DNA of 64,000 bases from Pseudomonadota bacterium (GTDB taxonomy: Bacteria > Desulfobacterota > Desulfobulbia > Desulfobulbales > Desulfurivibrionaceae), in NCBI GenBank assembly GCA_018830485.1, contig JAHJRQ010000015.1, positions 434,001 to 498,000 of the forward strand, in the 5' to 3' direction. The number at the start of each line of letters is the position of its first letter. Position 1 is the stretch's first letter. Below, in pieces: positions 1 to 64,000 of this stretch. The notes beneath the pieces are model-generated. The model had not been told where the DNA came from. It was given only the letters and a program-made list of their open reading frames with translations, and did no database searches. A program made the position numbers and the translations under genes.

Positions 1-585
1 AATCTGGAAATCTCCGCCCTGAACACCATGCTCACCCTGCAGACGGCCCTGGAAGAAAAGGACATGTACACCGCGGGCCACACCACCCGGGTCACCCTGT
101 ACGCCATGAATATCGCCCGGGCCCTGCGCCTGGAAAAGAACGAAATCACCGTGCTGGAGCGGGCCTGCAAGGTGCACGACATCGGCAAGCTGGTTGTGGA
201 TGTCAGCTATATCCGCAAGCCCGGCCCGCTTTCCGATGAGGAATGGATCCTGATGAAAAAACACCCGGAGATCGGGGCCAACATCATCAAGCCCCTGGCC
301 TTCATGCAGGAGGAGCTGTTCCTTGTCCGCCACCACCACGAACGCATGGACGGCAAAGGCTACCCCGACGGCCTGGGCGGAAATGACCTCAATCTGTTGA
401 CCAAGATCATCACCGTGGCGGACAGCTACGACGCCATGACCTCCAAACGCAGCTACAAGCAGAATCTGGAACTCACGGATGCTATTGCCGAGATGAACCG
501 TTGCGCCGGGAGCCAGTTCGACCCGGAGGTGGTGCGGGTCTTTGTCGAGGTGCTTGAGAGCCAGGCAAAGATAAACGCCTGTTAA
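1..585 (+). CDS. HD-GYP domain protein, 3' portion (5' end outside window)
   Basis: The reading frame is open from base 1, so this is the C-terminal 194 residues of a longer protein. It carries the hallmarks of HD-GYP cyclic-di-GMP phosphodiesterases: an HD pair in VHDIGKL (about residues 58-63 of the visible part), the HHERMDGKGYPDGL signature and the later IITVADSYDAMTS motif. Family members hydrolyse c-di-GMP to pGpG or GMP using a bi- or trinuclear metal site in the cytoplasm. The missing N-terminus would normally hold a sensor or receiver domain, so the input signal cannot be stated. The first in-frame ATG at 28 is internal to the domain and is unlikely to be the true start. The gene stands alone; a repeat-rich gap follows. 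Confidence 0.9.
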   Translation, partial: NLEISALNTMLTLQTALEEKDMYTAGHTTRVTLYAMNIARALRLEKNEITVLERACKVHDIGKLVVDVSYIRKPGPLSDEEWILMKKHPEIGANIIKPLAFMQEELFLVRHHHERMDGKGYPDGLGGNDLNLLTKIITVADSYDAMTSKRSYKQNLELTDAIAEMNRCAGSQFDPEVVRVFVEVLESQAKINAC

Positions 586-616
586 CCCCATATGGCCTTG
601 CAACGACCTTGTCGCC

Positions 617-692
617 CTCGCTAAGACGCAGAGGCCGCAAAGAAACTCATCATGTAAGCTTATTCCTTTTGCGCTCTTAGCGTCTTGGCGAG
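617..692. repeat. imperfect inverted repeat, intergenic
   Basis: The left arm starts CTCGCTAAGACGC and the right arm ends GCGTCTTGGCGAG, whose reverse complement is CTCGCCAAGACGC. Both arms continue into a GCAAAG-type tract. It resembles a dispersed intergenic palindrome seen in many bacterial genomes. It follows the HD-GYP stop by about 30 bp and could act as a transcript end, but it has no U-run. Confidence 0.6.
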
Positions 693-708
693 ATTTTTCC
701 GCTTATCG

Positions 709-803
709 CGAGACCATCTCGGATTGTTAACATCGCCAAAAGCCGCGATTACAAGGGTTATTGCTTGGTACTCTTTGAATTACTGTCACGGTCCTGTGTG
801 TTT
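709..803. repeat. dispersed ~95-bp repeat, copy A
   Basis: This stretch aligns with 43646-43738. Both contain a CGAG(A/G)CCATC start, then TGTT-A-ATCGC, CCGCGATTACAA, CTTTGAAT and CGG(T/A)CCTGTG in the same order and at nearly the same spacing. Both copies lie shortly upstream of a coding start (gatC here; the GNAT-HDAC fusion there). No protein is assigned to it. It is either a mobile non-coding repeat or a decayed remnant. Confidence 0.5.
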
Positions 804-866
804 CTGGGGTCGTTACAAGCCCATCAGGGATTGACTTGCCCGGTTGAATACGTTACAAAACAAACC

Positions 867-1151
867 ATGAAAATCACCCCGGAAGAAGTACGATATGTCG
901 CCACGCTGGCGAGGCTTTCGCTGTCGGAGGCGGAGGTGGAAAAAACCACCCTCCAACTGGACACCATCCTGAGCTATGTGGAAAAGCTGGATGAGCTGGA
1001 CACCAGCTCCGTTCAGCCCACGACCCATGCCCTGGCCCTCCGCAATGCCTTCCGCGAAGACGAGACCCGCGCATCCCTGTCCCAGCAGGAGGCCTTGGCA
1101 AACGGCCCGTTGCAAAACGGCGAAGCCTTCGTGGTTCCCAGGGTTATTTAA
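867..1151 (+). CDS. gatC: Asp-tRNA(Asn)/Glu-tRNA(Gln) amidotransferase subunit C
   Basis: The 94-residue product (MKITPEEVRYVATLARL... to ...FVVPRVI) has the length and pattern of GatC, the small helical subunit that wraps GatA and GatB and stabilises the amidotransferase. That complex converts misacylated Glu-tRNA(Gln) or Asp-tRNA(Asn) to the amide form. The frame stays open upstream to 765, but residues before the ATG at 867 do not look like GatC and lie over a repeat, so 867 is chosen. There is no good Shine-Dalgarno sequence. gatA follows after a 286-bp gap full of hairpins. gatB is not in the window. Confidence 0.93.
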   Translation: MKITPEEVRYVATLARLSLSEAEVEKTTLQLDTILSYVEKLDELDTSSVQPTTHALALRNAFREDETRASLSQQEALANGPLQNGEAFVVPRVI

Positions 1152-1305
1152 GGGAGCCTTGAAAAATTCAAGGCTCCCGTGCGGGGCAGGACGCCCCGTC
1201 ATTTTTAGCCACGCAAGTGGCTAAAAATGTGAGAAAAGGCAAAACTTGTTTTGGCTTTGCGGCTTAAAAAATCAACAGGAAGTTGATTTTTCAAGGCTCC
1301 CTTAA
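1152..1305. repeat. nested palindrome cluster between gatC and gatA
   Basis: Immediately after the gatC stop there is a perfect 12-bp stem (GGGAGCCTTGAA, 1152-1163, with TTCAAGGCTCCC, 1167-1178). A second perfect 12-bp stem follows (ATTTTTAGCCAC, 1201-1212, with GTGGCTAAAAAT, 1217-1228), then an AAAATCAAC/GTTGATTTT stem near 1268-1290. A further copy of TCAAGGCTCCCTTA at about 1291-1304 can pair with the first GGGAGCCTTGA. The whole block can therefore fold as nested alternatives. It could attenuate or terminate transcription between gatC and gatA, although no classical U-tract follows the first stem. Confidence 0.65.
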
Positions 1306-1437
1306 GATATTAGGGTTATTGCAAATACGTCGTTGCCTGCCGGTTGTCTTGCGGACCTCCTTTCCGAGGTCCGTTTTTGTTGGCACTCCCCCGCGCCTCC
1401 GGCAGACATCCGATAAAACCAAGCGGTACGGTACATT

Positions 1438-2895
1438 ATGGAACTCCACGCCTTAACCATTCATGCCTTGCAGGATCTCCTGGCCAAGGGGGAGATCTCC
1501 TCCCTGGAGCTGACCCGTTCGGTGCTCGACCGGATCGACGGTGTGGAGCCAAAGGTCAACGCCTATATCACCCTGGACAGCAACAACGCCCTGGTCCAGG
1601 CAGAAGCAGCAGATGAACAACGCAAACGCGGCCACGGCGGCAGCCTCTGCGGCATTCCGCTCTCCATCAAGGATGTCCTCTGCACCAAGGGATTGCGCAC
1701 CACCGCAGGCTCCAAGATCCTCGAACCCTTTATCCCCCCCTACGACGCCACGGTAATCGAAAAACTGCGGAATGAAGGCGCGGTGATCCTCGGCAAGGTG
1801 AGCATGGACGAATTCGCCATGGGCTCGGCCAATGAAAACTGCGCCTACGGAGTGCCGAAGAACCCCTGGAACATCGCCCATGTCTGCGGCGGCTCCAGCG
1901 GCGGCTCGGCAGCCTCGGTGGCGGCTGACGAATGCATCGCCTCCCTGGGCTCGGACACCGGCGGCTCCATCCGCCAGCCCGCCTCCCACTGCGGCATCGT
2001 CGGGATCAAACCCACCTATGGCAGGGTCTCCCGCTTCGGGTTGCTGGCCTATGCCTCGTCCCTGGATCAGGTCGGGCCGCTCACCAAGGATGTGCGCGAC
2101 GCCGCCATCATGCTCAAGGCCATCAGCGGGTACGATCCGCGGGATTCCACCTCGGTCAACCAGCCGGTGCCGGACTACACCGCTGCCCTGGTTCCCGAAT
2201 GCAAAGGGTTCACCATCGGCATCCCCAAGGAATATTTCGGCGCCGGGCTGGACCCTGAGGTGGAACAGGCGGTGCGCAAGGGTATTGCCCTGCTAGAAGA
2301 AGCCGGAGCCAAGACCGTGGAGATATCCCTGCCCCACACCGAATACGGGGTGGCGGCCTACTACATCATCGCCCCGGCCGAGGCCAGCTCCAATCTGGCC
2401 CGCTACGACGGGGTGCGGTACGGCTTCCGCGACCACGACCAGCACGAACTCCTGGAGATGTACCGCCACAGCCGCTCCCAGGGCTTCGGCGAAGAAGTGA
2501 AGCGGCGGATCATCATCGGCACCTACGCCCTCTCCTCCGGCTACTACGACGCCTACTACAAGAAGGCCTCCCAGGTCCGCACCCTGATCGTCCAGGATTA
2601 CGCCAAGGCCTTTGCCCAGTGCGACCTCCTGGTCTCCCCGGTCACCCCGGCGCCGGCCTGGAAGATCGGCGCAAAGATCGACGACCCGCTCTCCGTCTAT
2701 CTCTCCGATATCCTTACCATTTGCACCAACCTGGCCGGCTTGCCCGGCATGTCGGTGCCCTGTGGGATAAGCTCAGGCGGATTGCCCATCGGCCTCCAGC
2801 TCCAGGCCAGCCATTTTGCCGAGGAAAAGATATTCCAGGCAGCCTACGCCCTGGAACAGCGTCTCGACCTGGCTGGGAACAAGCCGGAATTATAG
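1438..2895 (+). CDS. gatA: Asp-tRNA(Asn)/Glu-tRNA(Gln) amidotransferase subunit A
   Basis: This 485-residue amidase-signature protein is the glutaminase subunit of the GatCAB complex. It releases ammonia from glutamine for transfer to the misacylated tRNA held by GatB. The Ser-cisSer-Lys catalytic set is intact: Lys78 in PLSIKDV, Ser153 in [10 protein letters not shown] and Ser177 in [10 protein letters not shown]. The length is typical. The start at 1438 gives the expected [16 protein letters not shown]-terminus. It sits downstream of gatC but is separated from it by a palindrome-rich 286-bp spacer, so co-transcription is plausible but not certain. gatB must lie elsewhere. Confidence 0.96.
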
Positions 2896-2905
2896 AAGAA
2901 ATTTG

Positions 2906-3022
2906 CCACGAAATCCACGAAAGGACACGAAAATAAAACGTAACTGCTCATACAGATGTTTTTCACATAGATCTGGGCCGTTACACGAAAAAAACAAAAA
3001 ATTTCGTGTTTTTCGTGGATTT
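2906..3022. repeat. inverted repeat with a nested GTAAC...GTTAC mini-element
   Basis: Left arm 2906-2933 (CCACGAAATCCACGAAAGG...) and right arm 3001-3022 (ATTTCGTG...TTCGTGGATTT) are imperfect reverse complements, a widely dispersed intergenic pattern. Between them, 2940-2984 begins GTAACTGCTCA and ends TGGGCCGTTAC. These ends resemble those of the 131-bp elements at 40930 and 50303, as if a short derivative lies inside another repeat. It occupies most of the gatA-hisC gap. Confidence 0.55.
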
Positions 3023-3087
3023 ATCGGCACTGCCGCCGATGATTGACACGTGGCTCCATCCCTTATAAGGTATAAGGATTTTACCCC

Positions 3088-4191
3088 ATGAAACTCCCTG
3101 TCCGCGACAACATCGCCAGCCTGATCCCCTATCCGCCGGGCAAGCCCCTGGAAGAGCTGGAGCGCGAGTACGGCATCACCGGCTCCATCAAGCTGGCCTC
3201 CAACGAAAACGCCCTGGGCCCGTCCCCAAAGGCCGTGGCCGCCGTGGCCGACAGCCTGAAAAACCTGCACCGCTATCCCGACGGCAGTTGCTATTACCTG
3301 GCCCAGGCGCTGGCCGAAAAGATCGGCGTCTCCCCGAACCAACTGGTTTTCGGCAACGGCTCCAACGAGGTGATCCAGCTTTTGATCGCCGCCTTTCTCG
3401 GGCCTGGGGAAGAAGTGATCACCAGCCAGCCCACCTTTCTCGTCTACCAGAAGGCGGTCCAGGCCCAGGGCGGTGTCAACCGGGTGGTGCCTCTGGTCAA
3501 CATGCACCACGATCTGGACGGAATCCTCGCCCAAATCACGGAAAAAACCCGGCTCATCTTTCTCGATAACCCCAACAATCCCTGCGGCACGGTGTTCAGC
3601 AACGAGGCCTTCAACACTTTTCTCGGCAAGGTGCCGGATGGAGTGATCGTGGCCCTGGACGAAGCGTATGTGGACTTTGTCGAACCTTCCCTGCGCATCG
3701 ACGCCCGGGATTATCTCAAGCACCGGGTGCCGGTGGTGGCCCTGCGCACCTTTTCCAAGGCCTACGGCCTGGCCGGTCTGCGCGTGGGCTACGGCCTGAT
3801 GCACGCCGATATCGCCGACTACCTGCATCGGGTCCGGCAGCCTTTCAACGTCAATCTGCCTGCCCAGGCAGGAGCCTTGGCCGCCCTGGGTGATGACGAG
3901 CATTACGAAAAAACCGTCGCCTTCACCCGGGAGGGGATCGACTGGCTGAGCAGCGAGGTGGAAAAGCTGGGCTGTACACCCTTTCCCACCCAGACCAACT
4001 TTTTCCTCATCGACGTGCAATGCGACGGCAAGAAGCTTTACGACGCCCTGCTCCACCAAGGGGTCATCGTCCGGCCCATGAACGCCTACGGCTTTCCGAC
4101 CTATATCCGCATCACCGTGGGGCTGCCCGCGGAAAACCAGCGCTTCGTCAAGGCGCTGGCCGTTGCGCTTGGCGAGGTGGACCGTGCTTGA
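3088..4191 (+). CDS. hisC: histidinol-phosphate aminotransferase
   Basis: This 367-residue fold-type I PLP aminotransferase transfers the amino group from glutamate to imidazole acetol phosphate in histidine synthesis. Visible features are NPNNPCG (161-167), the DEAY motif at 191-194, and the PLP Schiff-base lysine Lys224 in TFSKAYGLAGLRVGYG. The N-terminus, IPYPPGKPLEELEREYG, is the typical HisC opening that binds the substrate phosphate. Its 3' end overlaps the cmk start, so the two are translationally coupled. HisC-like enzymes sometimes also act on aromatic amino acids, and aroK/aroC are elsewhere in the window, but the His role is the simplest reading. Confidence 0.93.
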   Translation: MKLPVRDNIASLIPYPPGKPLEELEREYGITGSIKLASNENALGPSPKAVAAVADSLKNLHRYPDGSCYYLAQALAEKIGVSPNQLVFGNGSNEVIQLLIAAFLGPGEEVITSQPTFLVYQKAVQAQGGVNRVVPLVNMHHDLDGILAQITEKTRLIFLDNPNNPCGTVFSNEAFNTFLGKVPDGVIVALDEAYVDFVEPSLRIDARDYLKHRVPVVALRTFSKAYGLAGLRVGYGLMHADIADYLHRVRQPFNVNLPAQAGALAALGDDEHYEKTVAFTREGIDWLSSEVEKLGCTPFPTQTNFFLIDVQCDGKKLYDALLHQGVIVRPMNAYGFPTYIRITVGLPAENQRFVKALAVALGEVDRA

Positions 4192-4864
4192 CCCCAATGG
4201 CATCGTCACCATCGACGGCCCCTCGGGCGCGGGCAAAAGCACGATCAGCCGGGGGTTGGCCGCGAAGCTCCACTTCACCTATCTGGACACCGGCGCCATG
4301 TACCGGGCGGTGGGACTGGCCCTGGAACGGCAGGGGATTGACCTGGCCGACACACCCGCGCTCACAAAATCCTTGGCCGGAATCGAGCTGACCCTGACCC
4401 CCAACGGCGACGACGATGTGCGGGTGATGCTGGACGGCGAAGACGTGTCCCAGGCCATCCGTACCCCGGAGATGGGCATGGTGGCCTCGCGGGTTTCCGC
4501 CAACCCGCTGGTGCGGGAAAAGCTCACCGCTCTGCAGCGGCAAATGGGGGAACGGGGAGGGATTGTCGCCGAGGGACGCGACATGGGAACGGTGGTGTTC
4601 CCCACGGCCTCCTGCAAATTTTTCCTCAACGCCTCGGCCGAGGAGCGGGCCCGCCGCCGCCGGAAGCAACTGGCGGAAAAGGGACAGATCGTCGATTTTC
4701 AGGAAATTCTGGACCAGATCAGCAAACGTGACTATGATGATTCCAGGCGCGCGCTTGCCCCGCTCAAAGCCGCGGATGACGCCATTCTTGTAGATTCTTC
4801 CAGCATGGGCCCCGAAGCGGTCATTGCCTTCATGCTGGAGTGCATTGCCAAGTCCGCCCGTTGA
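4184..4864 (+). CDS. cmk: (d)CMP kinase
   Basis: This is cytidylate kinase, which phosphorylates CMP and dCMP with ATP in nucleotide recycling. The P-loop GPSGAGKST is right at the N-terminus, followed by YLDTGAMYRAVGLA and the EGRDMGTVVFP segment. I chose GTG at 4184: it has a GAGG ribosome site about 6 nt upstream and overlaps the hisC stop as GTGCTTGA. A TTG at 4163 would add seven residues. The product is about 226 residues, normal for the family. It is the second gene of a close-packed run that continues to 7501. Confidence 0.93.
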   Translation: MLDPNGIVTIDGPSGAGKSTISRGLAAKLHFTYLDTGAMYRAVGLALERQGIDLADTPALTKSLAGIELTLTPNGDDDVRVMLDGEDVSQAIRTPEMGMVASRVSANPLVREKLTALQRQMGERGGIVAEGRDMGTVVFPTASCKFFLNASAEERARRRRKQLAEKGQIVDFQEILDQISKRDYDDSRRALAPLKAADDAILVDSSSMGPEAVIAFMLECIAKSAR

Positions 4865-4890
4865 TCCAGCAGCCAACAGGAGAGAAAGTC

Positions 4891-5238
4891 ATGACCGACG
4901 AGACCAGAGCCCTGAAACGCAGACACCTTATCTATTACCTTGAAGTCTACGATATTGAGGCCAACGAGCTCCTGGGCCACCTCGTCGATGTGACCACCAG
5001 CGGCCTCAAGCTGGTGAGCAAGCAGCGGATTCCCACCAACCGCATTTACAAGCTGCGGATGATGCTGCCGGAGGGGTATTTTTCGCAAAAAGATCTCTAT
5101 TTCGAGGCGCAAAGCATGTGGAGCTCCAACGACATCAACCCTGATTTTTACGATACCGGGTTTGCCGCGCCCAAACTCGATGCCAAGACCCAGGACATCA
5201 TCCGCGATCTGGTGAGCCAGATAAGCTTCAATGACTGA
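4891..5238 (+). CDS. PilZ-domain protein, putative c-di-GMP receptor
   Basis: A 115-residue single-domain protein. The N-terminal RALKRR gives the RxxxR part of the PilZ signature, and VDVTTSGLKL gives a D-x-T-x-x-G version of the (D/N)xSxxG part. PilZ domains bind cyclic di-GMP and pass the signal on by contact with a partner. The start at 4891 has an AGGAGA site eight bases upstream. It begins 26 bp after cmk and ends 19 bp before yedF, so it is probably in the same transcript, an unexpected place for a second-messenger receptor. The partner is unknown; the upstream HD-GYP gene could control the same messenger. Confidence 0.75.
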   Translation: MTDETRALKRRHLIYYLEVYDIEANELLGHLVDVTTSGLKLVSKQRIPTNRIYKLRMMLPEGYFSQKDLYFEAQSMWSSNDINPDFYDTGFAAPKLDAKTQDIIRDLVSQISFND

Positions 5239-5257
5239 AACGGAGCAGGGGAAAACT

Positions 5258-5872
5258 ATGCATACGGTGCTTGATTGCCGGGGGATGGCCTGCCCGCAAC
5301 CCGTGATCAGGGCGAAAGAATTGCTCGACACCATGGCCCAGGGCTCGCTGGAAGTGCTGGTCGATAACGAGGCCGCCCAGAGCAATCTGGCCCGCTTCGG
5401 CAAGAGCCAGGGCTGCGGGGTGGAAATCCGAGCCTCCGGCCATACCCGCCACATCACACTCAGCAAGGACTCCTCCGCCAAGGATACTGGCGCAGCTCCG
5501 GCTCCGGAGGAGTACAACTGCGAGCTTCCCGCCAGAGGCCTCATCATGGTAATCCCGGCCGAGACCATGGGCAGGGGCGACGATGCCCTGGGCCGCGTGC
5601 TCATGCGGGCCTATATCAAGACGATCAAAAACCTCAGCCCCCTGCCAGAAAAGATCTTCTTATACAACGGGGGGGTGAAAATCACCGCCACCGAATCCGA
5701 CCTGATCGCACCGCTGCAGGAACTGGCTGCCCAGGGGGTGGAAATATACTCCTGCGGCACCTGCCTTGATTTTTTCAACCTCAAGAACTCCCTCATGGTG
5801 GGCCAGGTCACCAACATGTTCGAGATCATGGACGCCATGGCCCAGGCGGCCAAGGTGGTCAGCCCCTACTGA
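5258..5872 (+). CDS. yedF: YedF-like selenium/sulfur metabolism protein (TusA + DsrE-like domains)
   Basis: This two-domain protein has an N-terminal TusA/SirA-like domain with the persulfide-carrier motif CRGMACPQPV (Cys around residue 11). The C-terminal DsrE-like part contains GRGDDALGRVLMRAYIKTI and YSCGTCLDFF. Proteins of this architecture are annotated as selenium metabolism protein YedF and often co-occur with SelD. The start at 5258 is preferred over the in-frame ATG at 5231 because it gives the canonical MHTVLDCRGM opening and has an AGGGG site. The next gene is a cysteine desulfurase-like enzyme, consistent with passing S or Se onto the TusA cysteine. selD lies at the far end of this window. 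Confidence 0.87.
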   Translation: MHTVLDCRGMACPQPVIRAKELLDTMAQGSLEVLVDNEAAQSNLARFGKSQGCGVEIRASGHTRHITLSKDSSAKDTGAAPAPEEYNCELPARGLIMVIPAETMGRGDDALGRVLMRAYIKTIKNLSPLPEKIFLYNGGVKITATESDLIAPLQELAAQGVEIYSCGTCLDFFNLKNSLMVGQVTNMFEIMDAMAQAAKVVSPY

Positions 5873-5896
5873 CCGCGATCGCCTCCCCCCCTACCT

Positions 5897-7054
5897 ATGC
5901 CCGATCCCTCTCCCTGCATCTATCTCGACAACGCCGCCACCTCCTTTCCCAAGCCTCCGGAGGTGGGGGAGACCATGCTCCGGATGATCCGGGAAATCTC
6001 CTTAAGCCCCGGCCGCTCGGCGCACCGCTTTTCCCTGGCAGCCAGCCGGGTGATCTTTGAAGCCCGCGAGCGGGTCGCCGATTTTTTCGGCTGCCCGGAC
6101 TCCAGCCGGGTAGTGTTCACCAGCAATGTCACCGAGGCGCTCAACGTCGGCATCTTCGGATTGCTCCAAACCGGCGCCCATGTGCTGACCACGGGCATGG
6201 AACACAACTCGGTGATGCGCCCCCTGCGGTACCTGGAAAAAACCCGGGGGGTTATTCTTACGATTCTGCCCACCGACCCCACCGGCGGTATCGACCCGGA
6301 TGATATCCCCAAACACCTGAAGGCAAAGACCCGGCTGATCATCATCAACCATGTATCCAATGTGACCGGCGCGGTGGCCGATCTTGCCGCCATCGGAGCC
6401 CGGAAGGGCGGGGCGCTGCTGATGGTGGATGCGGCCCAGTCCGCCGGCGTTTTCCCCCTGGACATGGAAGCCTTTGGCATCGATTTTCTCGCCTTCACCG
6501 GACACAAGGGGCTGTTCGGCCCCACCGGCACCGGCGGCTTCCTTCTCCGGCAAGGGCTCGTGCTCCCGCCGCTGACCATGGGCGGGACAGGCAGCAATTC
6601 GGAACTTGAAGAGCAGCCGCAACTCATGCCGGACTGCTTTGAATCAGGAACGCCCAACACTGTGGGCATCGGCGGACTGGCCGCAGGGTTGGAGTGTATC
6701 CAAAAAATCGGGCGGGAAACGATCCGGCTCCGCGAAGCGAGCCTCACCCGGACGCTGCTGGAGGGGTTGAGCCGGATACAGGGCGTCACCGTGTACGGCC
6801 CCATTCCCGGCGAGACCAGAGGGTCCGCGGTTTCCCTGACCATGGTCGGCAAAAGCGTGACCGATCTCGCCTTTCTCCTCGACCGCAATTTCGGCATCAT
6901 GGCCAGGGCAGGCCTCCACTGCGCGCCCGCGGCCCACCGCAGCATCACCACCTTTCCCCAGGGCACCCTGCGCCTCTCCCCCGGATTTTTCAACACCGAA
7001 GGGGATATCCGCTCCGTACTCGCCGCCCTGGAACAGATCAACGCAACCCGATAA
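5897..7054 (+). CDS. class V aminotransferase, cysteine desulfurase family
   Basis: A 385-residue PLP enzyme opening with YLDNAATSFPKPPEV, the typical start of the cysteine desulfurase-like family linked to selenium metabolism. The PLP lysine is in FTGHKGLFGPTGTGG. A candidate catalytic cysteine lies in RAGLHCAPAAH near the C-terminus, matching group II desulfurases that have a short cysteine loop. It probably removes S (or Se) from (seleno)cysteine and delivers it to YedF, encoded 24 bp upstream. The exact substrate cannot be read from sequence. It is followed 12 bp later by a rhodanese lipoprotein, suggesting a sulfur-relay operon. Confidence 0.88.
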   Translation: MPDPSPCIYLDNAATSFPKPPEVGETMLRMIREISLSPGRSAHRFSLAASRVIFEARERVADFFGCPDSSRVVFTSNVTEALNVGIFGLLQTGAHVLTTGMEHNSVMRPLRYLEKTRGVILTILPTDPTGGIDPDDIPKHLKAKTRLIIINHVSNVTGAVADLAAIGARKGGALLMVDAAQSAGVFPLDMEAFGIDFLAFTGHKGLFGPTGTGGFLLRQGLVLPPLTMGGTGSNSELEEQPQLMPDCFESGTPNTVGIGGLAAGLECIQKIGRETIRLREASLTRTLLEGLSRIQGVTVYGPIPGETRGSAVSLTMVGKSVTDLAFLLDRNFGIMARAGLHCAPAAHRSITTFPQGTLRLSPGFFNTEGDIRSVLAALEQINATR

Positions 7055-7066
7055 CCATTGGAACCC

Positions 7067-7501
7067 ATGCAACGCTACCTGTTCCGTATCGCCGCCGTGA
7101 TGCTGCTCTGTGTCACCGCCGCCTGCTCCGACCCTGAATCCGTGGATAATGCGCGGATTTCCCCCGTCCCGGAAACAACTCCGATTTTTCGCTCCCTGGC
7201 TCCGCAAGAAGCCAAGGCCCTCATCGACAGCCGCAAGGACTTGGTGCTGGTGGATGTCCGCTCGCCTGAAGAGCTGTACGAAGGGTCCATTCCCGGCTCG
7301 CTCCTCATGCCCTTCGGCGAGCTTGCCAAGGGCGCGGCAACCTTGCCGGCTGGGAAGCCCCTCCTGCTGATCTGCGCAGTGGGCGGGCGCAGCTATGTGG
7401 TGGGCAGATATTTTTCCGGCAAGGGGTATGGGGAGATTTACAACCTGGATGGCGGCATCAGCGCCTGGAAGAGCGCCGGACTGCCCCTGGCCCATCCGTG
7501 A
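7067..7501 (+). CDS. rhodanese-domain lipoprotein
   Basis: A 144-residue protein with a hydrophobic signal and a lipobox ending VTAAC (Cys20), so it should be lipid-anchored on the outer face of the inner membrane or the outer membrane. A single rhodanese domain follows: VDVRSPEELYEGSIPGS, then the active-site loop CAVGGRSYVVG with the catalytic cysteine, then YNLDGGISAWKSAGLP. Rhodaneses carry persulfide sulfur. An envelope location means it cannot directly meet the cytoplasmic YedF and desulfurase encoded just upstream, so its part in the relay is unclear. ATG 7067 is chosen over TTG 7058 because it gives a clean signal peptide. Confidence 0.88.
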   Translation: MQRYLFRIAAVMLLCVTAACSDPESVDNARISPVPETTPIFRSLAPQEAKALIDSRKDLVLVDVRSPEELYEGSIPGSLLMPFGELAKGAATLPAGKPLLLICAVGGRSYVVGRYFSGKGYGEIYNLDGGISAWKSAGLPLAHP

Positions 7502-7536
7502 AAAACTGCCGTGCGCTTTTGCGAATTATTCCGATC

Positions 7537-7550
7537 TTGACTTAAGTCAT
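7537..7550. promoter_or_regulatory. CRP/FNR-like palindrome upstream of the chemoreceptor
   Basis: TTGAC-TTAA-GTCAT contains the perfect 12-bp palindrome TGACTTAAGTCA. It has the 5-4-5 spacing of FNR-family sites and matches a second site at 29202-29215 (TTGAC-CCAA-GTCAA). It lies about 117 bp ahead of the chemoreceptor ATG. The factor that binds is inferred, not seen. Confidence 0.4.
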
Positions 7551-7666
7551 TCTTTTTCTCACCTGATGATGATAGAAACATCATAATCCCGTACGCGCAT
7601 TCCGTGTCGTGCCGGCGCATGTGCCGCCGTCGTCCCATCGCATTTCCGCTCCCAGGAGGGTTCCCC

Positions 7667-9478
7667 ATGTCTTTCGTCCACACGCTTGCCATCAAAAACC
7701 AGATGCGCCTTCTGGTTTCCATCCCGGTTTTTTTCCTGGCGGTCATTCTGGTCGCCAACGGGGTGGAACGGTATCAAACCATTGCCCAAGCCACCATGGT
7801 CAAGGAGCTTGCCGCCATGGCAGGGTTGATCACCGAGATTGCCCACGAAGCCCAGAAAGAACGGGGGATGACAGCGGGTTTCCTGGGAAGCCAGGGGCAG
7901 AAGTTTGGTGACCGGCTCCCGGCCCAGCGCGAAGAAACCGACGCACGGATCGCCGCCCTCAAGGATTTTCTCAACCATTCCAAGGCCGACAAGGCGGACC
8001 CGGCCTTGACGCAAGAATTGCAGAACGCGCTGTCCGGATTCGGCTCCATCAGCGCTATCCGCCAGCAGGCGGACAGCCTTACCCTCGCCGCCCCCGAGGC
8101 CATAGCCTTTTACACCAGGGCCATCGGCCGATTTCTGGGCACAATTCCCCTCATCGCCAGAACCACTCCCAATGCCGGAACCATGCGGGCCCTCACCGCC
8201 TACTACAACTTTGTCGAGGCCAAGGAACGCATGGGCATCGAACGGGCGGTGCTGAACAATACCTTTGCCAATGACCGGTTTGCCCCGGGCATGCGGAGAA
8301 AGTTCGTGCAAAACCTTTCCGAACAATCTTCTTTCTTGAATAATTTCAAAGTGTTTTCCGAGCAACAGGCGGTCGCTTTTTATGATGAAAAGATGAAAAC
8401 CCCCGTGGTTGCCGAGGTAATGGGCATGGAGCAGACCGTCCTTGGCAAACTTAAGGAGGAGATTGAGGAAGGTTTCGGGGTCAATGCGGAACGCTGGTTT
8501 GACGCCATGACCGGCAAAATCGACTTGATGAAGGAGATCGAAACCCATCTTGCCCATGCGCTTGTGGCCCACGCGGAGAGCGGCATGCGCCAGGCGCGGG
8601 CCTCACTGATCGTCACCACGGCCACGGCCCTGCTGGTTATCCTGATCAGCGCCTTGCTTGCGGCGTATCTCTCCTCCCTGATCGGCGGCGCCCTGGAGAG
8701 GATCAGCCTTGAGCTGGACAGCGGCGCCGAGGAAGTGACCTCGGCGGCAGGCCAGGTTTCCTCGGTGAGCCAGTCCCTGGCGGACGGAGCGAGCAATCAG
8801 GCCGCCGCCATCGAGGAAACCTCCGCCTCTCTGGAAGAGATTTCCGCCGTCACCAAACAGAACGCCGACAATGTCGGACAGGCCGAGGCCCTGACCAGCG
8901 AGGCGCGGAGGGTGATCGACACGGCCAATATCTCCATGGGCCAGCTCACCCGGTCCATGGCGGAAATCTCCCAGGCCAGCGAGGAAACCTCCAAAATCAT
9001 CAAGACCATTGACGAGATCGCCTTCCAGACCAACCTGCTGGCCCTGAACGCGGCGGTGGAAGCGGCGCGGGCCGGGGAGGCCGGAGCCGGTTTCGCCGTG
9101 GTGGCCGACGAGGTGCGCAACCTGGCCATGCGGGCCTCCGAGGCGGCGAAGAATACCGCCGGGCTCATCGAAGGGACGGTGCACAAGGTGCAGACCGGCG
9201 AAAAGCTGGTGACCTCCACCAACCAATCCTTTCGGGAAGTGGCCGAAAGCACCGCCAAAGTCGCCATGCTGATGGGGGAGATCGCCATAGCCTCACGGGA
9301 ACAGGCCTCGGGCGTAGGCCAGGTCAATCTGGCGGTTACCGAGCTGGACACGGTGACCCAGCAGAACGCGGCCACCGCCGAGGAAGCGGCCAGCGCCTCC
9401 GAGGAGTTGAGCGCCCAGGCCGAACAGATGCGGGAAACCGTGAAGTCGCTGATCGCCCTGGTGCGGGGCGGAGCCTGA
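7667..9478 (+). CDS. methyl-accepting chemotaxis protein with NIT-type sensor domain
   Basis: A 603-residue transmembrane chemoreceptor. Order: TM1 (about 10-30), a helical periplasmic part with the [21 protein letters not shown] motif typical of NIT (nitrate/nitrite-sensing) domains, TM2 around 310-335, then a coiled signalling region with the hairpin tip [21 protein letters not shown]. No clear HAMP domain separates TM2 from the signalling region, which is unusual. NIT domains sense nitrate or nitrite in the few cases tested; the ligand here is inferred. ATG 7667 has a strong AGGAGG site. Other chemotaxis genes are not nearby. A terminator follows at 9488. Confidence 0.92.
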
Positions 9479-9487
9479 GCCGAAAAA

Positions 9488-9513
9488 AAGGGAAGCCCGA
9501 TCGGGCTTCCCTT
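9488..9513. terminator. bidirectional hairpin terminator after the chemoreceptor
   Basis: GGGAAGCCCGATCGGGCTTCCC is a perfect palindrome flanked by an A-run on the left and TTT on the right. It would end the + strand chemoreceptor message; ilvC reads toward it from the other side. Confidence 0.75.
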
Positions 9514-9624
9514 TAAAAACAAAATCGTATGCTTTCGCCGGAATGACATGGGGTACGAATCCCATTTCCGGAACTGTCAAACATTGCGAGACCCCCGGCA
9601 GGGCCGGGGTTTACCTGTTGGTTA

Positions 9625-11097
9625 TTACAGGATAGGCTTCATCGCCCCCATGTAGGAGCGCAATTCCGCCCCGATCTCCTCGACCCCGGTGTAGCGGATC
9701 GCCTCGTTGACCTGCACCAGCTCGATATTGCTCACCCCGTTGTCTTTTACGGAAAGGCCCTTGCCGATCACGTCGGTGTCGATCTTCTTCATGAACTTGG
9801 CCAGCATGGGCACGGCAGCGTGGGCAAAAAGGTAGCAGCCGTACTCGGCGGTGTCGGAGATGACCACGTTCATCTCGTAGAGCTTTTTGCGGGAGATGAG
9901 GTTGGCGATGAGCGGCACCTCATGCAGCGACTCGTAATAGGCGGACTCCTCCTTGATCCCGGCGGAAACCATGGTGTCAAAGGCCAGCTCGACCCCGGCC
10001 TTGACCATGGCCACCATGAGGATGCCGTTGTCGAAGTACTCCTGCTCGGAAATCTTCTTCTTGGTGGAGGTGGACTTCTCGAAGGCGGTTTTGCCGGTGG
10101 CGGCGCGCCATTTGAGGAGGTTCTTGTCGTTGTTGGCCCAGTCCTCCATCATGGTTTTCGAGAAATGGCCGCTCATGATGTCGTCCATATGCTTGTGAAA
10201 GAGCGGGGCCAGGATTTCCTTGAGATCCTCGGCAAGGTAAAACGCCTTGATCTTGGACGGATTGGAGAGGCGATCCATCATGTTGGTGATGCCGCCGTGC
10301 TTGAGGGCCTCGGTGATGGTCTCCCAGCCGTACTGGACCAGCTTGGAGGCATAGCCGCTCTCGATGCCCTTTTCGATCATCTTGTCGTAGCACAGCAGAG
10401 AGCCTGCCTGGAGCATGCCGCAGAGGATGGTCTGCTCGCCCATCAGGTCGGATTTGACCTCGGCGACAAAGGAGGACTCAAGCACCCCGGCCCGGTCGCC
10501 GCCGGTGCCGCAGGCGTATGCCTTGGCCAGCTCCCACCCCTGGCCTTTGGGGTCGTTGGCGCGGTGCACCGCGATCAGGGTGGGCACGCCGAAGCCGCGC
10601 TTGTACTCTTCCCGCACCTCGGTGCCCGGGGACTTGGGGGCAACCATGATAACCGTCAGGTCTTTCCGTATCTGCATGCCTTCTTCCACGATGTTGAAGC
10701 CGTGGGAGTAGGAGAGCGTCGCCCCTTTCTTCATCAGCGGCATGACCGCCGTGATCACCTTGGTGTGCTGCTTGTCCGGGGTGAGGTTGATGACCAGGTC
10801 GGCCTTGGGGATCAACTGCTCAAAGGTGCCCACGGTAAAGCCGTTGCCGTGCGCGTTCTTATAGGACTGGCGCTTGGTCTTGATCGCCTCCTCGCGCAGG
10901 GCATAGGAAACATCCAGGCCGCTGTCGCGGAGGTTCAACCCCTGGTGCAGCCCCTGGGCGCCGCAGCCGACGATGACGATCTTTTTGCCCTTGAGCGCCT
11001 TGACCCCGTTGAACTCGGAGGAGTCCATGAAGCGGCACTGGCCAAGCTCCTCAAGCTGCAAACGCAGCGGCAGGCTGTTGAAGTAATTCTCTCCCAT
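9625..11097 (-). CDS. ilvC: ketol-acid reductoisomerase, class II
   Basis: A 490-residue NADPH-dependent enzyme of valine, leucine and isoleucine synthesis. It isomerises and reduces 2-acetolactate or 2-aceto-2-hydroxybutyrate. The length and closely matching blocks ([61 protein letters not shown]) mark it as the long, E. coli-type class II form with a duplicated knotted domain rather than the roughly 330-residue class I form. The start at 11097 has an AAGGAG site; the frame continues upstream to 11262 but those residues cross the control region. It is divergent from ilvY, as in enteric bacteria. Confidence 0.97.
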
Positions 11098-11199
11098 GGT
11101 GTTTCTCCTTATCGTATTGGAAATATGTTTTTTTCGTATGCCTCGCCCCATCATAGCCCCATTTTCCGTTGCGTCAAGTGACTTGTTCGCGATATTGTA

Positions 11200-11223
11200 T
11201 TGCGAAAATTGCAACAATTGTTG
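11200..11223. promoter_or_regulatory. probable IlvY operator between ilvC and ilvY
   Basis: TTGC-N7-GCAA (11200-11214) is an inverted repeat with the shape of a LysR-type site. It runs into the perfect 12-bp palindrome CAACAATTGTTG (11212-11223). Tandem palindromes in an ilvC-ilvY intergenic region fit the known control of ilvC by IlvY with its acetohydroxy-acid inducers. Binding is inferred. Confidence 0.55.
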
Positions 11224-11267
11224 GTTGAGCGAAACAACCATCCCGCGCGCGACCTCACACAAAACGC

Positions 11268-11342
11268 CCTTCGACAGGCTCAGGGCGAACGGAATTTCGC
11301 CTTGTCATATGTCCCCGTTCGTGCTGAGCCTGTCGAAGCACC
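11268..11342. repeat. REP-like palindrome (copy 1)
   Basis: Arms CCTTCGACAGGCTCAGGGCG... (11268-11292) and ...GAGCCTGTCGAAGCACC (11315-11342) are near-perfect reverse complements. A second copy is at 43543-43620. This family of extragenic palindromes is widely dispersed in bacterial genomes. It sits between the operator and the ilvY start and may form a hairpin in the ilvY leader. Confidence 0.8.
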
Positions 11343-11357
11343 TGTAAGGAATGCACC

Positions 11358-12233
11358 ATGGACATGGAGGAGCTCAAACTCTTTCGCCACCTGGCGGAAT
11401 CCCTGCACTTCGGCAAAACCAGCCGCGCCTGCCATGTGACGCCCTCGGCCCTGACCCGCACCATCCAGCGCATTGAGGCGGAGGTGGGAGAGCGGCTTTT
11501 TGACCGGGACAACCGTTCGGTGCGCTTGACCCGTGCAGGCGAGGGTCTGAAGCAGTATGCCGAGGAGTCCATCGAGCGCTGGAAAACGCTGAAGGAAAGC
11601 CTTGCCAGCGATACTGCCCTGCACGGCGACATCTCCCTCTACTGCTCGGTGACCGCGGCTTATTCCATCCTCCCTGGCATCTTGAGCAGATTCCGCACAG
11701 CCTGCCCGGAGGTGCACATCAAGCTCCAGACCGGCGACGCGGCCCAGGGGGTGGCCCGACTGCGAAACAACGAGGTGGAGGTGATCATCGACGCCCTGCC
11801 GGACAAGCAGGCACACGGCCTGGAGTTCATGCCCCTCACCGAAACGCCCCTGGTCTTCATCGCGCCCCCGGCTTTTCCCGAGACGGTGATCCGCGACGGC
11901 CCGGAGATCGACTGGCGCAAAACCCCTTTGATCGTGGCCGAGCAGGGACTGAGCCGTGAGCGGCTCGACCGCTGGTTTGCCGCGAAAAAAATCCTGCCCA
12001 ACATCTATGCCCAGGTGGCGGGCAACGAGGCGATCATCGCCATGGTCAGCCTGGGCTGCGGGGTCGGGGTGGTGCCCCTTTTGGTCCTGGAAAAAAGCCC
12101 GCTCCAGGAGCAAATCACGGTGCTCGAAGTCTTCCCCCGGTTGGCCCCGTTTTCCCTGGGGGTTTGCACCGTGAAAAAAAACCTGCGCAACCCGAAGATC
12201 CAGGCCTTCTGGGAGATCTCCGGGGTGCGGTGA
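11358..12233 (+). CDS. ilvY: LysR-family regulator IlvY
   Basis: A 291-residue LysR-type regulator. The N-terminal winged helix-turn-helix reads MDMEELKLFRHLAESLHFGKTSRACHVTPSALTRTIQ when assembled from the start, very close in pattern to enteric IlvY. A periplasmic-binding-protein-like effector domain follows from about residue 90. IlvY activates ilvC when acetolactate or acetohydroxybutyrate is present and controls its own gene. The divergent position next to ilvC supports the name. ATG 11358 follows an AAGGA site. Confidence 0.88.
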   Translation: MDMEELKLFRHLAESLHFGKTSRACHVTPSALTRTIQRIEAEVGERLFDRDNRSVRLTRAGEGLKQYAEESIERWKTLKESLASDTALHGDISLYCSVTAAYSILPGILSRFRTACPEVHIKLQTGDAAQGVARLRNNEVEVIIDALPDKQAHGLEFMPLTETPLVFIAPPAFPETVIRDGPEIDWRKTPLIVAEQGLSRERLDRWFAAKKILPNIYAQVAGNEAIIAMVSLGCGVGVVPLLVLEKSPLQEQITVLEVFPRLAPFSLGVCTVKKNLRNPKIQAFWEISGVR

Positions 12234-12256
12234 GGGTATTTGCTCGCCGGCAAAGC

Positions 12257-12288
12257 TTGACTTTTTTGCGCGTCAATGCAGAAAAGTC
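12257..12288. promoter_or_regulatory. inverted repeats upstream of the restriction-modification gene
   Basis: TTGAC-N10-GTCAA (12257-12276) overlaps GACTTTT (12259-12265) paired with AAAAGTC (12282-12288). This 166-bp gap holds nothing else I can assign. It may be an operator for the following gene; no controller-protein gene is present. Confidence 0.3.
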
Positions 12289-12399
12289 ATGACTATTTTG
12301 CAAAACGCTGCACAATGGTCAACATGGATTTCCCAAAACAAGTGCTTTTGCAAGGCCGGACCCCAGCCGCCTGTTCGGTAACACATTAAAAGAGCAACC

Positions 12400-15288
12400 A
12401 TGACACCCGAACAATTTATCACCCTCTGGAAAGACAACAAACTCAGCGAACGCGGCGGGGCGCAGGGCCATTTTGACGACCTCTGCGATCTGCTGGGCGT
12501 GGACAAGCCCCGCGACCCGGAAAACTACTGCTTCGAGCGGGGCGCCAAAAAGGCGGGCGGCGGCGACGGCTGGGCTGATGTTTGGAAACGCGGCTATTTC
12601 GGCTGGGAGAACAAAAAGCCGGGCCGCGACCTCAAGGCAGCGCTGAAGCAACTGAGCGACTACGCCCTGCAACTCGACAATCCGCCCCTGCTGGTGGTTT
12701 CCGACCGCGAGCGGATCATCATCCATACCGCCTTCACCGGCTTCCCGGACCAACCGCGCGAAATCCGCATCGAAGAACTGACCGATCCCTCCACGCGGCA
12801 AGTCTTGCGCTGGGTCTTCACCGAGCCGGAAAAGCTCCGCCCGGAAAAATCCACCGCCGCCATCACCGGCGAGGCCGCCGGGCAATTCGCCGGGCTTGCC
12901 CAGGCCATGCGCGAGCGCGGGCTTGGCGGTCAGCAGGTCGCCCATTTTTTGGTGCAATGCCTGTTCTGCATGTTTGCCGAGGATGAGGATCTGCTTCCCG
13001 GCTCGGTGTTCACCGAGATTCTCAAAAACGCAGGGGGCGATGCCGCCAAGGCCGCAAGCCGCATCAACCGGCTCTTTACCGCCATGCAGCAGAAAACCGG
13101 CGGCGAATACGGCGACCACGACATTGCCTGGTTCAATGGCGGCCTGTTTAAAACCATCGATATTCCCGCCTTGATTCCAGCCGACCTCGCCGCCCTGCAC
13201 GCAGCGGCCGGCATGGACTGGCGGGCCATCGACCCCACCATCTTCGGCACCCTGTTCGAGCGCAGCCTTGATCCTTCGGCCCGCGCCCCGCTGGGCGCGC
13301 ACTACACCGACACCGCCACCATCGCCAAACTCGTTCACCCGCTGATCAGCGAGCCGCTGCTGACCGAATGGCAGGGGGTCAAGGCGGTGATCGGTGCAGG
13401 AATGGGCAAGGGCGAACGCACCAAGGCATACAAGCAGGCCCACACCGCCTTTCAAGGATTTCTTGCGCGCCTCAACCGCTTCCGGGTGCTCGATCCGGCT
13501 TGCGGCTCGGGCAACTTCCTGTATCTGGCGCTCAAGGCGCTGCGGGATGTGGAACGGCAAGTCCTCCGCGAAGGGTATGAGCTTGGCGGCTTTCAGCCTG
13601 GCCTCTGGATGCAGACCGGGCCGAATAACATCCTTGGCCTGGAAATCAACGAATACGCCGCCGAACTCGCCCGCACCACGGTGTGGATCGGCGATATCCA
13701 GTGGTGCCGCCGCAATGGCAGGGAGATTGTCCGAAATCCCATCCTGCGCTCGCTGGACTCCATCGAACACCGCGACGCCCTCTTGAACCCCGATGGCAGC
13801 GAGGCTATCTGGCCCGCAGCCGATGTGATCGTGGGGAATCCGCCGTTTCTGGGCGACAAGATGATGCGCGGCGAGCTGGGCGATGAGTATGTCGAGAAAT
13901 TGCGCAAGCGTTACGAGGGGCGCGTTCCGGGCGGGGCCGATCTGGTAACCTACTGGTTTGAAAAGGCTCGGGCGCAGATCGAGGCAGGGGAGGCGCGAGC
14001 CGCCGGGCTGGTTGCCACCAACTCCATTCGCCAGAAACGCAATCGGGCGGTGTTGGAACGTATTTTGGCGAGCACTCGCATATTTGAGGCTTGGTCGGAC
14101 GAGGAGTGGGTAAACGAAGGTGCGGCGGTGCGAGTCAGCCTTGTCTGTTTCGGGCAGGGCGACAACGTCCGGCTCGACGGAAAATCCGTGAAAGCCATCC
14201 ATGCCGACCTAACCGGCAGCGGGCAAGATGGCCAGACGCGGGATCTTACCCAGGCCAAGCCGCTCCCAGCAAACAAGGGCCGCTCGTTTTTCGGCCTCTG
14301 CCTGGCCGGTCCCTTCAAGGTGGACACGATCACCGCTCTGGCATGGCTTCAAGACACTGGCAACCCCAATGGTCGCCCCAACAGCGATGTGGTTCGCCCC
14401 ATTTACAACGGCTCCGACATCACCCGCCGTTGGGCAGGCAACTGGGTAGTGGACTTCAGCGGAATGGAGCAGGCCGAAGCAGCCGACTATCTGGCACCTT
14501 TCGTACACATTGAAACAACCGTCAAACCTGTACGCGCAGAAAATCGTGAGGCCGTTCGGGCAGAAAAATGGTGGAGACATGGCCGTCGTCGTCCAGAATT
14601 GCGGACAGCATTACACGGCCACACCCATTACATCGCCACCCCGGAGACGGCCAAGCACCGCTTCTTTGTCAAGTTTCCGGTGCAGGTGGCGCCAGAACAC
14701 AGCCTGATCGTCATCCCCCGACAGGACGACACGACATTGGGCATTCTCTCTTCCCGCATCCACTGTGTTTGGGCGTTGGCGAAAGGGGGGCGCATGGGCA
14801 TGGGGAACGATCCGCGCTATAACGCGAGCCTTACCTTCGAGACCTTTCCCTTTCCGTCCGGCTTCGACCTCGCGGCACAAACCATTCCCAGCGGCAAAAC
14901 CTTTGAGGCCATTGCCAGCGCTGCCGCCGAATTGAACGCTTGGCGAGATAAATGGCTCAACCCGGAAGGGTGGCTTACCTGGGAAATCACTGCCGAGGAA
15001 CAAGTCGCTGGCCTGCCGCCCCGCCCGGTTCCCAAGCCGGAACACGCCGCAGCTTGGAAGAAGCGCACCCTCACCAACCTTTACAACGAAATGCCCGCTG
15101 GCTTGAAGTTGCGACACGAACAACTCGACGCAGCCGTGGCGCAAGCCTACGGCTGGAACGACTACACGCCGGAGATGCCGGAAGAAACCATCCTGGGCCG
15201 CCTGCTGGCACTCAATCTGGAGCGGGCAAAAGCTGCGATTGGTAACCCAAACCCTTCCAATAGAACACCGCAGCACGGCAACCGATAA
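12400..15288 (+). CDS. MmeI-like single-chain restriction-modification enzyme (type IIL)
   Basis: A 962-residue protein joining nuclease, methyltransferase and target recognition. The N-terminal nuclease has Asp60, Glu70 and Lys72, a D-X9-E-X-K spacing like that of MmeI-type enzymes. A helical connector leads to the methyltransferase core with motif I DPACGSGNF (about 365-373) and motif IV NPPF (about 480), the combination of N6-adenine methyltransferases. The C-terminal 350 residues should contain the recognition domain. Such enzymes methylate one strand of an asymmetric site and cut at a distance, so no separate nuclease gene is needed. The gene looks full length and intact. A toxin-antitoxin pair lies just downstream, convergent. 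The recognition sequence cannot be predicted here. Confidence 0.85.
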   Translation: MTPEQFITLWKDNKLSERGGAQGHFDDLCDLLGVDKPRDPENYCFERGAKKAGGGDGWADVWKRGYFGWENKKPGRDLKAALKQLSDYALQLDNPPLLVVSDRERIIIHTAFTGFPDQPREIRIEELTDPSTRQVLRWVFTEPEKLRPEKSTAAITGEAAGQFAGLAQAMRERGLGGQQVAHFLVQCLFCMFAEDEDLLPGSVFTEILKNAGGDAAKAASRINRLFTAMQQKTGGEYGDHDIAWFNGGLFKTIDIPALIPADLAALHAAAGMDWRAIDPTIFGTLFERSLDPSARAPLGAHYTDTATIAKLVHPLISEPLLTEWQGVKAVIGAGMGKGERTKAYKQAHTAFQGFLARLNRFRVLDPACGSGNFLYLALKALRDVERQVLREGYELGGFQPGLWMQTGPNNILGLEINEYAAELARTTVWIGDIQWCRRNGREIVRNPILRSLDSIEHRDALLNPDGSEAIWPAADVIVGNPPFLGDKMMRGELGDEYVEKLRKRYEGRVPGGADLVTYWFEKARAQIEAGEARAAGLVATNSIRQKRNRAVLERILASTRIFEAWSDEEWVNEGAAVRVSLVCFGQGDNVRLDGKSVKAIHADLTGSGQDGQTRDLTQAKPLPANKGRSFFGLCLAGPFKVDTITALAWLQDTGNPNGRPNSDVVRPIYNGSDITRRWAGNWVVDFSGMEQAEAADYLAPFVHIETTVKPVRAENREAVRAEKWWRHGRRRPELRTALHGHTHYIATPETAKHRFFVKFPVQVAPEHSLIVIPRQDDTTLGILSSRIHCVWALAKGGRMGMGNDPRYNASLTFETFPFPSGFDLAAQTIPSGKTFEAIASAAAELNAWRDKWLNPEGWLTWEITAEEQVAGLPPRPVPKPEHAAAWKKRTLTNLYNEMPAGLKLRHEQLDAAVAQAYGWNDYTPEMPEETILGRLLALNLERAKAAIGNPNPSNRTPQHGNR

Positions 15289-15336
15289 CCTTGCTCGATA
15301 TTGATTTCTGTCTAACTTTTGCAGTATATTGATTAC

Positions 15337-15417
15337 GGTTCAGGGGCGTGCATTGAGGCGTCCGGCTCATACCCGGAAAGCGCGTTTTGGACGTAAGCCT
15401 GGGGGCGCCCTTGAACC
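15337..15417. terminator. long imperfect hairpin between convergent genes
   Basis: GGTTCAGGGGCG (15337-15348) pairs with CGCCCTTGAACC (15406-15417), with further short inner pairings (GGCGTCC with GGACGTAAGCC). It lies between the convergent restriction-modification and toxin genes and may end both transcripts. It is not followed by a clear U-run. Confidence 0.4.
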
Positions 15418-15454
15418 TGACCACGACACACACCGCCGCTTAACCCGCCACACC

Positions 15455-15799
15455 TCACCCCAAATCAAGCACCTCCCGCAAGGCCTGATCCACCTGACCC
15501 AGCAATGCTTCCGTACAGCGCAGCAACGGGCCTTTGACCAGGCGGTTGTTGTCGATGGCCCGGAGCTGGTCGAGAAGCAGGTCCGAATCCTGCGCCAGAT
15601 CGCCTCCAGCCAGGACACGCAGGCGCAGCGGGGCGGCATCGTCGATCAGTCTGGTGGTGAGCGGCACCACAAGGGTGGAGGGATGGTCCACCTCAAGGAG
15701 GGTTTGACACTGCACGATGAGAACCGGCCTGGTTTTACCGGGCTCCGTTCCCCGGCCGGGGTTGAGGTTGGCCAGCCAGATCTCGCCGCGTTCACGCAT
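15455..15799 (-). CDS. MazF/PemK-family toxin
   Basis: A 114-residue protein starting MRERGEIWLANLNPGRGTEPGKTRPVLIVQ when read from 15799. This is the typical opening of MazF/PemK endoribonucleases: a GEIW strand, then a G-x-E-x-x-K-x-R-P-V loop. These toxins cut mRNA at short sequence motifs. It overlaps the 3' end of the antitoxin gene by 8 bp, with the antitoxin first, as usual for such pairs. The upstream extension to 15853 lies in antitoxin sequence and is not used. Confidence 0.88.
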   Translation of the reverse strand: MRERGEIWLANLNPGRGTEPGKTRPVLIVQCQTLLEVDHPSTLVVPLTTRLIDDAAPLRLRVLAGGDLAQDSDLLLDQLRAIDNNRLVKGPLLRCTEALLGQVDQALREVLDLG

Positions 15800-16028
15800 C
15801 CGGGGCCTCCTCGATGTCGGCGAACTCCCGGTTGACCAGCATGCTTTCCGCACGCACCTTCCGCGAGGCCTCCTGGAGGCGATGGCGTCGCAGATCGCGG
15901 GCCACCTTGTCGTTCATCTCGGTTATCGCCCGCCGGAGGTATTCCGTCCGGGTCAGGCGCAGTGCCTTTGCCTGATTGGTCACTGCATCAAGCAGCTCAT
16001 CTTCGATGCGCAGGGATATTGTACCCAT
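15792..16028 (-). CDS. ribbon-helix-helix antitoxin
   Basis: A 78-residue protein with an N-terminal ribbon-helix-helix fold: MGTISLRIEDELL, then LRLTRTEYLRRAI. A charged C-terminal tail (about 45-78) should wrap and neutralise the toxin. ATG 16028 has a GAGG site six bases upstream. An in-frame ATG at 16040 would add four residues. The gene is immediately preceded by a palindromic operator, so autoregulation by the RHH domain and the toxin-antitoxin complex is likely. Confidence 0.83.
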   Translation of the reverse strand: MGTISLRIEDELLDAVTNQAKALRLTRTEYLRRAITEMNDKVARDLRRHRLQEASRKVRAESMLVNREFADIEEAPDA

Positions 16029-16044
16029 ATTGTGCCTCATTTTT

Positions 16045-16078
16045 TGTAGTTCAAAATAAATATACGTTTTGCACTACA
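16045..16078. promoter_or_regulatory. palindromic operator of the toxin-antitoxin operon
   Basis: TGTAGTTCAAAA (16045-16056), a 10-base AT-rich spacer, and TTTTGCACTACA (16067-16078) form an inverted repeat with one mismatch. It sits 17 bp ahead of the antitoxin ATG and overlaps where a promoter would be, as expected for RHH autorepression. Confidence 0.65.
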
Positions 16079-16126
16079 ATAATGCAAGGACGATTTCAGG
16101 GCGGCAATACACGGCGCGGTGAAGAA

Positions 16127-17374
16127 TCACAGAGAGCCGGCCTTGCCCAATCGCCGCCGCCGGGATTCCGTTTCCAGGTTCGGCAGGAAGATGGCCAGCA
16201 GGCCGATGGCAGGCAGAAACGAGCACAGGCTATACACATAGGCCAGGCTGGTCTGATCCGCGAGATGGCCGAGCACCGCGGCGCCGATCCCGCCCATGCC
16301 AAAGGCAAAACCAAAGGACATCCCGGCCACCGTGCCGACCCTGGCCGGAAGAAGTTCCTGGGCATAGACCACAATGGCCGGAAAAGCCGAGGCCAGAATC
16401 ACCCCGATGGGCACGCTGAGCACCCCGGTCCAGAACAGATTGGCATAGGGCAGGGCCAGGGTGAAGGGGAGCACCCCCAGGATCGAACCCCAGATCACCA
16501 CCTTGCGGCCAAAACGGTCCCCAAGCGGCCCTCCGGAGAAAGTGCCGACAGCCACCGCGCCGAAAAAGACAAAGAGATGCATCTGCGCGCTCCGCACCGG
16601 GAGCTGAAATTTATCCATCAGATAGAAAATATAGTAACTGGACATGCTGGCCAGGTAGAAAAACTTTGAGAACATCAAGGCCAGCAGCACCGCCAGGGTC
16701 AGCGCCACCTTGCCGCTGGGCAGCGTCTGGACTTCTGGGCCGCTCGCCCGTGCTTGCAGCCGCATCAGCCCGTGCTTTTTGTACCAGTGGCCAACCTTGA
16801 TCAGCAGATATATTGCCAGCAGGGCCGCGAGAGAAAACCAGGCAAGGCTGGCTTGGCCATGGCGCAAGACGATGAGCGCGGCAAGCAGCGGGCCAATGGC
16901 CGAACCGCCATTGCCCCCCACCTGAAACAGCGACTGCGCCAAGCCATGCCGCCCCCCCGAAGCCATCCGCGCCACCCGTGACGATTCCGGATGGAACACC
17001 GAGGAGCCGGTTCCCACCAGGGCCGCAGCCAGCAACAGCACCGGATAACTGCCCGCCCGGGAAAAGAGCACCAGCCCGGAGAGGGTAAGGCCCATGCCCA
17101 TGGCCAGGGAATAGGGTTTCGGATTCCGGTCGATATAAAAACCGACCACGGGCTGGAGGACCGAGGCCGTTCCCTGGAAGGTGAGTGTAATCATGCCGAT
17201 CTGGGCAAAGCTCAAGCCGTAATTGCTCTGGAGCAGCGGATAGATCGCGGACAACAGGGTCTGCATCATATCATTGAGCAGATGACAGACGCTGATCATG
17301 ATCAGAATGGTGAAGGCTGTTTTTTCGGCAGGCGACGGCGCGTTTACAGGGGTCGGATTCACTTGCTCTTCCAT
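16127..17374 (-). CDS. MFS transporter, Fsr (fosmidomycin-resistance)-like
   Basis: A 415-residue integral membrane protein with about 12 hydrophobic segments in the inner membrane. It contains the MFS loop GPLGDRFGRKVV between TM8 and TM9-like segments and a VFHPESSRVARMASGGRHGLAQS stretch that is characteristic of the Fsr group. The family exports small molecules by proton antiport; the substrate here is unknown. The start at 17374 (MEEQVNPTP) is chosen over an upstream extension that looks non-coding. It lies 82 bp downstream of the GT2 gene and may be the last member of that transcript, in which case it might move a glycan precursor, but this is speculative. Confidence 0.8.
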   Translation of the reverse strand: MEEQVNPTPVNAPSPAEKTAFTILIMISVCHLLNDMMQTLLSAIYPLLQSNYGLSFAQIGMITLTFQGTASVLQPVVGFYIDRNPKPYSLAMGMGLTLSGLVLFSRAGSYPVLLLAAALVGTGSSVFHPESSRVARMASGGRHGLAQSLFQVGGNGGSAIGPLLAALIVLRHGQASLAWFSLAALLAIYLLIKVGHWYKKHGLMRLQARASGPEVQTLPSGKVALTLAVLLALMFSKFFYLASMSSYYIFYLMDKFQLPVRSAQMHLFVFFGAVAVGTFSGGPLGDRFGRKVVIWGSILGVLPFTLALPYANLFWTGVLSVPIGVILASAFPAIVVYAQELLPARVGTVAGMSFGFAFGMGGIGAAVLGHLADQTSLAYVYSLCSFLPAIGLLAIFLPNLETESRRRRLGKAGSL

Positions 17375-17456
17375 TATTGCGGTTGCTGCGGGGAATTTCC
17401 GCGAAAAGCAGACAGAAGGATCACCGGCTTTCACTTCCAGCAACCGCCAAACAGTG

Positions 17457-18854
17457 TCAGCCCAACGTCCGCCGCCGCATGCGGCCCCAGCGGGACTTGG
17501 CGCCGAACAGGCTTTGCAGCAAGCCGTACAGCCGAAACAGGACCATGAGCTGGCGGTAGCCGAAATTTTCCAGGATCGCCACCCCGAGCAGGAGCACGGT
17601 CTGCTTGCTCTTGGGGTAGATTTGGAAGGAACGCTCCTCCAAAAGCAGGGAGCTGGTGGAAAGGAGAACCCCCATGCCGATGGCCACCAGGAGGAAGGCG
17701 ACCATGGCCTCGAAGCTGAGGATGCCGATGGCGTAGGCCCAGAGCATGAAGACGTAGCCGCCGATCTCGAAGACCGGACCCCACCACTCGAAAAACATCA
17801 TGAAGGGAAAGGCGAACCAGCCGGGCATACCGCCGCGGCGGCTGAACATCAAGGGCCAGTTCAGGGAAAGGCTCTCCCCCAAGCCCCGCTGCCAGCGGAC
17901 CCGCTGATTTTTCAGGGTGGCAAGATCGATGGGCGCCTCGGTCCAGCACACCGGGTCCGGCACAAAGGTGATCCGGTAGGGGCGGCCCTCCCGGCGCAGG
18001 GTCCGGTGCAGGCGCACCACCAGCTCCATGTCTTCCCCCACCACGTCCGGCCGGTAGCCGCCGGCCCGCACCACGGTCTCCTTGTGAAAAAGACCGAAGG
18101 CCCCGGAAATGATCAGCAGCGCATTGAGCGGCACCCATCCCAACCGGCCGAAAAGGAAGGCCCGCAGATATTCCACAATCTGAAAGAGCGCCAGAAGATT
18201 GCCCGGCAGCCCGGTTCGCTGCACAACCCCGCCCTTGACCTCGCAGCCGTTGGCAAGCCGCACCGTGCCGCCGCAGGCCACGGTGCGCGGATCCTCCAAA
18301 AAGGAGCGCACCAGGAGCCGGAGGCTTTCCGGATGCAGCATGGAATCGGCGTCCACCCCGCAAAAGAGCGGATACCGCGCATCATTGATCCCCGCGTTCA
18401 GCGAATCCGCCTTGCCGCCGTTTTCCTTGTCCAGCACCCGCAGGTTCGGATGCTGGAGCGAGCGGTAGATGGCCCGAACCGGCCGGGTTGCCAGCCGTAC
18501 CCGGTAGGCTTCGGGAATTTCCTTGAGCCGGAAGGCCTGCTTGAGCACCTCCAGGGTCTCGTCGCTGGAGCCGTCATTGATGACAATGACCTCGAACTCC
18601 GAATACCTGAGCTGCAGCAGGGAGCGGACCGCATCCTCAATGGTGAGCGCCTCGTTGAAGGCAGGCACCAGGATGCTGATGGGCAGTTCCAGCTCGGTGT
18701 AGACCTGGGGCAGGCTGGTGATATCGCGGGATTCCAGGTAGTCGCCGAGGCTGAAGGAGGCCAGGAAATTCAAAAGAAGATAGCCGCTGTTCAAGAAAAA
18801 GAAGTAGGCGAAGAAAAACCATTCCGCCAAGAGGATGATCTGCTGCTGGCTCAT
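17457..18854 (-). CDS. membrane GT2 glycosyltransferase
   Basis: A 465-residue processive-type family 2 glycosyltransferase. One N-terminal TM segment (about 8-32) is followed by the GT-A catalytic domain: ILVPAFNE, VINDGSSDET, a DAD motif in CGVDADSML, a GED motif in VVGEDMELV, and QRVRW at about 320. Several TM segments follow. Enzymes of this shape (PgaC, BcsA, NodC types) polymerise nucleotide sugars and often thread the chain through the membrane. It starts inside the stop of the HEAT gene (ATGA overlap), so it is made together with the HEAT and YaiO-like proteins. The sugar is unknown. No PilZ domain is present. Confidence 0.87.
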   Translation of the reverse strand: MSQQQIILLAEWFFFAYFFFLNSGYLLLNFLASFSLGDYLESRDITSLPQVYTELELPISILVPAFNEALTIEDAVRSLLQLRYSEFEVIVINDGSSDETLEVLKQAFRLKEIPEAYRVRLATRPVRAIYRSLQHPNLRVLDKENGGKADSLNAGINDARYPLFCGVDADSMLHPESLRLLVRSFLEDPRTVACGGTVRLANGCEVKGGVVQRTGLPGNLLALFQIVEYLRAFLFGRLGWVPLNALLIISGAFGLFHKETVVRAGGYRPDVVGEDMELVVRLHRTLRREGRPYRITFVPDPVCWTEAPIDLATLKNQRVRWQRGLGESLSLNWPLMFSRRGGMPGWFAFPFMMFFEWWGPVFEIGGYVFMLWAYAIGILSFEAMVAFLLVAIGMGVLLSTSSLLLEERSFQIYPKSKQTVLLLGVAILENFGYRQLMVLFRLYGLLQSLFGAKSRWGRMRRRTLG

Positions 18855-19927
18855 GCCTGGTCCCCCTCTTCACTCAGGGTCTGCTCCAGCATGGTTCTGG
18901 CAAAGGAGTCCTCCATGTTGTCGCGGATCACCTCCAGCTCCTGGCGGGTCATGCCGGGCATTTTAAGCAGGGCTTGGGACGCCCTGTAGCGTACCCACCA
19001 CTCCTCATCGCCAAGGCGTTGCAGCAGCAAGGGAATATCCGCCCGCTGCCCGATCCGCCCCACCGCCGCCACGGCCTGCATCCGGATATGCCAGCGGTCA
19101 TGGCCGACGTATTGGCGGACCAGGGGTAATTCCTGGCCGCACTGAATCCGTTTGAGGATTCTGGAGGTGAGGCGGTCGGACCTGCTGCGCTCCAAAAGAA
19201 TACGCAGGATGCGGTTTCGCTCCTCGTTGTACATATGCTCCACATAGGGCAAAAGCTTGATGGCCCCGGAATCCGTGCTGTTCTGCAGGGCTGCAAACAG
19301 GGGGGTGGTTGCCAGCTCGGCGGTCAGCACGCCGCGGAGCAAAACCGCCACCCGGGCTTCCGGCCAGTCTTCTCGCCGGACCAGTTCGGCAAGGACCAGG
19401 GGCAGGGCGCGCTCCTGATCGATCTGGATGAGGGCGCGGGCCGACAGCAGGGAAAGCAGGCTGTTCTCGTTGGCAAGAAGCGTTTCCAGGGTGGGCCAAC
19501 TGGCCCGGTCCCGAAGATGGCCAAGAAAAACCAGGGCCACCAAGCGCTGCCGCATCCTGCCCTTCTGCAGAAGGTGCTGGGCATATACATGCAGTTTGAG
19601 CTTGCGGGCCAGGCCGTTCATTCGGGTCAGGGCCTGGCCGGACAGGCTCTCCTGAAAGGCGAGCCAGCAATTCATGAAAAGAAAAAAATCGCGGCGCTTG
19701 AGGGAGGGAAGAGCGACGTCTTTGCGATGACAGTGCGGATGCAGGGCGGTTTCCGTGAAGATCGGCTGCCAGACTCCTTCAAAGCTGGCCTGGTGGTGCT
19801 GGCCGAGATACAGCCGGATACGCAGGACAACGATCCAGAGAATCATGGCCAGGGTGATGAGACAGACAATGGCCAGCCCCACATAGGCGTGGGCAACCAG
19901 GGTTTCAGAAGTGAAGGCGAATCCCAA
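18851..19927 (-). CDS. membrane-anchored HEAT-repeat protein
   Basis: A 358-residue protein with one N-terminal TM helix (about 14-36) and a long cytoplasmic alpha-helical solenoid. The later half shows HEAT-type repeats, for example IRMQAVAAVGRIG and VRYRASQALLKM. HEAT solenoids serve as protein scaffolds. The TTG start at 19927 has a GGGGAGGAG site and overlaps the end of the YaiO-like gene by 23 bp; the 3' end overlaps the glycosyltransferase start. Its position suggests that it couples the glycosyltransferase to the response regulator or export parts. That is inference; I know of no characterised homologue. Confidence 0.72.
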   Translation of the reverse strand: MGFAFTSETLVAHAYVGLAIVCLITLAMILWIVVLRIRLYLGQHHQASFEGVWQPIFTETALHPHCHRKDVALPSLKRRDFFLFMNCWLAFQESLSGQALTRMNGLARKLKLHVYAQHLLQKGRMRQRLVALVFLGHLRDRASWPTLETLLANENSLLSLLSARALIQIDQERALPLVLAELVRREDWPEARVAVLLRGVLTAELATTPLFAALQNSTDSGAIKLLPYVEHMYNEERNRILRILLERSRSDRLTSRILKRIQCGQELPLVRQYVGHDRWHIRMQAVAAVGRIGQRADIPLLLQRLGDEEWWVRYRASQALLKMPGMTRQELEVIRDNMEDSFARTMLEQTLSEEGDQA

Positions 19928-21134
19928 GGGCTCCTCCCCAGCGGATGTACCGGTCCCCCTGCTCCTGACGCCAGAGCTCGTAGCTCAGCGCCCACCGGTC
20001 GCCCGGCAGCCAGTGCCGGCCGACAAGCCCAAGGCTGAGCACGCTGCTGCTCACAAGCTGGTTAGGGCCGGGTTCGCCGGTGTTCTCCGTTTCCTGGCCC
20101 GCAGCCGCATAGAGTCCGATTCGGCTGCGCTCGTCGTAGAAATGGCTCCACTGCAGCCGATGGCTATAGGTCTCGGAGGCCTCCTCGGCCTTGCCGAGAT
20201 AGAGGGTGTAGTCCAGACGCTGGTCGGCAAAATAGCGGCCCAGTCCGGCGTTGTAGAGATTGCTGTAGGTGGCGCTGTATTCGGAGTGCCGGGCGCCGAG
20301 GCTTGCGTCCCACTTGTCCGGGAGCTTTCGGGTCAGGCCGCCGAACAGCGAATATTTGGGGAGTATCTCGTAGCTGGGGCTGCCGCTGATTTCAAGCTGG
20401 CAGTCGTACAGGCTGCCCAGGGGCTGATAGGTACCGATGGCAACCTCTTCATCGGTGAGGGAAAACCGCTCGGTGAGCCGCGTCTTGCCGTAGAGAACCC
20501 GCCGGGGGGCATAGAGCCATTCCCCCTCCAGAGAAACGCTCTTCCATTCGGCATAGCCGTGGGTGAGATGCTCGTAGCTCAGGCCGAACTCCGCCTCGCG
20601 CCTGGGCGAAAAGCCCGTGTCCGGCGCGCGAAGCTCCTGCAGCCGGGAGCGCTGATCCTCCATGGCCTCCGGGGTAAAACGCTGTTCCGCCAGAAGCAGC
20701 AGCGCCTCGGCCTGGGCCAGGGACTCTTCGTCTCCCCGCGCCAGCAGGATCTGAATATGCAGCCGCTGCAGCTCCAGGGAGTCCGGGGCAAGGGTCAGCC
20801 CTTTCTGCGCCGCTGCCAGGGCACCATCTGTCTGCCCGCTCCAGAAAAGGGTCTGGGCTTGCCCCAGGAGATAATCGGCATTGCGGGGCTCCTGAAGCAC
20901 CAGCCCCCCGTACAGCGCAAGGGCTTGATCGTAGCGGCCTTGCCAGGCCAGGAGCCGGGCCAGGAGAAAGGCAAGCTCCGCGCTCCGCGGATTGGCCTGC
21001 AACTGGGCGCGCACCATTGTCTCGGCCGCAGCAAAGTCCTTGTGCGCCATGGCCTGGTCCACGGTTTCATAGGCATGGGCGGGAGTGGTCAGAAAACAAC
21101 CCGCCAGCAGAAGCGCGAAAAAAGGGCGGTTCAT
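19905..21134 (-). CDS. YaiO-like outer-membrane protein with TPR domain
   Basis: A 409-residue exported protein. A signal peptide (about 1-21, ending PAHA) precedes TPR-like repeats (about 22-165: DFAAAETMVRAQL, AELAFLLARLLAWQGRYDQAL, LLGQAQTLFWSGQTDGAL). A beta-barrel with many alternating aromatic strands follows, ending in LHF, the usual C-terminal phenylalanine recognised by the BAM machinery. A periplasmic TPR plus barrel is the plan used by PgaA- and BcsC-type exopolysaccharide exporters, although this barrel is smaller and YaiO-like. It overlaps both neighbours (ATGA with the response regulator; 23 bp with the HEAT gene). Confidence 0.78.
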   Translation of the reverse strand: MNRPFFALLLAGCFLTTPAHAYETVDQAMAHKDFAAAETMVRAQLQANPRSAELAFLLARLLAWQGRYDQALALYGGLVLQEPRNADYLLGQAQTLFWSGQTDGALAAAQKGLTLAPDSLELQRLHIQILLARGDEESLAQAEALLLLAEQRFTPEAMEDQRSRLQELRAPDTGFSPRREAEFGLSYEHLTHGYAEWKSVSLEGEWLYAPRRVLYGKTRLTERFSLTDEEVAIGTYQPLGSLYDCQLEISGSPSYEILPKYSLFGGLTRKLPDKWDASLGARHSEYSATYSNLYNAGLGRYFADQRLDYTLYLGKAEEASETYSHRLQWSHFYDERSRIGLYAAAGQETENTGEPGPNQLVSSSVLSLGLVGRHWLPGDRWALSYELWRQEQGDRYIRWGGALGIRLHF

Positions 21135-21514
21135 GATGCCGGCCTGAAATATCGCCGGAGCCGGGCCGCCAGCTCCATGGGCCGCAACGGCTTGACAAGA
21201 TAATCGTTCGCGCCCAAATCCAGGCCGCGGATCACATCGCTCTCCTGGGACTTGGCGGTGAGCATGATGACCGGCACTTCCTTCCAGGCAGGGATCCGGC
21301 GCATTTCAGCGAGCAACTCGAAGCCATCCACATAGGGCAGGAGAATATCGAGAATCACCGCATCCGGCACCACTTGGCCCTGGAGAAATTCCATGGCCTT
21401 GCCGCCATCCTCGACCACCAACGGCTCATATCCTTCCCGCGTGAGCATGAAGCTGATCATGCCGACGATCACGGGAGAATCCTCGATGATCAGAATTTTT
21501 GGTTTTTTCGTCAT
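21131..21514 (-). CDS. stand-alone response regulator receiver
   Basis: A 127-residue single CheY-like domain with no output domain. Visible features are ILIIEDS (acidic pocket), the phospho-acceptor Asp in VILDILLPYVDG, the Thr in VIMLTAKSQ and Lys in DYLVKPLRP. As the first gene of the four-gene operon, it presumably gates the glycan machinery by protein contact after phosphorylation. The kinase is not adjacent; the hybrid kinases at 36924 and 61378 are possible partners but nothing links them. Confidence 0.85.
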   Translation of the reverse strand: MTKKPKILIIEDSPVIVGMISFMLTREGYEPLVVEDGGKAMEFLQGQVVPDAVILDILLPYVDGFELLAEMRRIPAWKEVPVIMLTAKSQESDVIRGLDLGANDYLVKPLRPMELAARLRRYFRPAS

Positions 21515-21627
21515 AATGTTCCTTCAAAAAACTGCACATGTCCGGCACCGACATAAGGAAACCTTGCACAATTCGTCACACCGGTAAAACAGGTGTCCCG
21601 TTTTTTATACCCTCAGGAAAGTACTGT

Positions 21628-21647
21628 ATACCGGCTTTCGCCGGTAT
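21628..21647. repeat. small hairpin in the response regulator-acnB gap
   Basis: ATACCGGC-TTTC-GCCGGTAT is a perfect 8-bp stem with a 4-nt loop. Nearby 21675-21688 (TTCAAGGTTCCCGT) resembles the arms of the gatC palindromes at 1152. The rest of the 225-bp gap shows nothing else I can assign. Confidence 0.5.
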
Positions 21648-21739
21648 GGCGGAAAACATATTCGACATAATTTTTTCAAGGTTCCCGTAAGCAGAACTCA
21701 TTGGTAGCGTAACACGGAACATTCCACAAAAACAAGCGG

Positions 21740-24274
21740 CTACCAGCCCTTCTCCGCGTATCCCTCGATTTTGTGGAAGTTGAGGTAGCGGTACACCTCG
21801 TCCGCCTTGGGGGTGACCCGCTCACCGAGGATGGCGTTGTATTCCGCCGCGGTGGGGATGCGGCCCAACACGGCGCAGACCGCGGCCAGCTCGGCGGAGC
21901 CCAGGAATACCTTGGTCCCGGTGCCGATGCGGTTGTCGAAGTTGCGGGTGGAGGTGGAAAAGACCACGGCGTTGTCCCGGGTTCTCGCCTGGTTGCCCAT
22001 GCAGAGCGAACAGCCGGGGATCTCGGTGCGCGCCCCGGCGCGGCCAAGGATGCTGTACAGACCCTCGGCCTTGAGCTGCTCCTCGTCCATGCGGGTGGGC
22101 GGGGCGACCCAGAGGCGGCCCGGAACCTGGGGCTTGCCGTCGAGAATCCTGGCCAGGGCCCGGAAATGGCCGATGTTGGTCATGCAGGAACCGACAAAAA
22201 TCTCGTCGATGGCAGTGCCCGCCACCTGGGAGAGGAGCTTCACATCATCCGGGTCGTTGGGGCAAGCCAAAACCGGCTCAGTGATCGCGTTGAGATCAAT
22301 GTCAAGCACTGCCTTGTATTCGGCATCCGCATCCGGGGCCAGCAATTCGGGCGCAGCAAGCCACACCTCCATGGCCGCGATCCGGTTGCGGATGGCTGTG
22401 GCGTCCTGATAACCCTTGGTCAGCAGATTTTTTAAAAGCACCACGTTGGAGCGCAAGAACTCCGCCACCGGCTCCTTGTTGAGCCGCACGGTGCAGGCGG
22501 CGGCGGAGCGTTCGGCCGAGGCGTCGGCCAGCTCGAAGGCCTGTTCCACGGCCAGGTCGGGCAGCCCCTCGATCTCCAGCACCGTGCCGGCAAAGAGGTT
22601 CTTCTTGCCCTTCTTCTCCACGGTCAAGAGCCCTTTCTGGATGGCCACCAAGGGGATGGCGTTAACCAGATCGCGCAGGGTGATCCCGGGCTGCATGGTG
22701 CCCGTAATACGGATCAGCACCGATTCCGGCATGACCAAGGGCATGGAGCCGGTGGCCGCGGCAAAGGCAACGAGGCCGGATCCGGCCGGGAAGGAGATGC
22801 CGATGGGGAAACGGGTGTGGGAGTCGCCGCCGGTGCCAACGGTATCGGGCAAAACCATGCGGTTGAGCCAGGAATGGACCACCCCGTCGCCCGGGCGCAG
22901 GCTGATGCCGCCCCGTTCGCTGATGAAACCGGGCAGGGTCTGGTGGGTCTTCACATCCACCGGCTTGGGGTAGGCTGCGGTGTGGCAGAAGGACTGCATC
23001 ACCAAAGGAGCGGAAAATTTCAGGCAGGCGAGCTCCTTGATCTCGTCGCGGGTCATGGGGCCGGTGGTGTCCTGGGAGCCAACGGAGGTCATCCTGGGCT
23101 CGCAGTACATGCCGGGCCGCACGCCGGGAAGGTTGCAGGCCTTGCCCACCATCTTCTGGGCCAGGGTGTAGCCTTTCCCGGTATCCTTGGGCACCTCCGG
23201 CTCACGGAACAGGGTGGAAGGCGGCAGCCCCAACGCCTCGCGGGCCTTGGCAGTGAGGCCCCGGCCGATGATGAGATTGACCCTCCCGCCTGCCTGCACC
23301 TCGTCGGGCAGGGTGGCGGGGGAGAGGCTGAAGCTGGCAACCTGCTGGCCGCCCCGGCTGATGGTCCCCGCACAGGTGTTGATGGTGATGATGTCGCCGG
23401 TCTCCAGGGAGGTCACATCGCACTGGATGGGCAGCATGCCGGAGTCTTCGGCGGTATTGAAGTAGATCGGCGCGATGGTGGAGCCCATGACCACCCCGCC
23501 GGTGCGCTTGGCCGGCACATGGGGGATGTCGCGGCCCATGTGCCAGAGCATGGAGTTGACCCCGGACTTGCGGGAGGAGCCGGTGCCCACCACGTCGCCC
23601 ACATAGGCTATTGGGTGCCCCTTTTTCTTCAACTCTTCAATGACCGGAAGCGAACCGGGCAAGCGGTTGATCAGCATGGATTGGGCATGCAGCGGGATAT
23701 CCGGACGGCTCCACGCCTCGGAGGCCGGGGACAGATCGTCGGTGTTGGTCTCGCCAGCAACCTTGAACACGGTGACCGTGAGTTCCTCGGGCATGGGGGC
23801 GCGGGAGGTGAACCAGGTCGCCTCGGCCCAGTTGGTGAGTACCTGCCGGGCATGGGGATTGGACTTTGCCTTGGCAGCCACTTCGTTAAAGGAATCATAG
23901 ACCAGAAGGGTGGAGGAAAGAGCGGCCACCGCATCCGGGGCGAGGGCTGCATCATCCAGCAGGTCGATGAGCGGCTGCACATTGTAGCCGCCCAGCATGG
24001 TGCCCAGCAGTTTGACCGCCGCCTTCCTGTCGATGAGCGGCGAACCGATCCTGCCCTGCGCCACCCCGGCCAGAAATTCGGCCTTGACCTTGGAGGCTTC
24101 ATCCACCCCGGGAACCACCTGATTGGAGATGAGATCGACCAGGGTCGCTTCTGTTCCAGCGGCCGGTTTTTGCAGCAGCGCAACAAGGGCGGTGGTCTGG
24201 CCGGCGGAAAGGGGCAGGGGCGGCAAGCCAAGAGCAGCCCGCTCGGCAACATGTTTTTGATACGCTTCCAGCAT
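21740..24274 (-). CDS. acnB: bifunctional aconitate hydratase B / 2-methylisocitrate dehydratase
   Basis: An 844-residue [4Fe-4S] hydro-lyase interconverting citrate and isocitrate. It opens [22 protein letters not shown] as in AcnB and has the N-terminal HEAT-like domain specific to B-type enzymes. Cluster ligands are visible in [11 protein letters not shown] and in [13 protein letters not shown] 24274 with a GGAGG site seven bases upstream is the clear start; an open frame to 24496 upstream crosses a non-coding leader. In sulfur-cycling anaerobes the enzyme can serve a full or reverse TCA cycle; no other TCA gene is nearby. Confidence 0.96.
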
Positions 24275-24451
24275 GGGTACGACCTCCTTGCATAAATAAG
24301 AAACCGGGATGGCCCGGTGATTTTTCACAAACCAGATTCCTACCCTTGCCGGGCTGGACCTGTCAAGGAGAACCTGAGGGGCTGAGACTAGAGAAAAAGG
24401 GTCCATCCAGGAATTACGGGGAAGAAGGCGATGACCTTTCGGGTATTCTCT

Positions 24452-24843
24452 CTTTCTTCTTTTGCGTGCCCAAAAGAAGAAACAAGAAAAAGGCACCCCA
24501 GCCAGTCCTGGCCATTCGGGCTTCCCTTGCTTCTCGCCGGGAGCGGGACGCTAAAAAACTCGGGCTTCGACCTCAAACAGTTTTAGCGTTTTTCCCCGCC
24601 CCCGTCTGCGAGGCGCGGCAGGACAAATGGGGGAGAGTAAGACTCCCATTGGCACGCAGCCGAGCACCGGAGAGGCTGCCGAAAAGGGGATTTGCACTGT
24701 TTGAGCGCAGCGAGTTTGCAAAGCCCCGGCAGCATCGAGGAGTCCCCGCAGGGGATAAACTCCGGGCATCCCGCCTGCGGCGGGACAAGTGCCTGGGGGC
24801 CCTTTCTTTGGTTCGTTTCCTTGGGCACGCAAAGAAATGAACA
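24452..24843. repeat. large imperfect inverted repeat filling the acnB-ftsH gap
   Basis: The 657-bp stretch 24275-24931 has no convincing gene. Its left part contains TTGCGTGCCCAAAAGAAG followed by an AAAAAGGCACCCC tract (24452-24500). Its right part contains GGGCCCTTTCTTTGG...CTTGGGCACGCAAAG (about 24798-24835), giving an imperfect inverted repeat nearly 400 bp across. The middle holds GC-rich text such as GTTTGAGCGCAGCGAG, of a kind common in dispersed proteobacterial intergenic repeats. The several open frames across it overlap one another, are of odd composition and lack ribosome sites. Confidence 0.6.
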
Positions 24844-24931
24844 AACTGACTTCTCATAACTCCCGAACGAACAAAAAAGGCGGCAGGAGTTTCCTCCTGC
24901 CGCCGAACGCGTTAAGAACAGCAATCAATTA

Positions 24932-26704
24932 TCAACCAGCCGCCATCAACCGATCAATATCCTCGCTGCCAATGGTTTCCTTCTCCAACAAATCCTTGGC
25001 CATGGCCTCCAAAATCAGCCGGTTTTCGTTGAGCAGCCGGGTTGCCGTATCCCTGGCCTCGTTCACCAACCCGGTCACGGCCTGGTCGATGCGCACCGCG
25101 GTCTCTCCGCTGTAGGGTTGCCTGCTCCGCCCCATTTCATCGGGCCCGGCCACGTTCAACAACCCGATCTCCTTGCTCATTCCCCACTCGCAGACCATCT
25201 TCCGGGCGATGTTCGAGGCGCGTTCGATGTCGTTGCCCGCCCCGGTGGTCACGTCGCCGAAGACGATCTCTTCCGCCACTCTCCCGCCTAGAAGGATGCA
25301 GAGGTTGTTCATCAGCCAGGAACGGGCCTGCGAATGCTTCTCGTCGGTGGGCAACTGCATGGTCAGTCCCAGGGCGCGGCCCCGGGGGATGATGGTCACC
25401 TTGTGCACCGGATCGGTGCCGGGCAGCAACCGAGCGACCAGGGCATGGCCCGCCTCGTGATAGGCGGTGAGCTCTTTGTCCTTGGCGGTGAGGATCATGC
25501 TGGTGCGCTCGGCCCCCATCATCACCTTGTCCTTGGCCTTTTCCATGAGGGCCATGGAGATTTTGCCCACTTCGAAACGGGCTGCCATCAGGGCTGCCTC
25601 GTTGACCATGTTGGCCAGCTCGGCCCCGGAAAAACCGGGGGTGCCCTTGGCGATGATGGACATATCCACATCGCTGTCCAACTGGACCTTGGCGGCATGG
25701 ACCTTGAGGATCTTCTCCCTGCCCCGCACATCGGGCAGGGGCACCACGATCTGCCGGTCGAAGCGGCCGGGCCGCTTGAGGGCCGGGTCCAGTATGTCAG
25801 GCCGGTTGGTGGCCGCGATGATGATGACCCCGGCATTGGCCTCGAAGCCATCCATCTCGACGAGCAACTGGTTCAGGGTCTGCTCGCGCTCGTCGTTGCC
25901 GCCGCCGGCCCCGACCCCGCGCTGCCTGCCCACCGCGTCGATCTCATCGATGAAGATGATGCAGGGCGCTTTTTTTTTGGCCTCCTTGAATAGATCCCGC
26001 ACCCGGCTGGCGCCGACGCCTACATACATCTCGACAAAATCCGAGCCGCTGATGGAAAAAAACGGCACCTTGGCCTCCCCGGCAATGGCGCGGGCCAGCA
26101 GGGTTTTACCGGTGCCCGGCTCGCCGGAAAGGAGCACGCCCTTGGGAATCTTGGCCCCCACTCGGGTGAAGATGCCCGGATCGCGGAGAAAATCAACGAT
26201 CTCGCCCAGCTCCTCGCTGGCCTCCTCGATGCCCGCCACATCGGCAAAGGTGATCTTGGATTCCTCGCCCTCGATGAGCCGCGCCCGGCTCTTGCCGAAG
26301 GTCATCAGCCCCTTGCCGCTCCCGCCCTGCTGCTGACGCATGAAATACAGGCCCAGCCCCACCAGGACGATCATGGGCAGCCAGGAGCCGAGAATGGCCA
26401 GCAGCCAATGGGGTTCTTTTTTCTTTTCCACCTGGAGGGTTATCCCCTCCTTCATAAAGGGCTGCACCTGTTCCAGACTGTCCGGCAGCACGGTCTTGAA
26501 CCGGTTGCCCACCAGATCCTGGGCCTCTGCTACATTTTCCGTGATGGTGACCCTACTCACCTTGCCAGAATTGACGCTTTCCAGAAAATCGTTGTAGCTG
26601 ATCTGGTTGACCGGCTCGCCGGCGGGATTGAAAAGATTGATCAGCACCAGCCCCACCAGGGCGATGACCAGCCAGATGGACAGGTTTTTGTAGAATTGGT
26701 TCAA
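24932..26704 (-). CDS. ftsH: ATP-dependent zinc metalloprotease FtsH
   Basis: A 590-residue membrane AAA+ protease that degrades misassembled membrane proteins and some regulators. Two N-terminal TM helices (about 8-26 and 103-123) flank a short periplasmic domain. The AAA module has Walker A GEPGTGKT (about 195), Walker [10 protein letters not shown] and the pore/second region of homology [18 protein letters not shown]. The protease has HEAGH (about 416). It is slightly shorter than E. coli FtsH at the C-terminus. It begins at TTG 26704 with GGAGGT five bases upstream. It lies 62 bp downstream of a MerR gene, so it is probably under that regulator's control. Confidence 0.95.
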
Positions 26705-26766
26705 GGCATACCTCCGGGTTGGATTTTACACTGTTGTACACGATGCAGGGCTGAGGTTGCAAGCAA

Positions 26767-27171
26767 TCAGGCGGACATGGTCCGGTCGCCGAAGGGCGGG
26801 ATTTTTTTCGGCACCAAGCCGCTGGACATGAAGGCCGTGCAGAGTTTGCGTTTTTCAAAGGGGCAGTCGGCGATGTTCCAGCAGGGCGTGTATTGCAGCA
26901 GCTTGCGGATGGCGGCCAGGCTGATTCCGTGCTCGTGGATCATGCTTCGCAGGCAGGAAACCCATTTCAGGTTGTCCAGACTGTAATAGCGCCATTTGCC
27001 GTGGCGGACCGGGGACAACAGCCCGTCGCTCTCATACATCCGCAGGGTGCGCGGGGTTATGGCCAGCATCTCGGCGGCGGCGCTGATGGTGAACACGGCC
27101 TGGTCATCGGCCAGCAAAGGATGGACAAAGACGGGCGCGGAGGTTTCAGGGGTGCGGCACGGTGCATTCAT
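26767..27171 (-). CDS. MerR-family regulator with cysteine-containing tail
   Basis: A 134-residue regulator. A winged helix domain, FTISAAAEMLAITPRTLRMYESDGLLSPVRHGKWRYYS when assembled, begins near residue 27 and resembles the HspR branch of MerR proteins. A short C-terminal part contains three cysteines (CWNIADCPFEKRKLC), a possible metal or redox site. ATG 27171 has a GGAGG site. It sits between a small membrane protein gene (12 bp upstream) and ftsH (62 bp downstream). A role in controlling ftsH under envelope or heat stress is inferred from that position. Confidence 0.82.
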   Translation of the reverse strand: MNAPCRTPETSAPVFVHPLLADDQAVFTISAAAEMLAITPRTLRMYESDGLLSPVRHGKWRYYSLDNLKWVSCLRSMIHEHGISLAAIRKLLQYTPCWNIADCPFEKRKLCTAFMSSGLVPKKIPPFGDRTMSA

Positions 27172-27183
27172 GGCGAATCCTCC

Positions 27184-27408
27184 TTAACGGGGCAATTCCA
27201 AAGGCATGGGTCCATTGATCTTCAGCGAAAAAACCGCGATGATGGCAGGCAGGGCCGCAGGTAAGCGAGCCTGCGAGACTCCGAAAGGACCCATGAGCAG
27301 GGACATGACAAAGGAGCTGACAAACCAAAAGGTTTCGGCTAGTTTGGCAGTGGTCTGGATAATGACCGGGGCTGCGGATTTTTTTTCGCTGCGAAGTGTT
27401 TGCTGCAT
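27184..27408 (-). CDS. small membrane protein, unknown
   Basis: A 74-residue protein with a polar start (MQQTLRSEKKSAAPV) and two hydrophobic stretches (about 27-42 and 49-62). The ATG at 27408 has a strong GGAGG site six bases upstream, and the stop is 12 bp ahead of the merR start, which supports a real gene at the head of the merR-ftsH operon. I do not recognise the family. It may be a substrate, adaptor or sensor for FtsH; nothing in the sequence proves this. Confidence 0.55.
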   Translation of the reverse strand: MQQTLRSEKKSAAPVIIQTTAKLAETFWFVSSFVMSLLMGPFGVSQARLPAALPAIIAVFSLKINGPMPLELPR

Positions 27409-27706
27409 GGCCGGCCTCCTGTCTCGCGTGTCCCGGGCAGCGCAGAATCATTTCGTGCACCGCTTTGCTCTCAGGTATACGCAAGGGCTATGCCAGGGAA
27501 AACGGAAGGGGCGCGAAAGAAGCAGGGTCAGTAAATTTTTTCAATAAAAACAAAGAGCTGCAACCGTATAAAAAATAATGTATAAGGAAACTTGCAATAG
27601 ATCGACGGAAATAATCGTACGCAAACGGGCTAACAATGCTTCACGATTGGACCGGGCAAGGATCATGTTGCGCCCAGAATACCCTTTACGTCTTCGCTCC
27701 TGAGCC

Positions 27707-28402
27707 ATGACAGAGACCACAAGGTGCCGACAATGCGGAACCTGCTGCCGGAATGGCGGACCAGCCCTCAACCAAGATGATCTTGCGCTTGTCCGCCAGG
27801 GGTATATCCGGCACGATCAGTTGCTCACCATCCGGCAGGGGGAGATGGGACACAACCCGGCCACCGGCAGGCTTGAACCGGTACCGGTGGAGCTGCTCAA
27901 GATCCGGGGCCAGGGGAAGGGGGGTGGCTGGACCTGCCTCTTCTTTGCCGAAGAAAGCAACGGTTGCACCATCTATGCGCACCGCCCCACAACCTGCAGG
28001 ATTCTTGAGTGCTGGCAGCCCGAGGCGCTTTTGGCCACCATCTACCACAACACCCTGCGCCGCGCCGACCTGATCAACGCCAACGACCCGATCCTTGCAG
28101 AGATCGCCCGCCACGAACAGGCCTGCCCTGGCCAGGAATTTACCGGTCTGCTCGCTGACACGAACCAGAATTCCCTTGCCCGGCTCAGCGAAATGGTGCG
28201 CGCCGATCTGGCCATCAGGGGTGAGGTTGCCCAAAAAATCGGGCTTTCGCTGGAGATAGAATTTTTTCTCTTTGGCAGGCCGCTGTTCAAGCAGCTCACA
28301 GGGTCTGGGATAGAATATGTCGAGGAAAACGGGGGGATTCGTTTGCAGAGAGCGACCTCCCCTCGCCCACCTGTGGGAGAGGGGAGTAAAGACATGGCCT
28401 AG
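27707..28402 (+). CDS. YkgJ-family cysteine-cluster protein
   Basis: A 231-residue cytoplasmic protein whose N-terminus CRQCGTCCRNGGPAL and later CLFFAEESNGCTIYAHRPTTCR carry the conserved cysteines of the YkgJ family, thought to bind a zinc ion or Fe-S cluster. The function is unknown. The C-terminal 25 residues run into a low-conservation, proline-rich tail near a GC-rich sequence (CTCCCCTCGCCC), so the true end may have been altered by a repeat. It is convergent with rdgB, 18 bp apart. The 298-bp gap upstream (27409-27706) is AT-rich and holds nothing else I can assign. Confidence 0.78.
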   Translation: MTETTRCRQCGTCCRNGGPALNQDDLALVRQGYIRHDQLLTIRQGEMGHNPATGRLEPVPVELLKIRGQGKGGGWTCLFFAEESNGCTIYAHRPTTCRILECWQPEALLATIYHNTLRRADLINANDPILAEIARHEQACPGQEFTGLLADTNQNSLARLSEMVRADLAIRGEVAQKIGLSLEIEFFLFGRPLFKQLTGSGIEYVEENGGIRLQRATSPRPPVGEGSKDMA

Positions 28403-28420
28403 GGGCGCTCAACCCTTCCC

Positions 28421-29116
28421 TTACTTCACCTCACGCACCATGATCTCTTCGGACCAGTCGTTGTGCTCAAACTGCCCATGGTCCGGCTTGGGCGGCTTTT
28501 CCTCGGTGAGCCGCTGCTTCACCCACTTGAGCACCTGCTCGAATTCGGCTGCCATCTCGGCCATGGCGCGGCCACGGTGGCTCACCTTATTCTTCTCCGC
28601 CATGGTCAGCTCGGCAAAGGTCTTGCCCAGCTCGGGATAAAAGAAAATCGGGTCATAGCCAAAGCCATCCTCGCCCCGGGGCGCGGTGAGCAGCTCCCCT
28701 TCGCAGGTTCCCTCGTAAGTCAGAGCCGGGCCGGAGGGCACGGCGATGGAGATGACGCAGTGGAAGGCGGCCTTGCGGTTGGCCACCCCTTCCATATTCT
28801 TGAGCAGCTTGGCGGTGTTCTCCGCATCGCCGGCATTCACCCCGGCATAGCGGGCCGAATACACCCCCGGCGCCCCATTCAGAGCCTCCACCGCCAGGCC
28901 GGAATCATCGGCAATGCAGGGCAGCCCCAGAACCTTGGCGGTGAAATGCGCCTTTTTGTAGGCATTGTCGTCAAAGGTTTCGCCGTCTTCCACCACTGGG
29001 GGGATGGGGCCGAAATCGGCCAGGCTGCGGATCTCCACCGGAAAATCCTTGAGCAACTCCTTAAACTCCTTGAGCTTTCCCTTGTTTGTCGTGGCCAACA
29101 CCAATATATTGAACAT
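28421..29116 (-). CDS. rdgB: XTP/dITP diphosphatase
   Basis: A RdgB/HAM1 house-cleaning enzyme that hydrolyses non-canonical purine triphosphates (XTP, dITP) to the monophosphate. Conserved blocks are VLATTNKGKLKEFKELL (start), DGETFDDNAYKKA, ADDSGLAVEALNGAPGVYSARY, GYDPIF and SHRGRA. At 231 residues it has about 30 more than usual, all in a polar C-terminal tail after QRL (EEKPPKPDHGQ...). A strong AAGGAG site lies ahead of ATG 29116. Confidence 0.95.
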   Translation of the reverse strand: MFNILVLATTNKGKLKEFKELLKDFPVEIRSLADFGPIPPVVEDGETFDDNAYKKAHFTAKVLGLPCIADDSGLAVEALNGAPGVYSARYAGVNAGDAENTAKLLKNMEGVANRKAAFHCVISIAVPSGPALTYEGTCEGELLTAPRGEDGFGYDPIFFYPELGKTFAELTMAEKNKVSHRGRAMAEMAAEFEQVLKWVKQRLTEEKPPKPDHGQFEHNDWSEEIMVREVK

Positions 29117-29201
29117 GATTTTTTCTCCTTTCTGTCGCCGCTTGCGCTGCTGCCGCCGGCGTTGCCGCCGTTACCATTGCTCAGGCTAAAATGATCATTT
29201 T

Positions 29202-29215
29202 TTGACCCAAGTCAA
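29202..29215. promoter_or_regulatory. CRP/FNR-like palindrome TTGAC-N4-GTCAA
   Basis: TTGAC-CCAA-GTCAA is a perfect 5-4-5 inverted repeat in the divergent gap between rdgB and the HPP gene, about 90 bp from each start. It matches 7537-7550. An FNR/CRP-type regulator is the likely binder. Confidence 0.45.
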
Positions 29216-29304
29216 GGCTCATCTCTCGTTTTCCTGTATCATAACACGCAATCGCCTCTTCCTCCGGCGGCCCCGGACAACCTTCAACCAAGCAGGAAAC
29301 GCCC

Positions 29305-29847
29305 ATGAACACGATGGAATATTTCAAAAAAATGCAAGGCGGAGGCGCCAGTCCGCCACGGGTCGGCCTGGAAGAGGTTTTCTGGTCCTGGCTCGGAGCC
29401 TTTTTGGGCATCGCCGCCGTGGCCCTGCTCCACTGCCGGATTGTCTCCGGCAGCGGGCTTGTCATGCTGATCGGCTCCTTCGGCGCTTCCGCCGTATTGA
29501 TATACGGGGCCGTCGCCAGCCCGCTTGCCCAGCCGCGCAATCTGCTGGGGGGGCATCTCATCTCGGGGCTGATCGGGGTGGCCAGCTACCAGCTTATCCC
29601 CGACCTGTGGCTGGCCTCGGCCGTTGCCGTGGCCACGGCCATCGCCGCCATGCATCTCAGCAAAACCCTGCATCCGCCCGGGGGCGCCACCGCCCTCATC
29701 GCCGTGATCGGCGGAGCCGACATCCACAATCTGGGCTATCTCTACGCCCTGGTCCCCGCGGCAAGCGGGGCCTTGCTCATGCTGTTCATCGCCCTGCTGG
29801 TGAACAATATTCCGAAAAGCAGAAAGTACCCTGCCTTCTGGTGGTGA
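29305..29847 (+). CDS. HPP-family membrane protein
   Basis: A 180-residue inner-membrane protein with about four hydrophobic segments. It has the family's HPP signature in KTLHPPGGATAL plus QPRNLLGGH. HPP proteins have been linked to nitrite transport in chloroplasts and cyanobacteria. Here the nearby FNR-like palindrome, and a matching one upstream of a NIT-type (nitrate/nitrite) chemoreceptor, make a nitrogen-oxide link attractive but unproven. The first ATG has an AGGA site. Confidence 0.82.
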   Translation: MNTMEYFKKMQGGGASPPRVGLEEVFWSWLGAFLGIAAVALLHCRIVSGSGLVMLIGSFGASAVLIYGAVASPLAQPRNLLGGHLISGLIGVASYQLIPDLWLASAVAVATAIAAMHLSKTLHPPGGATALIAVIGGADIHNLGYLYALVPAASGALLMLFIALLVNNIPKSRKYPAFWW

Positions 29848-29874
29848 TGCGGCCCCGGAAAGAGTGCGGCGGAA

Positions 29875-31923
29875 TTACCGCTCTTCCCCTTGTGGGGCCA
29901 CGGCATCACCGCTCCCGCCGTTGCGCACGGTCAGCCAGGGCGGCACCGGGCAGTTGAGCGTCTCGGCCATGGCGCGGAACAGCTCCGCCTCGCGGATGGT
30001 GATCTTTTCGTCGTAGGTCATGCAATCCAGGGCCGCGGCAAGAACCAGGCGTTTGGTCTCGATCCCGCCCTTGGCAAGAATTTTCAAGGCGTTGTTGAAC
30101 CCCTTGAACGAACATTCCGAAGCGGGCCGGTAGCCAAACAGCTTCATCTCCTTGCCGAAAAGCCGGACCGCCTGCATCAGCGACTTTCTGGCCAGATCCT
30201 CGTCCCCATGCCCCAGCCGGGACATAAGCGAAAGCACACAGGAGATCTCGTCCTGCATCTGGGCAAGAGACCGCGCCGGGAGCACGGAGGCTGGCTGCGG
30301 GTGGAAGTGCGGCTCCAGATGCCGAAGCAGCACATGGTGCAATGCGTATTCGAACAGGCCGATCCGGCCATCAACCTGCATGAGCCGGTCAACGGTTCGC
30401 TTGAACGCCCCATACTGGTCCGGGGAAAGGCTTTTCAAGGCCGGCATGGCCAGATCCACCAAGGGCAGCCGTATCTCCGCAAGAAGCCCATCCAGGGCGG
30501 GCAGGAGATGCATAAGCTCCTGACGCGCCTCCGGGTCCGCCTCTTTTTCCAAAACCGCAAGCTGTTGTGCCCGGATATCCTTGCCAGGGTCAAGGAGAAG
30601 GCCGTACACCACCGCCCTGGCCCCAAAACCGTTCCTGGCCGCAGCACGGACCGGAGAGGGGATGCTGTCGAGCATCTCCCTGGCCAGACGCAGATGCTCC
30701 CCGTGCGGAGCGGCGAACGCCTCTTTCAGGGGACGGCCCGCGGCCAGGGAATGGATGAAAACATGGCGTCCCTCTCCGGAGGCTGGAACTTCGCCCGGCA
30801 CACCGCCAAGCTGCCCGGCGGGCGCTGCATGCATCACGGCCTCTTCCTCGGGGATCGGGGCCGGGATGACCCGCGCCGGAAAATCCCCCCGGAATTCCGG
30901 GTCAAGCCGCCGGATTCTGGCCAACAGGGGCGGGTGGGTGGAAAAAATATTGAAGCGGCTTTCGCTGAGGCCATTGCCGAAAAACATGTGGCTGATCTCC
31001 GAGGCATGCGCGTCACGGATTTTCGAACCGGCAGTCAAGCCGCCGATCTTTTTGAGCGCTCCGGCAAGGCCCAGGGGATTTCTGGTAAACTGCACCGCCG
31101 CCGCATCCGCCAGGAATTCCCGCTGCCTGGCCACCGCGCTTTTGATCAGCCTGGCGACAAACACCCCGGTGTAGCCCAGGACAACCAGGACAAGCCCGAT
31201 CACTATCGAATGCAGACCGCCGGTACCATCACCCTTTCGCGAGCTGCGCTCCCCCACGCGATCCGTGGAAAATGCGCTTTTGAGCAGAATCTCGCCCAAC
31301 AGCCCGATGACCAAAATGCCGTGCAGGAGCCCCTGGAGCCGGAGATTGATCGCCATATCGCCGTAGAGGATGTGGCTGAACTCATGGGCGATCACCCCCT
31401 GCAATTCTTCCCGGGTGAGATACTGCACCGCCCCTCTGGTGACGCCGATCACCGTGTCCTCTTGGGAAAACCCGGCGGCAAAAGCGTTGATCCCGGATTC
31501 CCGGTCGAGCAGATAGACCGTCGGCACCGTAATCCCCGAGGCGATGGCCATCTCCTCGATGATGTTCAGCAAGCGGCGTTCGTGAAAATCGTTGGTATCG
31601 GGGTAGACGACCCGCCCGCCCAGGAGCTGGGCGATGAGGCTGCCGCCGCCGCTGCGCAGCCGCATGTACTTGTAGACGGTGCCGACAAGGATCAGGGCCA
31701 GAACCACCATGGCTATTTTGCCCATGACGGCAAGATCCCACTGGCTGGGGGAGAGATTGAAGGGAGTCACCGAGACATAGAGGCGGGACGGATTGAAGGT
31801 GGTGAGCAGATAAAGAAAGACCGTAACCAGTCCCACGACCAGGGACACCGCCACGGCAAAATACACAACCAGCCGGAAGGTGTTCCGCCGGGCCGCGTGC
31901 TGCTGTTCAAAAAAATCCCGCAT
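29875..31923 (-). CDS. M48-family membrane metalloprotease
   Basis: A 682-residue protein, much longer than HtpX (about 290). It has two N-terminal TM helices (about 19-41 and 68-86), then the M48 zinc site HEFSH (about 180) in GVIAHEFSHILYGD, then two more hydrophobic stretches and the downstream zinc glutamate region (REFLADAAAVQFTR). The last 320 residues form a helical cytoplasmic domain with no motif I recognise, also seen in M48 proteins encoded beside LemA. It follows lemA by 18 bp on the same transcript. The role is probably membrane-protein quality control; the substrate is unknown. Confidence 0.87.
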   Translation of the reverse strand: MRDFFEQQHAARRNTFRLVVYFAVAVSLVVGLVTVFLYLLTTFNPSRLYVSVTPFNLSPSQWDLAVMGKIAMVVLALILVGTVYKYMRLRSGGGSLIAQLLGGRVVYPDTNDFHERRLLNIIEEMAIASGITVPTVYLLDRESGINAFAAGFSQEDTVIGVTRGAVQYLTREELQGVIAHEFSHILYGDMAINLRLQGLLHGILVIGLLGEILLKSAFSTDRVGERSSRKGDGTGGLHSIVIGLVLVVLGYTGVFVARLIKSAVARQREFLADAAAVQFTRNPLGLAGALKKIGGLTAGSKIRDAHASEISHMFFGNGLSESRFNIFSTHPPLLARIRRLDPEFRGDFPARVIPAPIPEEEAVMHAAPAGQLGGVPGEVPASGEGRHVFIHSLAAGRPLKEAFAAPHGEHLRLAREMLDSIPSPVRAAARNGFGARAVVYGLLLDPGKDIRAQQLAVLEKEADPEARQELMHLLPALDGLLAEIRLPLVDLAMPALKSLSPDQYGAFKRTVDRLMQVDGRIGLFEYALHHVLLRHLEPHFHPQPASVLPARSLAQMQDEISCVLSLMSRLGHGDEDLARKSLMQAVRLFGKEMKLFGYRPASECSFKGFNNALKILAKGGIETKRLVLAAALDCMTYDEKITIREAELFRAMAETLNCPVPPWLTVRNGGSGDAVAPQGEER

Positions 31924-31941
31924 CGTTGCTCACCGGGATGT

Positions 31942-32541
31942 TCAAAAAGCGACCTTGGGCGCCTCGCGCTCCTGTGCATCCTCAAGCTCCAGGAACTGCG
32001 CGGGCTGAAACCCGAAGATCCCGGCAAAAAGCACGGCGGGGAAAAGCTCGCGCCCGGTGTTGTAGGTCATGACCGCGTCGTTGAAGGCCTGGCGGGCAAA
32101 GGCGATCCGGTTCTCCGTGGAACTCAGCTCCTCGCTCAACTGCATCATGTTCTGGTTGGCCTTGAGATCGGGATAGTTTTCCACTAGGGCGAAGAGCCGG
32201 CCCAGGGTGGCGGACAAAACGCCCTCGGCCGCGATCATCCCCTGGATGGCCGCGGCGTTGCCCGGGTCGGCGGCAGCCTGCTTCTCCGCGCCCGAGGCCT
32301 GATTGCGGGCGGCAATGACCGCCTCCAGGGTTTCCCGTTCGTGGGTGAGGTACTCCTTGGCCACGGCCACCAGATTGGGGATGAGATCGTAGCGCCGCTT
32401 CAACTGCACATCGATCTGGGCAAAGCTGTTTTTGAAGCGGTTGCGCAGCCCCACCAGCCGGTTGTAGATCCCGGCCACCCAGACAATCATCACCACCAGC
32501 ACCGCTAAAAAGACAATTCCCCCCAGGCTCAGACCAGCCAT
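31942..32541 (-). CDS. lemA: LemA family protein
   Basis: A 199-residue protein with an N-terminal TM helix (about 7-25) and a long coiled helical domain: YNRLVGLRNRFKNSFAQIDVQLKRRYDLIPNLV is the family hallmark. LemA proteins are membrane-anchored and of unknown biochemical role. They are repeatedly paired with M48 proteases, as here. The ATG at 32541 has an AGGAGG site. Confidence 0.92.
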   Translation of the reverse strand: MAGLSLGGIVFLAVLVVMIVWVAGIYNRLVGLRNRFKNSFAQIDVQLKRRYDLIPNLVAVAKEYLTHERETLEAVIAARNQASGAEKQAAADPGNAAAIQGMIAAEGVLSATLGRLFALVENYPDLKANQNMMQLSEELSSTENRIAFARQAFNDAVMTYNTGRELFPAVLFAGIFGFQPAQFLELEDAQEREAPKVAF

Positions 32542-32605
32542 CGCGTCCTCCTTTCTTCTTGCGTGATACCAACCGTCACATCAGCACTGTTATGGGCACA
32601 CTGTT

Positions 32606-33907
32606 CTAAAACCAGAAATTGCAGACGGTCACCGCGGCGATGAGTCCCACGGTTTCGCCGCAGAGCGCAGCGGGCAGGGCGTGGCGGGTGCGCCGGATGC
32701 CGATGGCTCCGAAGTACACGGCCAGCACATAGAGGGTGGTTTCGCTGGAGCCCTGGATCACCGAAACCATGGCGGCAACGAGGCTGTCCGGCGACTGTTG
32801 GACGATCTCGCTCATGAAGGCGAAGGAGCCGCTGCCGGAAAGGGGGCGCAAAAGCCCCATGGCCAGGGCTTCGGCCGGCATGCCCACCGCGGAGGTAAGG
32901 GGCGAGAGGACGGCTACCAGGATATCCATGGCCCCGCTGGCCCGGAACATGCCGATGGCGACAAAGATCGCCACCATGAAGGGGATGATGCGCATGGCGG
33001 TGGTAAACCCTTCCTTGGCCCCGTCGGTGAGGGTTTCATAGATCCGCACCCCCCGCAGATAGCCGAAGATGAGCAAGCCGGAGATCAGGGCCGGAATCAG
33101 CCAGCTCGACAGGCTGTTGAGGCCGGCGGCGGAAAAGGCCAACGCCGCATCGGCGCTGCTCAATTGATACACCGCTCCTCCGGCAAAGGCGGCAACCAGC
33201 AACCAGACGAACCATTTCCCTGCCGCGCCGGGCGGATACAGCTCCGGCTCACCGGAGGCCTCTGCCTCAATTGCCGCTGTCTCCTGGGTGGCCTGCACAG
33301 GCAACTCCGCCGCCCCATTGCTGCGGGCCAGCATCTTGGCCGCCACGATGGCCGCGATGGTGGAACAGGTGGTGGCGATGAGCGAAGGGATGAAGATGGC
33401 GGCCGGGCTCGCTGCGCCGGCGGCGGCCCGGATGGTGATCACCCCCAGGGGCAGCAGGGTGACGCTGGAGGTGTTGATCGCCAGGAAGAGGCACATGGCG
33501 TTGGTGGCCGTGCCCTTTTCCGGGGCGAGCTTCTCCAGCTCCTGCATGGCCTTGATCCCCATGGGCGTTGCCGCGTTGCCCAAGCCCAGGGCATTGGCCG
33601 CCATGTTCATGATCATGGCGCTCATGGCCGGATGGTCGTGGGGCACGTCGGGAAACAGCCGGACCATCAGGGGCCGCACCTTGCGGGCCACGATGCGCAT
33701 CAGCCCCCCGGCCTCGGCCACCTTCATGATCCCCAGCCAGAGGGCCATGGGCCCGATCAGGCCGATGGCCAGGACCACCGCGTCCTTGGCCGACTCGAAG
33801 GAGGCCTTGGTGAGGGCGTCCATCCGGTTGGTATAGGCGGCGGTCACCGTGGCCAGCACAACCATGGACAGCCAGATAATATTGATAACCGAAGCTTTTT
33901 GTTTCAT
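32606..33907 (-). CDS. nucleoside-recognition domain protein (SpmA/SpmB-type fusion)
   Basis: A 433-residue inner-membrane protein made of two related Gate-type halves. The N-terminal half has ALGLGNAATPMGIKAMQELE and NTSSVTLLPLGVITIRAA, as in SpmA. The C-terminal half has GAKEGFTTAMRIIPFMVAIFVAIG and RPLSGSGSFAFMSEI, as in SpmB. In Bacillus these are separate spore-maturation proteins, but the fused form is common in non-sporulating Gram-negatives and may carry nucleosides or other small solutes. ATG 33907 (MKQKASVIN) has a GGGGAAGG site. Confidence 0.87.
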   Translation of the reverse strand: MKQKASVINIIWLSMVVLATVTAAYTNRMDALTKASFESAKDAVVLAIGLIGPMALWLGIMKVAEAGGLMRIVARKVRPLMVRLFPDVPHDHPAMSAMIMNMAANALGLGNAATPMGIKAMQELEKLAPEKGTATNAMCLFLAINTSSVTLLPLGVITIRAAAGAASPAAIFIPSLIATTCSTIAAIVAAKMLARSNGAAELPVQATQETAAIEAEASGEPELYPPGAAGKWFVWLLVAAFAGGAVYQLSSADAALAFSAAGLNSLSSWLIPALISGLLIFGYLRGVRIYETLTDGAKEGFTTAMRIIPFMVAIFVAIGMFRASGAMDILVAVLSPLTSAVGMPAEALAMGLLRPLSGSGSFAFMSEIVQQSPDSLVAAMVSVIQGSSETTLYVLAVYFGAIGIRRTRHALPAALCGETVGLIAAVTVCNFWF

Positions 33908-34169
33908 GCCTTCCCCTGTCTGCCCTGGATTAAAAAAGAGCACCCCAAGGTAATCAAAACCCGGGCCAAAAAGCCAGGCTTTATTTTTCCATTTTCACAC
34001 AGCTTCTGATACACTTATGGGCATACGGCTGTCGATGCGTATCTTTCCATGGGCGCGATCGACGCTCCCGCTTGCAGGGACAACGGGAAAAGAGTAAAAT
34101 TGTCACTCCATTCTCAAAACATGGTCGCACCTTCCCTCTGCCGCAGGGCACAACACATGAGGCGCAACG

Positions 34170-36245
34170 ATGCCAGGCATCCGCTTATTCCACGGAAAAA
34201 AACGGCTCCTTTCCCGCAAGGCAACCACCCTTGCGGCAATCTCCATGCTCATTGCCGGCAGTCAGCCCTGCTGGGCGGCCCGCCCCAATATCACCGCGCT
34301 TTCCCTTGAAGAGCTGCTTGCCGTGGAAATCACCTCGGTTTCCAAAAAAACCGAAAAGGCCAGCGAGGCTGCGGCCGCTGTTTTTGTGGTCAGCCAGGAA
34401 GACATAAAGCGCTCCGGCGCCACCAGCATCCCGGAAATCCTGCGCATGGTGCCCGGTCTCCAGGTGGCGCGGATAGACGCCAACAAATGGGCCGTCACCA
34501 GCCGGGGGTTCAATGCCTTTTCCGCCAACAAACTGTTGGTGCTCATGGATGGCCGCACCGTGTACAACCCGCTTTTTTCCGGAGTTCTGTGGAACGCCCA
34601 GGACACCGTTCTTGAAGATATAGAACGGATCGAGGTGATCCGGGGGCCGGGGGCCAGCCTGTGGGGGGCCAACGCGGTCAACGGCGTCATCAACATTATC
34701 ACCAAACACTCGGCGGACACCCGGGGCACCCTGCTCACCGCGGGAACCGGCAGCGAGGAAAAAGGGTTCGGCGCCGCCCGGTATGGCGGCACAATCAATG
34801 ACCACACCACCTATCGGGTGTACGGAAAAAATTTCTACCGCGACGATCTGGCCTTTGCCGACGGCACCAAGGCCGATGACGACTGGTACCAGTGGCGCGG
34901 CGGCTTCCGGGTGGACGGCGAAGCGCCCGAGTCCCCGTACTCGTTCACCATCCAGGGGGACGCGTATAACGGCAATGCGGACGCCACAACGAACATTCCC
35001 GCCACAAACCCGCCCTACACAACCAACATCAGCAACCCCAGCAACATACGGGGCGGAGATCTCCTGACCCGGCTGACCAGAAAAGGGAAAGACAATTCGG
35101 AAATGACCCTCCAGGCCTATTATGATCTGGCCAGAAGCAACGACCGGCTGCTGGGCGACGAGCGGCGCACGGCTGATCTCGAGTTCCAGCACCGTTTTCA
35201 CGCCACCACGAAACAGGAGCTTACCTGGGGGTTGGGCTACCGTTATACCCGCGACTCCTTGGAAAACAGCCAAACCTTCTCCTTTGCTCCGGCCAGTCGA
35301 ACCGATATGCTGTTCAGCGGTTTTGTCCAGGACGAAATCACCCTGGTCGACGATCTGCTCCGCCTCACCCTGGGCTCCAAGTTCGAGCACAACGACTTCA
35401 CCGGCTATGAGGTCCAACCCAACGGCAGGTTGCTCTATACCCCGCACAAGCATCATACCTTCTGGGGTGCGGTGAGCCAGGCGGTGCGGACCCCCTCCCA
35501 GGCCGACCACGATATCCGCATCAGCAGCGCCATTGCTCCGAATGCGGCGCTTCCGGCCCCCATTTCCCTGCTTCCCCCTGGATTGGCGGAGATTGTCATT
35601 AACGGCAATGAGGATTTCAAATCCGAAAAACTCATTGCCTACGAAATCGGCTACCGAACCCAGATCCATGACGCGCTTGCCTTCGACCTGACCGCTTTTC
35701 TCAACGACTACAGCCGATTGCGGACAACCCCTGCCTCGGCAAACTTTATTACCGCGAACAACAGCGGCGACCCGGCCTTGTTCTATCAGCTCAATTATGA
35801 GGCCGGCAACACCATGGAAGGCAACACTTACGGCTTCGAGCTGGTGGCCGACGCCAAGCCCCTGGACTGGTGGCGGCTGCAATTGGCCTACACCTTCCTG
35901 CGCCTGGACCTGCAGGAGACAGGCCGGGGTCTTTTTGCCAGCGAGGATGCCGAAGGGGAAAGCCCCCGCAACCAGATTTCGCTGCGGTCCATGATGAACC
36001 TCCGCGCCGACATCACCCTGGACACCTGGCTGCGCTATGTGGACAACCTGCCGACCTACGGCATCGACAATTATGTCGCGCTGGACGCCCGGGTCGCCTG
36101 GCAGGTCAACCCCATGGTCGAACTCTCCCTGGTGGGCCGGAACCTGCTGGATGACGCCCAACCCGAATTCGGTTATTTGTTCATCAACACCATTCCTTCG
36201 GAAATTGAGCGCAGCGTCTATGCGCAAGCACGCATGACCTTCTAG
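34170..36245 (+). CDS. TonB-dependent outer-membrane receptor
   Basis: A 691-residue receptor. A signal peptide (about 1-36, ending CWA) precedes a TonB-box-like SLEELLAVEITSVSKK segment, then the plug domain (AAVFVVSQEDIKRSGATSIPEILRMVPG, VIRGPGASLWGANAVNGVINI), then a 22-strand-type barrel ending with terminal Phe (QARMTF). The substrate is unknown; no cobalamin riboswitch or Fur box was found in the 262-bp gap upstream (33908-34169), which shows nothing else. It is followed at once by yfiR and a hybrid kinase gene, so the receptor may be part of a sensing module rather than a nutrient-uptake set. Confidence 0.92.
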   Translation: MPGIRLFHGKKRLLSRKATTLAAISMLIAGSQPCWAARPNITALSLEELLAVEITSVSKKTEKASEAAAAVFVVSQEDIKRSGATSIPEILRMVPGLQVARIDANKWAVTSRGFNAFSANKLLVLMDGRTVYNPLFSGVLWNAQDTVLEDIERIEVIRGPGASLWGANAVNGVINIITKHSADTRGTLLTAGTGSEEKGFGAARYGGTINDHTTYRVYGKNFYRDDLAFADGTKADDDWYQWRGGFRVDGEAPESPYSFTIQGDAYNGNADATTNIPATNPPYTTNISNPSNIRGGDLLTRLTRKGKDNSEMTLQAYYDLARSNDRLLGDERRTADLEFQHRFHATTKQELTWGLGYRYTRDSLENSQTFSFAPASRTDMLFSGFVQDEITLVDDLLRLTLGSKFEHNDFTGYEVQPNGRLLYTPHKHHTFWGAVSQAVRTPSQADHDIRISSAIAPNAALPAPISLLPPGLAEIVINGNEDFKSEKLIAYEIGYRTQIHDALAFDLTAFLNDYSRLRTTPASANFITANNSGDPALFYQLNYEAGNTMEGNTYGFELVADAKPLDWWRLQLAYTFLRLDLQETGRGLFASEDAEGESPRNQISLRSMMNLRADITLDTWLRYVDNLPTYGIDNYVALDARVAWQVNPMVELSLVGRNLLDDAQPEFGYLFINTIPSEIERSVYAQARMTF

Positions 36246-36256
36246 GTTAGGAAACC

Positions 36257-36937
36257 ATGGCGTCGAACCCTTCACAGCCCAAGACGATCCCGGCCGGCAA
36301 GCGGTTCTTCGCGGTGTTCGCGCTCCTGTTTTTCCTGTGCCTGCCGTTTGGCGGGGCACACGGGGCGGGCTACGAAGAGTATGAGCTCAAGGCCGGCTTT
36401 CTTTACAATTTCTTCAACTTCATCAAGTGGCCGGACCGCTCTTTTGATTCCCCGAAAAGCCCGTATGTTTTGGTGATTGTCGGCAGCGGAGAGAAAAACC
36501 GCACCATTGAACATGCCCTGCACAACAGCACCGTCGGCGCGCGGCCTATGAAGATAATCACGACCAGCTCCGTCGCGGATCTTGACAAGGCGCACATGGT
36601 TTTTTTCCTGGAATCCTATAACAGTCCCGACCTGCCCAAGGTGCTGGCACAGCTCAAGGGAAAACCGGTGATAACCGTGGGCGAGGAGAAAAATTTCATC
36701 GCCCTGGGCGGCGACATCAATTTTGTGCAAAAGGGCGCCAAGATCAAGTTCCAGATCAATCCGGCCTCAACGGAAAAAGCCGAGCTTAAAATCAGTTCGC
36801 GGCTGCTCATGCTTGCCGTTGGCCCGGAGCAGTCGGCAATAGATTACGACAGACCCCTCCGCGCCACCTCCCCCAGCACCATCACCTCGCACCTGCGCCT
36901 GAATCAGGAAAAAGCAAGGGACCATGGAATACTTTAA
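36257..36937 (+). CDS. YfiR-family periplasmic protein (DUF4154)
   Basis: A 226-residue exported protein: an N-terminal signal (about 15-37) and then [19 protein letters not shown], the YfiR hallmark. In Pseudomonas, YfiR is a periplasmic repressor of the CHASE8-containing diguanylate cyclase YfiN. Here the partner gene, which overlaps by 14 bp, encodes a hybrid histidine kinase with a CHASE8-like sensor, so YfiR probably inhibits or tunes that kinase. Family members rely on cysteines for redox control, but none is obvious in the mature part. Confidence 0.87.
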
Positions 36938-39275
36938 CCGCCTCCCGATCAGAAAAAAACTTCTGCTCATCATCATGCTCGTCACCGGGGGAGTGCTGCT
37001 TTTTGTCAATATCGCCATGTTTTCCTACGAGTTTTTCACTTTTCGGCATGTCCTGGCCAATAATCTGGCCGTATTAACAAAAGCAACCGCGGAAAACGCA
37101 AAATCCACCGTGGTTTTTTCCGATCAGGATGCCGCCACGGAAACCCTGCTGGCGCTGCGCGCCGAACCCAGCATCCGGTATGCCGCCATCCTCACTCCGG
37201 ACCAGCGGATCTTTTCCATCTACGGCAAGGATGCGGCCGGTTTTCAGCCGCCGGCAATCCCCGTCAATACCCCGGTCTTTGGCGAAAACTCCCTCGATTT
37301 CCTAACGGAAATAGAGCTTGGGGGCAAAACCGTCGGCCTGATCTTTGTCCGCTCCGATCTCCACCATGAACAGATCCTGCTCAAGCGGTATTTTCTGGTC
37401 GCCCTCCTGGTCATGGGAACAACTTTTTTCCTGGTCTGGGTCATCACGGGAAAACTCCAGCGGATTTTCACCAAACCCATAGAGCAGCTTGCCGCAACGA
37501 TTCGCGGGGTTACTCGGGATCGGGACTATTCCCTGCGGGCTCCGGTGGAAAGCAAGGACGAGATCGGCGCCCTGACCATGGGTTTTAATGAAATGCTCAA
37601 TGAAATTGAAATCCGGGATCAGGCGCTCACCCTGGCACACAGCGATCTTGAACTGAAGGTGGAGGAGCGGACCCGCGATCTTGTCCTGGCCAAGGAGGCG
37701 GCAGAGGCGGCAAGCCAGGCAAAGTCGGAATTTCTCGCCAACATGAGCCATGAAATCCGCACCCCCATGAACGGCGTCATCGGCATGACCCAACTGACCC
37801 TGCAAACCCAACTGACCGATGAACAAAGGGATTATCTGGAAACCATCGACCTTTCGGCCAGCCGTCTCATCCAGGTGATCAACGATATTCTCGATTTCTC
37901 CAAGATCGAGGCGCACAAGCTGGACATCACCACGGGCGACTTCAATCTTCGGGAAACCGTCGAGGATACCACGCAGGAACTGGCGGTCCGGGCGCACGAG
38001 AAAAAACTGGAACTGGTCTGCCACATCGAGGAGGATGTTCCTGAATTCCTCATTGGCGATGCCTTCCGCCTCCAGCAGGTGTTAACCAACCTCCTGGGCA
38101 ACAGCATCAAATTCACCGAATCCGGCCAAATCCTCTTGGATGTGCAGCTTAAAGGCGAGTACGACGGCGCCGTTGAATTGCTGTTTTCCGTTTCCGACAA
38201 AGGGATCGGCATCCCCGAAGACAAGCAGCAAAAGATTTTCGAAGCCTTCAGCCAGGTGGACAGCACCATGGCCAGAAAATTCGGCGGCACCGGCCTGGGG
38301 CTCTCCATCTCCTCCCGCCTGGTCCAGCTCATGGGGGGCCGCATCTGGCTGGAAAGCACCCCCAATGCCGGCTCCACCTTTTTCTTCACCATCCTCTGCC
38401 AAAAGCAGTCCGGGGAAAAAAGCATTCCGCAGGCATCTCCCGCCTTTCTGGAGGGAAAATCCATTTTGGTCGTGGACGACAACCCCATCAACCAGAAGAT
38501 TCTGCTGCAAAAACTAACGCATCTTGCCATGCGGGCGCGGGCTGTTTCCGGCGGCGCGGAGGCGTTGCAGGTTTTACAGGAACACCTGGACGCAGGAACG
38601 CCCTTCGCCCTGGCCATCATCGACATCCAGATGCCGGACATGGACGGCTTCACCCTGATTGAAAAAATCCGGCAGCACCCTCGGCTGACCCAACTGCCGG
38701 TGATCATTCTCACCTCCGTGGGGTTGCCGGAGGACAAGGAGCGAAGCCGCCGCCTCGGTGTGCACGCCTATCTGCTCAAGCCGTGCCGGCACAAGGATCT
38801 GCTCAAGAGCATCTCCACCGTTTTTGTCCGGGCGGAACGCCTTGAGCCTGCCGTCGAAACGCCGCAAGGGGAGGAGATACCGAAAACGCTCCATATCCTG
38901 CTGGCCGAGGACAATCTGGTGAATCAAAAAGTGGCGCAAGGGTTGCTCAAAAAAGAAGGGCATTCCGTGGTCGTCGCCAACAATGGCCTGGAAGCCCTCG
39001 AAAAATACAGGGCGGAACACTTCGATGTGATCCTGATGGATGTGCAGATGCCGGAGATGGACGGCTTTGAGGCAACCGCGAAAATTCGTTCCCTGGAGCA
39101 GGGAACAGAGAGGCATATCCCCATTGTTGCCCTGACCGCTCATGCCATGAAGGGGTACAGCGAAAAATGCGTGGCCGCCGGCATGGACGCCTATATCTCC
39201 AAGCCGATCATCATCGGCGAGTTCAGGAAAATCCTTGAAGAGATCCCGTCCGCCCGGACCGGCCAGAGTTCCTGA
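36924..39275 (+). CDS. hybrid histidine kinase with CHASE8-like sensor and two receiver domains
   Basis: A 783-residue kinase: TM1 (about 13-33), a short periplasmic CHASE8-like domain ([31 protein letters not shown]), TM2 (about 153-173), HAMP, HisKA with the phospho-His in NMSHEIRTP (about 276), HATPase (GTGLGLSIS), then two receivers beginning [11 protein letters not shown] (about 513) and [12 protein letters not shown] (about 653). There is no HPt or output domain, so phosphate must pass to another protein. Pairing with YfiR and a TonB receptor suggests outer-membrane-to-cytoplasm signalling. Confidence 0.9.
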
Positions 39276-39521
39276 AATACCGTCGCTCGCAGCGACGCCA
39301 ACGACCCGATCATGGCCACTTTCGGCGAATACGGCTTTTGCGCCGCGGCCGCAAAGCTCTGTGGCCTCCAGGATCTCTTCAGATTATTATTAATTATTTT
39401 AAACAGTTAGATCAATCCTTCAATTGCCCTCTCCCGCACCCTCGACAACCTCGCCAAACAACAAGGCGAAAAACTACGAAAAAACAATGAGTTAAAAAAA
39501 CAAACCCCCCTCTTTTTTTTC

Positions 39522-39550
39522 TTGACACTTTTCCGTGCAATAAGCATAAA
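39522..39550 (+). promoter_or_regulatory. sigma-70-type promoter upstream of kamA-like gene
   Basis: TTGACA (39522-39527), a 17-nt spacer and CATAAA (39545-39550). The spacing is ideal and the -35 element perfect. It precedes the KamA ATG by about 108 bp. The rest of the 382-bp gap (39276-39657) is AT-rich with no gene. Confidence 0.55.
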
Positions 39551-39552
39551 CT

Positions 39553-39575
39553 GGTTCAGTCAAATACGCTGAACC
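39553..39575. promoter_or_regulatory. inverted repeat at the expected transcription start of the KamA gene
   Basis: GGTTCAG-N9-CTGAACC, a perfect 7-bp inverted repeat, begins 3 bp after the -10 element. It could be an operator or a leader hairpin. Confidence 0.45.
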
Positions 39576-39657
39576 GCTTGCGGATATCGGCGGTATCGTT
39601 TTGAAATTATTTATTCTTTTTCCGAAATCCACCGAACATCCAGCAAGGAGAAAAACG

Positions 39658-40884
39658 ATGCAGCACAAGGTTGTAGATCTTGAAGAGCAAGAGGAACCTC
39701 CAGGGTGTCGCCCCAGCGCCTTTCCCTTTCCCTTTCCCTTTTCCAGCCAACCACCCTCCCGCACCTTCCGCCAACGCCATTTTTCCTTCGCCACGGACGA
39801 TGAATGGCACGACTGGCGCTGGCAGCTTCGCAATCGCATAACCAGCCTCAAAAAACTCGGCAAGCTCATAGACCTCTCGGACAGTGAACGGCAGGCCATG
39901 GCCTTCAATGGCGCCACCCTGCCCCTGGCCATTACCCCCTATTACGCGAGCCTCATCTCCCCTGACGATCCGAAGCAGCCCCTGAGGCGCACCATGGTGC
40001 CGACGGTCAGCGAGCTCCTGGTTTCCCAGGGCGAGGAACACGATCCCCTGGGCGAGGAGAATCACAGCCCCGTACCCGGCCTGGTGCACCGCTATCCCGA
40101 CCGGGTTCTCTTTCTGGTCACCGACTACTGTTCGAACTACTGCCGCTACTGCACCCGCTCCCGGATGGTCGGCCGCCGCAAGGGCTACAGCTCGGCCCGC
40201 TGGCTTAAAGCCATTGCCTACATCGCGGCCAATCCGAACATCCGCGACGTGCTCCTTTCCGGCGGCGATCCGCTGACCATGCCCGACGAACAGTTGGACT
40301 GGCTGCTGAGCCGGCTGCGGCAGATCCCGCACGTGGAGATGATCCGCATCGGCACGAAGGCACCCATGGTGCTGCCCCAGCGCATCACCTCCGAATTGGT
40401 GGGTACGCTGAAAAAACATCACCCGCTGTGGATGAGCATCCACTGCACCCATCCCGACGAACTGACCGAGGAAGCGACCAGGGCCTGCGCCATGCTCGCC
40501 GATGCGGGCATTCCCCTGGGCAGTCAGACCGTGCTCCTTTCCGGAATCAACGATTCCCTGGACACCATGCGGCAGCTCATGCACGGGCTGGTCAAGATCC
40601 GGGTCAAGCCCTATTACCTGTACCAGTGCGACCCGATTATCGGCTCGGCCCATTTCCGCACCCCGGTTTCCAAGGGACTGGAAATATACCAAGGGCTGCG
40701 CGGCCATACCTCTGGCTATGCCGTGCCAAATTATGTCATCGACGCGCCGGGAGGCGGGGGCAAGATTCCGCTCATCCCGGAAACCGTGGTCGGCCGCGAG
40801 GGCAACGACCTTTTGCTCCGCAACTACGAGGGCACGGTCCACCGCTATCCCGATCTGATCGGCGCGGCCAGCCGGGCAAGTTAA
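39658..40884 (+). CDS. KamA-family radical SAM aminomutase (probable lysine 2,3-aminomutase)
   Basis: A 408-residue radical-SAM, PLP-dependent enzyme. The cluster motif is Cys158-x3-Cys162-x2-Cys165 in CSNYCRYCTRSR. It also has LLSGGDPL and the PLP lysine segment GHTSGYAVPNYVIDAPGGGGK. Two aspartates that hold the lysine side chain in lysine 2,3-aminomutase appear kept, in LYQCDP and VIDAPGG. This favours L-lysine to beta-lysine over the glutamate enzyme. The C-terminal cysteine (zinc) tail of the clostridial enzyme is absent. ATG 39658 has AAGGAGA. The first 35 residues include an odd FPFPFPF run from a TTTCCC hexamer repeat. The genes that follow suggest the product is ligated and acetylated. 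Confidence 0.85.
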   Translation: MQHKVVDLEEQEEPPGCRPSAFPFPFPFSSQPPSRTFRQRHFSFATDDEWHDWRWQLRNRITSLKKLGKLIDLSDSERQAMAFNGATLPLAITPYYASLISPDDPKQPLRRTMVPTVSELLVSQGEEHDPLGEENHSPVPGLVHRYPDRVLFLVTDYCSNYCRYCTRSRMVGRRKGYSSARWLKAIAYIAANPNIRDVLLSGGDPLTMPDEQLDWLLSRLRQIPHVEMIRIGTKAPMVLPQRITSELVGTLKKHHPLWMSIHCTHPDELTEEATRACAMLADAGIPLGSQTVLLSGINDSLDTMRQLMHGLVKIRVKPYYLYQCDPIIGSAHFRTPVSKGLEIYQGLRGHTSGYAVPNYVIDAPGGGGKIPLIPETVVGREGNDLLLRNYEGTVHRYPDLIGAASRAS

Positions 40885-40929
40885 CAACAAAGAAACCATA
40901 ATTATTCACAAGGGGGTAACCCCGAAACA

Positions 40930-41060
40930 GTAATCGTTCAACAGTGCCGCAGATGCTAGAAAGAGGCCTGCGAAATGTGCTAGTGCACAAGAACCGGTCG
41001 ATGACAGCTAAGCGAGCACCGCGAGACTGCGACGCAGATGCGGTGCTGCCGGACGGTTAC
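40930..41060. repeat. 131-bp palindromic element, copy 1
   Basis: It starts GTAATCGTTCAACAGTGCCG and ends GCTGCCGGACGGTTAC; the ends are imperfect reverse complements over about 22 bp. It aligns without gaps with 50303-50433 (about 18 differences in 131 by eye). It ends 12 nt before the ATG of the ATP-grasp gene, so it lies in that gene's leader. A stem-loop forms around ATGTGC-TA-GTGCAC. It could be a miniature mobile element or a structured leader RNA. Confidence 0.8.
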
Positions 41061-41072
41061 AGGAACACACCC

Positions 41073-42056
41073 ATGCTGATTGGAATGACCTACGACCTGC
41101 GGAGCGACTATCTGGCCGCAGGCTACGGGGAAGAGGAAACCGCCGAGTTCGACCGGGAATCCACCATCGCGGCCATTGACGCCGCCCTGCGAAACATGGG
41201 CCACGAGACGGTACCCATCGGCAATTTCATGGGCCTCATGCCCCGGCTTTTGGCCGGTGAACGGTGGGACCTGGTCTTTAATATCTGCGAAGGGCTGTAC
41301 GGCTTTGGCCGGGAAGCCCTGGTGCCCGCCCTGCTGGAGGCGCACCGGATTCCCTACGTCTTTTCCGACCCCCTGGTCCTGGCCCTTACCCTGCACAAGG
41401 GAATGAGTAAACAGGTGGTCCGGGATCTCGGCATCCCCACCCCCGCCTTTGCGGTGGTGCAGTCCATGAAGGACCTGGCTGCGGTGGCTCTGCCCTATCC
41501 GGTCTTTGCCAAACCCGTGGCCGAGGGCACCGGCAAGGGCGTTACCCCGGCCTCCAAAATCAGCAATAGCGGGCAATTGCACGCGGTCTGCGCGGAGCTT
41601 TTAGAAACCTATCGTCAGCCCGTGCTGGTGGAGGCGTTCCTGCCGGGGAGGGAGTTCACCGTGGGCATCGTGGGCAACGGGCCGGCAGCCCGTTCCATCG
41701 GGGTCATGGAGGTAATCCTGCTGCCGCACTCCGAGCCGGAGGTCTATTCTTACCACAACAAGGAGTTCTGCGAAGAGCTGGTGGAATACCGCAAGGTGGA
41801 CGACCCGGAGGCCCGGCAGACGGAAGCAACCGCCCTGGCCGCCTGGCAGGGGCTGGCCTGCCGGGACGGCGGAAGGGTCGATCTGCGCTCCGACGCCAAC
41901 GGAATCCCGAATTTCATCGAAGTCAACCCCTTGGCCGGACTGCATCCCGAACATTCCGACCTTTGCATCATCGCCACCAAGTACGGGATCTCCTACCAGG
42001 AGCTGCTCAGCGAAATCGTGACCGCCGCCATTACCAGGCTCGGGCTTGAACCATGA
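41073..42056 (+). CDS. ATP-grasp ligase 1, D-Ala-D-Ala ligase-like
   Basis: A 327-residue ATP-grasp enzyme: MLIGMTYDLRSDYLAAG start, then FNICEGLYGFGREALVPALLEAHRIPYVFSD as in D-alanine-D-alanine ligases, the nucleotide lysine in PVFAKPVAEGTGKGV, and metal ligands in NFIEVNPLAGLHPEHSD. It should join a carboxylate to an amine through an acyl phosphate, with ATP. The frame is open further upstream to 40944 but that part is the 131-bp repeat, so ATG 41073 (AGGA site) is chosen. It overlaps ATP-grasp gene 2 by 4 bp. It probably does not make peptidoglycan dipeptide, since no mur gene is near and two dissimilar copies follow a KamA gene. Confidence 0.82.
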   Translation: MLIGMTYDLRSDYLAAGYGEEETAEFDRESTIAAIDAALRNMGHETVPIGNFMGLMPRLLAGERWDLVFNICEGLYGFGREALVPALLEAHRIPYVFSDPLVLALTLHKGMSKQVVRDLGIPTPAFAVVQSMKDLAAVALPYPVFAKPVAEGTGKGVTPASKISNSGQLHAVCAELLETYRQPVLVEAFLPGREFTVGIVGNGPAARSIGVMEVILLPHSEPEVYSYHNKEFCEELVEYRKVDDPEARQTEATALAAWQGLACRDGGRVDLRSDANGIPNFIEVNPLAGLHPEHSDLCIIATKYGISYQELLSEIVTAAITRLGLEP

Positions 42057-43054
42057 AGCACCTCACGGTCGGGATCATCCACAACGAGCCGATCCCACAA
42101 GGCGAGCCGAACTGGGAATCCTCCGCCGATATCCTGGCCCAGGTGGAAGCCGTCGAGGCTGCGCTCGTTGAGCTGGACCAGCCCCGGGTGCGCATCCCCT
42201 TTACCCGCGATCTGTCCCGCTTTGTCAGCCAGGTGCAGGCGGCACGGATCGACATCGCCTTCAACCTTTGCGAATCGGTGGACGAAGACCCGCTCCTCAT
42301 CGGCCATCCGGCCGCGGTCCTTGAGCTGCTGGGGATCCCCTTCACCGGCTCCTCGGCCATGGCGCTGCTGCTCTCCACGGACAAGCTCACGGTGAAACGG
42401 CTGCTCTCCGCCTCCGGCCTGCGCACTCCGCCCTTTTTCCTCTTCGAGGGTGCCGAGGTGCTGCGGCCCGCCGGGCTCAATTTCCCGGTGATCCTCAAGC
42501 CCCGCTTCCAGGATGCCTCCATCGGCATCGAGCAGGAATCAGTGGTGGAAAACAGCATTGACCTGCTGCCCCGGCTGGAAGAACTCCACGGCCGGTACGG
42601 CGCCATTCTGGTGGAGGAGTATGTCGCGGGAAGGGAGTTCAATGTCTCGCTCTTCGGCTATCCCCAGCCCCGGGTCATGCCCTTGGCGGAGATCGATTTT
42701 TCCGAATTTCCCGCCGACCTGCACCGGATCGTGAGCTACAAGGCCAAATGGGACGAGGAATCGTTTGAGTACCATCACACCCAGCGAATTTTTCCGGACA
42801 CCCTGCCCGAATCCTTGCAGCATACCATGCGCCATATGGCCCGGGAGTGCTATGGACTTTTCGGCCTGCGCGATTACGCCAGGGTGGACCTGCGCCTTGA
42901 TGCGCAGGGACGCCTCGCCATCCTGGAAATCAACGCCAATCCCTGCCTGAGCCCGGACGCCGGGTTTCCCGCCGCCGTGGCCCACAGCGGGATGGGCTAC
43001 ACGGAGATGATCGAAGATTTTCTCCGGCTGGTTTCCCTGCGACTCCCCCTATGA
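42053..43054 (+). CDS. ATP-grasp ligase 2, D-Ala-D-Ala ligase-like
   Basis: A 333-residue second ATP-grasp ligase: IAFNLCESVDEDPLLIGHPAAVLELLGIPFTGS, nucleotide lysine in FPVILKPRFQDASIGIEQES, then ARVDLRLDAQGRLAILEINANPCLSPD with the Mg-binding Glu and Asn. It differs clearly from ligase 1, so the two probably make successive bonds or form a complex. It begins in the stop of ligase 1 (ATGA) and ends in the start of the GNAT gene (ATGA), so all three are translationally coupled. The substrate is unknown; beta-lysine from the KamA enzyme is a candidate. Confidence 0.82.
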   Translation: MKHLTVGIIHNEPIPQGEPNWESSADILAQVEAVEAALVELDQPRVRIPFTRDLSRFVSQVQAARIDIAFNLCESVDEDPLLIGHPAAVLELLGIPFTGSSAMALLLSTDKLTVKRLLSASGLRTPPFFLFEGAEVLRPAGLNFPVILKPRFQDASIGIEQESVVENSIDLLPRLEELHGRYGAILVEEYVAGREFNVSLFGYPQPRVMPLAEIDFSEFPADLHRIVSYKAKWDEESFEYHHTQRIFPDTLPESLQHTMRHMARECYGLFGLRDYARVDLRLDAQGRLAILEINANPCLSPDAGFPAAVAHSGMGYTEMIEDFLRLVSLRLPL

Positions 43055-43524
43055 TCACCATCCGGCCCGTTGAACCCGAAGACCGCGCCCAACTCCTGAG
43101 CCTGGTGGAGCAGCAGGATAATTTCAACGCCCAGGAGGTCGAGGTGGCCATCGAGGTCATCGACGACACCCTGGACCCGGACAAAAACGATTATTCCATC
43201 CTGGTGGCAATACCCGAAGGGCAGGGGGTGGCGGGTTTTATCTGCTACGGCGAAATCCCCATGACCGACCGCCGCTTCGACCTGTACTGGGTGGCAGTGG
43301 CTCCGGCCTTGGCCAGGCAAGGGGTGGGTCGGCAACTGCTTGCCCGGATGGAGGGAGACCTGCGCGCACAGGGGCCGGCCAAGGTTTACGTGGACACCTC
43401 CTCCACGCCGGGCTATGATCGGGCGCGGAGCTTTTACGAAAAAAACGGCTACCAGGCGGCCTGCGTGCTCCAGGATTTTTACCGGGACGGCGACGACAAG
43501 GTGATCTACCTCAAGGAGATCTGA
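43051..43524 (+). CDS. GNAT-family N-acetyltransferase
   Basis: A 157-residue single GNAT domain. Its acetyl-CoA pyrophosphate-binding loop reads VAVAPALARQGVGRQLLARME and the C-terminal part RARSFYEKNGYQAACVLQDFY. It transfers an acetyl group to an amine. In the ablA/ablB osmolyte pathway an acetyltransferase acetylates beta-lysine, so a similar step is possible here, but the presence of two ligases suggests a larger product. Coupled to ligase 2 by an ATGA overlap. Confidence 0.85.
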   Translation: MITIRPVEPEDRAQLLSLVEQQDNFNAQEVEVAIEVIDDTLDPDKNDYSILVAIPEGQGVAGFICYGEIPMTDRRFDLYWVAVAPALARQGVGRQLLARMEGDLRAQGPAKVYVDTSSTPGYDRARSFYEKNGYQAACVLQDFYRDGDDKVIYLKEI

Positions 43525-43528
43525 ATGT

Positions 43529-43650
43529 CCTCGTAACAACAGCCCTTCGACAAGCTCAGGCCGAACGGATGTTGTCTTAACGATTGATATTCCGTTCGTG
43601 CTGAGCCTGTCGAAGCACCTGTTTAAAGCAAATTTCGATTTGTTACGAGG
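43529..43650. repeat. REP-like palindrome (copy 2) inside CCTCGTAACAA arms
   Basis: CCTTCGACAAGCTCAGGCCG...CGTGCTGAGCCTGTCGAAGC (43543-43620) is the same palindrome as at 11268-11342. It is enclosed by an outer inverted pair, CCTCGTAACAA (43529-43539) and TTGTTACGAGG (43640-43650). It lies between the GNAT gene and the GNAT-HDAC gene. Confidence 0.75.
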
Positions 43651-43738
43651 CCATCATGTTTGTTGAAATCGCTCAAACCGCGATTACAACAGTTACGCTT
43701 TCATACCTTTGAATATGTGTCGCGGACCTGTGACTTCT
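43646..43738. repeat. dispersed ~95-bp repeat, copy B
   Basis: Counterpart of 709-803. It is bracketed by an 18-bp direct repeat with one mismatch, TACGAGGC(C/A)ATCATGTTT, at about 43645-43661 and 43750-43766. The second copy holds the ribosome site and start codon of the GNAT-HDAC gene. This looks like an insertion that duplicated the gene's start region. Confidence 0.55.
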
Positions 43739-43761
43739 TTCCCTTTTTATACGAGGCAATC

Positions 43762-45510
43762 ATGTTTCGCATCCGCCGGATCTACGACGACACCCTGGCC
43801 ATCGATCGCGAGACCATCGATCAGGTGCAGCAAATCCTGCGCAGTCAATTTTCGGCAGTCTCGGAAAGCGAGATCAACAGCCTGGCTCAAAAGCTTTCCA
43901 ACCCCCTGAAATACCGCTTCCGCACCATCCTCTTCGTTGCCGACGACATGAAGCCGCGGGTCAAGGGGTTTGCCCTGCTCAACCATGCCCCGGACCTTTC
44001 CTTCTGCTTTCTCGACTTCATCTCGGTGGACCCGAAGGCCGCGGCCAGCGGCATCGGCGGCGCCCTGTACGCCCGGGTGCGGGAGGAGGCCCGCTCCCTT
44101 GCCACAGATGGAATCTTCATGGAGTGCCTGCCCGACGACCCGAAGATCTGCCGCGACCCGGCCACGGTGAAGCAGAGCCGGGCCCGGCTCCGATTCTACG
44201 AGCGCTACGGCGCCTTGCCCATCATCAATACAACCTACGAAACCCCGCTCAAGCCGGAGTACGATTGCCCGCCCTATCTGGTGTACGACGATCTCGGCTC
44301 CGGCAAGCCCCTTGCCAGGGAAAGGGCCCGCCAGGTGGTGCGCGCCATCCTCATCCGCAAGTACGGCAAGGATTGCCCCGCGGGCTATATCGACATGGTG
44401 GTGGATTCCTTCCGCGACGACCCGGTGGTGCGCCGCCCCCCCCGGTATATCAAGAAAGAGCCGATTCGGGTGTACCACACCAAGTCGCTGGAAAAATTGA
44501 TCGGTCTCATCGTCAACGAAAAGCACGATATCCACCATGTTCGCGAGCGGGGCTACGTGGAAGCGCCGGTGCGCATTGCCTCCATCCTCAAGGGGATAGA
44601 GCCCACCGGCCTGTTCGAGCGGCTGCCGGCGCGCCATTTTTCCGAGCGGCACATCAAAAAAGTCCATGACCCGAAATTCGTCGATTACCTCAATCAGGTC
44701 TGCACCGGTCTTGAGCCCGGGAAATCGGTGTACCCCTATGTCTTTCCCATCCGCAACGCGACCAAGCCGCCCAAGGATCTGCCGGTGCGGGCAGGCTACT
44801 ACTGCATCGACACCTTCACCCCCCTGAACCACAATGCCTACAGGGCGGCCAAGGGCGCGGTGGACTGCGCCCTGACCGCGGCCCAGCTTCTGGAAAAAGG
44901 CTACCGCCTTACCTACGCCCTGGTCAGGCCACCGGGGCACCATGCCGAAAGCCGGGTGTTCGGCGGCTTCTGCTACTTCAATTCGGCTGCCATCGCCGCG
45001 AACTATTTAAGCCGCGAGGGCAGGGTGGCGGTGCTTGACATCGATTATCACCACGGCAACGGCACCCAGGATATCTTTTATCACCGCAACGATGTGTTGA
45101 CCCTTTCCATCCACGGGCATCCCAGCTTTGCCTATCCCTATTTTTCCGGTTTTCGCGAAGAGGTGGGGGAGGGAGCGGGGAGGGGATTTAATCGCAACTA
45201 CCCTTTACCGGAAACGCTGGAGGGCTCGGGCTACCGGCCGGTGCTTGCCCGGGCGCTCAAACGGATCCGCGCCTTTAAGCCGCATTTTCTCGTGGTGGCG
45301 CTGGGGCTTGACCCGGCCGAAAAAGACCCCACCGGCACCTGGTCGCTCATGGCCGCTGATTTTGAAGAAAACGGCCGGATGCTCGGCAACCTGCGGTTGC
45401 CCACGCTGATCGTGCAGGAAGGCGGCTACCGGACCCGTTCGCTGGGCGCCAATGCCCGCCATTTTTTCCTGGGCCTCTGGACAGGGATGCACGGGAATAA
45501 TACCCCCTGA
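43762..45510 (+). CDS. GNAT-histone deacetylase-like (acetylpolyamine amidohydrolase type) fusion
   Basis: A 582-residue bifunctional protein. The N-terminal about 190 residues form a GNAT-like domain (SVDPKAAASGIGGALYARVREEA, then LRFYERYGALPI). The C-terminal part (about 235-575) is a class II HDAC-like zinc amidohydrolase with the His-His dyad (393-394 in RPPGHHAESRVFGGFCYFNS), zinc ligands Asp428 and His430 (DIDYHHGNGTQ) and Asp517 (LGLDPAEKDP), and catalytic-type Tyr556 (EGGYR). All key residues are present. One chain that can add and remove acetyl groups suggests reversible acetylation of a polyamine- or lysine-like compound. ATG 43762 has a GAGG site. It follows the GNAT gene by 237 bp of repeats. 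Confidence 0.87.
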   Translation: MFRIRRIYDDTLAIDRETIDQVQQILRSQFSAVSESEINSLAQKLSNPLKYRFRTILFVADDMKPRVKGFALLNHAPDLSFCFLDFISVDPKAAASGIGGALYARVREEARSLATDGIFMECLPDDPKICRDPATVKQSRARLRFYERYGALPIINTTYETPLKPEYDCPPYLVYDDLGSGKPLARERARQVVRAILIRKYGKDCPAGYIDMVVDSFRDDPVVRRPPRYIKKEPIRVYHTKSLEKLIGLIVNEKHDIHHVRERGYVEAPVRIASILKGIEPTGLFERLPARHFSERHIKKVHDPKFVDYLNQVCTGLEPGKSVYPYVFPIRNATKPPKDLPVRAGYYCIDTFTPLNHNAYRAAKGAVDCALTAAQLLEKGYRLTYALVRPPGHHAESRVFGGFCYFNSAAIAANYLSREGRVAVLDIDYHHGNGTQDIFYHRNDVLTLSIHGHPSFAYPYFSGFREEVGEGAGRGFNRNYPLPETLEGSGYRPVLARALKRIRAFKPHFLVVALGLDPAEKDPTGTWSLMAADFEENGRMLGNLRLPTLIVQEGGYRTRSLGANARHFFLGLWTGMHGNNTP

Positions 45511-45526
45511 AGTCAGCGAAAAAAGA

Positions 45527-45562
45527 AAGCCCCCTTTCCCAGGGAGGGGGGAAAGGGGGCTT
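45527..45562. terminator. strong hairpin after the GNAT-HDAC gene
   Basis: AAGCCCCCTTTCCC (45527-45540) pairs with the GGGAAAGGGGGCTT arm ending at 45562. It is 17 bp past the stop. More small hairpins follow to about 45661 (GCAATCGCG/CGCGATTGC), placing them between convergent genes. Confidence 0.65.
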
Positions 45563-45668
45563 CAAGGGGAGGAGAGGAAGAAAGCAACTCTCCTCCTGTG
45601 CTGGGAGTGCAGCGGAGGAGAGGATGTTCCGTGTTTGCGCAATCGCGCGACCCGCGATTGCGACGGGA

Positions 45669-46280
45669 TTACTTCAGGGCGTCGTACACATGCCCCACCA
45701 GTTTCGGACCGGGGGTCAGGGTCTTGTCGCCTGCTTCCCAGCGGGCCGGGCACGCCTCGGCGGGATGGGCGGCCACATAGACGCTGGCCTTGAGTTTCCG
45801 CAAGAGTTCCTTGGCGCTGCGGCCGACGTTGTAAAAATTCACCTCTGAGGCAACCAGCTTGCCCTCCGGGCTGATGATAAAGGTGCCGCGCAGGGCAAGA
45901 CCAGTGGTGTAGTCATAGACCCCGAACAACTTGGCCACGGTGCCGGTGGGGTCTGCGGCCATGGGGTATTTGGCGTTTTCCAGAAATTTCTCTTCCCGTT
46001 TCCAGGCGAGATGGGTGTAAACGGTGTCGGTGCTCACCGTGATCACCTCACCGCCCGCTGCCCTGATATTGTCGTACTCGTCGGCCAAATCGCCCAACTC
46101 GGTGGAGCAAACAAAGGTAAAGTCAGCGGGATAGAAAACCAGGACGGTCCACTTTCCGGCATTTTTCAGCTTTTCCAGGGAAGTGGTGCCGAACCCGTAA
46201 TCGGTCGGCTCGTATGTTTCCATGGTAAAATCGGGGACATTCTGACCAACCTGTAAACAACCGCAGCAGTTTTCACCCAT
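45669..46280 (-). CDS. 2-Cys peroxiredoxin, AhpC type
   Basis: A 203-residue thiol peroxidase that reduces hydrogen and alkyl peroxides. The peroxidatic cysteine is in FYPADFTFVCSTEL and the resolving cysteine in EACPARW, typical of the AhpC/Prx1 group. The N-terminus MGENCCGCLQVGQ carries three extra cysteines, an unusual feature that might bind metal or add redox switching. ATG 46280 has a GGAG site; the longer open frame to 46364 lies across the control region. A near-perfect Fur/PerR box lies 50 bp upstream, so peroxide or iron control is likely. No AhpF-type reductase is adjacent. Confidence 0.93.
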   Translation of the reverse strand: MGENCCGCLQVGQNVPDFTMETYEPTDYGFGTTSLEKLKNAGKWTVLVFYPADFTFVCSTELGDLADEYDNIRAAGGEVITVSTDTVYTHLAWKREEKFLENAKYPMAADPTGTVAKLFGVYDYTTGLALRGTFIISPEGKLVASEVNFYNVGRSAKELLRKLKASVYVAAHPAEACPARWEAGDKTLTPGPKLVGHVYDALK

Positions 46281-46329
46281 GACATATCTCCATCGTAAAA
46301 GGAATCCGTAAGGACAGTTATTTCGCGTT

Positions 46330-46344
46330 TGATAAAAATTATCA
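46330..46344. promoter_or_regulatory. Fur/PerR-type box upstream of the peroxiredoxin gene
   Basis: TGATAAAAATTATCA is a 7-1-7 inverted repeat that differs from TGATAATNATTATCA at one position. It is placed 50 bp before the peroxiredoxin start, where a repressor would block the promoter. Peroxide-sensing PerR is the more natural partner for this gene, but Fur cannot be excluded. Confidence 0.6.
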
Positions 46345-46531
46345 TTTGCATGGAGGGCTGTCAAACCTTTTTTGTCCTGTTTCGTAAAAAAATTAAAATA
46401 TCGTTGTATTTCATTAGATTAGCTGAAAACGAGATCTCCGCATTGCCCTGATTCTGAAAAGCATGCCCGACAAAACCCTTGTGCTTTTTACTGCTTCGCG
46501 GTCTATCACGGAAAAGAAAGAGCGGCCGCGC

Positions 46532-46561
46532 TTGACACCCCCCCTCTCTTTCCCGTAAATT
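46532..46561 (+). promoter_or_regulatory. sigma-70-type promoter upstream of aroK
   Basis: TTGACA (46532-46537), an 18-nt spacer and TAAATT (46556-46561). It is followed by the GTAAC mini-element and then aroK. Confidence 0.45.
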
Positions 46562-46571
46562 CACTATGTGT

Positions 46572-46606
46572 GTAGCAACTGTTCAGCACCGTTGCCGAGC
46601 AGTTAC
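46572..46606. repeat. short derivative of the 131-bp element
   Basis: CAACTGTTCAGCACC at the left and GCCGAGCAGTTAC at the right match the two ends of the 131-bp elements, with the middle missing. It lies in the aroK leader, 53 bp ahead of the ATG. Confidence 0.45.
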
Positions 46607-46659
46607 AGATCAAGGAGCATCCTCGGGTTTTTCACCCTGGCCGGAAGACGACTTGCCAC

Positions 46660-47244
46660 ATGTTTACACCGCGGAGAAAAATAATCCTCACCGGCTACCG
46701 GGCCACCGGCAAGACCCTGGTGGGTTTGACGCTGGCCGAACACCTGCACCTCGATTTCATCGACATGGACGAGATGCTCGTGGCCAGGGCAGGACAGTCC
46801 ATCCGACAGATCGTCGCCCAACACGGGTGGGGGCAGTTCCGCCTCCTGGAGCGCGACCTGCTGGCCGAAATGGTCTGCCGCAAAGACGCGGTCATCTCCA
46901 CCGGCGGCGGGGCGATCCTCCATCAGGATATCTGGAACCTCTTGCGGCAGACCGGCCTCACCGTATGGCTCACGGCGGATATCGACACCATCTGCCGCAG
47001 GCTGGCCGAGGATGCAAACAGTGCGGAGCAGCGGCCCACGCTCACCGACTCGGACCTCTATGTCGAGGTGGCCCAGGTGCTGGCCGAACGGGATCCGCTC
47101 TATGAAAAAGGTTCGCACCTTACCGTGGACACCAGCAACAAGACCGCGGGCGAAATCGTGCATATCATTGAAACGGCCCTGGGAGACGACGCGTTTCTTC
47201 GCGAGGTCGAAGCCTCGCTCCCCAAGGACCCCATATTCTGTTAG
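46660..47244 (+). CDS. aroK: shikimate kinase
   Basis: A 194-residue P-loop kinase that makes shikimate 3-phosphate, the fifth step of the chorismate pathway. It shows Walker A TGYRATGKT, the shikimate-binding DMDEML and Arg in the ERDLLAEM stretch, and GGGA (STGGGAILH). The C-terminus is about 20 residues longer than E. coli AroK. There is no clear ribosome site ahead of ATG 46660. aroC follows after 9 bp, so the two are one operon, with the lipoprotein gene probably also included. Confidence 0.93.
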   Translation: MFTPRRKIILTGYRATGKTLVGLTLAEHLHLDFIDMDEMLVARAGQSIRQIVAQHGWGQFRLLERDLLAEMVCRKDAVISTGGGAILHQDIWNLLRQTGLTVWLTADIDTICRRLAEDANSAEQRPTLTDSDLYVEVAQVLAERDPLYEKGSHLTVDTSNKTAGEIVHIIETALGDDAFLREVEASLPKDPIFC

Positions 47245-47253
47245 GTGTAAATA

Positions 47254-48309
47254 ATGGCTGGAAATACCTTTGGCTCTCTTTTTCGCGTAACCACCTGGGG
47301 CGAGTCCCACGGCACGGCCGTAGGCGCCACCATCGACGGATGCCCCCCCGGGCTGCCGCTCGCCGCCCAGGATATCCAGGCGGAGCTGGACCGCAGACGG
47401 CCCGGCAAAGGCGGGCCCGCGGCCAGCCCCAGAAAGGAACCGGACGCAGTGGAGATCCTCTCCGGGATCTTTGAGGGAAAAACCACCGGCACCCCCATCG
47501 CCCTGGCCATCTTCAACAAGGACGCCCACAGCAAATCCTACGACAATCTCAAGGATATCTTCCGGCCTGGGCATGGCGACATCACCTATCTTGCCAAATA
47601 CGGTCTCCGTGATCACCGGGGCGGCGGCCGGGCCTCGGCCCGGGAAACCGCGGGCCGGGTGGCCGCCGGGGCAGTGGCGAAAAAACTCCTCAGCCTGCAC
47701 GGCATCACGGTTACGGCCTACACCGTGGCTCTGGGCGGGATCACCACCGACAAACGCAATCTGAGCGAAATCAACGACAACCCGTTGTTCTGCCCGGACA
47801 ACGAGGCCGCCGCCACAATGATCGGCCACATCGAGAGGGTGCGCAAAGAGGGCGACACCCTGGGCGGCATTGTCGAGATTCTCGCCACCGGCTGTCCGGC
47901 GGGATTGGGCGAACCGGTGTTCGAAAAACTCGACGCGGCCCTGGCCGGGGCGCTGATGTCCATTGGCGCGGTCAAGGGGGTGGAGATCGGCGCAGGCTTT
48001 GCCGCCGCAGGAATGCGGGGCTCGGAAAACAACGACGTTATCCTGCCCGAGGGGTTTGCCACCAACAACAGCGGCGGCATCCTGGCCGGGATCTCCAACG
48101 GCGATGCAATCGTGGCCCGGGTGGCGGTCAAGCCCATCCCCTCCATCGGCAAAGAGCAGCAGACCATCAACCTGGCCCATGAGCCGGTCACGGTCAGCAT
48201 CGGCGGACGGCACGACATCTCCGCCATTCCCCGGATCATCCCGGTCTGCGAGGCCATGGTGGCTCTGTGCCTGGCCGACCATCTGCTGCGGCAGAAGGCC
48301 ATTGCCTGA
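47254..48309 (+). CDS. aroC: chorismate synthase
   Basis: A 351-residue FMN-dependent lyase that converts 5-enolpyruvylshikimate 3-phosphate to chorismate. Signature blocks are GESHGTAVGATIDGCPPGL at the N-terminus, RPGHGDITYLAKYGLRDHRGGGRASARET in the middle (positions about 107-135), and GISNGDAIVARVAVKP later. It belongs to the E. coli-type length group. Second gene of the aroKC operon. Confidence 0.97.
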   Translation: MAGNTFGSLFRVTTWGESHGTAVGATIDGCPPGLPLAAQDIQAELDRRRPGKGGPAASPRKEPDAVEILSGIFEGKTTGTPIALAIFNKDAHSKSYDNLKDIFRPGHGDITYLAKYGLRDHRGGGRASARETAGRVAAGAVAKKLLSLHGITVTAYTVALGGITTDKRNLSEINDNPLFCPDNEAAATMIGHIERVRKEGDTLGGIVEILATGCPAGLGEPVFEKLDAALAGALMSIGAVKGVEIGAGFAAAGMRGSENNDVILPEGFATNNSGGILAGISNGDAIVARVAVKPIPSIGKEQQTINLAHEPVTVSIGGRHDISAIPRIIPVCEAMVALCLADHLLRQKAIA

Positions 48310-48336
48310 GCGCCACGCGCACACAAAGGAAAAGCC

Positions 48337-48564
48337 ATGAAATCTCTTTCCCTGCTTTTTTGCCTCGCTGTTTGCTGCGCCGGTTGCTCGTCGAAAGAGC
48401 AGGTGTACGAACGTCTGTATGAGGGGTTCAAAATGCGTGAGCGGATGACTCAGCACCCGGTTGATCTCGCTTTGCAAGAACCGATCTCCTATGATCGATA
48501 CAAAAGGGAAACCGGAACTGATCGCGAACCGGAGCCCCCTGTCCCGGGCGAAATCCCGCAATAA
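48337..48564 (+). CDS. small lipoprotein, unknown
   Basis: A 75-residue protein with a signal and a lipobox ending CCAGC (Cys17), then a short polar tail rich in charged residues and proline. An AAGGA site precedes ATG 48337, and it starts 27 bp after aroC. I do not recognise the mature part. It is likely an outer- or inner-membrane anchored peptide. Confidence 0.65.
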   Translation: MKSLSLLFCLAVCCAGCSSKEQVYERLYEGFKMRERMTQHPVDLALQEPISYDRYKRETGTDREPEPPVPGEIPQ

Positions 48565-48614
48565 TGGATCCTGCTCTCACATAAGCACACAGCCCCATTG
48601 TAACCGGAGAAGTC

Positions 48615-50228
48615 ATGGCCCCTGAATCCCGCCAGCACAAAAAAATCAACAATGTCTGGATGCTGACCCGCGAGTATGACGGCCTGGCCGGGGCCGGCGG
48701 GGTCAAGGATGTGGCCCGGCAACTGGCCGAGGCCCTGGCGCGCTCGGGCCGCAAGGTCAGCGTGGTCCTGCCGCTCTACGGCTTCATGGACCCTGGGCAA
48801 CTGGGCTTTGCCCAACTGGATCTGGGGTTTGACCTCGACATGGACTATGCCGGGGAGCCGCGCCGGGAATATGTGCGGATCTTTTTCAAAACAACACTCC
48901 CGGCGGCTAAAAAAGGAACGCTTGCCATCTACCTGATCGACGCGGCCCGCTATCTGGAAAAAAAGAGCGTTTACACCTACACCGCCGAGGACGAAGCCCT
49001 GGACCCGTTTCACCACCAGGGTTCCGGCCATTTCGACTATTTCGCCATGAACGTTCTGCTGCAAAAGGCGGCGGCGGCCCTGATTATCCGCTTGGACCAA
49101 CGCCCCGATATCATCCACTGCCACGACGGCCACACCGCCATCCTCCCGGCCATGCTTCGCGAAACGGAAGGTTGGCGCCATTACTTCGCCGAAACCGGCT
49201 GCGTGGTGACCATCCACAACGCCGGGACCGGCTACCATCAGGAGGTGGGCGACCTGCCCTTTGCCGAGGCGATCACCGGGTTGCCAAGCTCCCTGATCAC
49301 CGCCAATCTGCTGGACGGCAAATTCGACCCCTTTCTCGCCGCCTCGCCCTATGCGGTGATGAACACGGTGAGCGAAAACTATGCCCGGGAGCTGCGGGAA
49401 ACCGACGACGACGCGCTGACCGGCATGCTCGGCCACCGGCTCCTGGCCCGGGGCGTGGTGCTCAAGGGCGTGACCAACGGCATCAACCCGGCGGACTTTG
49501 ACCCGGCCAAGCCAAAACCCCTGGGCCTGGCCGCCGCTTTCAACCCCGCCACCGGCGATCTGGCGGGCAAGGCGAAATGCCGCCGGAGCCTGCTCAAGGA
49601 TCTGGCCGGGCACCGCCTCAAAACGGTTCGCCAGACCGGCACCCTGGACGACCGCTCCGGCATCCCGCTGTTCACCTTTGTCGGCCGCTTTTCCGCCCAA
49701 AAGGGGGTGGACAAGCTGCTGGGGGCGCTGGAAACCCTGCTGCCCCTGGACCAGAATTTCCAGGTCCTGATCCAGGGCTCGGGCAGCAAGGAGATCGAGA
49801 CGGCCCTGGCCGGGCTGGCCGCTTCCCGCAAAAACCAGGGCCGCATCTGCCTGCTGCGCGGCTACGACCAGCAGCTTGCCAACCGCATCTACGCCGCAGG
49901 GGATTTTTTTCTCATCCCCTCCCGCTACGAGCCCTGCGGCCTTACCGACTATATCGCCCAGCTCTTCGGCAACCTGCCCATCGTCCACCACATCGGCGGG
50001 TTGGTCAAGGTGAGGGACGGGGAAACCGGCTTTGCCTATCCGGAGCACAAATCCGCCGCCCTGATGGGCGCCATGCAGAAAGCGATGCAGACCTTCCGGG
50101 ACAATCCCCACAAAATCCTGGCCATGCAGCAGGCCGCCATCAGGACCATCCACGACGCCTGCACCTGGGATAAAGTGCTGGTCCATTATTTAGCGCTTTA
50201 TCGCGAGGCGGTTTCGCAGGTACAATAA
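48615..50228 (+). CDS. glgA: glycogen/starch synthase-like glycosyltransferase (GT5)
   Basis: A 537-residue GT-B enzyme with the N-terminal starch-synthase catalytic domain (DIIHCHDGHTAILPAML, then YHQEVG..., VMNTVSENYAREL and VTNGINPADFDP) and the C-terminal GT1-type domain (FTFVGRFSAQKGVDKLL; IPSRYEPCGLTDYIAQLFGNLPIVHHIGGL). These enzymes extend alpha-1,4-glucans from ADP- or UDP-glucose. The KTGGL motif that binds the nucleotide sugar in bacterial GlgA appears as GAGGV (about residues 26-30), so the lysine is missing; donor or acceptor may differ. ATG 48615 has GGAG. Other glg genes are not nearby. Confidence 0.82.
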   Translation: MAPESRQHKKINNVWMLTREYDGLAGAGGVKDVARQLAEALARSGRKVSVVLPLYGFMDPGQLGFAQLDLGFDLDMDYAGEPRREYVRIFFKTTLPAAKKGTLAIYLIDAARYLEKKSVYTYTAEDEALDPFHHQGSGHFDYFAMNVLLQKAAAALIIRLDQRPDIIHCHDGHTAILPAMLRETEGWRHYFAETGCVVTIHNAGTGYHQEVGDLPFAEAITGLPSSLITANLLDGKFDPFLAASPYAVMNTVSENYARELRETDDDALTGMLGHRLLARGVVLKGVTNGINPADFDPAKPKPLGLAAAFNPATGDLAGKAKCRRSLLKDLAGHRLKTVRQTGTLDDRSGIPLFTFVGRFSAQKGVDKLLGALETLLPLDQNFQVLIQGSGSKEIETALAGLAASRKNQGRICLLRGYDQQLANRIYAAGDFFLIPSRYEPCGLTDYIAQLFGNLPIVHHIGGLVKVRDGETGFAYPEHKSAALMGAMQKAMQTFRDNPHKILAMQQAAIRTIHDACTWDKVLVHYLALYREAVSQVQ

Positions 50229-50302
50229 TTCCGCGCCTTCAGGGAAAAACGACAGAAAAAAATGTCCAGCTTGGAGCCGAGAAGTTGGAAAAACCACGGA
50301 CC

Positions 50303-50433
50303 GTAACTGTTCAGCAGTGCCGCAGATGCGCGGAAGAGGCCTGCGACGTGTGCTATTGCACATGAGCAGGCCGATGACAGCTAAGCGAGCACAGCGAGAC
50401 TGCGAAGCAGGTGCGGTGCTGCTGGACAGTTAC
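50303..50433. repeat. 131-bp palindromic element, copy 2
   Basis: It starts GTAACTGTTCAGCAGTGCC and ends GTGCTGCTGGACAGTTAC. The terminal inverted repeat is about 20 bp. An inner hairpin, GGCCTGC...GCAGGCC with GTGTGC-TATT-GCACAT at its tip, spans 50339-50373. It ends 20 nt before the gap ATG. At terminal pair 6, T-A here is C-G in the copy at 40930, a compensatory change. Confidence 0.82.
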
Positions 50434-50453
50434 ACACACACAAGGAGACTGGC

Positions 50454-51458
50454 ATGACGATACGCATAGGCATCAACGGTTTTGGCCGCATCGGCCGCAA
50501 CATCTTTCGCGCCATCGATAAAGATCCGCTCTTTGGTGATATCGAAGTCGTCGCCATCAACGACCTGACCAACAACGCCACCCTGGCCCATCTGCTCAAG
50601 TACGACTCGATCATGGGAGTGTACGATAAAAGCGTGACCCCCTCCGAGGACGGCATTGTGGTCAACGGCCGCCTGGTTAAAATCTTCAATCACCGCAATC
50701 CCGCCGACATTCCCTGGGGCAGGCTTGGAGTCGAGTACGTGGTCGAATCCACCGGTCTTTTCACCGATGCGGACAAGGCGGCCATGCACCTTGAAGCCGG
50801 CGCCAAGAAGGTGGTGATCTCCGCCCCGGCCAAGGGCAAGGTCAAAACCATCGTCATGGGGGTCAACGAAGACGAGTACAACCCCACGGAAGACCACATT
50901 ATCTCCAACGCCTCCTGCACCACCAACTGCCTGGCCCCCATGGTCAAGGTCATCCTCGACCGCTTCGGCATCAAGACCGGGTTGATGACCACGGTCCACT
51001 CCTATACCAACGACCAGTGCATCCTGGATTTTCCGCACAGCGACCTGCGCCGCGCCCGGGCCGGGGCGCTCTCCATGATCCCCACCAAAACCGGAGCCGC
51101 GGCCGCCGTCTCCCTGGTGATCCCCGAGCTGAAAGGCAAGTTCGACGGCTTGGCCGTGCGGGTGCCCACCCCCAACGTCTCCCTGGTGGACGCGGTCATG
51201 GAGGTGGAACGGCCGACCACGGTGCCGGAGGTGAACCAGGCCCTTAAAGAAGCCGCCAACCGGTATCTGGGCTATTCGGAAGAGCCCCTGGTCTCCATCG
51301 ACTACCAGGGCAACCCGCACTCCTCGGTAGTGGACGCCCTGTCCACCAAGGTTATCGGCACCTCGGTCAAGGTGCTCTCCTGGTACGACAACGAATGGGG
51401 CTACTCCAACCGGGTGCTGGATTTGATTTTGATGATGGAGAGTCAGAAGCCGCTGTAA
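50454..51458 (+). CDS. gap: glyceraldehyde-3-phosphate dehydrogenase, type I
   Basis: A 334-residue NAD(P)-dependent enzyme of glycolysis and gluconeogenesis. It opens IRIGINGFGRIGRNIFRAI with the Rossmann glycines and has the catalytic cysteine in SNASCTTNCLAPM (about 150), the partner His in VHSYTNDQ and the C-terminal SWYDNEWGYSNR. ATG 50454 has an AAGGAG site and directly follows the 131-bp element. Confidence 0.97.
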   Translation: MTIRIGINGFGRIGRNIFRAIDKDPLFGDIEVVAINDLTNNATLAHLLKYDSIMGVYDKSVTPSEDGIVVNGRLVKIFNHRNPADIPWGRLGVEYVVESTGLFTDADKAAMHLEAGAKKVVISAPAKGKVKTIVMGVNEDEYNPTEDHIISNASCTTNCLAPMVKVILDRFGIKTGLMTTVHSYTNDQCILDFPHSDLRRARAGALSMIPTKTGAAAAVSLVIPELKGKFDGLAVRVPTPNVSLVDAVMEVERPTTVPEVNQALKEAANRYLGYSEEPLVSIDYQGNPHSSVVDALSTKVIGTSVKVLSWYDNEWGYSNRVLDLILMMESQKPL

Positions 51459-51784
51459 GGACGGAACGGACCTGGGAATCTGGATATCATGCCCGGCTGG
51501 GTGATATCCAGGAGCCGGCAGGTCGGGTAGAGCACAGCGAAACCAGGCGCAAACAACTCCAGCGCGGAAGGCAAATCATGCTGTACCGGCGCGGCGACGA
51601 AACCGGTGCATGACACCCGCGACCCGCCATACGCATACAAAGGCAAAGCCACCGTCATCCCGTCGGTGACCGTGGATTTCTGCCCGGCCTGCTGTGAAGT
51701 TGTCCTTGGGGCCGCCGACTCGGCACGCTCCGGCACGGCGCCGCTGGAGTTCAACAAGCAGGTAAAAACCGAAGGCTGAACGGC
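51459..51784. other. 326-bp gap between gap and the PPDK-like gene
   Basis: I find no credible gene, and no strong hairpin apart from GGATATCA...TGATATCC (about 51481-51509), which forms an 8-bp stem. An antisense open frame crosses it but is only the continuation of a shadow frame of the next gene. Confidence 0.4.
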
Positions 51785-54700
51785 ATGACCACCGACCATA
51801 CCCCGCCGGAACTCGAATCGGACGCCCTCAAGGCCAACCTCCTTGAAACCGCGGTGGATTCGGTGACCATCGATGAGGCGCTGCTGCCGCTCCTTGAGAT
51901 CGTCAACAACTACCGGGGGATAAGCACAACCCTGGAAACCCTGCTCTATGAGGTCAGCCATCCGTTCCGCAACTGGAAGATGATCCTGCCCCGGCTCCGT
52001 TCCTTTGTTCTCAAAAATATCGACCATTATTTCCGGCACGAGCAGGGGCCCCAGGCCTTCCCCCTCTTCTGCGGAATATTCCTCAAGGCGGTGGAGGATT
52101 GCCGCAAGAACGAACCGCTGCTGGCCACGGCCATGGAAGGGTTGCTGGCCTACCTGGACAAACAGACCTCCCTGCTTGCCGACGACAGCCTGCCGCGCTA
52201 TCAAACCGCCCTGGCTGCGTGTTTTGAGCGCCTTCGCGCGCTGGACGACGAGGTGCTGCTCTTTTTGGTCCAGGGCCACCATCCCCTGGGCAAGATCCTG
52301 GCCCGGCTGCACGGGTTGTGCCTTGCCGCTCCGGGCTGCAGCGGCGAGACAAGCGCGGCCCGCCTTCTGCAGCGGGTTCTGACCCTCAACTACCGCTATT
52401 GGCTGAAGGAAGAAGACCCCCTCGCCTGGTTTACCGCGCAATGCGGCGATCTCTGCATGGGCTGGCGCTCCGGCACCCTGTTCAACGCCATTTCCCATCA
52501 ACGGCTGAACGAACATCTCGCCGCCGTCACCCAGCTTGATCCGGCAGCCCCCGGCGCTTTGGGCGCCATGCTTGCCCTGCCCAACCACATGGACATCATC
52601 CGCCTCTACAAAGAGGCGCCGGACCGGCTCGGAGAGGAGATCGCCACCGAAGAACTGGCCATGGACCGCTTTGCCGAGAACCGCAAGCTGCTCTTTCTCT
52701 TCCGGATCATGGACACTGCGGGGCTGGGACTGATCCACGAGGAAACCCTGCGCGAGATCAACCGCAGCCTGGTCCAGCTCATCCGCCAGCAAACCTTCGA
52801 GGAGATCGAGCGCTTCCTGCTCACCACCCTGACGCTCCTCAAGGCCAATGTCAAAAAATACCCGCACACCTCGCTGCAATGCATCCAGGTTCTGGGAAGC
52901 GAGGTGTTCCATCGCGGCAACAGCCGTCTGGTGGAAACCTTTCTCTTCGAGACGGTGCGCTTCGGCTTCCAGTACGCCAACTTTCAGGGGCTCAACGACG
53001 ACTGGCAGCCCATCACCAACCCGGCCCATCTGGACAACATCCGGGTCTGGCTCAGCCTGATCATGCAGGAGCCGAAATGGTGCTCCACCCTGTTTTCCGC
53101 CCTGATCATCAATCTCAAGCTCTCGGGCACCTGCGTCAAGGATACCGACCTCTTCCAGCGCGACATCACCCAGCTTTTGAACCACCCCATCGAGCCCATC
53201 TACAACCTGGCCAAGCAGTTCACCAAATTGATGCCGGTTTTCTTCAATGAAATCGGGGCGGAAGGGCAGCTCCGCGATGTGTCCACCGAACTCGACGAGA
53301 TGCACCGCCGCAAGGACCGGCTCATCCATTTCCTGCGCAAGCAGAGCCATGTGGAGTCGAGCAACCTGATCGTCGATTTCATCGAAGCGATCTTTCGTTT
53401 CTGGCAGACCCTGGACAAAGCCGCCCTGGCGCCCTACCTGCCCGAGGAGGTGCTCGCGGAGGTTTCGAACCAGGGGCTGTTTGTCGAGGACCTCCACACC
53501 CTGATGGGCCGCGTGCTGGGCCATGATAGCCCCATCTCCCGGATCGAGGAGCTGCTGACCTGGGACGACCACCGCCGCGACACCTGGCTGGCCGGACAGC
53601 AGGGGATTAAATCCGAAGAGATCCGCCGTTTCACCCTGATGGTCGAGATGTACCAACTCTGCCACCAGAAGTACAACCTCGGCGTGCAGGAGATCCGGCA
53701 ACAGCTCCATCTCGCGGCCAAAAGCGGTTTTCCGGAAATGGAACAGTTGCTGGGCGATCTGGAGATCTGCGACACCTTCCAGTGCCTGGAGGCGCTGCTC
53801 GACACCCTGGAGAGCCTCAAGGAAACCATCCAGAGCCCGGAGAAATTCGAGGCCAAGGAGGATATCTACTACAAGCGCCACATCGCCGTGGACATCCCCT
53901 CGGTCTACGGCCGCTACCGGGAGAAGAAATTCGACGCCCTCGGCCTCACCTTCCGCTTGGAAAACCTGGCCAACGTCTATCTGGAAAAACTGCCCGAAAC
54001 CGTCAACCTCGCCTTCATCACCCGGGCCACCTTCATCCGGATCATCAAATGTCTGCGCCTTTACCTGCGGGCCCTGAAGATCGACGGCATCACCAGCCGG
54101 CGGCTGGAAACCTACATGTCGCTCCTGACCAGCTCGTTTAACATCAAGCGCTTCTCCTACACCCAGTACCTCGACATCTTCCGGGGGTTCACCGAGGGGG
54201 TGAAGGATATCATCTACACCTATTACACCAACATCCACGAAAACAACCTCTCCATCATCATCCCCAAGATCGGCGAGGCCAACCTGCTGCCCAAACACCG
54301 CTCGCTCTGGGAGCCTGACGATCTTCCGGCCAGCATCCTGAGGCTTTCCGAAACCTTCATGCGGGATCTCATCGCCACCACCTTCGGCCTCCAGCATCTG
54401 GACAACTTCATCACCCGCATCTACCAGACCCTGGAGCACCAGAAAGAGATCCTGAGCGAAGAGGATCTCGATCTGCTGATGACCTACAACCCGGACCGGG
54501 CGGTGAGCAGCCTGCACCTCAAGAACCACCACACCAATAACCTGATCCTCTTGGGCAACAAAGGCTTCAATCTCACCGTGCTGGCCACGGACGACAAACC
54601 CGTGCCCCCGGGCTTTATCATCACCACCGAGATCTTCCGCTGCTGGCCGGTGATCAAGGGATTTTACAAAGCCCGCGACGAGTTCATGGGCCAGGTCAAA

Positions 54701-56056
54701 AAATCCCTGGCCGAGATGGAAAAAAATACCGGCCGGCGCTTCGGCGATCCGGCCAACCCCCTGCTCCTTTCCGTGCGCAGCGGCGCGGCGATCTCCATGC
54801 CGGGAATGATGGCCACCATCCACAATGTGGGACTCAACGAGGAGATCAGCCAGGGGTTTGCCGGATCATCGGGCCAGGACTATCCCCCATCCTGCCAGAT
54901 CGACTATCTGGCCTGGGACAATTACCGACGCTTTCTCCAGTCCTGGGCCATGGCCGAAGGCATGGAGCGCGAGGGTTTCCAGGCCCTGATGAACGAGGCC
55001 AAGAACCGTTACGGCATCGCGGTGAAAAAAGATTTTTCCGCATCCCAGATGCGGGAGCTGGCCCTGGAGTATCAGGAAAAGATCCGGAAGGCCGGCATCT
55101 GTATTCCGGCCGATCCCTGGCAGCAGCTCACCGGCGCGGTGGAGCTGGTGCTCAACTCCTGGTATGCGCAAAAAACCATGGAATACCGTGGGTTGATGGA
55201 TGTTTCCGAGGCCTGGGGCACGGCGGTCATCGTCCAGGCCATGGTGTACGGCAACCTGGGGCCGGAATCGGGCAGCGGCGTGCTCTTCACCGCCCATCCC
55301 TACCGCAAGGTGAGCCGGGTGGCCCTGTGGGGCGACTACGCCACCGGCGACCAGGGCGAGGATATCGTCAGCGGCCTGGTCAAAACCCAGCCCATCTCGG
55401 TGGAACAGGCGGAGCTGGACGGCCGGCCCGAGGAAAACAGCCTGGAGAGACGGTTTCCCAAGGTGTACGAACGATTGCTCGCCATCGCCCGGGAGCTGGT
55501 CTATGAAAAACGCTGGAACCCCCAGGAGATCGAATTCACCTTTGAAGGTCCGGAGGAAGAGAACCTCTTTCTCCTCCAGACCAGGGACATGATCACCATC
55601 AAGAAGCGGGAAAAATTCGCGGTGTTCACCGAGGGCAAGGCGCTGGACAAGGCCTTGCTCGGCTTCGGCATCGGTGTATCCGGCAGCGCCCTCTCGGGCC
55701 GCGCCGTGTTCTCCGCCGCCAATATCAGGCAGCTCAAGGAACAAGACCCCGCCACCCCGCTGATCCTCATCCGCCAGGACACCGTGCCCGAGGATATCAA
55801 GGAGATCGCCATGGCCGAGGGATTGCTCACCGCGCGCGGGGGGCAGACCTCCCATGCGGCGGTGGTCACCATCCGTCTGGAAAAAACCTGTGTGGTGGGC
55901 TGCAATGCTTTGAAGGTGTACGAGGCGGAGGAGCGCTGCGAGATCAGCGGACGCGAGATCCGTTTCGGCGATGCGATCAGCATCGACGGGCGCAAGGGGA
56001 TATTTCTGCTGGGCAGCCATCCCGTGCGGGAAGAGGTGCAGATCCTGCCGCTCTAG
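51785..56056 (+). CDS. PPDK-like phosphotransferase with a very large unassigned N-terminal region
   Basis: A 1423-residue protein. The last third is related to pyruvate phosphate dikinase: the ATP-binding domain starts near 915 (LILLGNKGFNLTVL, PVPPGFIITTE, LLLSVRSGAAISMPGMM) and is followed by the swivelling phosphohistidine domain (LLTARGGQTSHAAVVTIRLEKTCVVGC; His about 1356). The C-terminal PEP/pyruvate-binding barrel is absent, so the phosphoryl group must go to a different acceptor, as in rifampin phosphotransferases or glucan dikinases. The first 900 residues look mostly helical, with no motif I can name. Its stop overlaps the convergent response regulator's stop. gap and glgA upstream hint at sugar metabolism. 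Confidence 0.8.
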   Translation: MTTDHTPPELESDALKANLLETAVDSVTIDEALLPLLEIVNNYRGISTTLETLLYEVSHPFRNWKMILPRLRSFVLKNIDHYFRHEQGPQAFPLFCGIFLKAVEDCRKNEPLLATAMEGLLAYLDKQTSLLADDSLPRYQTALAACFERLRALDDEVLLFLVQGHHPLGKILARLHGLCLAAPGCSGETSAARLLQRVLTLNYRYWLKEEDPLAWFTAQCGDLCMGWRSGTLFNAISHQRLNEHLAAVTQLDPAAPGALGAMLALPNHMDIIRLYKEAPDRLGEEIATEELAMDRFAENRKLLFLFRIMDTAGLGLIHEETLREINRSLVQLIRQQTFEEIERFLLTTLTLLKANVKKYPHTSLQCIQVLGSEVFHRGNSRLVETFLFETVRFGFQYANFQGLNDDWQPITNPAHLDNIRVWLSLIMQEPKWCSTLFSALIINLKLSGTCVKDTDLFQRDITQLLNHPIEPIYNLAKQFTKLMPVFFNEIGAEGQLRDVSTELDEMHRRKDRLIHFLRKQSHVESSNLIVDFIEAIFRFWQTLDKAALAPYLPEEVLAEVSNQGLFVEDLHTLMGRVLGHDSPISRIEELLTWDDHRRDTWLAGQQGIKSEEIRRFTLMVEMYQLCHQKYNLGVQEIRQQLHLAAKSGFPEMEQLLGDLEICDTFQCLEALLDTLESLKETIQSPEKFEAKEDIYYKRHIAVDIPSVYGRYREKKFDALGLTFRLENLANVYLEKLPETVNLAFITRATFIRIIKCLRLYLRALKIDGITSRRLETYMSLLTSSFNIKRFSYTQYLDIFRGFTEGVKDIIYTYYTNIHENNLSIIIPKIGEANLLPKHRSLWEPDDLPASILRLSETFMRDLIATTFGLQHLDNFITRIYQTLEHQKEILSEEDLDLLMTYNPDRAVSSLHLKNHHTNNLILLGNKGFNLTVLATDDKPVPPGFIITTEIFRCWPVIKGFYKARDEFMGQVKKSLAEMEKNTGRRFGDPANPLLLSVRSGAAISMPGMMATIHNVGLNEEISQGFAGSSGQDYPPSCQIDYLAWDNYRRFLQSWAMAEGMEREGFQALMNEAKNRYGIAVKKDFSASQMRELALEYQEKIRKAGICIPADPWQQLTGAVELVLNSWYAQKTMEYRGLMDVSEAWGTAVIVQAMVYGNLGPESGSGVLFTAHPYRKVSRVALWGDYATGDQGEDIVSGLVKTQPISVEQAELDGRPEENSLERRFPKVYERLLAIARELVYEKRWNPQEIEFTFEGPEEENLFLLQTRDMITIKKREKFAVFTEGKALDKALLGFGIGVSGSALSGRAVFSAANIRQLKEQDPATPLILIRQDTVPEDIKEIAMAEGLLTARGGQTSHAAVVTIRLEKTCVVGCNALKVYEAEERCEISGREIRFGDAISIDGRKGIFLLGSHPVREEVQILPL

Positions 56057-56454
56057 GAGAGTTTTTTGACTTTCTTGTGCTGGCGGTGATACCCGAGCAC
56101 GGTTTCGGCCAGGGCCTTTGCCTGAAAGGGCTTGAGCACATAGCCCTGGATGCCGAGCTTGAGGCAGGCCAAGACCTCCTGCTTGTCGGCGACGGAACTG
56201 ACCATGATCACGGTGGTGGCCGTGTCCTTCAGGGTCTGCCGGATGGTCTTGAGGGCGGTGAAGCCATTCATGAGCGGCATCATGATATCCATCAACAGGA
56301 TATCGGGCTGCCAACTTTTGAAAACCGCCAACGCCTCTTCGCCGTCGGCGGCCAGCCGGATTTCAAACTGCTCCCCGTCCCGGAAGGCGATCTGGAAAAG
56401 CTGCCGGGTGACCTCTTCGTCTTCGGCAATCAGAATTTTCAGTTTTTCAGCCAT
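56053..56454 (-). CDS. stand-alone response regulator receiver
   Basis: A 133-residue CheY-like protein: KILIAEDEEVTRQLF, phospho-acceptor Asp in ILLMDIMMPLMNG, Ser pair in VIMVSSVADK, Lys in GYVLKPFQAK. There is no output domain; a basic tail (HRQHKKVKKLS) ends the protein. It is tail-to-tail with the PPDK-like gene with overlapping stops. The kinase is unknown. Confidence 0.87.
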   Translation of the reverse strand: MAEKLKILIAEDEEVTRQLFQIAFRDGEQFEIRLAADGEEALAVFKSWQPDILLMDIMMPLMNGFTALKTIRQTLKDTATTVIMVSSVADKQEVLACLKLGIQGYVLKPFQAKALAETVLGYHRQHKKVKKLS

Positions 56455-56551
56455 ATTCCTGCAACTCCCGCGCTCGATATCCTGTGGTAAAGAGCTGATG
56501 TGTTACCCCTTTTTGGCAGGATCAACAAGAAAAAAATTCTTGGAGCAAGGC

Positions 56552-56980
56552 ATGCGGGTTTGGGACATTCACCCCGGATTTCTCAACAGACAAAGCCTGT
56601 TGGGCGAACATCGGGAAATCCATGCCATCCACACCGTTCTCAGCCAACACAAAAAGGGGTATTCCCGCCACCCGGAAACCCTCCGCTGGCAAAACCATCT
56701 TCCCGCCCTGTGGCTTCGCCACGAACAGGTGGTTGCCGAGATGCGTCTGCGCGGCTTCAACCATTTCAGCCCGCTTCCCCCCCCGCGCACGGAGATCATC
56801 TGGCCCAGCGTGTTCATCGATGCACCGGACCGCCAATTTTCCCTGCTCGCCGGGAAGTACGCCCACAAAGAGCAGGGAAGGATCCCCTTGCCCGTCACCG
56901 CGGAGGAGCTCCTCCGCGCCCAAGCCCTCTCCCTGGCGGGCCGCGAAGCCGTGCTTGCCGAAAGCAGGCCGCCGTATTGA
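56552..56980 (+). CDS. pyrimidine dimer DNA glycosylase/endonuclease V-family protein
   Basis: A 142-residue protein opening MRVWDIHPGFLNRQSLLGEHREIHAI, then KKGYSRHPETLRWQ and AEMRLRGFNH. This matches the pattern of small proteins annotated as T4 endonuclease V-like pyrimidine dimer glycosylases, which start repair of UV-induced dimers using an N-terminal amine. In this branch the residue after Met is Arg, not the Thr of T4, so activity is uncertain. ATG 56552 has a GGAG site. It is convergent with the MBL gene. Confidence 0.68.
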   Translation: MRVWDIHPGFLNRQSLLGEHREIHAIHTVLSQHKKGYSRHPETLRWQNHLPALWLRHEQVVAEMRLRGFNHFSPLPPPRTEIIWPSVFIDAPDRQFSLLAGKYAHKEQGRIPLPVTAEELLRAQALSLAGREAVLAESRPPY

Positions 56981-56989
56981 GCGCATTGC

Positions 56990-57838
56990 TCATTGCGCGC
57001 AAAAGGGTTCCCGCACCGCGCCATCCCCGTCGAGCTTGCAGGCCAGGATTTTCGGATCATGATAGAAGAGCAGCCATGCATCCTTGGCACCCGCCTGGGC
57101 CAAAAACCGTTCCTTGGCCGCAACGGAATCAAGGGGGAAATTGTCGTAGGCCGTGATCCAGAGCGGGTTGCTGTTGCAGGGCATGGGCAGCAGGTCCCCC
57201 AGATGCAGAGCGATTTGCCCTCCCGATTCGAGCCAGACCGCCTGATGCCCCCTGGTGTGACCCCCGGTTCGCTCCACACGCACCCCCGGCATAATTTCCT
57301 CCTCCCCGTCGACCAGATGCAGATTCTTTCCCTCCACCAACCCCGCGAAGTTCTCCGGCCAGTAGGCGTCGGCCGAACGGATGTTTGGGGCCAGCACATC
57401 CTCCCATTCCTGGCGCTGCATGTAGTGCATGGCCGCGGGAAAGGTCAATTCCAAGCCGCCGCTGTCGCCCAGCATGGTGACGCCCCCGGCATGGTCGAAA
57501 TCGCCGTGGGTGAGGATGACGTGGCTGATGGCCTCGCGGCAGAGGCCAAGCCGGGCCAGGCCGGCCACAAGCTCCCATTCGGCCCGCACCCGGAAAATAC
57601 CCTTCTGCTTGGGTGTCAGCTTGTTGCCGAGACCGGTTTCGATGAGCACATTGGACTGGCCCGTGTGCAGCAGCATGGGCGAATTTGCCAGCAGCACATG
57701 GTTGTCCGGGGTGGCAGCGCATTTCTGCTCCCACAGCGCCTTCGGCACCACCCCGAACATGGAGCCGCCGTCGACCTCGAACACCCCTCCTTGCAGCCGG
57801 CGGATGGTGAAAGCGCCAAGCCTGAAACCCTGAGACAT
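56990..57838 (-). CDS. metallo-beta-lactamase-fold hydrolase
   Basis: A 282-residue MBL-fold enzyme of the lactonase-like branch. The metal motif reads THGDFDHAGG, that is H-x-D-x-D-H with Asp in place of the second His. Further ligands are the His in GGHTRGHQ and the Asp in ALHLGDLLPM. The substrate is unknown; quorum-quenching lactonases, esterases and phosphodiesterases share this fold. Divergent from the DUF523 gene, with a 39-bp gap. Confidence 0.83.
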   Translation of the reverse strand: MSQGFRLGAFTIRRLQGGVFEVDGGSMFGVVPKALWEQKCAATPDNHVLLANSPMLLHTGQSNVLIETGLGNKLTPKQKGIFRVRAEWELVAGLARLGLCREAISHVILTHGDFDHAGGVTMLGDSGGLELTFPAAMHYMQRQEWEDVLAPNIRSADAYWPENFAGLVEGKNLHLVDGEEEIMPGVRVERTGGHTRGHQAVWLESGGQIALHLGDLLPMPCNSNPLWITAYDNFPLDSVAAKERFLAQAGAKDAWLLFYHDPKILACKLDGDGAVREPFCAQ

Positions 57839-57877
57839 CTTTTGTTCTCCCCGGTTTTTTCATGCTACAATACCACC

Positions 57878-58405
57878 ATGACCACCCACATCACAATCGG
57901 CATCAGCGCCTGTCTCTTCGGCCAAAATACCCGCTACGACGGCGGCCACAGGCTGGAACAGGGGCTGTTGGACCTTGTGGCCGGAAACGTTGTGCTGATG
58001 CCGCTCTGCCCGGAGGCGGAATGCGGCCTGGGCATCCCCCGCGAGCCCATGCAACTGGAGGGAAACCCGGAAAATCCGAAGCTGCTGACCATGGCCACCC
58101 GCCAAGACCTGACCGACCGGATGCGGATCTGGATCGGGCAACGGCTGAACAGGCTGGCTGGCGAGGCTGTTGGCGGCCTGATCCTCAAAGCCCGCTCTCC
58201 TTCCTGCGGCATGCGGGTCCCGGTGCATGGGCCCTGGACAGGGGAGAACGCATACAGCCTCGGGCTCTTTGCCCGCGCCTGCCGGCAGCGTTTCCCCACC
58301 CTGCCCATTGCCGACGAAGAGGAGCTGCGCGACCCCGCCACGCTGGCGGCTTTTCTCAAACGCGCTGCAGACCATGCCCAAAACACCCGGGAGGACCAGA
58401 GATGA
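57878..58405 (+). CDS. DUF523 family protein
   Basis: A 175-residue cytoplasmic protein with the DUF523 pattern: GISACLFGQNTRYDGGH near the start, LCPEAECGLGIPREPMQL, and LKARSPSCGMR. Conserved cysteines (ACL, LCPE, PSCG) suggest an Fe-S cluster or thiol chemistry. Function unknown. There is no clear ribosome site. Its stop overlaps the ald start (ATGA). Confidence 0.85.
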   Translation: MTTHITIGISACLFGQNTRYDGGHRLEQGLLDLVAGNVVLMPLCPEAECGLGIPREPMQLEGNPENPKLLTMATRQDLTDRMRIWIGQRLNRLAGEAVGGLILKARSPSCGMRVPVHGPWTGENAYSLGLFARACRQRFPTLPIADEEELRDPATLAAFLKRAADHAQNTREDQR

Positions 58406-59508
58406 TCGTCGGTGTGCCCAAAGAGATCAAGGAAAAGGAGTTCCGGGTGGGTATCGTGCCCTCCGGGGTCAAGGCGCTGGCGCAGGCCGGGCATACGGTG
58501 CTGGTCGAGCAGGGGGCCGGCCTGGGCAGCGGCATAGCCGATGCCGAATACACCGGGGCTGGCGCCGCAATGGTCGCAACCGCCGCCGAGGTCTGGGGCA
58601 GGGCGGAGATGGTCATGAAGGTCAAGGAGCCGCTGCCGCCGGAATACCCGCTGTTGCGGCCGGGGTTGATCCTTTACACCTATCTGCATCTGGCTCCGCT
58701 CCCGGAACTGACCCAGGTGTTGCTCGACGCCCGGGTGACTGCAGTGGCCTACGAAACCGTGCAGCTCGACAACGGCGCCCTGCCGCTCCTGGCCCCCATG
58801 AGCCAGGTGGCCGGACGCATGGCCATCCAGGTAGGCGCCCATTTTCTGGAAAAAGAGGCGGGCGGCCGCGGGGTGCTGCTGGCCGGGGTGCCGGGCGTGG
58901 CGCCGGGGCATGTCGCCATCCTCGGGAGCGGCACCGTGGCAATCAATGCGGCGCAGATGGCCATGGGGCTGGGCGCCCGGGTGACCATGCTGGGCCGCAA
59001 TCTGCCCAAACTGGCGGAACTGGACGCCCTGTTCCGGGGCAGACTGAAAACCCTGGCCAGCAACCGGCAGAACATTGAGGAGGAGCTTGCCAAGGCCGAT
59101 CTGGTGGTGGGGGCGGTGCTGGTGGTGGGCGCGCGCTCTCCAAAGCTGATCACCCGGGAGATGCTTTCCCTGATGCCAAAGGGCGCGGTGATCGTGGACG
59201 TGGCCATCGACCAGGGCGGCTGCGCCGAAACCTCCAGGCCAACCTATCATTCCGACCCGGTCTACGAAGTGGACTCCATCCTCCACTACTGCGTGGCCAA
59301 CATGCCCGGCGCGGTGCCCCGCACCTCGACCTTCGCCCTGACCAACGCCACGTTGCCCTATGCCATGGCCATGGCCGACAAGGGCTTTGGCCGCGCCATG
59401 CAAGAAGACCGGACTTTATTGCGGGGGGTGAATGTCCACGGGGGAAAACTCGTCAGCAGGGAGGTGGCCCAATCCCAGGGCCGGGAATGGGAAGAGATTT
59501 CTTTCTGA
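58402..59508 (+). CDS. ald: alanine dehydrogenase
   Basis: A 368-residue NAD-dependent L-alanine dehydrogenase that interconverts alanine with pyruvate and ammonium. It opens MIVGVPKEIKEKEFRVGIVP, with the substrate-binding Lys in MKVKEPLPPEY and the His in LHLAPLPEL. The Rossmann loop is ILGSGTVAINAAQMAMGLGA and NMPGAVPRTST lies near the end. It overlaps the DUF523 gene, so the two are co-translated. Confidence 0.96.
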   Translation: MIVGVPKEIKEKEFRVGIVPSGVKALAQAGHTVLVEQGAGLGSGIADAEYTGAGAAMVATAAEVWGRAEMVMKVKEPLPPEYPLLRPGLILYTYLHLAPLPELTQVLLDARVTAVAYETVQLDNGALPLLAPMSQVAGRMAIQVGAHFLEKEAGGRGVLLAGVPGVAPGHVAILGSGTVAINAAQMAMGLGARVTMLGRNLPKLAELDALFRGRLKTLASNRQNIEEELAKADLVVGAVLVVGARSPKLITREMLSLMPKGAVIVDVAIDQGGCAETSRPTYHSDPVYEVDSILHYCVANMPGAVPRTSTFALTNATLPYAMAMADKGFGRAMQEDRTLLRGVNVHGGKLVSREVAQSQGREWEEISF

Positions 59509-59510
59509 AA

Positions 59511-60122
59511 CTACTCCTTCCCCTGTCTCTGCACAACCGCCAGTTGCCGATCATGTACCCTGCTCAGAAAAAACAGGGCCGTGATCGCCCCCAGCAGAGC
59601 CAGGGCCATGTCCGACTGGGTGTCCCAGACATAGCCCTGGGTGGCGAGAAAGGCATCGGCCTCCGTGCCGGAAAGCTCCGCCACCCACCACTCCAGCAGC
59701 TCGTAAAAGGCGCTGATCGCCAGACAGACGCAGACCACCAGAAAGTTGAGCCAGCCGCGCCCGTTGACCACCGCCTTACGGAGCAGAATCTCGCGGGCCA
59801 CCATGGCCGGGATAAAGCCCTGGGCAAAATGACCCAGCTTGTCGTAGTTGTTGCGCGGCCAGCCGAACACCTCCTTGAGCCAGTTGAACACAGGTTCCTC
59901 GGCGTAGGTGTAATGGCCGCCCTGCATCAGGATCAGGCTGTGGATCAGGATAAGAATATAGACCAGGGGGGTGAGCGGAAAACGGCGGCGGGTGGCAACC
60001 AGCACCCCGGCTGCAATCAAGGCGGGCAGCACCTCCAGAAACCAGATGTAGAAATCCTTTGGCGCAATGCCGGACCAGACCAGCGCCGCCAGATAAATAC
60101 CCCACCACAGCATTGCACCCAT
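59511..60122 (-). CDS. DUF2238 (YjdF-like) membrane protein
   Basis: A 203-residue inner-membrane protein with about six hydrophobic segments and the family blocks YDKLGHFAQGFIPAMVAREIL and FYELLEWWVAELSG. The function is unknown. The start MGAMLWW at 60122 follows the stop of the upstream gene by one base with an AAGGA site, so the two genes are translationally coupled. Convergent with ald. Confidence 0.83.
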   Translation of the reverse strand: MGAMLWWGIYLAALVWSGIAPKDFYIWFLEVLPALIAAGVLVATRRRFPLTPLVYILILIHSLILMQGGHYTYAEEPVFNWLKEVFGWPRNNYDKLGHFAQGFIPAMVAREILLRKAVVNGRGWLNFLVVCVCLAISAFYELLEWWVAELSGTEADAFLATQGYVWDTQSDMALALLGAITALFFLSRVHDRQLAVVQRQGKE

Positions 60123-60123
60123 A

Positions 60124-60720
60124 CTATTCCTTGTCCTCCAGATCGCTGAAATCACTACGCACCTGCTCCAGACGGCTCCGATACCCCTCGGCATCGCCGT
60201 ACTCCAGAAATTTCCCGTAGCGGCTGTGCATGGAGGCCTGGGGCCGGGCATGCTTGATCGGGCACCAATATTGCTGCGTGCGGCCGGCAATCTCCCGGAT
60301 GTAGGCGATCAGCCCGTTGACATAGCTGCAGTACATGCAGTTGAGCTTCTCGATCAGGTTGAGATAGGCCAGGGATTGGTGATCCATGATGATGTAGCGG
60401 CCCCGCTTCACCCTGGGGATGCCGTAGGCCCGGAAACAGACGGCCTGGAAGATGGTGACCGACAGATCGAGAAACAGGGTCGGAATCAGGATAAACCAGA
60501 TGAACGGCGCGGTGAGGATATTGAGCAGGGCGGCCTCGGACAAATAGGGGGCGAGGTGCTGCATCAAGGCCCGATGCCTTTTCTTTATCTCCTTCTCAAA
60601 GCGGACCTTGCGGCCCGCCACGCGGTAGTAAAACTCCGCCTCCTTCTTTTCAAACTCCTCACGAAGCTCTTGTTCCAGATTCTTCATTGCCTCAAGCAGG
60701 GCTTCTATCCGGTTATTCAT
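60124..60720 (-). CDS. uncharacterised membrane-associated protein with CxxC
   Basis: A 198-residue protein: a charged coiled-coil N-terminus (about 1-50, rich in E, K and R), a hydrophobic segment (about 66-93, ILTAPFIWFILIPTLFLDLS), then a soluble part with LNCMYCSYVNGL, IREIAGRTQQYWCPIKHA and a final acidic tail. The cysteines (CMYC, WCP) may bind metal. I do not know its function. A GGGAGAG site precedes ATG 60720, and the stop abuts the YjdF-like start, suggesting a two-protein unit. Confidence 0.7.
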   Translation of the reverse strand: MNNRIEALLEAMKNLEQELREEFEKKEAEFYYRVAGRKVRFEKEIKKRHRALMQHLAPYLSEAALLNILTAPFIWFILIPTLFLDLSVTIFQAVCFRAYGIPRVKRGRYIIMDHQSLAYLNLIEKLNCMYCSYVNGLIAYIREIAGRTQQYWCPIKHARPQASMHSRYGKFLEYGDAEGYRSRLEQVRSDFSDLEDKE

Positions 60721-60752
60721 CGCTCTCCCGTGCGTCTTTGCGCATCACAAAA

Positions 60753-60786
60753 AAAGCAGGCTGAGCCAATTGGCCCAACCTGCTTT
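60753..60786 (-). terminator. rho-independent terminator of the RRM gene
   Basis: On the minus strand AAAGCAGGTTGGGCC pairs with GGCTCAGCCTGCTTT around an AATT loop, followed at once by a T-run. It lies about 37 bp past the RRM stop. Confidence 0.8.
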
Positions 60787-60822
60787 CGTCATCCCTTGCC
60801 TTGCAGCGTTTCCGTCTCCCGA

Positions 60823-61098
60823 TCAATAGCTGGGACGGCGGCGCTTCTTGTCTTTTTTCTTTACCTCGGCCTGATTCACCTTCAGTTCGCGGTTCTTGAG
60901 CATCATCTTGTTCAGGGCCTTGATCGCCTTATCCGCCTCGGAGTTGCTGGGCATCTCGATGAAACCGAAGCCCTTGGACTGTCCGGAAAACCGGTCCTTG
61001 ACCAGACTGATGCTGGCGACCTCGCCGTATTGGGAAAAAAGTTCCTTCAGCTCTTCTTCGGTGACCCCAAAAGCAAGATTGCCGATATACATATTCAT
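60823..61098 (-). CDS. RRM-domain RNA-binding protein
   Basis: A 91-residue single RNA-recognition motif: RNP2 MYIGNLAF, RNP1 KGFGFIEM, and a basic tail KKKDKKRRRPSY. Bacterial RRM proteins of this size, best known from cyanobacteria and also found in deltaproteobacteria, are often cold-induced and bind single-stranded RNA. ATG 61098 has a GAGG site; the longer open frame to 61131 is not needed. The 279-bp gap upstream could hold a long 5' leader. It has its own terminator. Confidence 0.9.
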   Translation of the reverse strand: MNMYIGNLAFGVTEEELKELFSQYGEVASISLVKDRFSGQSKGFGFIEMPSNSEADKAIKALNKMMLKNRELKVNQAEVKKKDKKRRRPSY

Positions 61099-61377
61099 TG
61101 ATACATCCTCCCTCATGTGCATGCATAACAACCGCTATCAAAAAACCCAACGCACAGAATTGGCGGATAGCGCCCCGGCCAACGATTGGCCCTTCAGGAG
61201 AGGTGCAAAAAAATTAAGGGACCGGTGCGCGGCCCCTCTTCACACATCTTCAGGTAATCTCACAGGGGATTCCGGCCCCTCCCAAAACGGGAAAAAACCA
61301 GAATCGAGTCAGTTATATAGCACGGATTGGGGCAACTACTCAAGCTATTTCGCGATTTTTCACATAATGACAAGCAG

Positions 61378-63270
61378 TTAAGAGGATGCCGTGGTCAGCC
61401 ACCGCCCCAAAAGCGTGCGCAGCATCTCTTTTTTCACCGGCTTGGCGATGTAATCATCCATGCCTGCCTCCAAACATTTCTGCCGGTCTCCCTCCATGGC
61501 GTTGGCGGTCATGGCGATGATCGGCAGCCGTTTGCCGTTTTGGGATTCCTGCTCGCGAAAGGCCATTGTGGCCTGGTAGCCGTCCAGCACCGGCATCTGG
61601 CAATCCATGAGCACCAGGTCGTAGCGCTTCTCCGCCAGCGCGGCCAGAGCCTTTTCCCCGTTCTCGGCAAGATCGACGGTGAGCCCCATACCGGCGAGCA
61701 TCTTGCCTGCCACCATCTGGTTGACCTTGTTGTCCTCCACCAGCAGAATATGGCCCTGCAAGGGTCCTTCCGCCTGGGCTTCCTGTTCTTTCTCTTCCTC
61801 GGCTTGGGCAGTCTTGGCCGCCACCGAAAAATCCAGCTCGCACCAGAAGGTGGAGCCCTGGCCCGGCTCGCTCTCCACCCCGATCTTCCCGCCCATCATC
61901 AAAACAAGCTGGCGGACAATGGCCAGGCCCAGACCGGTGCCGCCGTATTTTCTGGTGGTGGAGCCGTCCCCCTGGGTAAAGCTCTGGAACAGATCCTTCT
62001 GCTTTTCCTCCGGGATGCCGATGCCGGTGTCGCACACCTCAATCCGCAGCATCACCCGGGAAGCAAAGGCCGACAGGACCCGGACCCGGACCCGCACCTC
62101 GCCCTGCTCGGTGAATTTGATGGCGTTGGTGATGAAATTGATCAGCACCTGGCGCATCCGGGTCGGATCGCCCAGAAGCATCTCCGGCAACTGCGGGTCG
62201 ATCTCCGCGACCAGGGCGACATTTTTGGCCTGGGCCTGCCCGTGGAGCAGGGTCGCCAGATCCCCCGCCAGTTTGCGCAGGCTGAAGGGGATATCCTCCA
62301 GCAGCATCTTGTGCGCGGCGATCTTGGAAAAATCGAGAATGTCGTTCAGGATGGACAGCAACGCCTCGCCCGAGGAATAGGCGGTCTTCACATAATCGCT
62401 CTGGGCTTCGTCCAGCCTGGTGTCCTGTAAAAGCTGCAGGGTCCCGAGGATGCCGTTCATGGGTGTGCGGATTTCATGGCTCATGTTGGCGAGAAATTCA
62501 TCCTTGGCCCGACTCGCTGCCTCGGCGGCATCACGGGCCTGGACCAGCTCACCCTCCGTGGCCTTGCGCCGCTCATTCTCGGCGATAAGCTCCAGGTTGA
62601 GGGATTCGCTTTCCTCGCTGGCCTGTCTGAGATGCGCCACCAGGGCATCGTTGACAAACCGCGCCTCCAGGGCCGAAAACAGGGACTCCTGCATGCGGGT
62701 TGCGGAGTTGATCAGCACCAGGATATAAAAAAGAACGATGATCGCCATGACCAGATACAAAGGGCCGCCCTGTTCAAAAAGCCGATAGGAGAGGGGCAAG
62801 AGCGGCAGACAGATGTACCAGTAGTAGAGCTTGCGCAACGGTGACAGGATGGGGATGGCTCCGGCGGTCACGCCCGCCGCGATGAAAACAAGACCCATCT
62901 GCTCCAGTATCGCGCCGGGTGGGAACAGGAAAAATACCGCCAACCCCCAGAACACACCGGTGAGAAAAACCAGCCCCACATACACATTCACGCAAAGGGG
63001 GAAGCTCAGACCTTCGGCCTTGGCGAGTTTTCGGTAGCAACGAATGGCTGCAAGGCGCAAGCCGAAGATGGCCGTCATCCCAAGCAGCCAGCCGGTCAAC
63101 ACTCCTGGGGGAACAACCTTCTCCACCATGAGAAAAAGCGCCCAAGCCAGAACATAGACGGCGGTGCTGCTGGAACCCCCGGAATCAAGAACCAGCCGGA
63201 TCAGTTCGTCCGTCACCGGTCCGCGGCTCTCTTTCCCCTTGTGGCTGTTATCCAAAAAAAATCTGAGCAT
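61378..63270 (-). CDS. hybrid histidine kinase with multi-TM input domain
   Basis: A 630-residue kinase. The N-terminal 195 residues hold about six hydrophobic helices with no obvious periplasmic loop, suggesting that it senses a membrane state or small lipophilic signal. A coiled-coil (about 205-255) leads to HisKA (NMSHEIRTP, His near 264), HATPase (GTGLGLAIV) and one receiver ([11 protein letters not shown]; Asp in LVLMDCQMP near 555). No HPt or output domain. ATG 63270 is 22 bp after selD's stop, so it may be in the selD transcript. The frame open upstream to 63621 is antisense-like overlap with selD and is not used. Confidence 0.88.
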
Positions 63271-63292
63271 GACCGAAGCTATATCCCGCCTA

Positions 63293-64000
63293 TCAGATGA
63301 TTTCAATGGTTCCGGGTTTGCCTGCCACCACTTCGCCGATGATGCCGAAATCAAGGGGATAATCCCGTTTGCCCAGCCGTTCGGCAATGGAATTGGCCCC
63401 CTCGGCGGAAGCGGCAATGAGCAGGCCGCCGGAGGTTTGCGGATCGCAGAGAACCATCTCCATGGGGTCCAGCTCCTCCAAGGCGCTCCGCATGAAAGGC
63501 GCGTAAAAGGCCTTGTTCTTGTAGGCCCCCTCCGGGATGATGCCCATGGAGGCATGGTGCAGGGTCTCGGGCAGAATCGGCACGGCCCGCGAATCGATGC
63601 GGATGGCCACGCCAGAGGCAATAGCCATTTCGTAGAGATGCCCCACCAGCCCGAAGCCGGTGATGTCGGTGCAGGCGTGCGGACCCACGGTCTGCATGAG
63701 CTGGGCCGCCTCCCGGTTCAGGGTGGCCATGACCCGGGTGATCATGGCCTCGGTGCCCCGTGCGGCCACGCCGCCCTTGAGGGCGGTGGAGAGGATCCCG
63801 GTGCCCAGGGGCTTGGTAAGGAGCAGCAGATCCCCCACCCGGGCGCCGGAATTGAGGAGCACCCGGTTGGGATGCACCACACCGGTTACGGAAAGCCCGT
63901 ATTTCAACTCGGGGTCTTCGATGGAGTGCCCGCCCACCAGCAAGGCCCCGGCCTCCTTGATCTTATCAAGCCCGCCGCGCAGAATCTCCTGCAGAACGGA
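63293..64000 (-). CDS. selD: selenophosphate synthetase, C-terminal part (start outside window)
   Basis: The visible 235 residues read in frame from the window edge (SVLQEILRGG...) through LLVGGHSIEDPELKYGLSVTG, VLLNSGARVGDLLLLTKPLGTG, CTDITGFGLVGHLYEMA and the C-terminal LCDPQTSGGLLIA. This is SelD, which makes selenophosphate from selenide and ATP for selenocysteine or selenouridine. The active-site Cys/Sec lies in the missing N-terminus, so whether this SelD is itself a selenoprotein cannot be told. YedF and the desulfurase at 5258-7054 are natural partners. Confidence 0.95.
   Translation of the reverse strand, partial: SVLQEILRGGLDKIKEAGALLVGGHSIEDPELKYGLSVTGVVHPNRVLLNSGARVGDLLLLTKPLGTGILSTALKGGVAARGTEAMITRVMATLNREAAQLMQTVGPHACTDITGFGLVGHLYEMAIASGVAIRIDSRAVPILPETLHHASMGIIPEGAYKNKAFYAPFMRSALEELDPMEMVLCDPQTSGGLLIAASAEGANSIAERLGKRDYPLDFGIIGEVVAGKPGTIEII

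Follow-up and report, generated by a model that had tools for sequence, protein, structure and literature searches.

A PPDK relative without the PEP/pyruvate barrel, carrying a large N-terminal region and paired with a second GAPDH in Desulfobacterota

Central carbon metabolism is, to our knowledge, commonly taken as fully catalogued. The locus described here raises the question of what a protein of some 1400 residues, spread through much of a phylum of global importance (sulfate reducers, sulfur-cycle bacteria and cable bacteria), does for its host when it scores best as PPDK and cannot be PPDK. The protein (PPDKL) is encoded in the window, by which we mean the whole 64,000-nucleotide stretch of DNA that was analysed, and has the following parts:

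51785..56056, + strand: PPDK-like protein (PPDKL), 1423 aa; ORF with ATG start, family members found in related genomes
51785..54499, + strand: N-terminal helical region, residues 1-905, without known family (Pfam, PDB, AF2 model)
52955..53374, + strand: conserved patch A, residues 391-530 (family alignment of 59 sequences, lowest identity 39%)
53858..53962, + strand: conserved patch B, residues 692-726 (family alignment; two structure models)
54545..55588, + strand: PPDK-type ATP-grasp domain, residues 921-1268 (Pfam, NCBIfam, phmmer, Foldseek, family alignment)
55655..56017, + strand: swivelling phosphohistidine domain, residues 1291-1411 (Pfam, phmmer, Foldseek)
55853..55855, + strand: codon of the phosphorylated-type His1357 (GGQTSHA), aligned with the PPDK catalytic His and invariant

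Catalytic modules and the missing barrel

Full-length relatives in other genomes establish the open reading frame as real rather than a chance one. Pfam recognised two domains, PPDK_N at residues 966-1276 (E 4.5e-28) and, at residues 1326-1405 (E 2.9e-16), PEP-utilizers, which is the mobile phosphohistidine domain. It found no further domain; in particular, the PEP/pyruvate barrel (PF02896) gave no match. In the phmmer search, residues 921-1411 were paired with positions 16/17-508/509 in PPDK structures (E 1e-71). This alignment ends at the start of the PPDK barrel. An earlier note, made from the letters of the window, had described a 1423-residue PPDK-like protein with C-terminal ATP-grasp and phosphohistidine domains, no barrel and a huge, unassigned helical N-terminal region. 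The ORF, Pfam and phmmer bear out the first point, Pfam and the end of the phmmer match the second, and Pfam, PDB and an all-helical AF2 model the third.

The PPDK fold of the C-terminal modules was supported by a Foldseek match of the PPDKL model to PPDK (PDB 1kbl; E 1.9e-33), with which the ATP-grasp and swivelling phosphohistidine domains share ∼31-33% identity in the structure alignment. Equivalents of PPDK residues K22, R92, E323, Q335, R337 and H455 are kept. Every catalytic residue examined was invariant across the family, including K926, R998, E1250, Q1265 and R1267 of the ATP-grasp and the His at position 1357, present in 58/58 members reaching that position. His1357, which the earlier note allowed might prove non-functional, looks functional on this evidence. 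PPDKL nevertheless fell below the threshold of the PPDK equivalog in NCBIfam (TIGR01828; 366.5 bits against a cut-off of 843) and scored 285.7 bits against a cut-off of 456 for NF004531, which includes short PPDK-like proteins.

A stand-alone PEP barrel was not found in the genome, where the sole barrel match was an 819-aa PEP synthase. Given no barrel in PPDKL and a single barrel protein in the genome, PPDKL cannot be an ordinary PPDK. Enzyme I was not found in this genome, and HPr gave no match here, nor in 13 of the 14 genomes searched; a PTS/HPr-type acceptor is ruled out for this genome by the lack of both. Judged from its sequence, PPDKL is a relative of PPDK minus the pyruvate-binding part and plus a helical region of ∼900 residues. 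A defence system was ruled out by the absence of a PADLOC match. No plasmid spread was found, and our literature search found no paper on the family.

The N-terminal region and its conserved patches

For residues 1-905 of the window protein there was no matching sequence family in Pfam, NCBIfam or the PDB (best PDB sequence match, E 0.15), and Pfam searches of 26 homologues gave chance-level matches in single homologues only. The AF2 model of this region was all helical (mean pLDDT 79, pTM 0.62), predicting a solenoid without a convincing known fold. Its best Foldseek match had an E of 1.4e-3, and its best VIA-align match (Z 10.3, 217 residues, 6.8 A) lay under the chance level of that tool for helical models. 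The weak matches were confined to karyopherin, cohesin-SA2 and other HEAT-like proteins; they are too weak to name a fold, and the fold is not thereby proven new. Neither profile nor structure searches thus returned the known domain that the earlier note had allowed for at this position.

Two patches within the region are conserved to the same degree as the catalytic domains in the family alignment, and are invariant and rich in Lys/Arg/His. The invariant residues of patch A are W407, N412, H415, N418, D453, D455, K477, Q478, E493, R497, D504, E505, R509, R518, K519, H522 and E524. Patch B conserves E692, K697 R698 H699, the motif IPSxYGxYxExKF, R724 and E726, and has low pLDDT in both models. 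When residues 224-1423 were folded together, loops 405-414, 484-493 and 686-712 were still under pLDDT 50. The conservation of both patches resembles that of an active site and is what an acceptor-binding part should show, and from it we infer a candidate acceptor site in the N-terminal region. The suggestion in the earlier note that this region binds an acceptor thereby gains ground.

Where PPDK has the PEP/pyruvate barrel, PPDKL instead has the 905-residue N-terminal region without relatives. A similar replacement is seen in rifampin phosphotransferase RPH (PMC4844700) and in HpeHI (PMC12167813), both of which add to the ATP-grasp and phosphohistidine domains a domain devoted to the acceptor instead of the barrel. 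The earlier note held that enzymes with just these two modules pass phosphate to antibiotic, glucan or water. This was too loose, as RPH has a third domain, for the acceptor (PMC4844700). The genuine precedent with two modules is VadK (Rv1127c) of Mycobacterium tuberculosis, a PPDK without the barrel, which undergoes autophosphorylation on His and interacts with methylcitrate enzymes encoded beside vadK (PMC13400623). The order in RPH is ATP-grasp, acceptor, His, whereas in PPDKL a putative acceptor region precedes adjacent ATP-grasp and His domains, with no acceptor domain between them; structural similarity of the two proteins is weak (Foldseek E 7e-6, 14% identity). VadK and PPDKL are alike in being PPDK-derived, in having lost the barrel while keeping ATP and His sites, and in having no barrel elsewhere in the genome able to restore PPDK; as the VadK gene adjoins the enzymes VadK interacts with, so PPDKL is linked to gap1, gap2, pgk and tpi. 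In contrast to PPDKL with its 905 extra residues, VadK (∼490 aa) has no N-terminal region, and it belongs to Actinomycetota and the methylcitrate cycle rather than to Desulfobacterota and GAPDH. Glucan, water dikinase (GWD) is, like PPDKL, a large protein with an N-terminal extra region and dikinase modules. However, Pfam detected no carbohydrate-binding module in PPDKL, whose genomic partner is GAPDH2 and not glucan metabolism.

Distribution and pairing with a second GAPDH

Phylogenetic spread was checked in 394 Desulfobacterota genomes with a completeness of 85% or more, representing 244 genera. PPDKL forms one conserved family, present in 124 of these genomes and 73 of the genera and single-copy in most carriers. 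Full-length relatives with 60-97% identity occur in nearly all sampled Desulfobulbales, and relatives elsewhere in the phylum have 39-53% identity. In one relative seemingly without PPDKL (G057) the contig ends ∼180 bp past gap1. The control gene aprA overlapped only partially with PPDKL (90/124 carriers, 71/270 non-carriers), and a tie to sulfate reduction via AMP/PPi is not obligate.

Two genes lie upstream of PPDKL in the window:

48615..50228, + strand: glgA-like glycogen synthase (Pfam, NCBIfam, neighbourhoods)
50454..51458, + strand: gap1, ordinary type I GAPDH (TIGR01534, 430 bits, cut-off 367)

gap1 is the conserved upstream neighbour in Desulfobulbales and many other Desulfobacterota. 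A second GAPDH gene, gap2, encodes a long, divergent protein of ∼415 aa. Across the 394 genomes PPDKL and gap2 occurred together in 124, were both absent from 270 and never occurred singly, and outside the window's order gap2 adjoins PPDKL in 92/106 genomes (75 downstream on the same strand), counts that come from related genomes and do not represent independent events; the p-value computed for the co-occurrence takes no account of phylogeny. Spacing was ∼0-90 bp in most same-strand loci checked, and the gene run gap1-PPDKL-gap2-pgk-tpiA-secG recurs. In this genome gap2-pgk-tpiA-secG lies on a different contig from PPDKL, and within the order gap2 is on another contig or distant, with one exception (L180). 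Two less complete relatives, G017 (60%) and G018 (89%), have gap2 without PPDKL; both are without gap1 too, and either loss of the locus or a gap in the assembly may explain this.

The gap2 product retains the catalytic Cys, His and Arg and is the sole GAPDH detected in three genomes (G081, G116 and G261), so that it probably catalyses the GAPDH reaction. NxGR replaces the NAD-binding Asp of gap1, suggesting use of NADPH. PGK was present in 80/80 carrier genomes checked, including those with gap2 as sole GAPDH, which rules out PPDKL as a simple PGK replacement. As gene content and order indicate, the pairing with GAPDH is an ancient and exclusive link, to gap1 upstream and above all to gap2.

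The earlier note had pointed to both glgA and gap upstream. The gap link, to which it gave no weight, proved the weighty one; in the window, as in many Desulfobulbales, glgA stands two genes upstream, and this linkage is absent from the fetched loci outside that order. A GT5 glycogen/starch synthase match was missing in 8 of 80 carriers, single-contig and near-complete genomes among them. Being lineage-specific, the glgA linkage lends no support to the polymer or glucan acceptor suggested in that note.

Proposed function and rival explanations

We propose, at a probability of roughly 0.55, that PPDKL derives from PPDK and acts as an ATP-driven histidine phosphotransferase, having given up the barrel for a large N-terminal region that serves as acceptor or docking part, and that it is dedicated to the step of GAPDH2 (gap2) in the gluconeogenic triose-phosphate trunk. 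His1357 would be phosphorylated by the ATP-grasp, as suggested by the intact PPDK residues and by VadK, for which autophosphorylation was measured. The swivelling domain would carry the phosphate to the basic N-terminal site (residues ∼391-530 and 692-726), where a client at this GAPDH2 step would receive it. GAPDH2 flux could then be set by ATP status, via phosphorylation of, or a phosphorylation-dependent grip on, GAPDH2 by PPDKL. By analogy with VadK, GAPDH2 itself is our leading, if tentative, candidate client, followed in this scheme chiefly by a triose-phosphate metabolite; we infer the client as well as the phosphorylation, the transfer and the direction in which regulation would run. 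The pairing suggests that sugar synthesis includes a so far unrecognised phosphate-transfer step or switch powered by ATP. If PPDKL regulates or feeds GAPDH2, anaerobic gluconeogenesis would have a new control point, and PPDKL would be the second case, after VadK, of PPDK put to other use.

The phosphate of His1357 might alternatively pass to a three-carbon acid (for example 3-phosphoglycerate), with the acyl phosphate delivered directly to GAPDH2. PPDKL would then be a metabolite dikinase, giving cells whose energy charge is low an irreversible way into triose phosphates at the cost of converting ATP to AMP. GAPDH-type enzymes elsewhere do pair with an acyl-phosphate kinase (PGK-GAPDH, LysC-Asd, ArgB-ArgC, ProB-ProA). 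The strict pairing with gap2 fits such a role, as do the invariant N-terminal K/R/H clusters, which resemble a phosphate-binding site, and the conserved low-confidence loops, which recall the helical acceptor domain of RPH, partly disordered without substrate (PMC4844700). With PGK in all 80 genomes checked, however, only an energetic need would keep the step from being redundant, and we consider this reading rather unlikely. Nor is any member of the PPDK family known to us to form an acyl phosphate. Somewhat more doubtful still is an undescribed one-way gluconeogenic module of PPDKL and GAPDH2, in which ATP is converted to AMP and an acyl-phosphate C3 intermediate, formed on the N-terminal region, is reduced by GAPDH2; if true, anaerobes whose energy charge is low would thereby avoid the PGK step, which is unfavourable.

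Against the proposed phosphotransferase acting at the GAPDH2 step, three further readings were weighed. Completion of PPDKL to an ordinary PPDK by a barrel from another protein has a two-component precedent in HpeHI (PMC12167813), but is largely refuted for this genome and highly improbable: the only PEP-barrel match sits inside the complete PEP synthase, HPr is without a match, and PPDKL scores 366 bits against the PPDK cut-off of 843. Phosphorylation of glycogen bound by the N-terminal region, as by plant GWD/PWD, appears very unlikely. Glucan dikinases likewise use a phosphohistidine domain and glgA is close by in Desulfobulbales, yet this linkage is missing from the loci fetched outside the order, a GT5 match is not universal among carriers, a carbohydrate-binding module was not found, and the exclusive partner is gap2 and no glycogen gene. 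Less improbable than these, though still unlikely, is an ATP/AMP-sensing scaffold, in which conformational changes driven by the phosphohistidine cycle would bring the gap1, gap2, pgk and tpi products together in a complex, with no net phosphate transfer to a client. The gene runs with four triose-phosphate enzymes and the HEAT/karyopherin-like solenoid matches, all weak, are consistent with this, but solenoid-like matches at such Z are common for helical models, and the patch residues resemble a reactive site more than a docking surface.

Catalytic part and N-terminal region of PPDKL

The reading frame of the PPDK-like protein (PPDKL) was judged real.

51785-56056, + strand: PPDKL, 1423 residues

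Its sole Pfam matches, PPDK_N and the PEP-utilizers mobile domain, both lie in the C-terminal third, and the top NCBIfam model was pyruvate, phosphate dikinase (366 bits versus a cut-off of 843). Against solved structures, PPDK residues 16/17-508/509 aligned to PPDKL 921-1411, spanning the entire ATP-grasp and phosphohistidine part and stopping at the expected barrel start. The predicted model of residues 224-1423 matched the PPDK structure 1kbl with an E value of 1.9e-33. K926, R998, E1250, Q1265, R1267 and H1357, the equivalents of PPDK K22, R92, E323, Q335, R337 and H455, are invariant in all family members covering these positions; the first two and H1357 were equated by the alignment to solved structures, the other three by motif. 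As judged from its sequence, PPDKL has the requirements for phosphohistidine formation from ATP and would work like a phosphohistidine dikinase. A barrel was found neither within PPDKL nor elsewhere in the genome except inside a complete PEP synthase, so PPDKL cannot be PPDK. Although PPDK is the branch most like PPDKL, its defining barrel is missing here; rifampin phosphotransferase (RPH) differs in domain order, and the mycobacterial VadK in size.

Residues 1-905 matched no Pfam family and no sequence relative in the PDB. The model of the N-terminal region, built with 58 aligned homologues, is all helical (mean pLDDT 79, pTM 0.62), and Foldseek and VIA-align returned HEAT-like solenoids as weak matches only, at a level that by the tool's own note is common among helical models; the fold was thus left unassigned. 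Two stretches match the catalytic domains in conservation in an alignment of 59 members reaching down to 39% identity. Invariant are W407, N412, H415, N418, D453, K477, R497, R518, K519, H522 and E524 in 391-530, and E692, K697, R698, H699, the motif IPSxYGxYxExKF, R724 and E726 in 692-726. Parts of both stretches have low confidence in both predicted models, which would fit loops that become ordered on substrate or partner binding, as in the RPH acceptor domain (PMC4844700).

Distribution and gene neighbourhood

PPDKL, usually a single gene per genome, occurs in nearly all Desulfobulbales sampled, the order of the window's genome, with a match in 56 of 58 relatives; one of these matches, in G057, is weak and falls on a PEP-synthase-like protein. 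Two relatives lacking PPDKL (60% and 89% complete) have gap2, the second, divergent GAPDH gene, and also lack the ordinary gap1; the third apparent absence, in G057, reflects a contig end. Family members include Electrothrix cable bacteria, Desulfocapsa, Desulfogranum japonicum and a close relative (97%), Desulfobulbaceae bacterium UBA2273. Among Desulfobacterota genomes at least 85% complete, 124 of 394 carry the gene (73 of 244 genera), and, broken or truncated frames aside, the N-terminal region was fused to the PPDK part.

The window's gene run aroK-aroC-glgA-gap-PPDKL is found again in Desulfobulbales. Outside the Desulfobulbales the common neighbours are gap1-PPDKL-gap2-pgk-tpiA-secG, often with hpf, rapZ, an EIIA-Man-like gene and rimI upstream; in many families hpf-rapZ-EIIA(Man), mostly with rimI, precedes gap1-PPDKL (six loci: L147, L149, L154, L156, L161, L164). 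HPr and enzyme I had no match in the window's genome, and the EIIA-like protein may be without an obvious donor in some relatives. In one Desulfobulbales member (G034, L180) the run reads gap1-PPDKL-gap2-rimI-pgk-tpi-secG, apparently the ancestral arrangement. The window's genome carries gap2-rimI-pgk-tpi-secG on another contig (C8, L178). In most of the loci checked, genes on one strand are spaced by about 0-90 bp, consistent with operons. The window's gap-PPDKL interval is 327 bp and contains a decayed MqsA-like antitoxin fragment, and a further gene converges on PPDKL.

51609-51779, + strand: MqsA-family N-terminal fragment, 56-codon frame (PF15731, E 4.8e-14, 53 bits versus a cut-off of 30)
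56053-56454, - strand: single-domain response regulator, stop overlapping the PPDKL stop

The PF15731 match spans just half of the model, and the frame seems to be an antitoxin remnant inserted within an otherwise conserved gene pair. The response regulator is kept at this position only within the window's own genus.

The second GAPDH and a candidate client

The gap2 product, about 415 residues long, is homologous to GAPDH (332 bits versus the GAPDH-I cut-off of 367) and retains the catalytic Cys, His and Arg. NxGR replaces the NAD-binding Asp of gap1, which suggests NADP(H) as cofactor. With an E cut-off of 1e-100, which separates GAPDH1 (about 1e-40) from gap2 (about 1e-129 for the weakest match accepted), a search of the 394 genomes recovered gap2 in exactly the 124 genomes with PPDKL, a count of phylogenetically non-independent genomes; the control gene aprA overlapped the carriers only partially. 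Of 106 genomes from other orders than the window's, 92 have gap2 no more than 4 kb from the PPDKL N-terminal match; it follows downstream on the same strand in 75 of them and is oppositely oriented in 17. One divergent group (L152, L165 and 15 other genomes) has gap2 downstream on the opposite strand, 52-57% identical to the gap2 of G298; being on opposite strands the two genes cannot share a transcript, yet the pair stays together. In three Desulfobacterota genomes of 100% estimated completeness (G081, G116, G261) gap2 is the only GAPDH detected, which makes it very likely that gap2 performs the GAPDH reaction, presumably in gluconeogenesis. G081 and G261 are genomes of about 1.8 Mb, and gap2 adjoins PPDKL in both loci read (L148, L158).

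The nearest characterised analogue is VadK (Rv1127c) of M. tuberculosis, likewise a barrel-less PPDK relative, which autophosphorylates on the homologous histidine, depends in vivo on this histidine and on residues of its ATP site, and interacts with metabolic enzymes whose genes adjoin its own (PMC13400623). If this precedent is followed, the GAPDH2 step is the most likely point of action of PPDKL; GAPDH2 is the favoured candidate client, with the N-terminal region of PPDKL as a putative docking and transfer part. A metabolite version, in which an acyl-phosphate-forming dikinase feeds GAPDH2, is a possible but less likely alternative, with PGK also present in all 80 carriers checked. A glucan acceptor, one form of the polymer suggested in the earlier note, has lost ground, with some carriers lacking a GT5 synthase match and the glgA linkage being lineage-specific. 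An open-library literature search found no paper on the PPDKL family.

G421 and its congener G437 each have two PPDKL paralogues. In G421 (L154 on contig C14, L155 on contig C64) one adjoins gap1-pgk-tpi and the other gap2, a natural test of how two GAPDHs divide PPDKL as partner.
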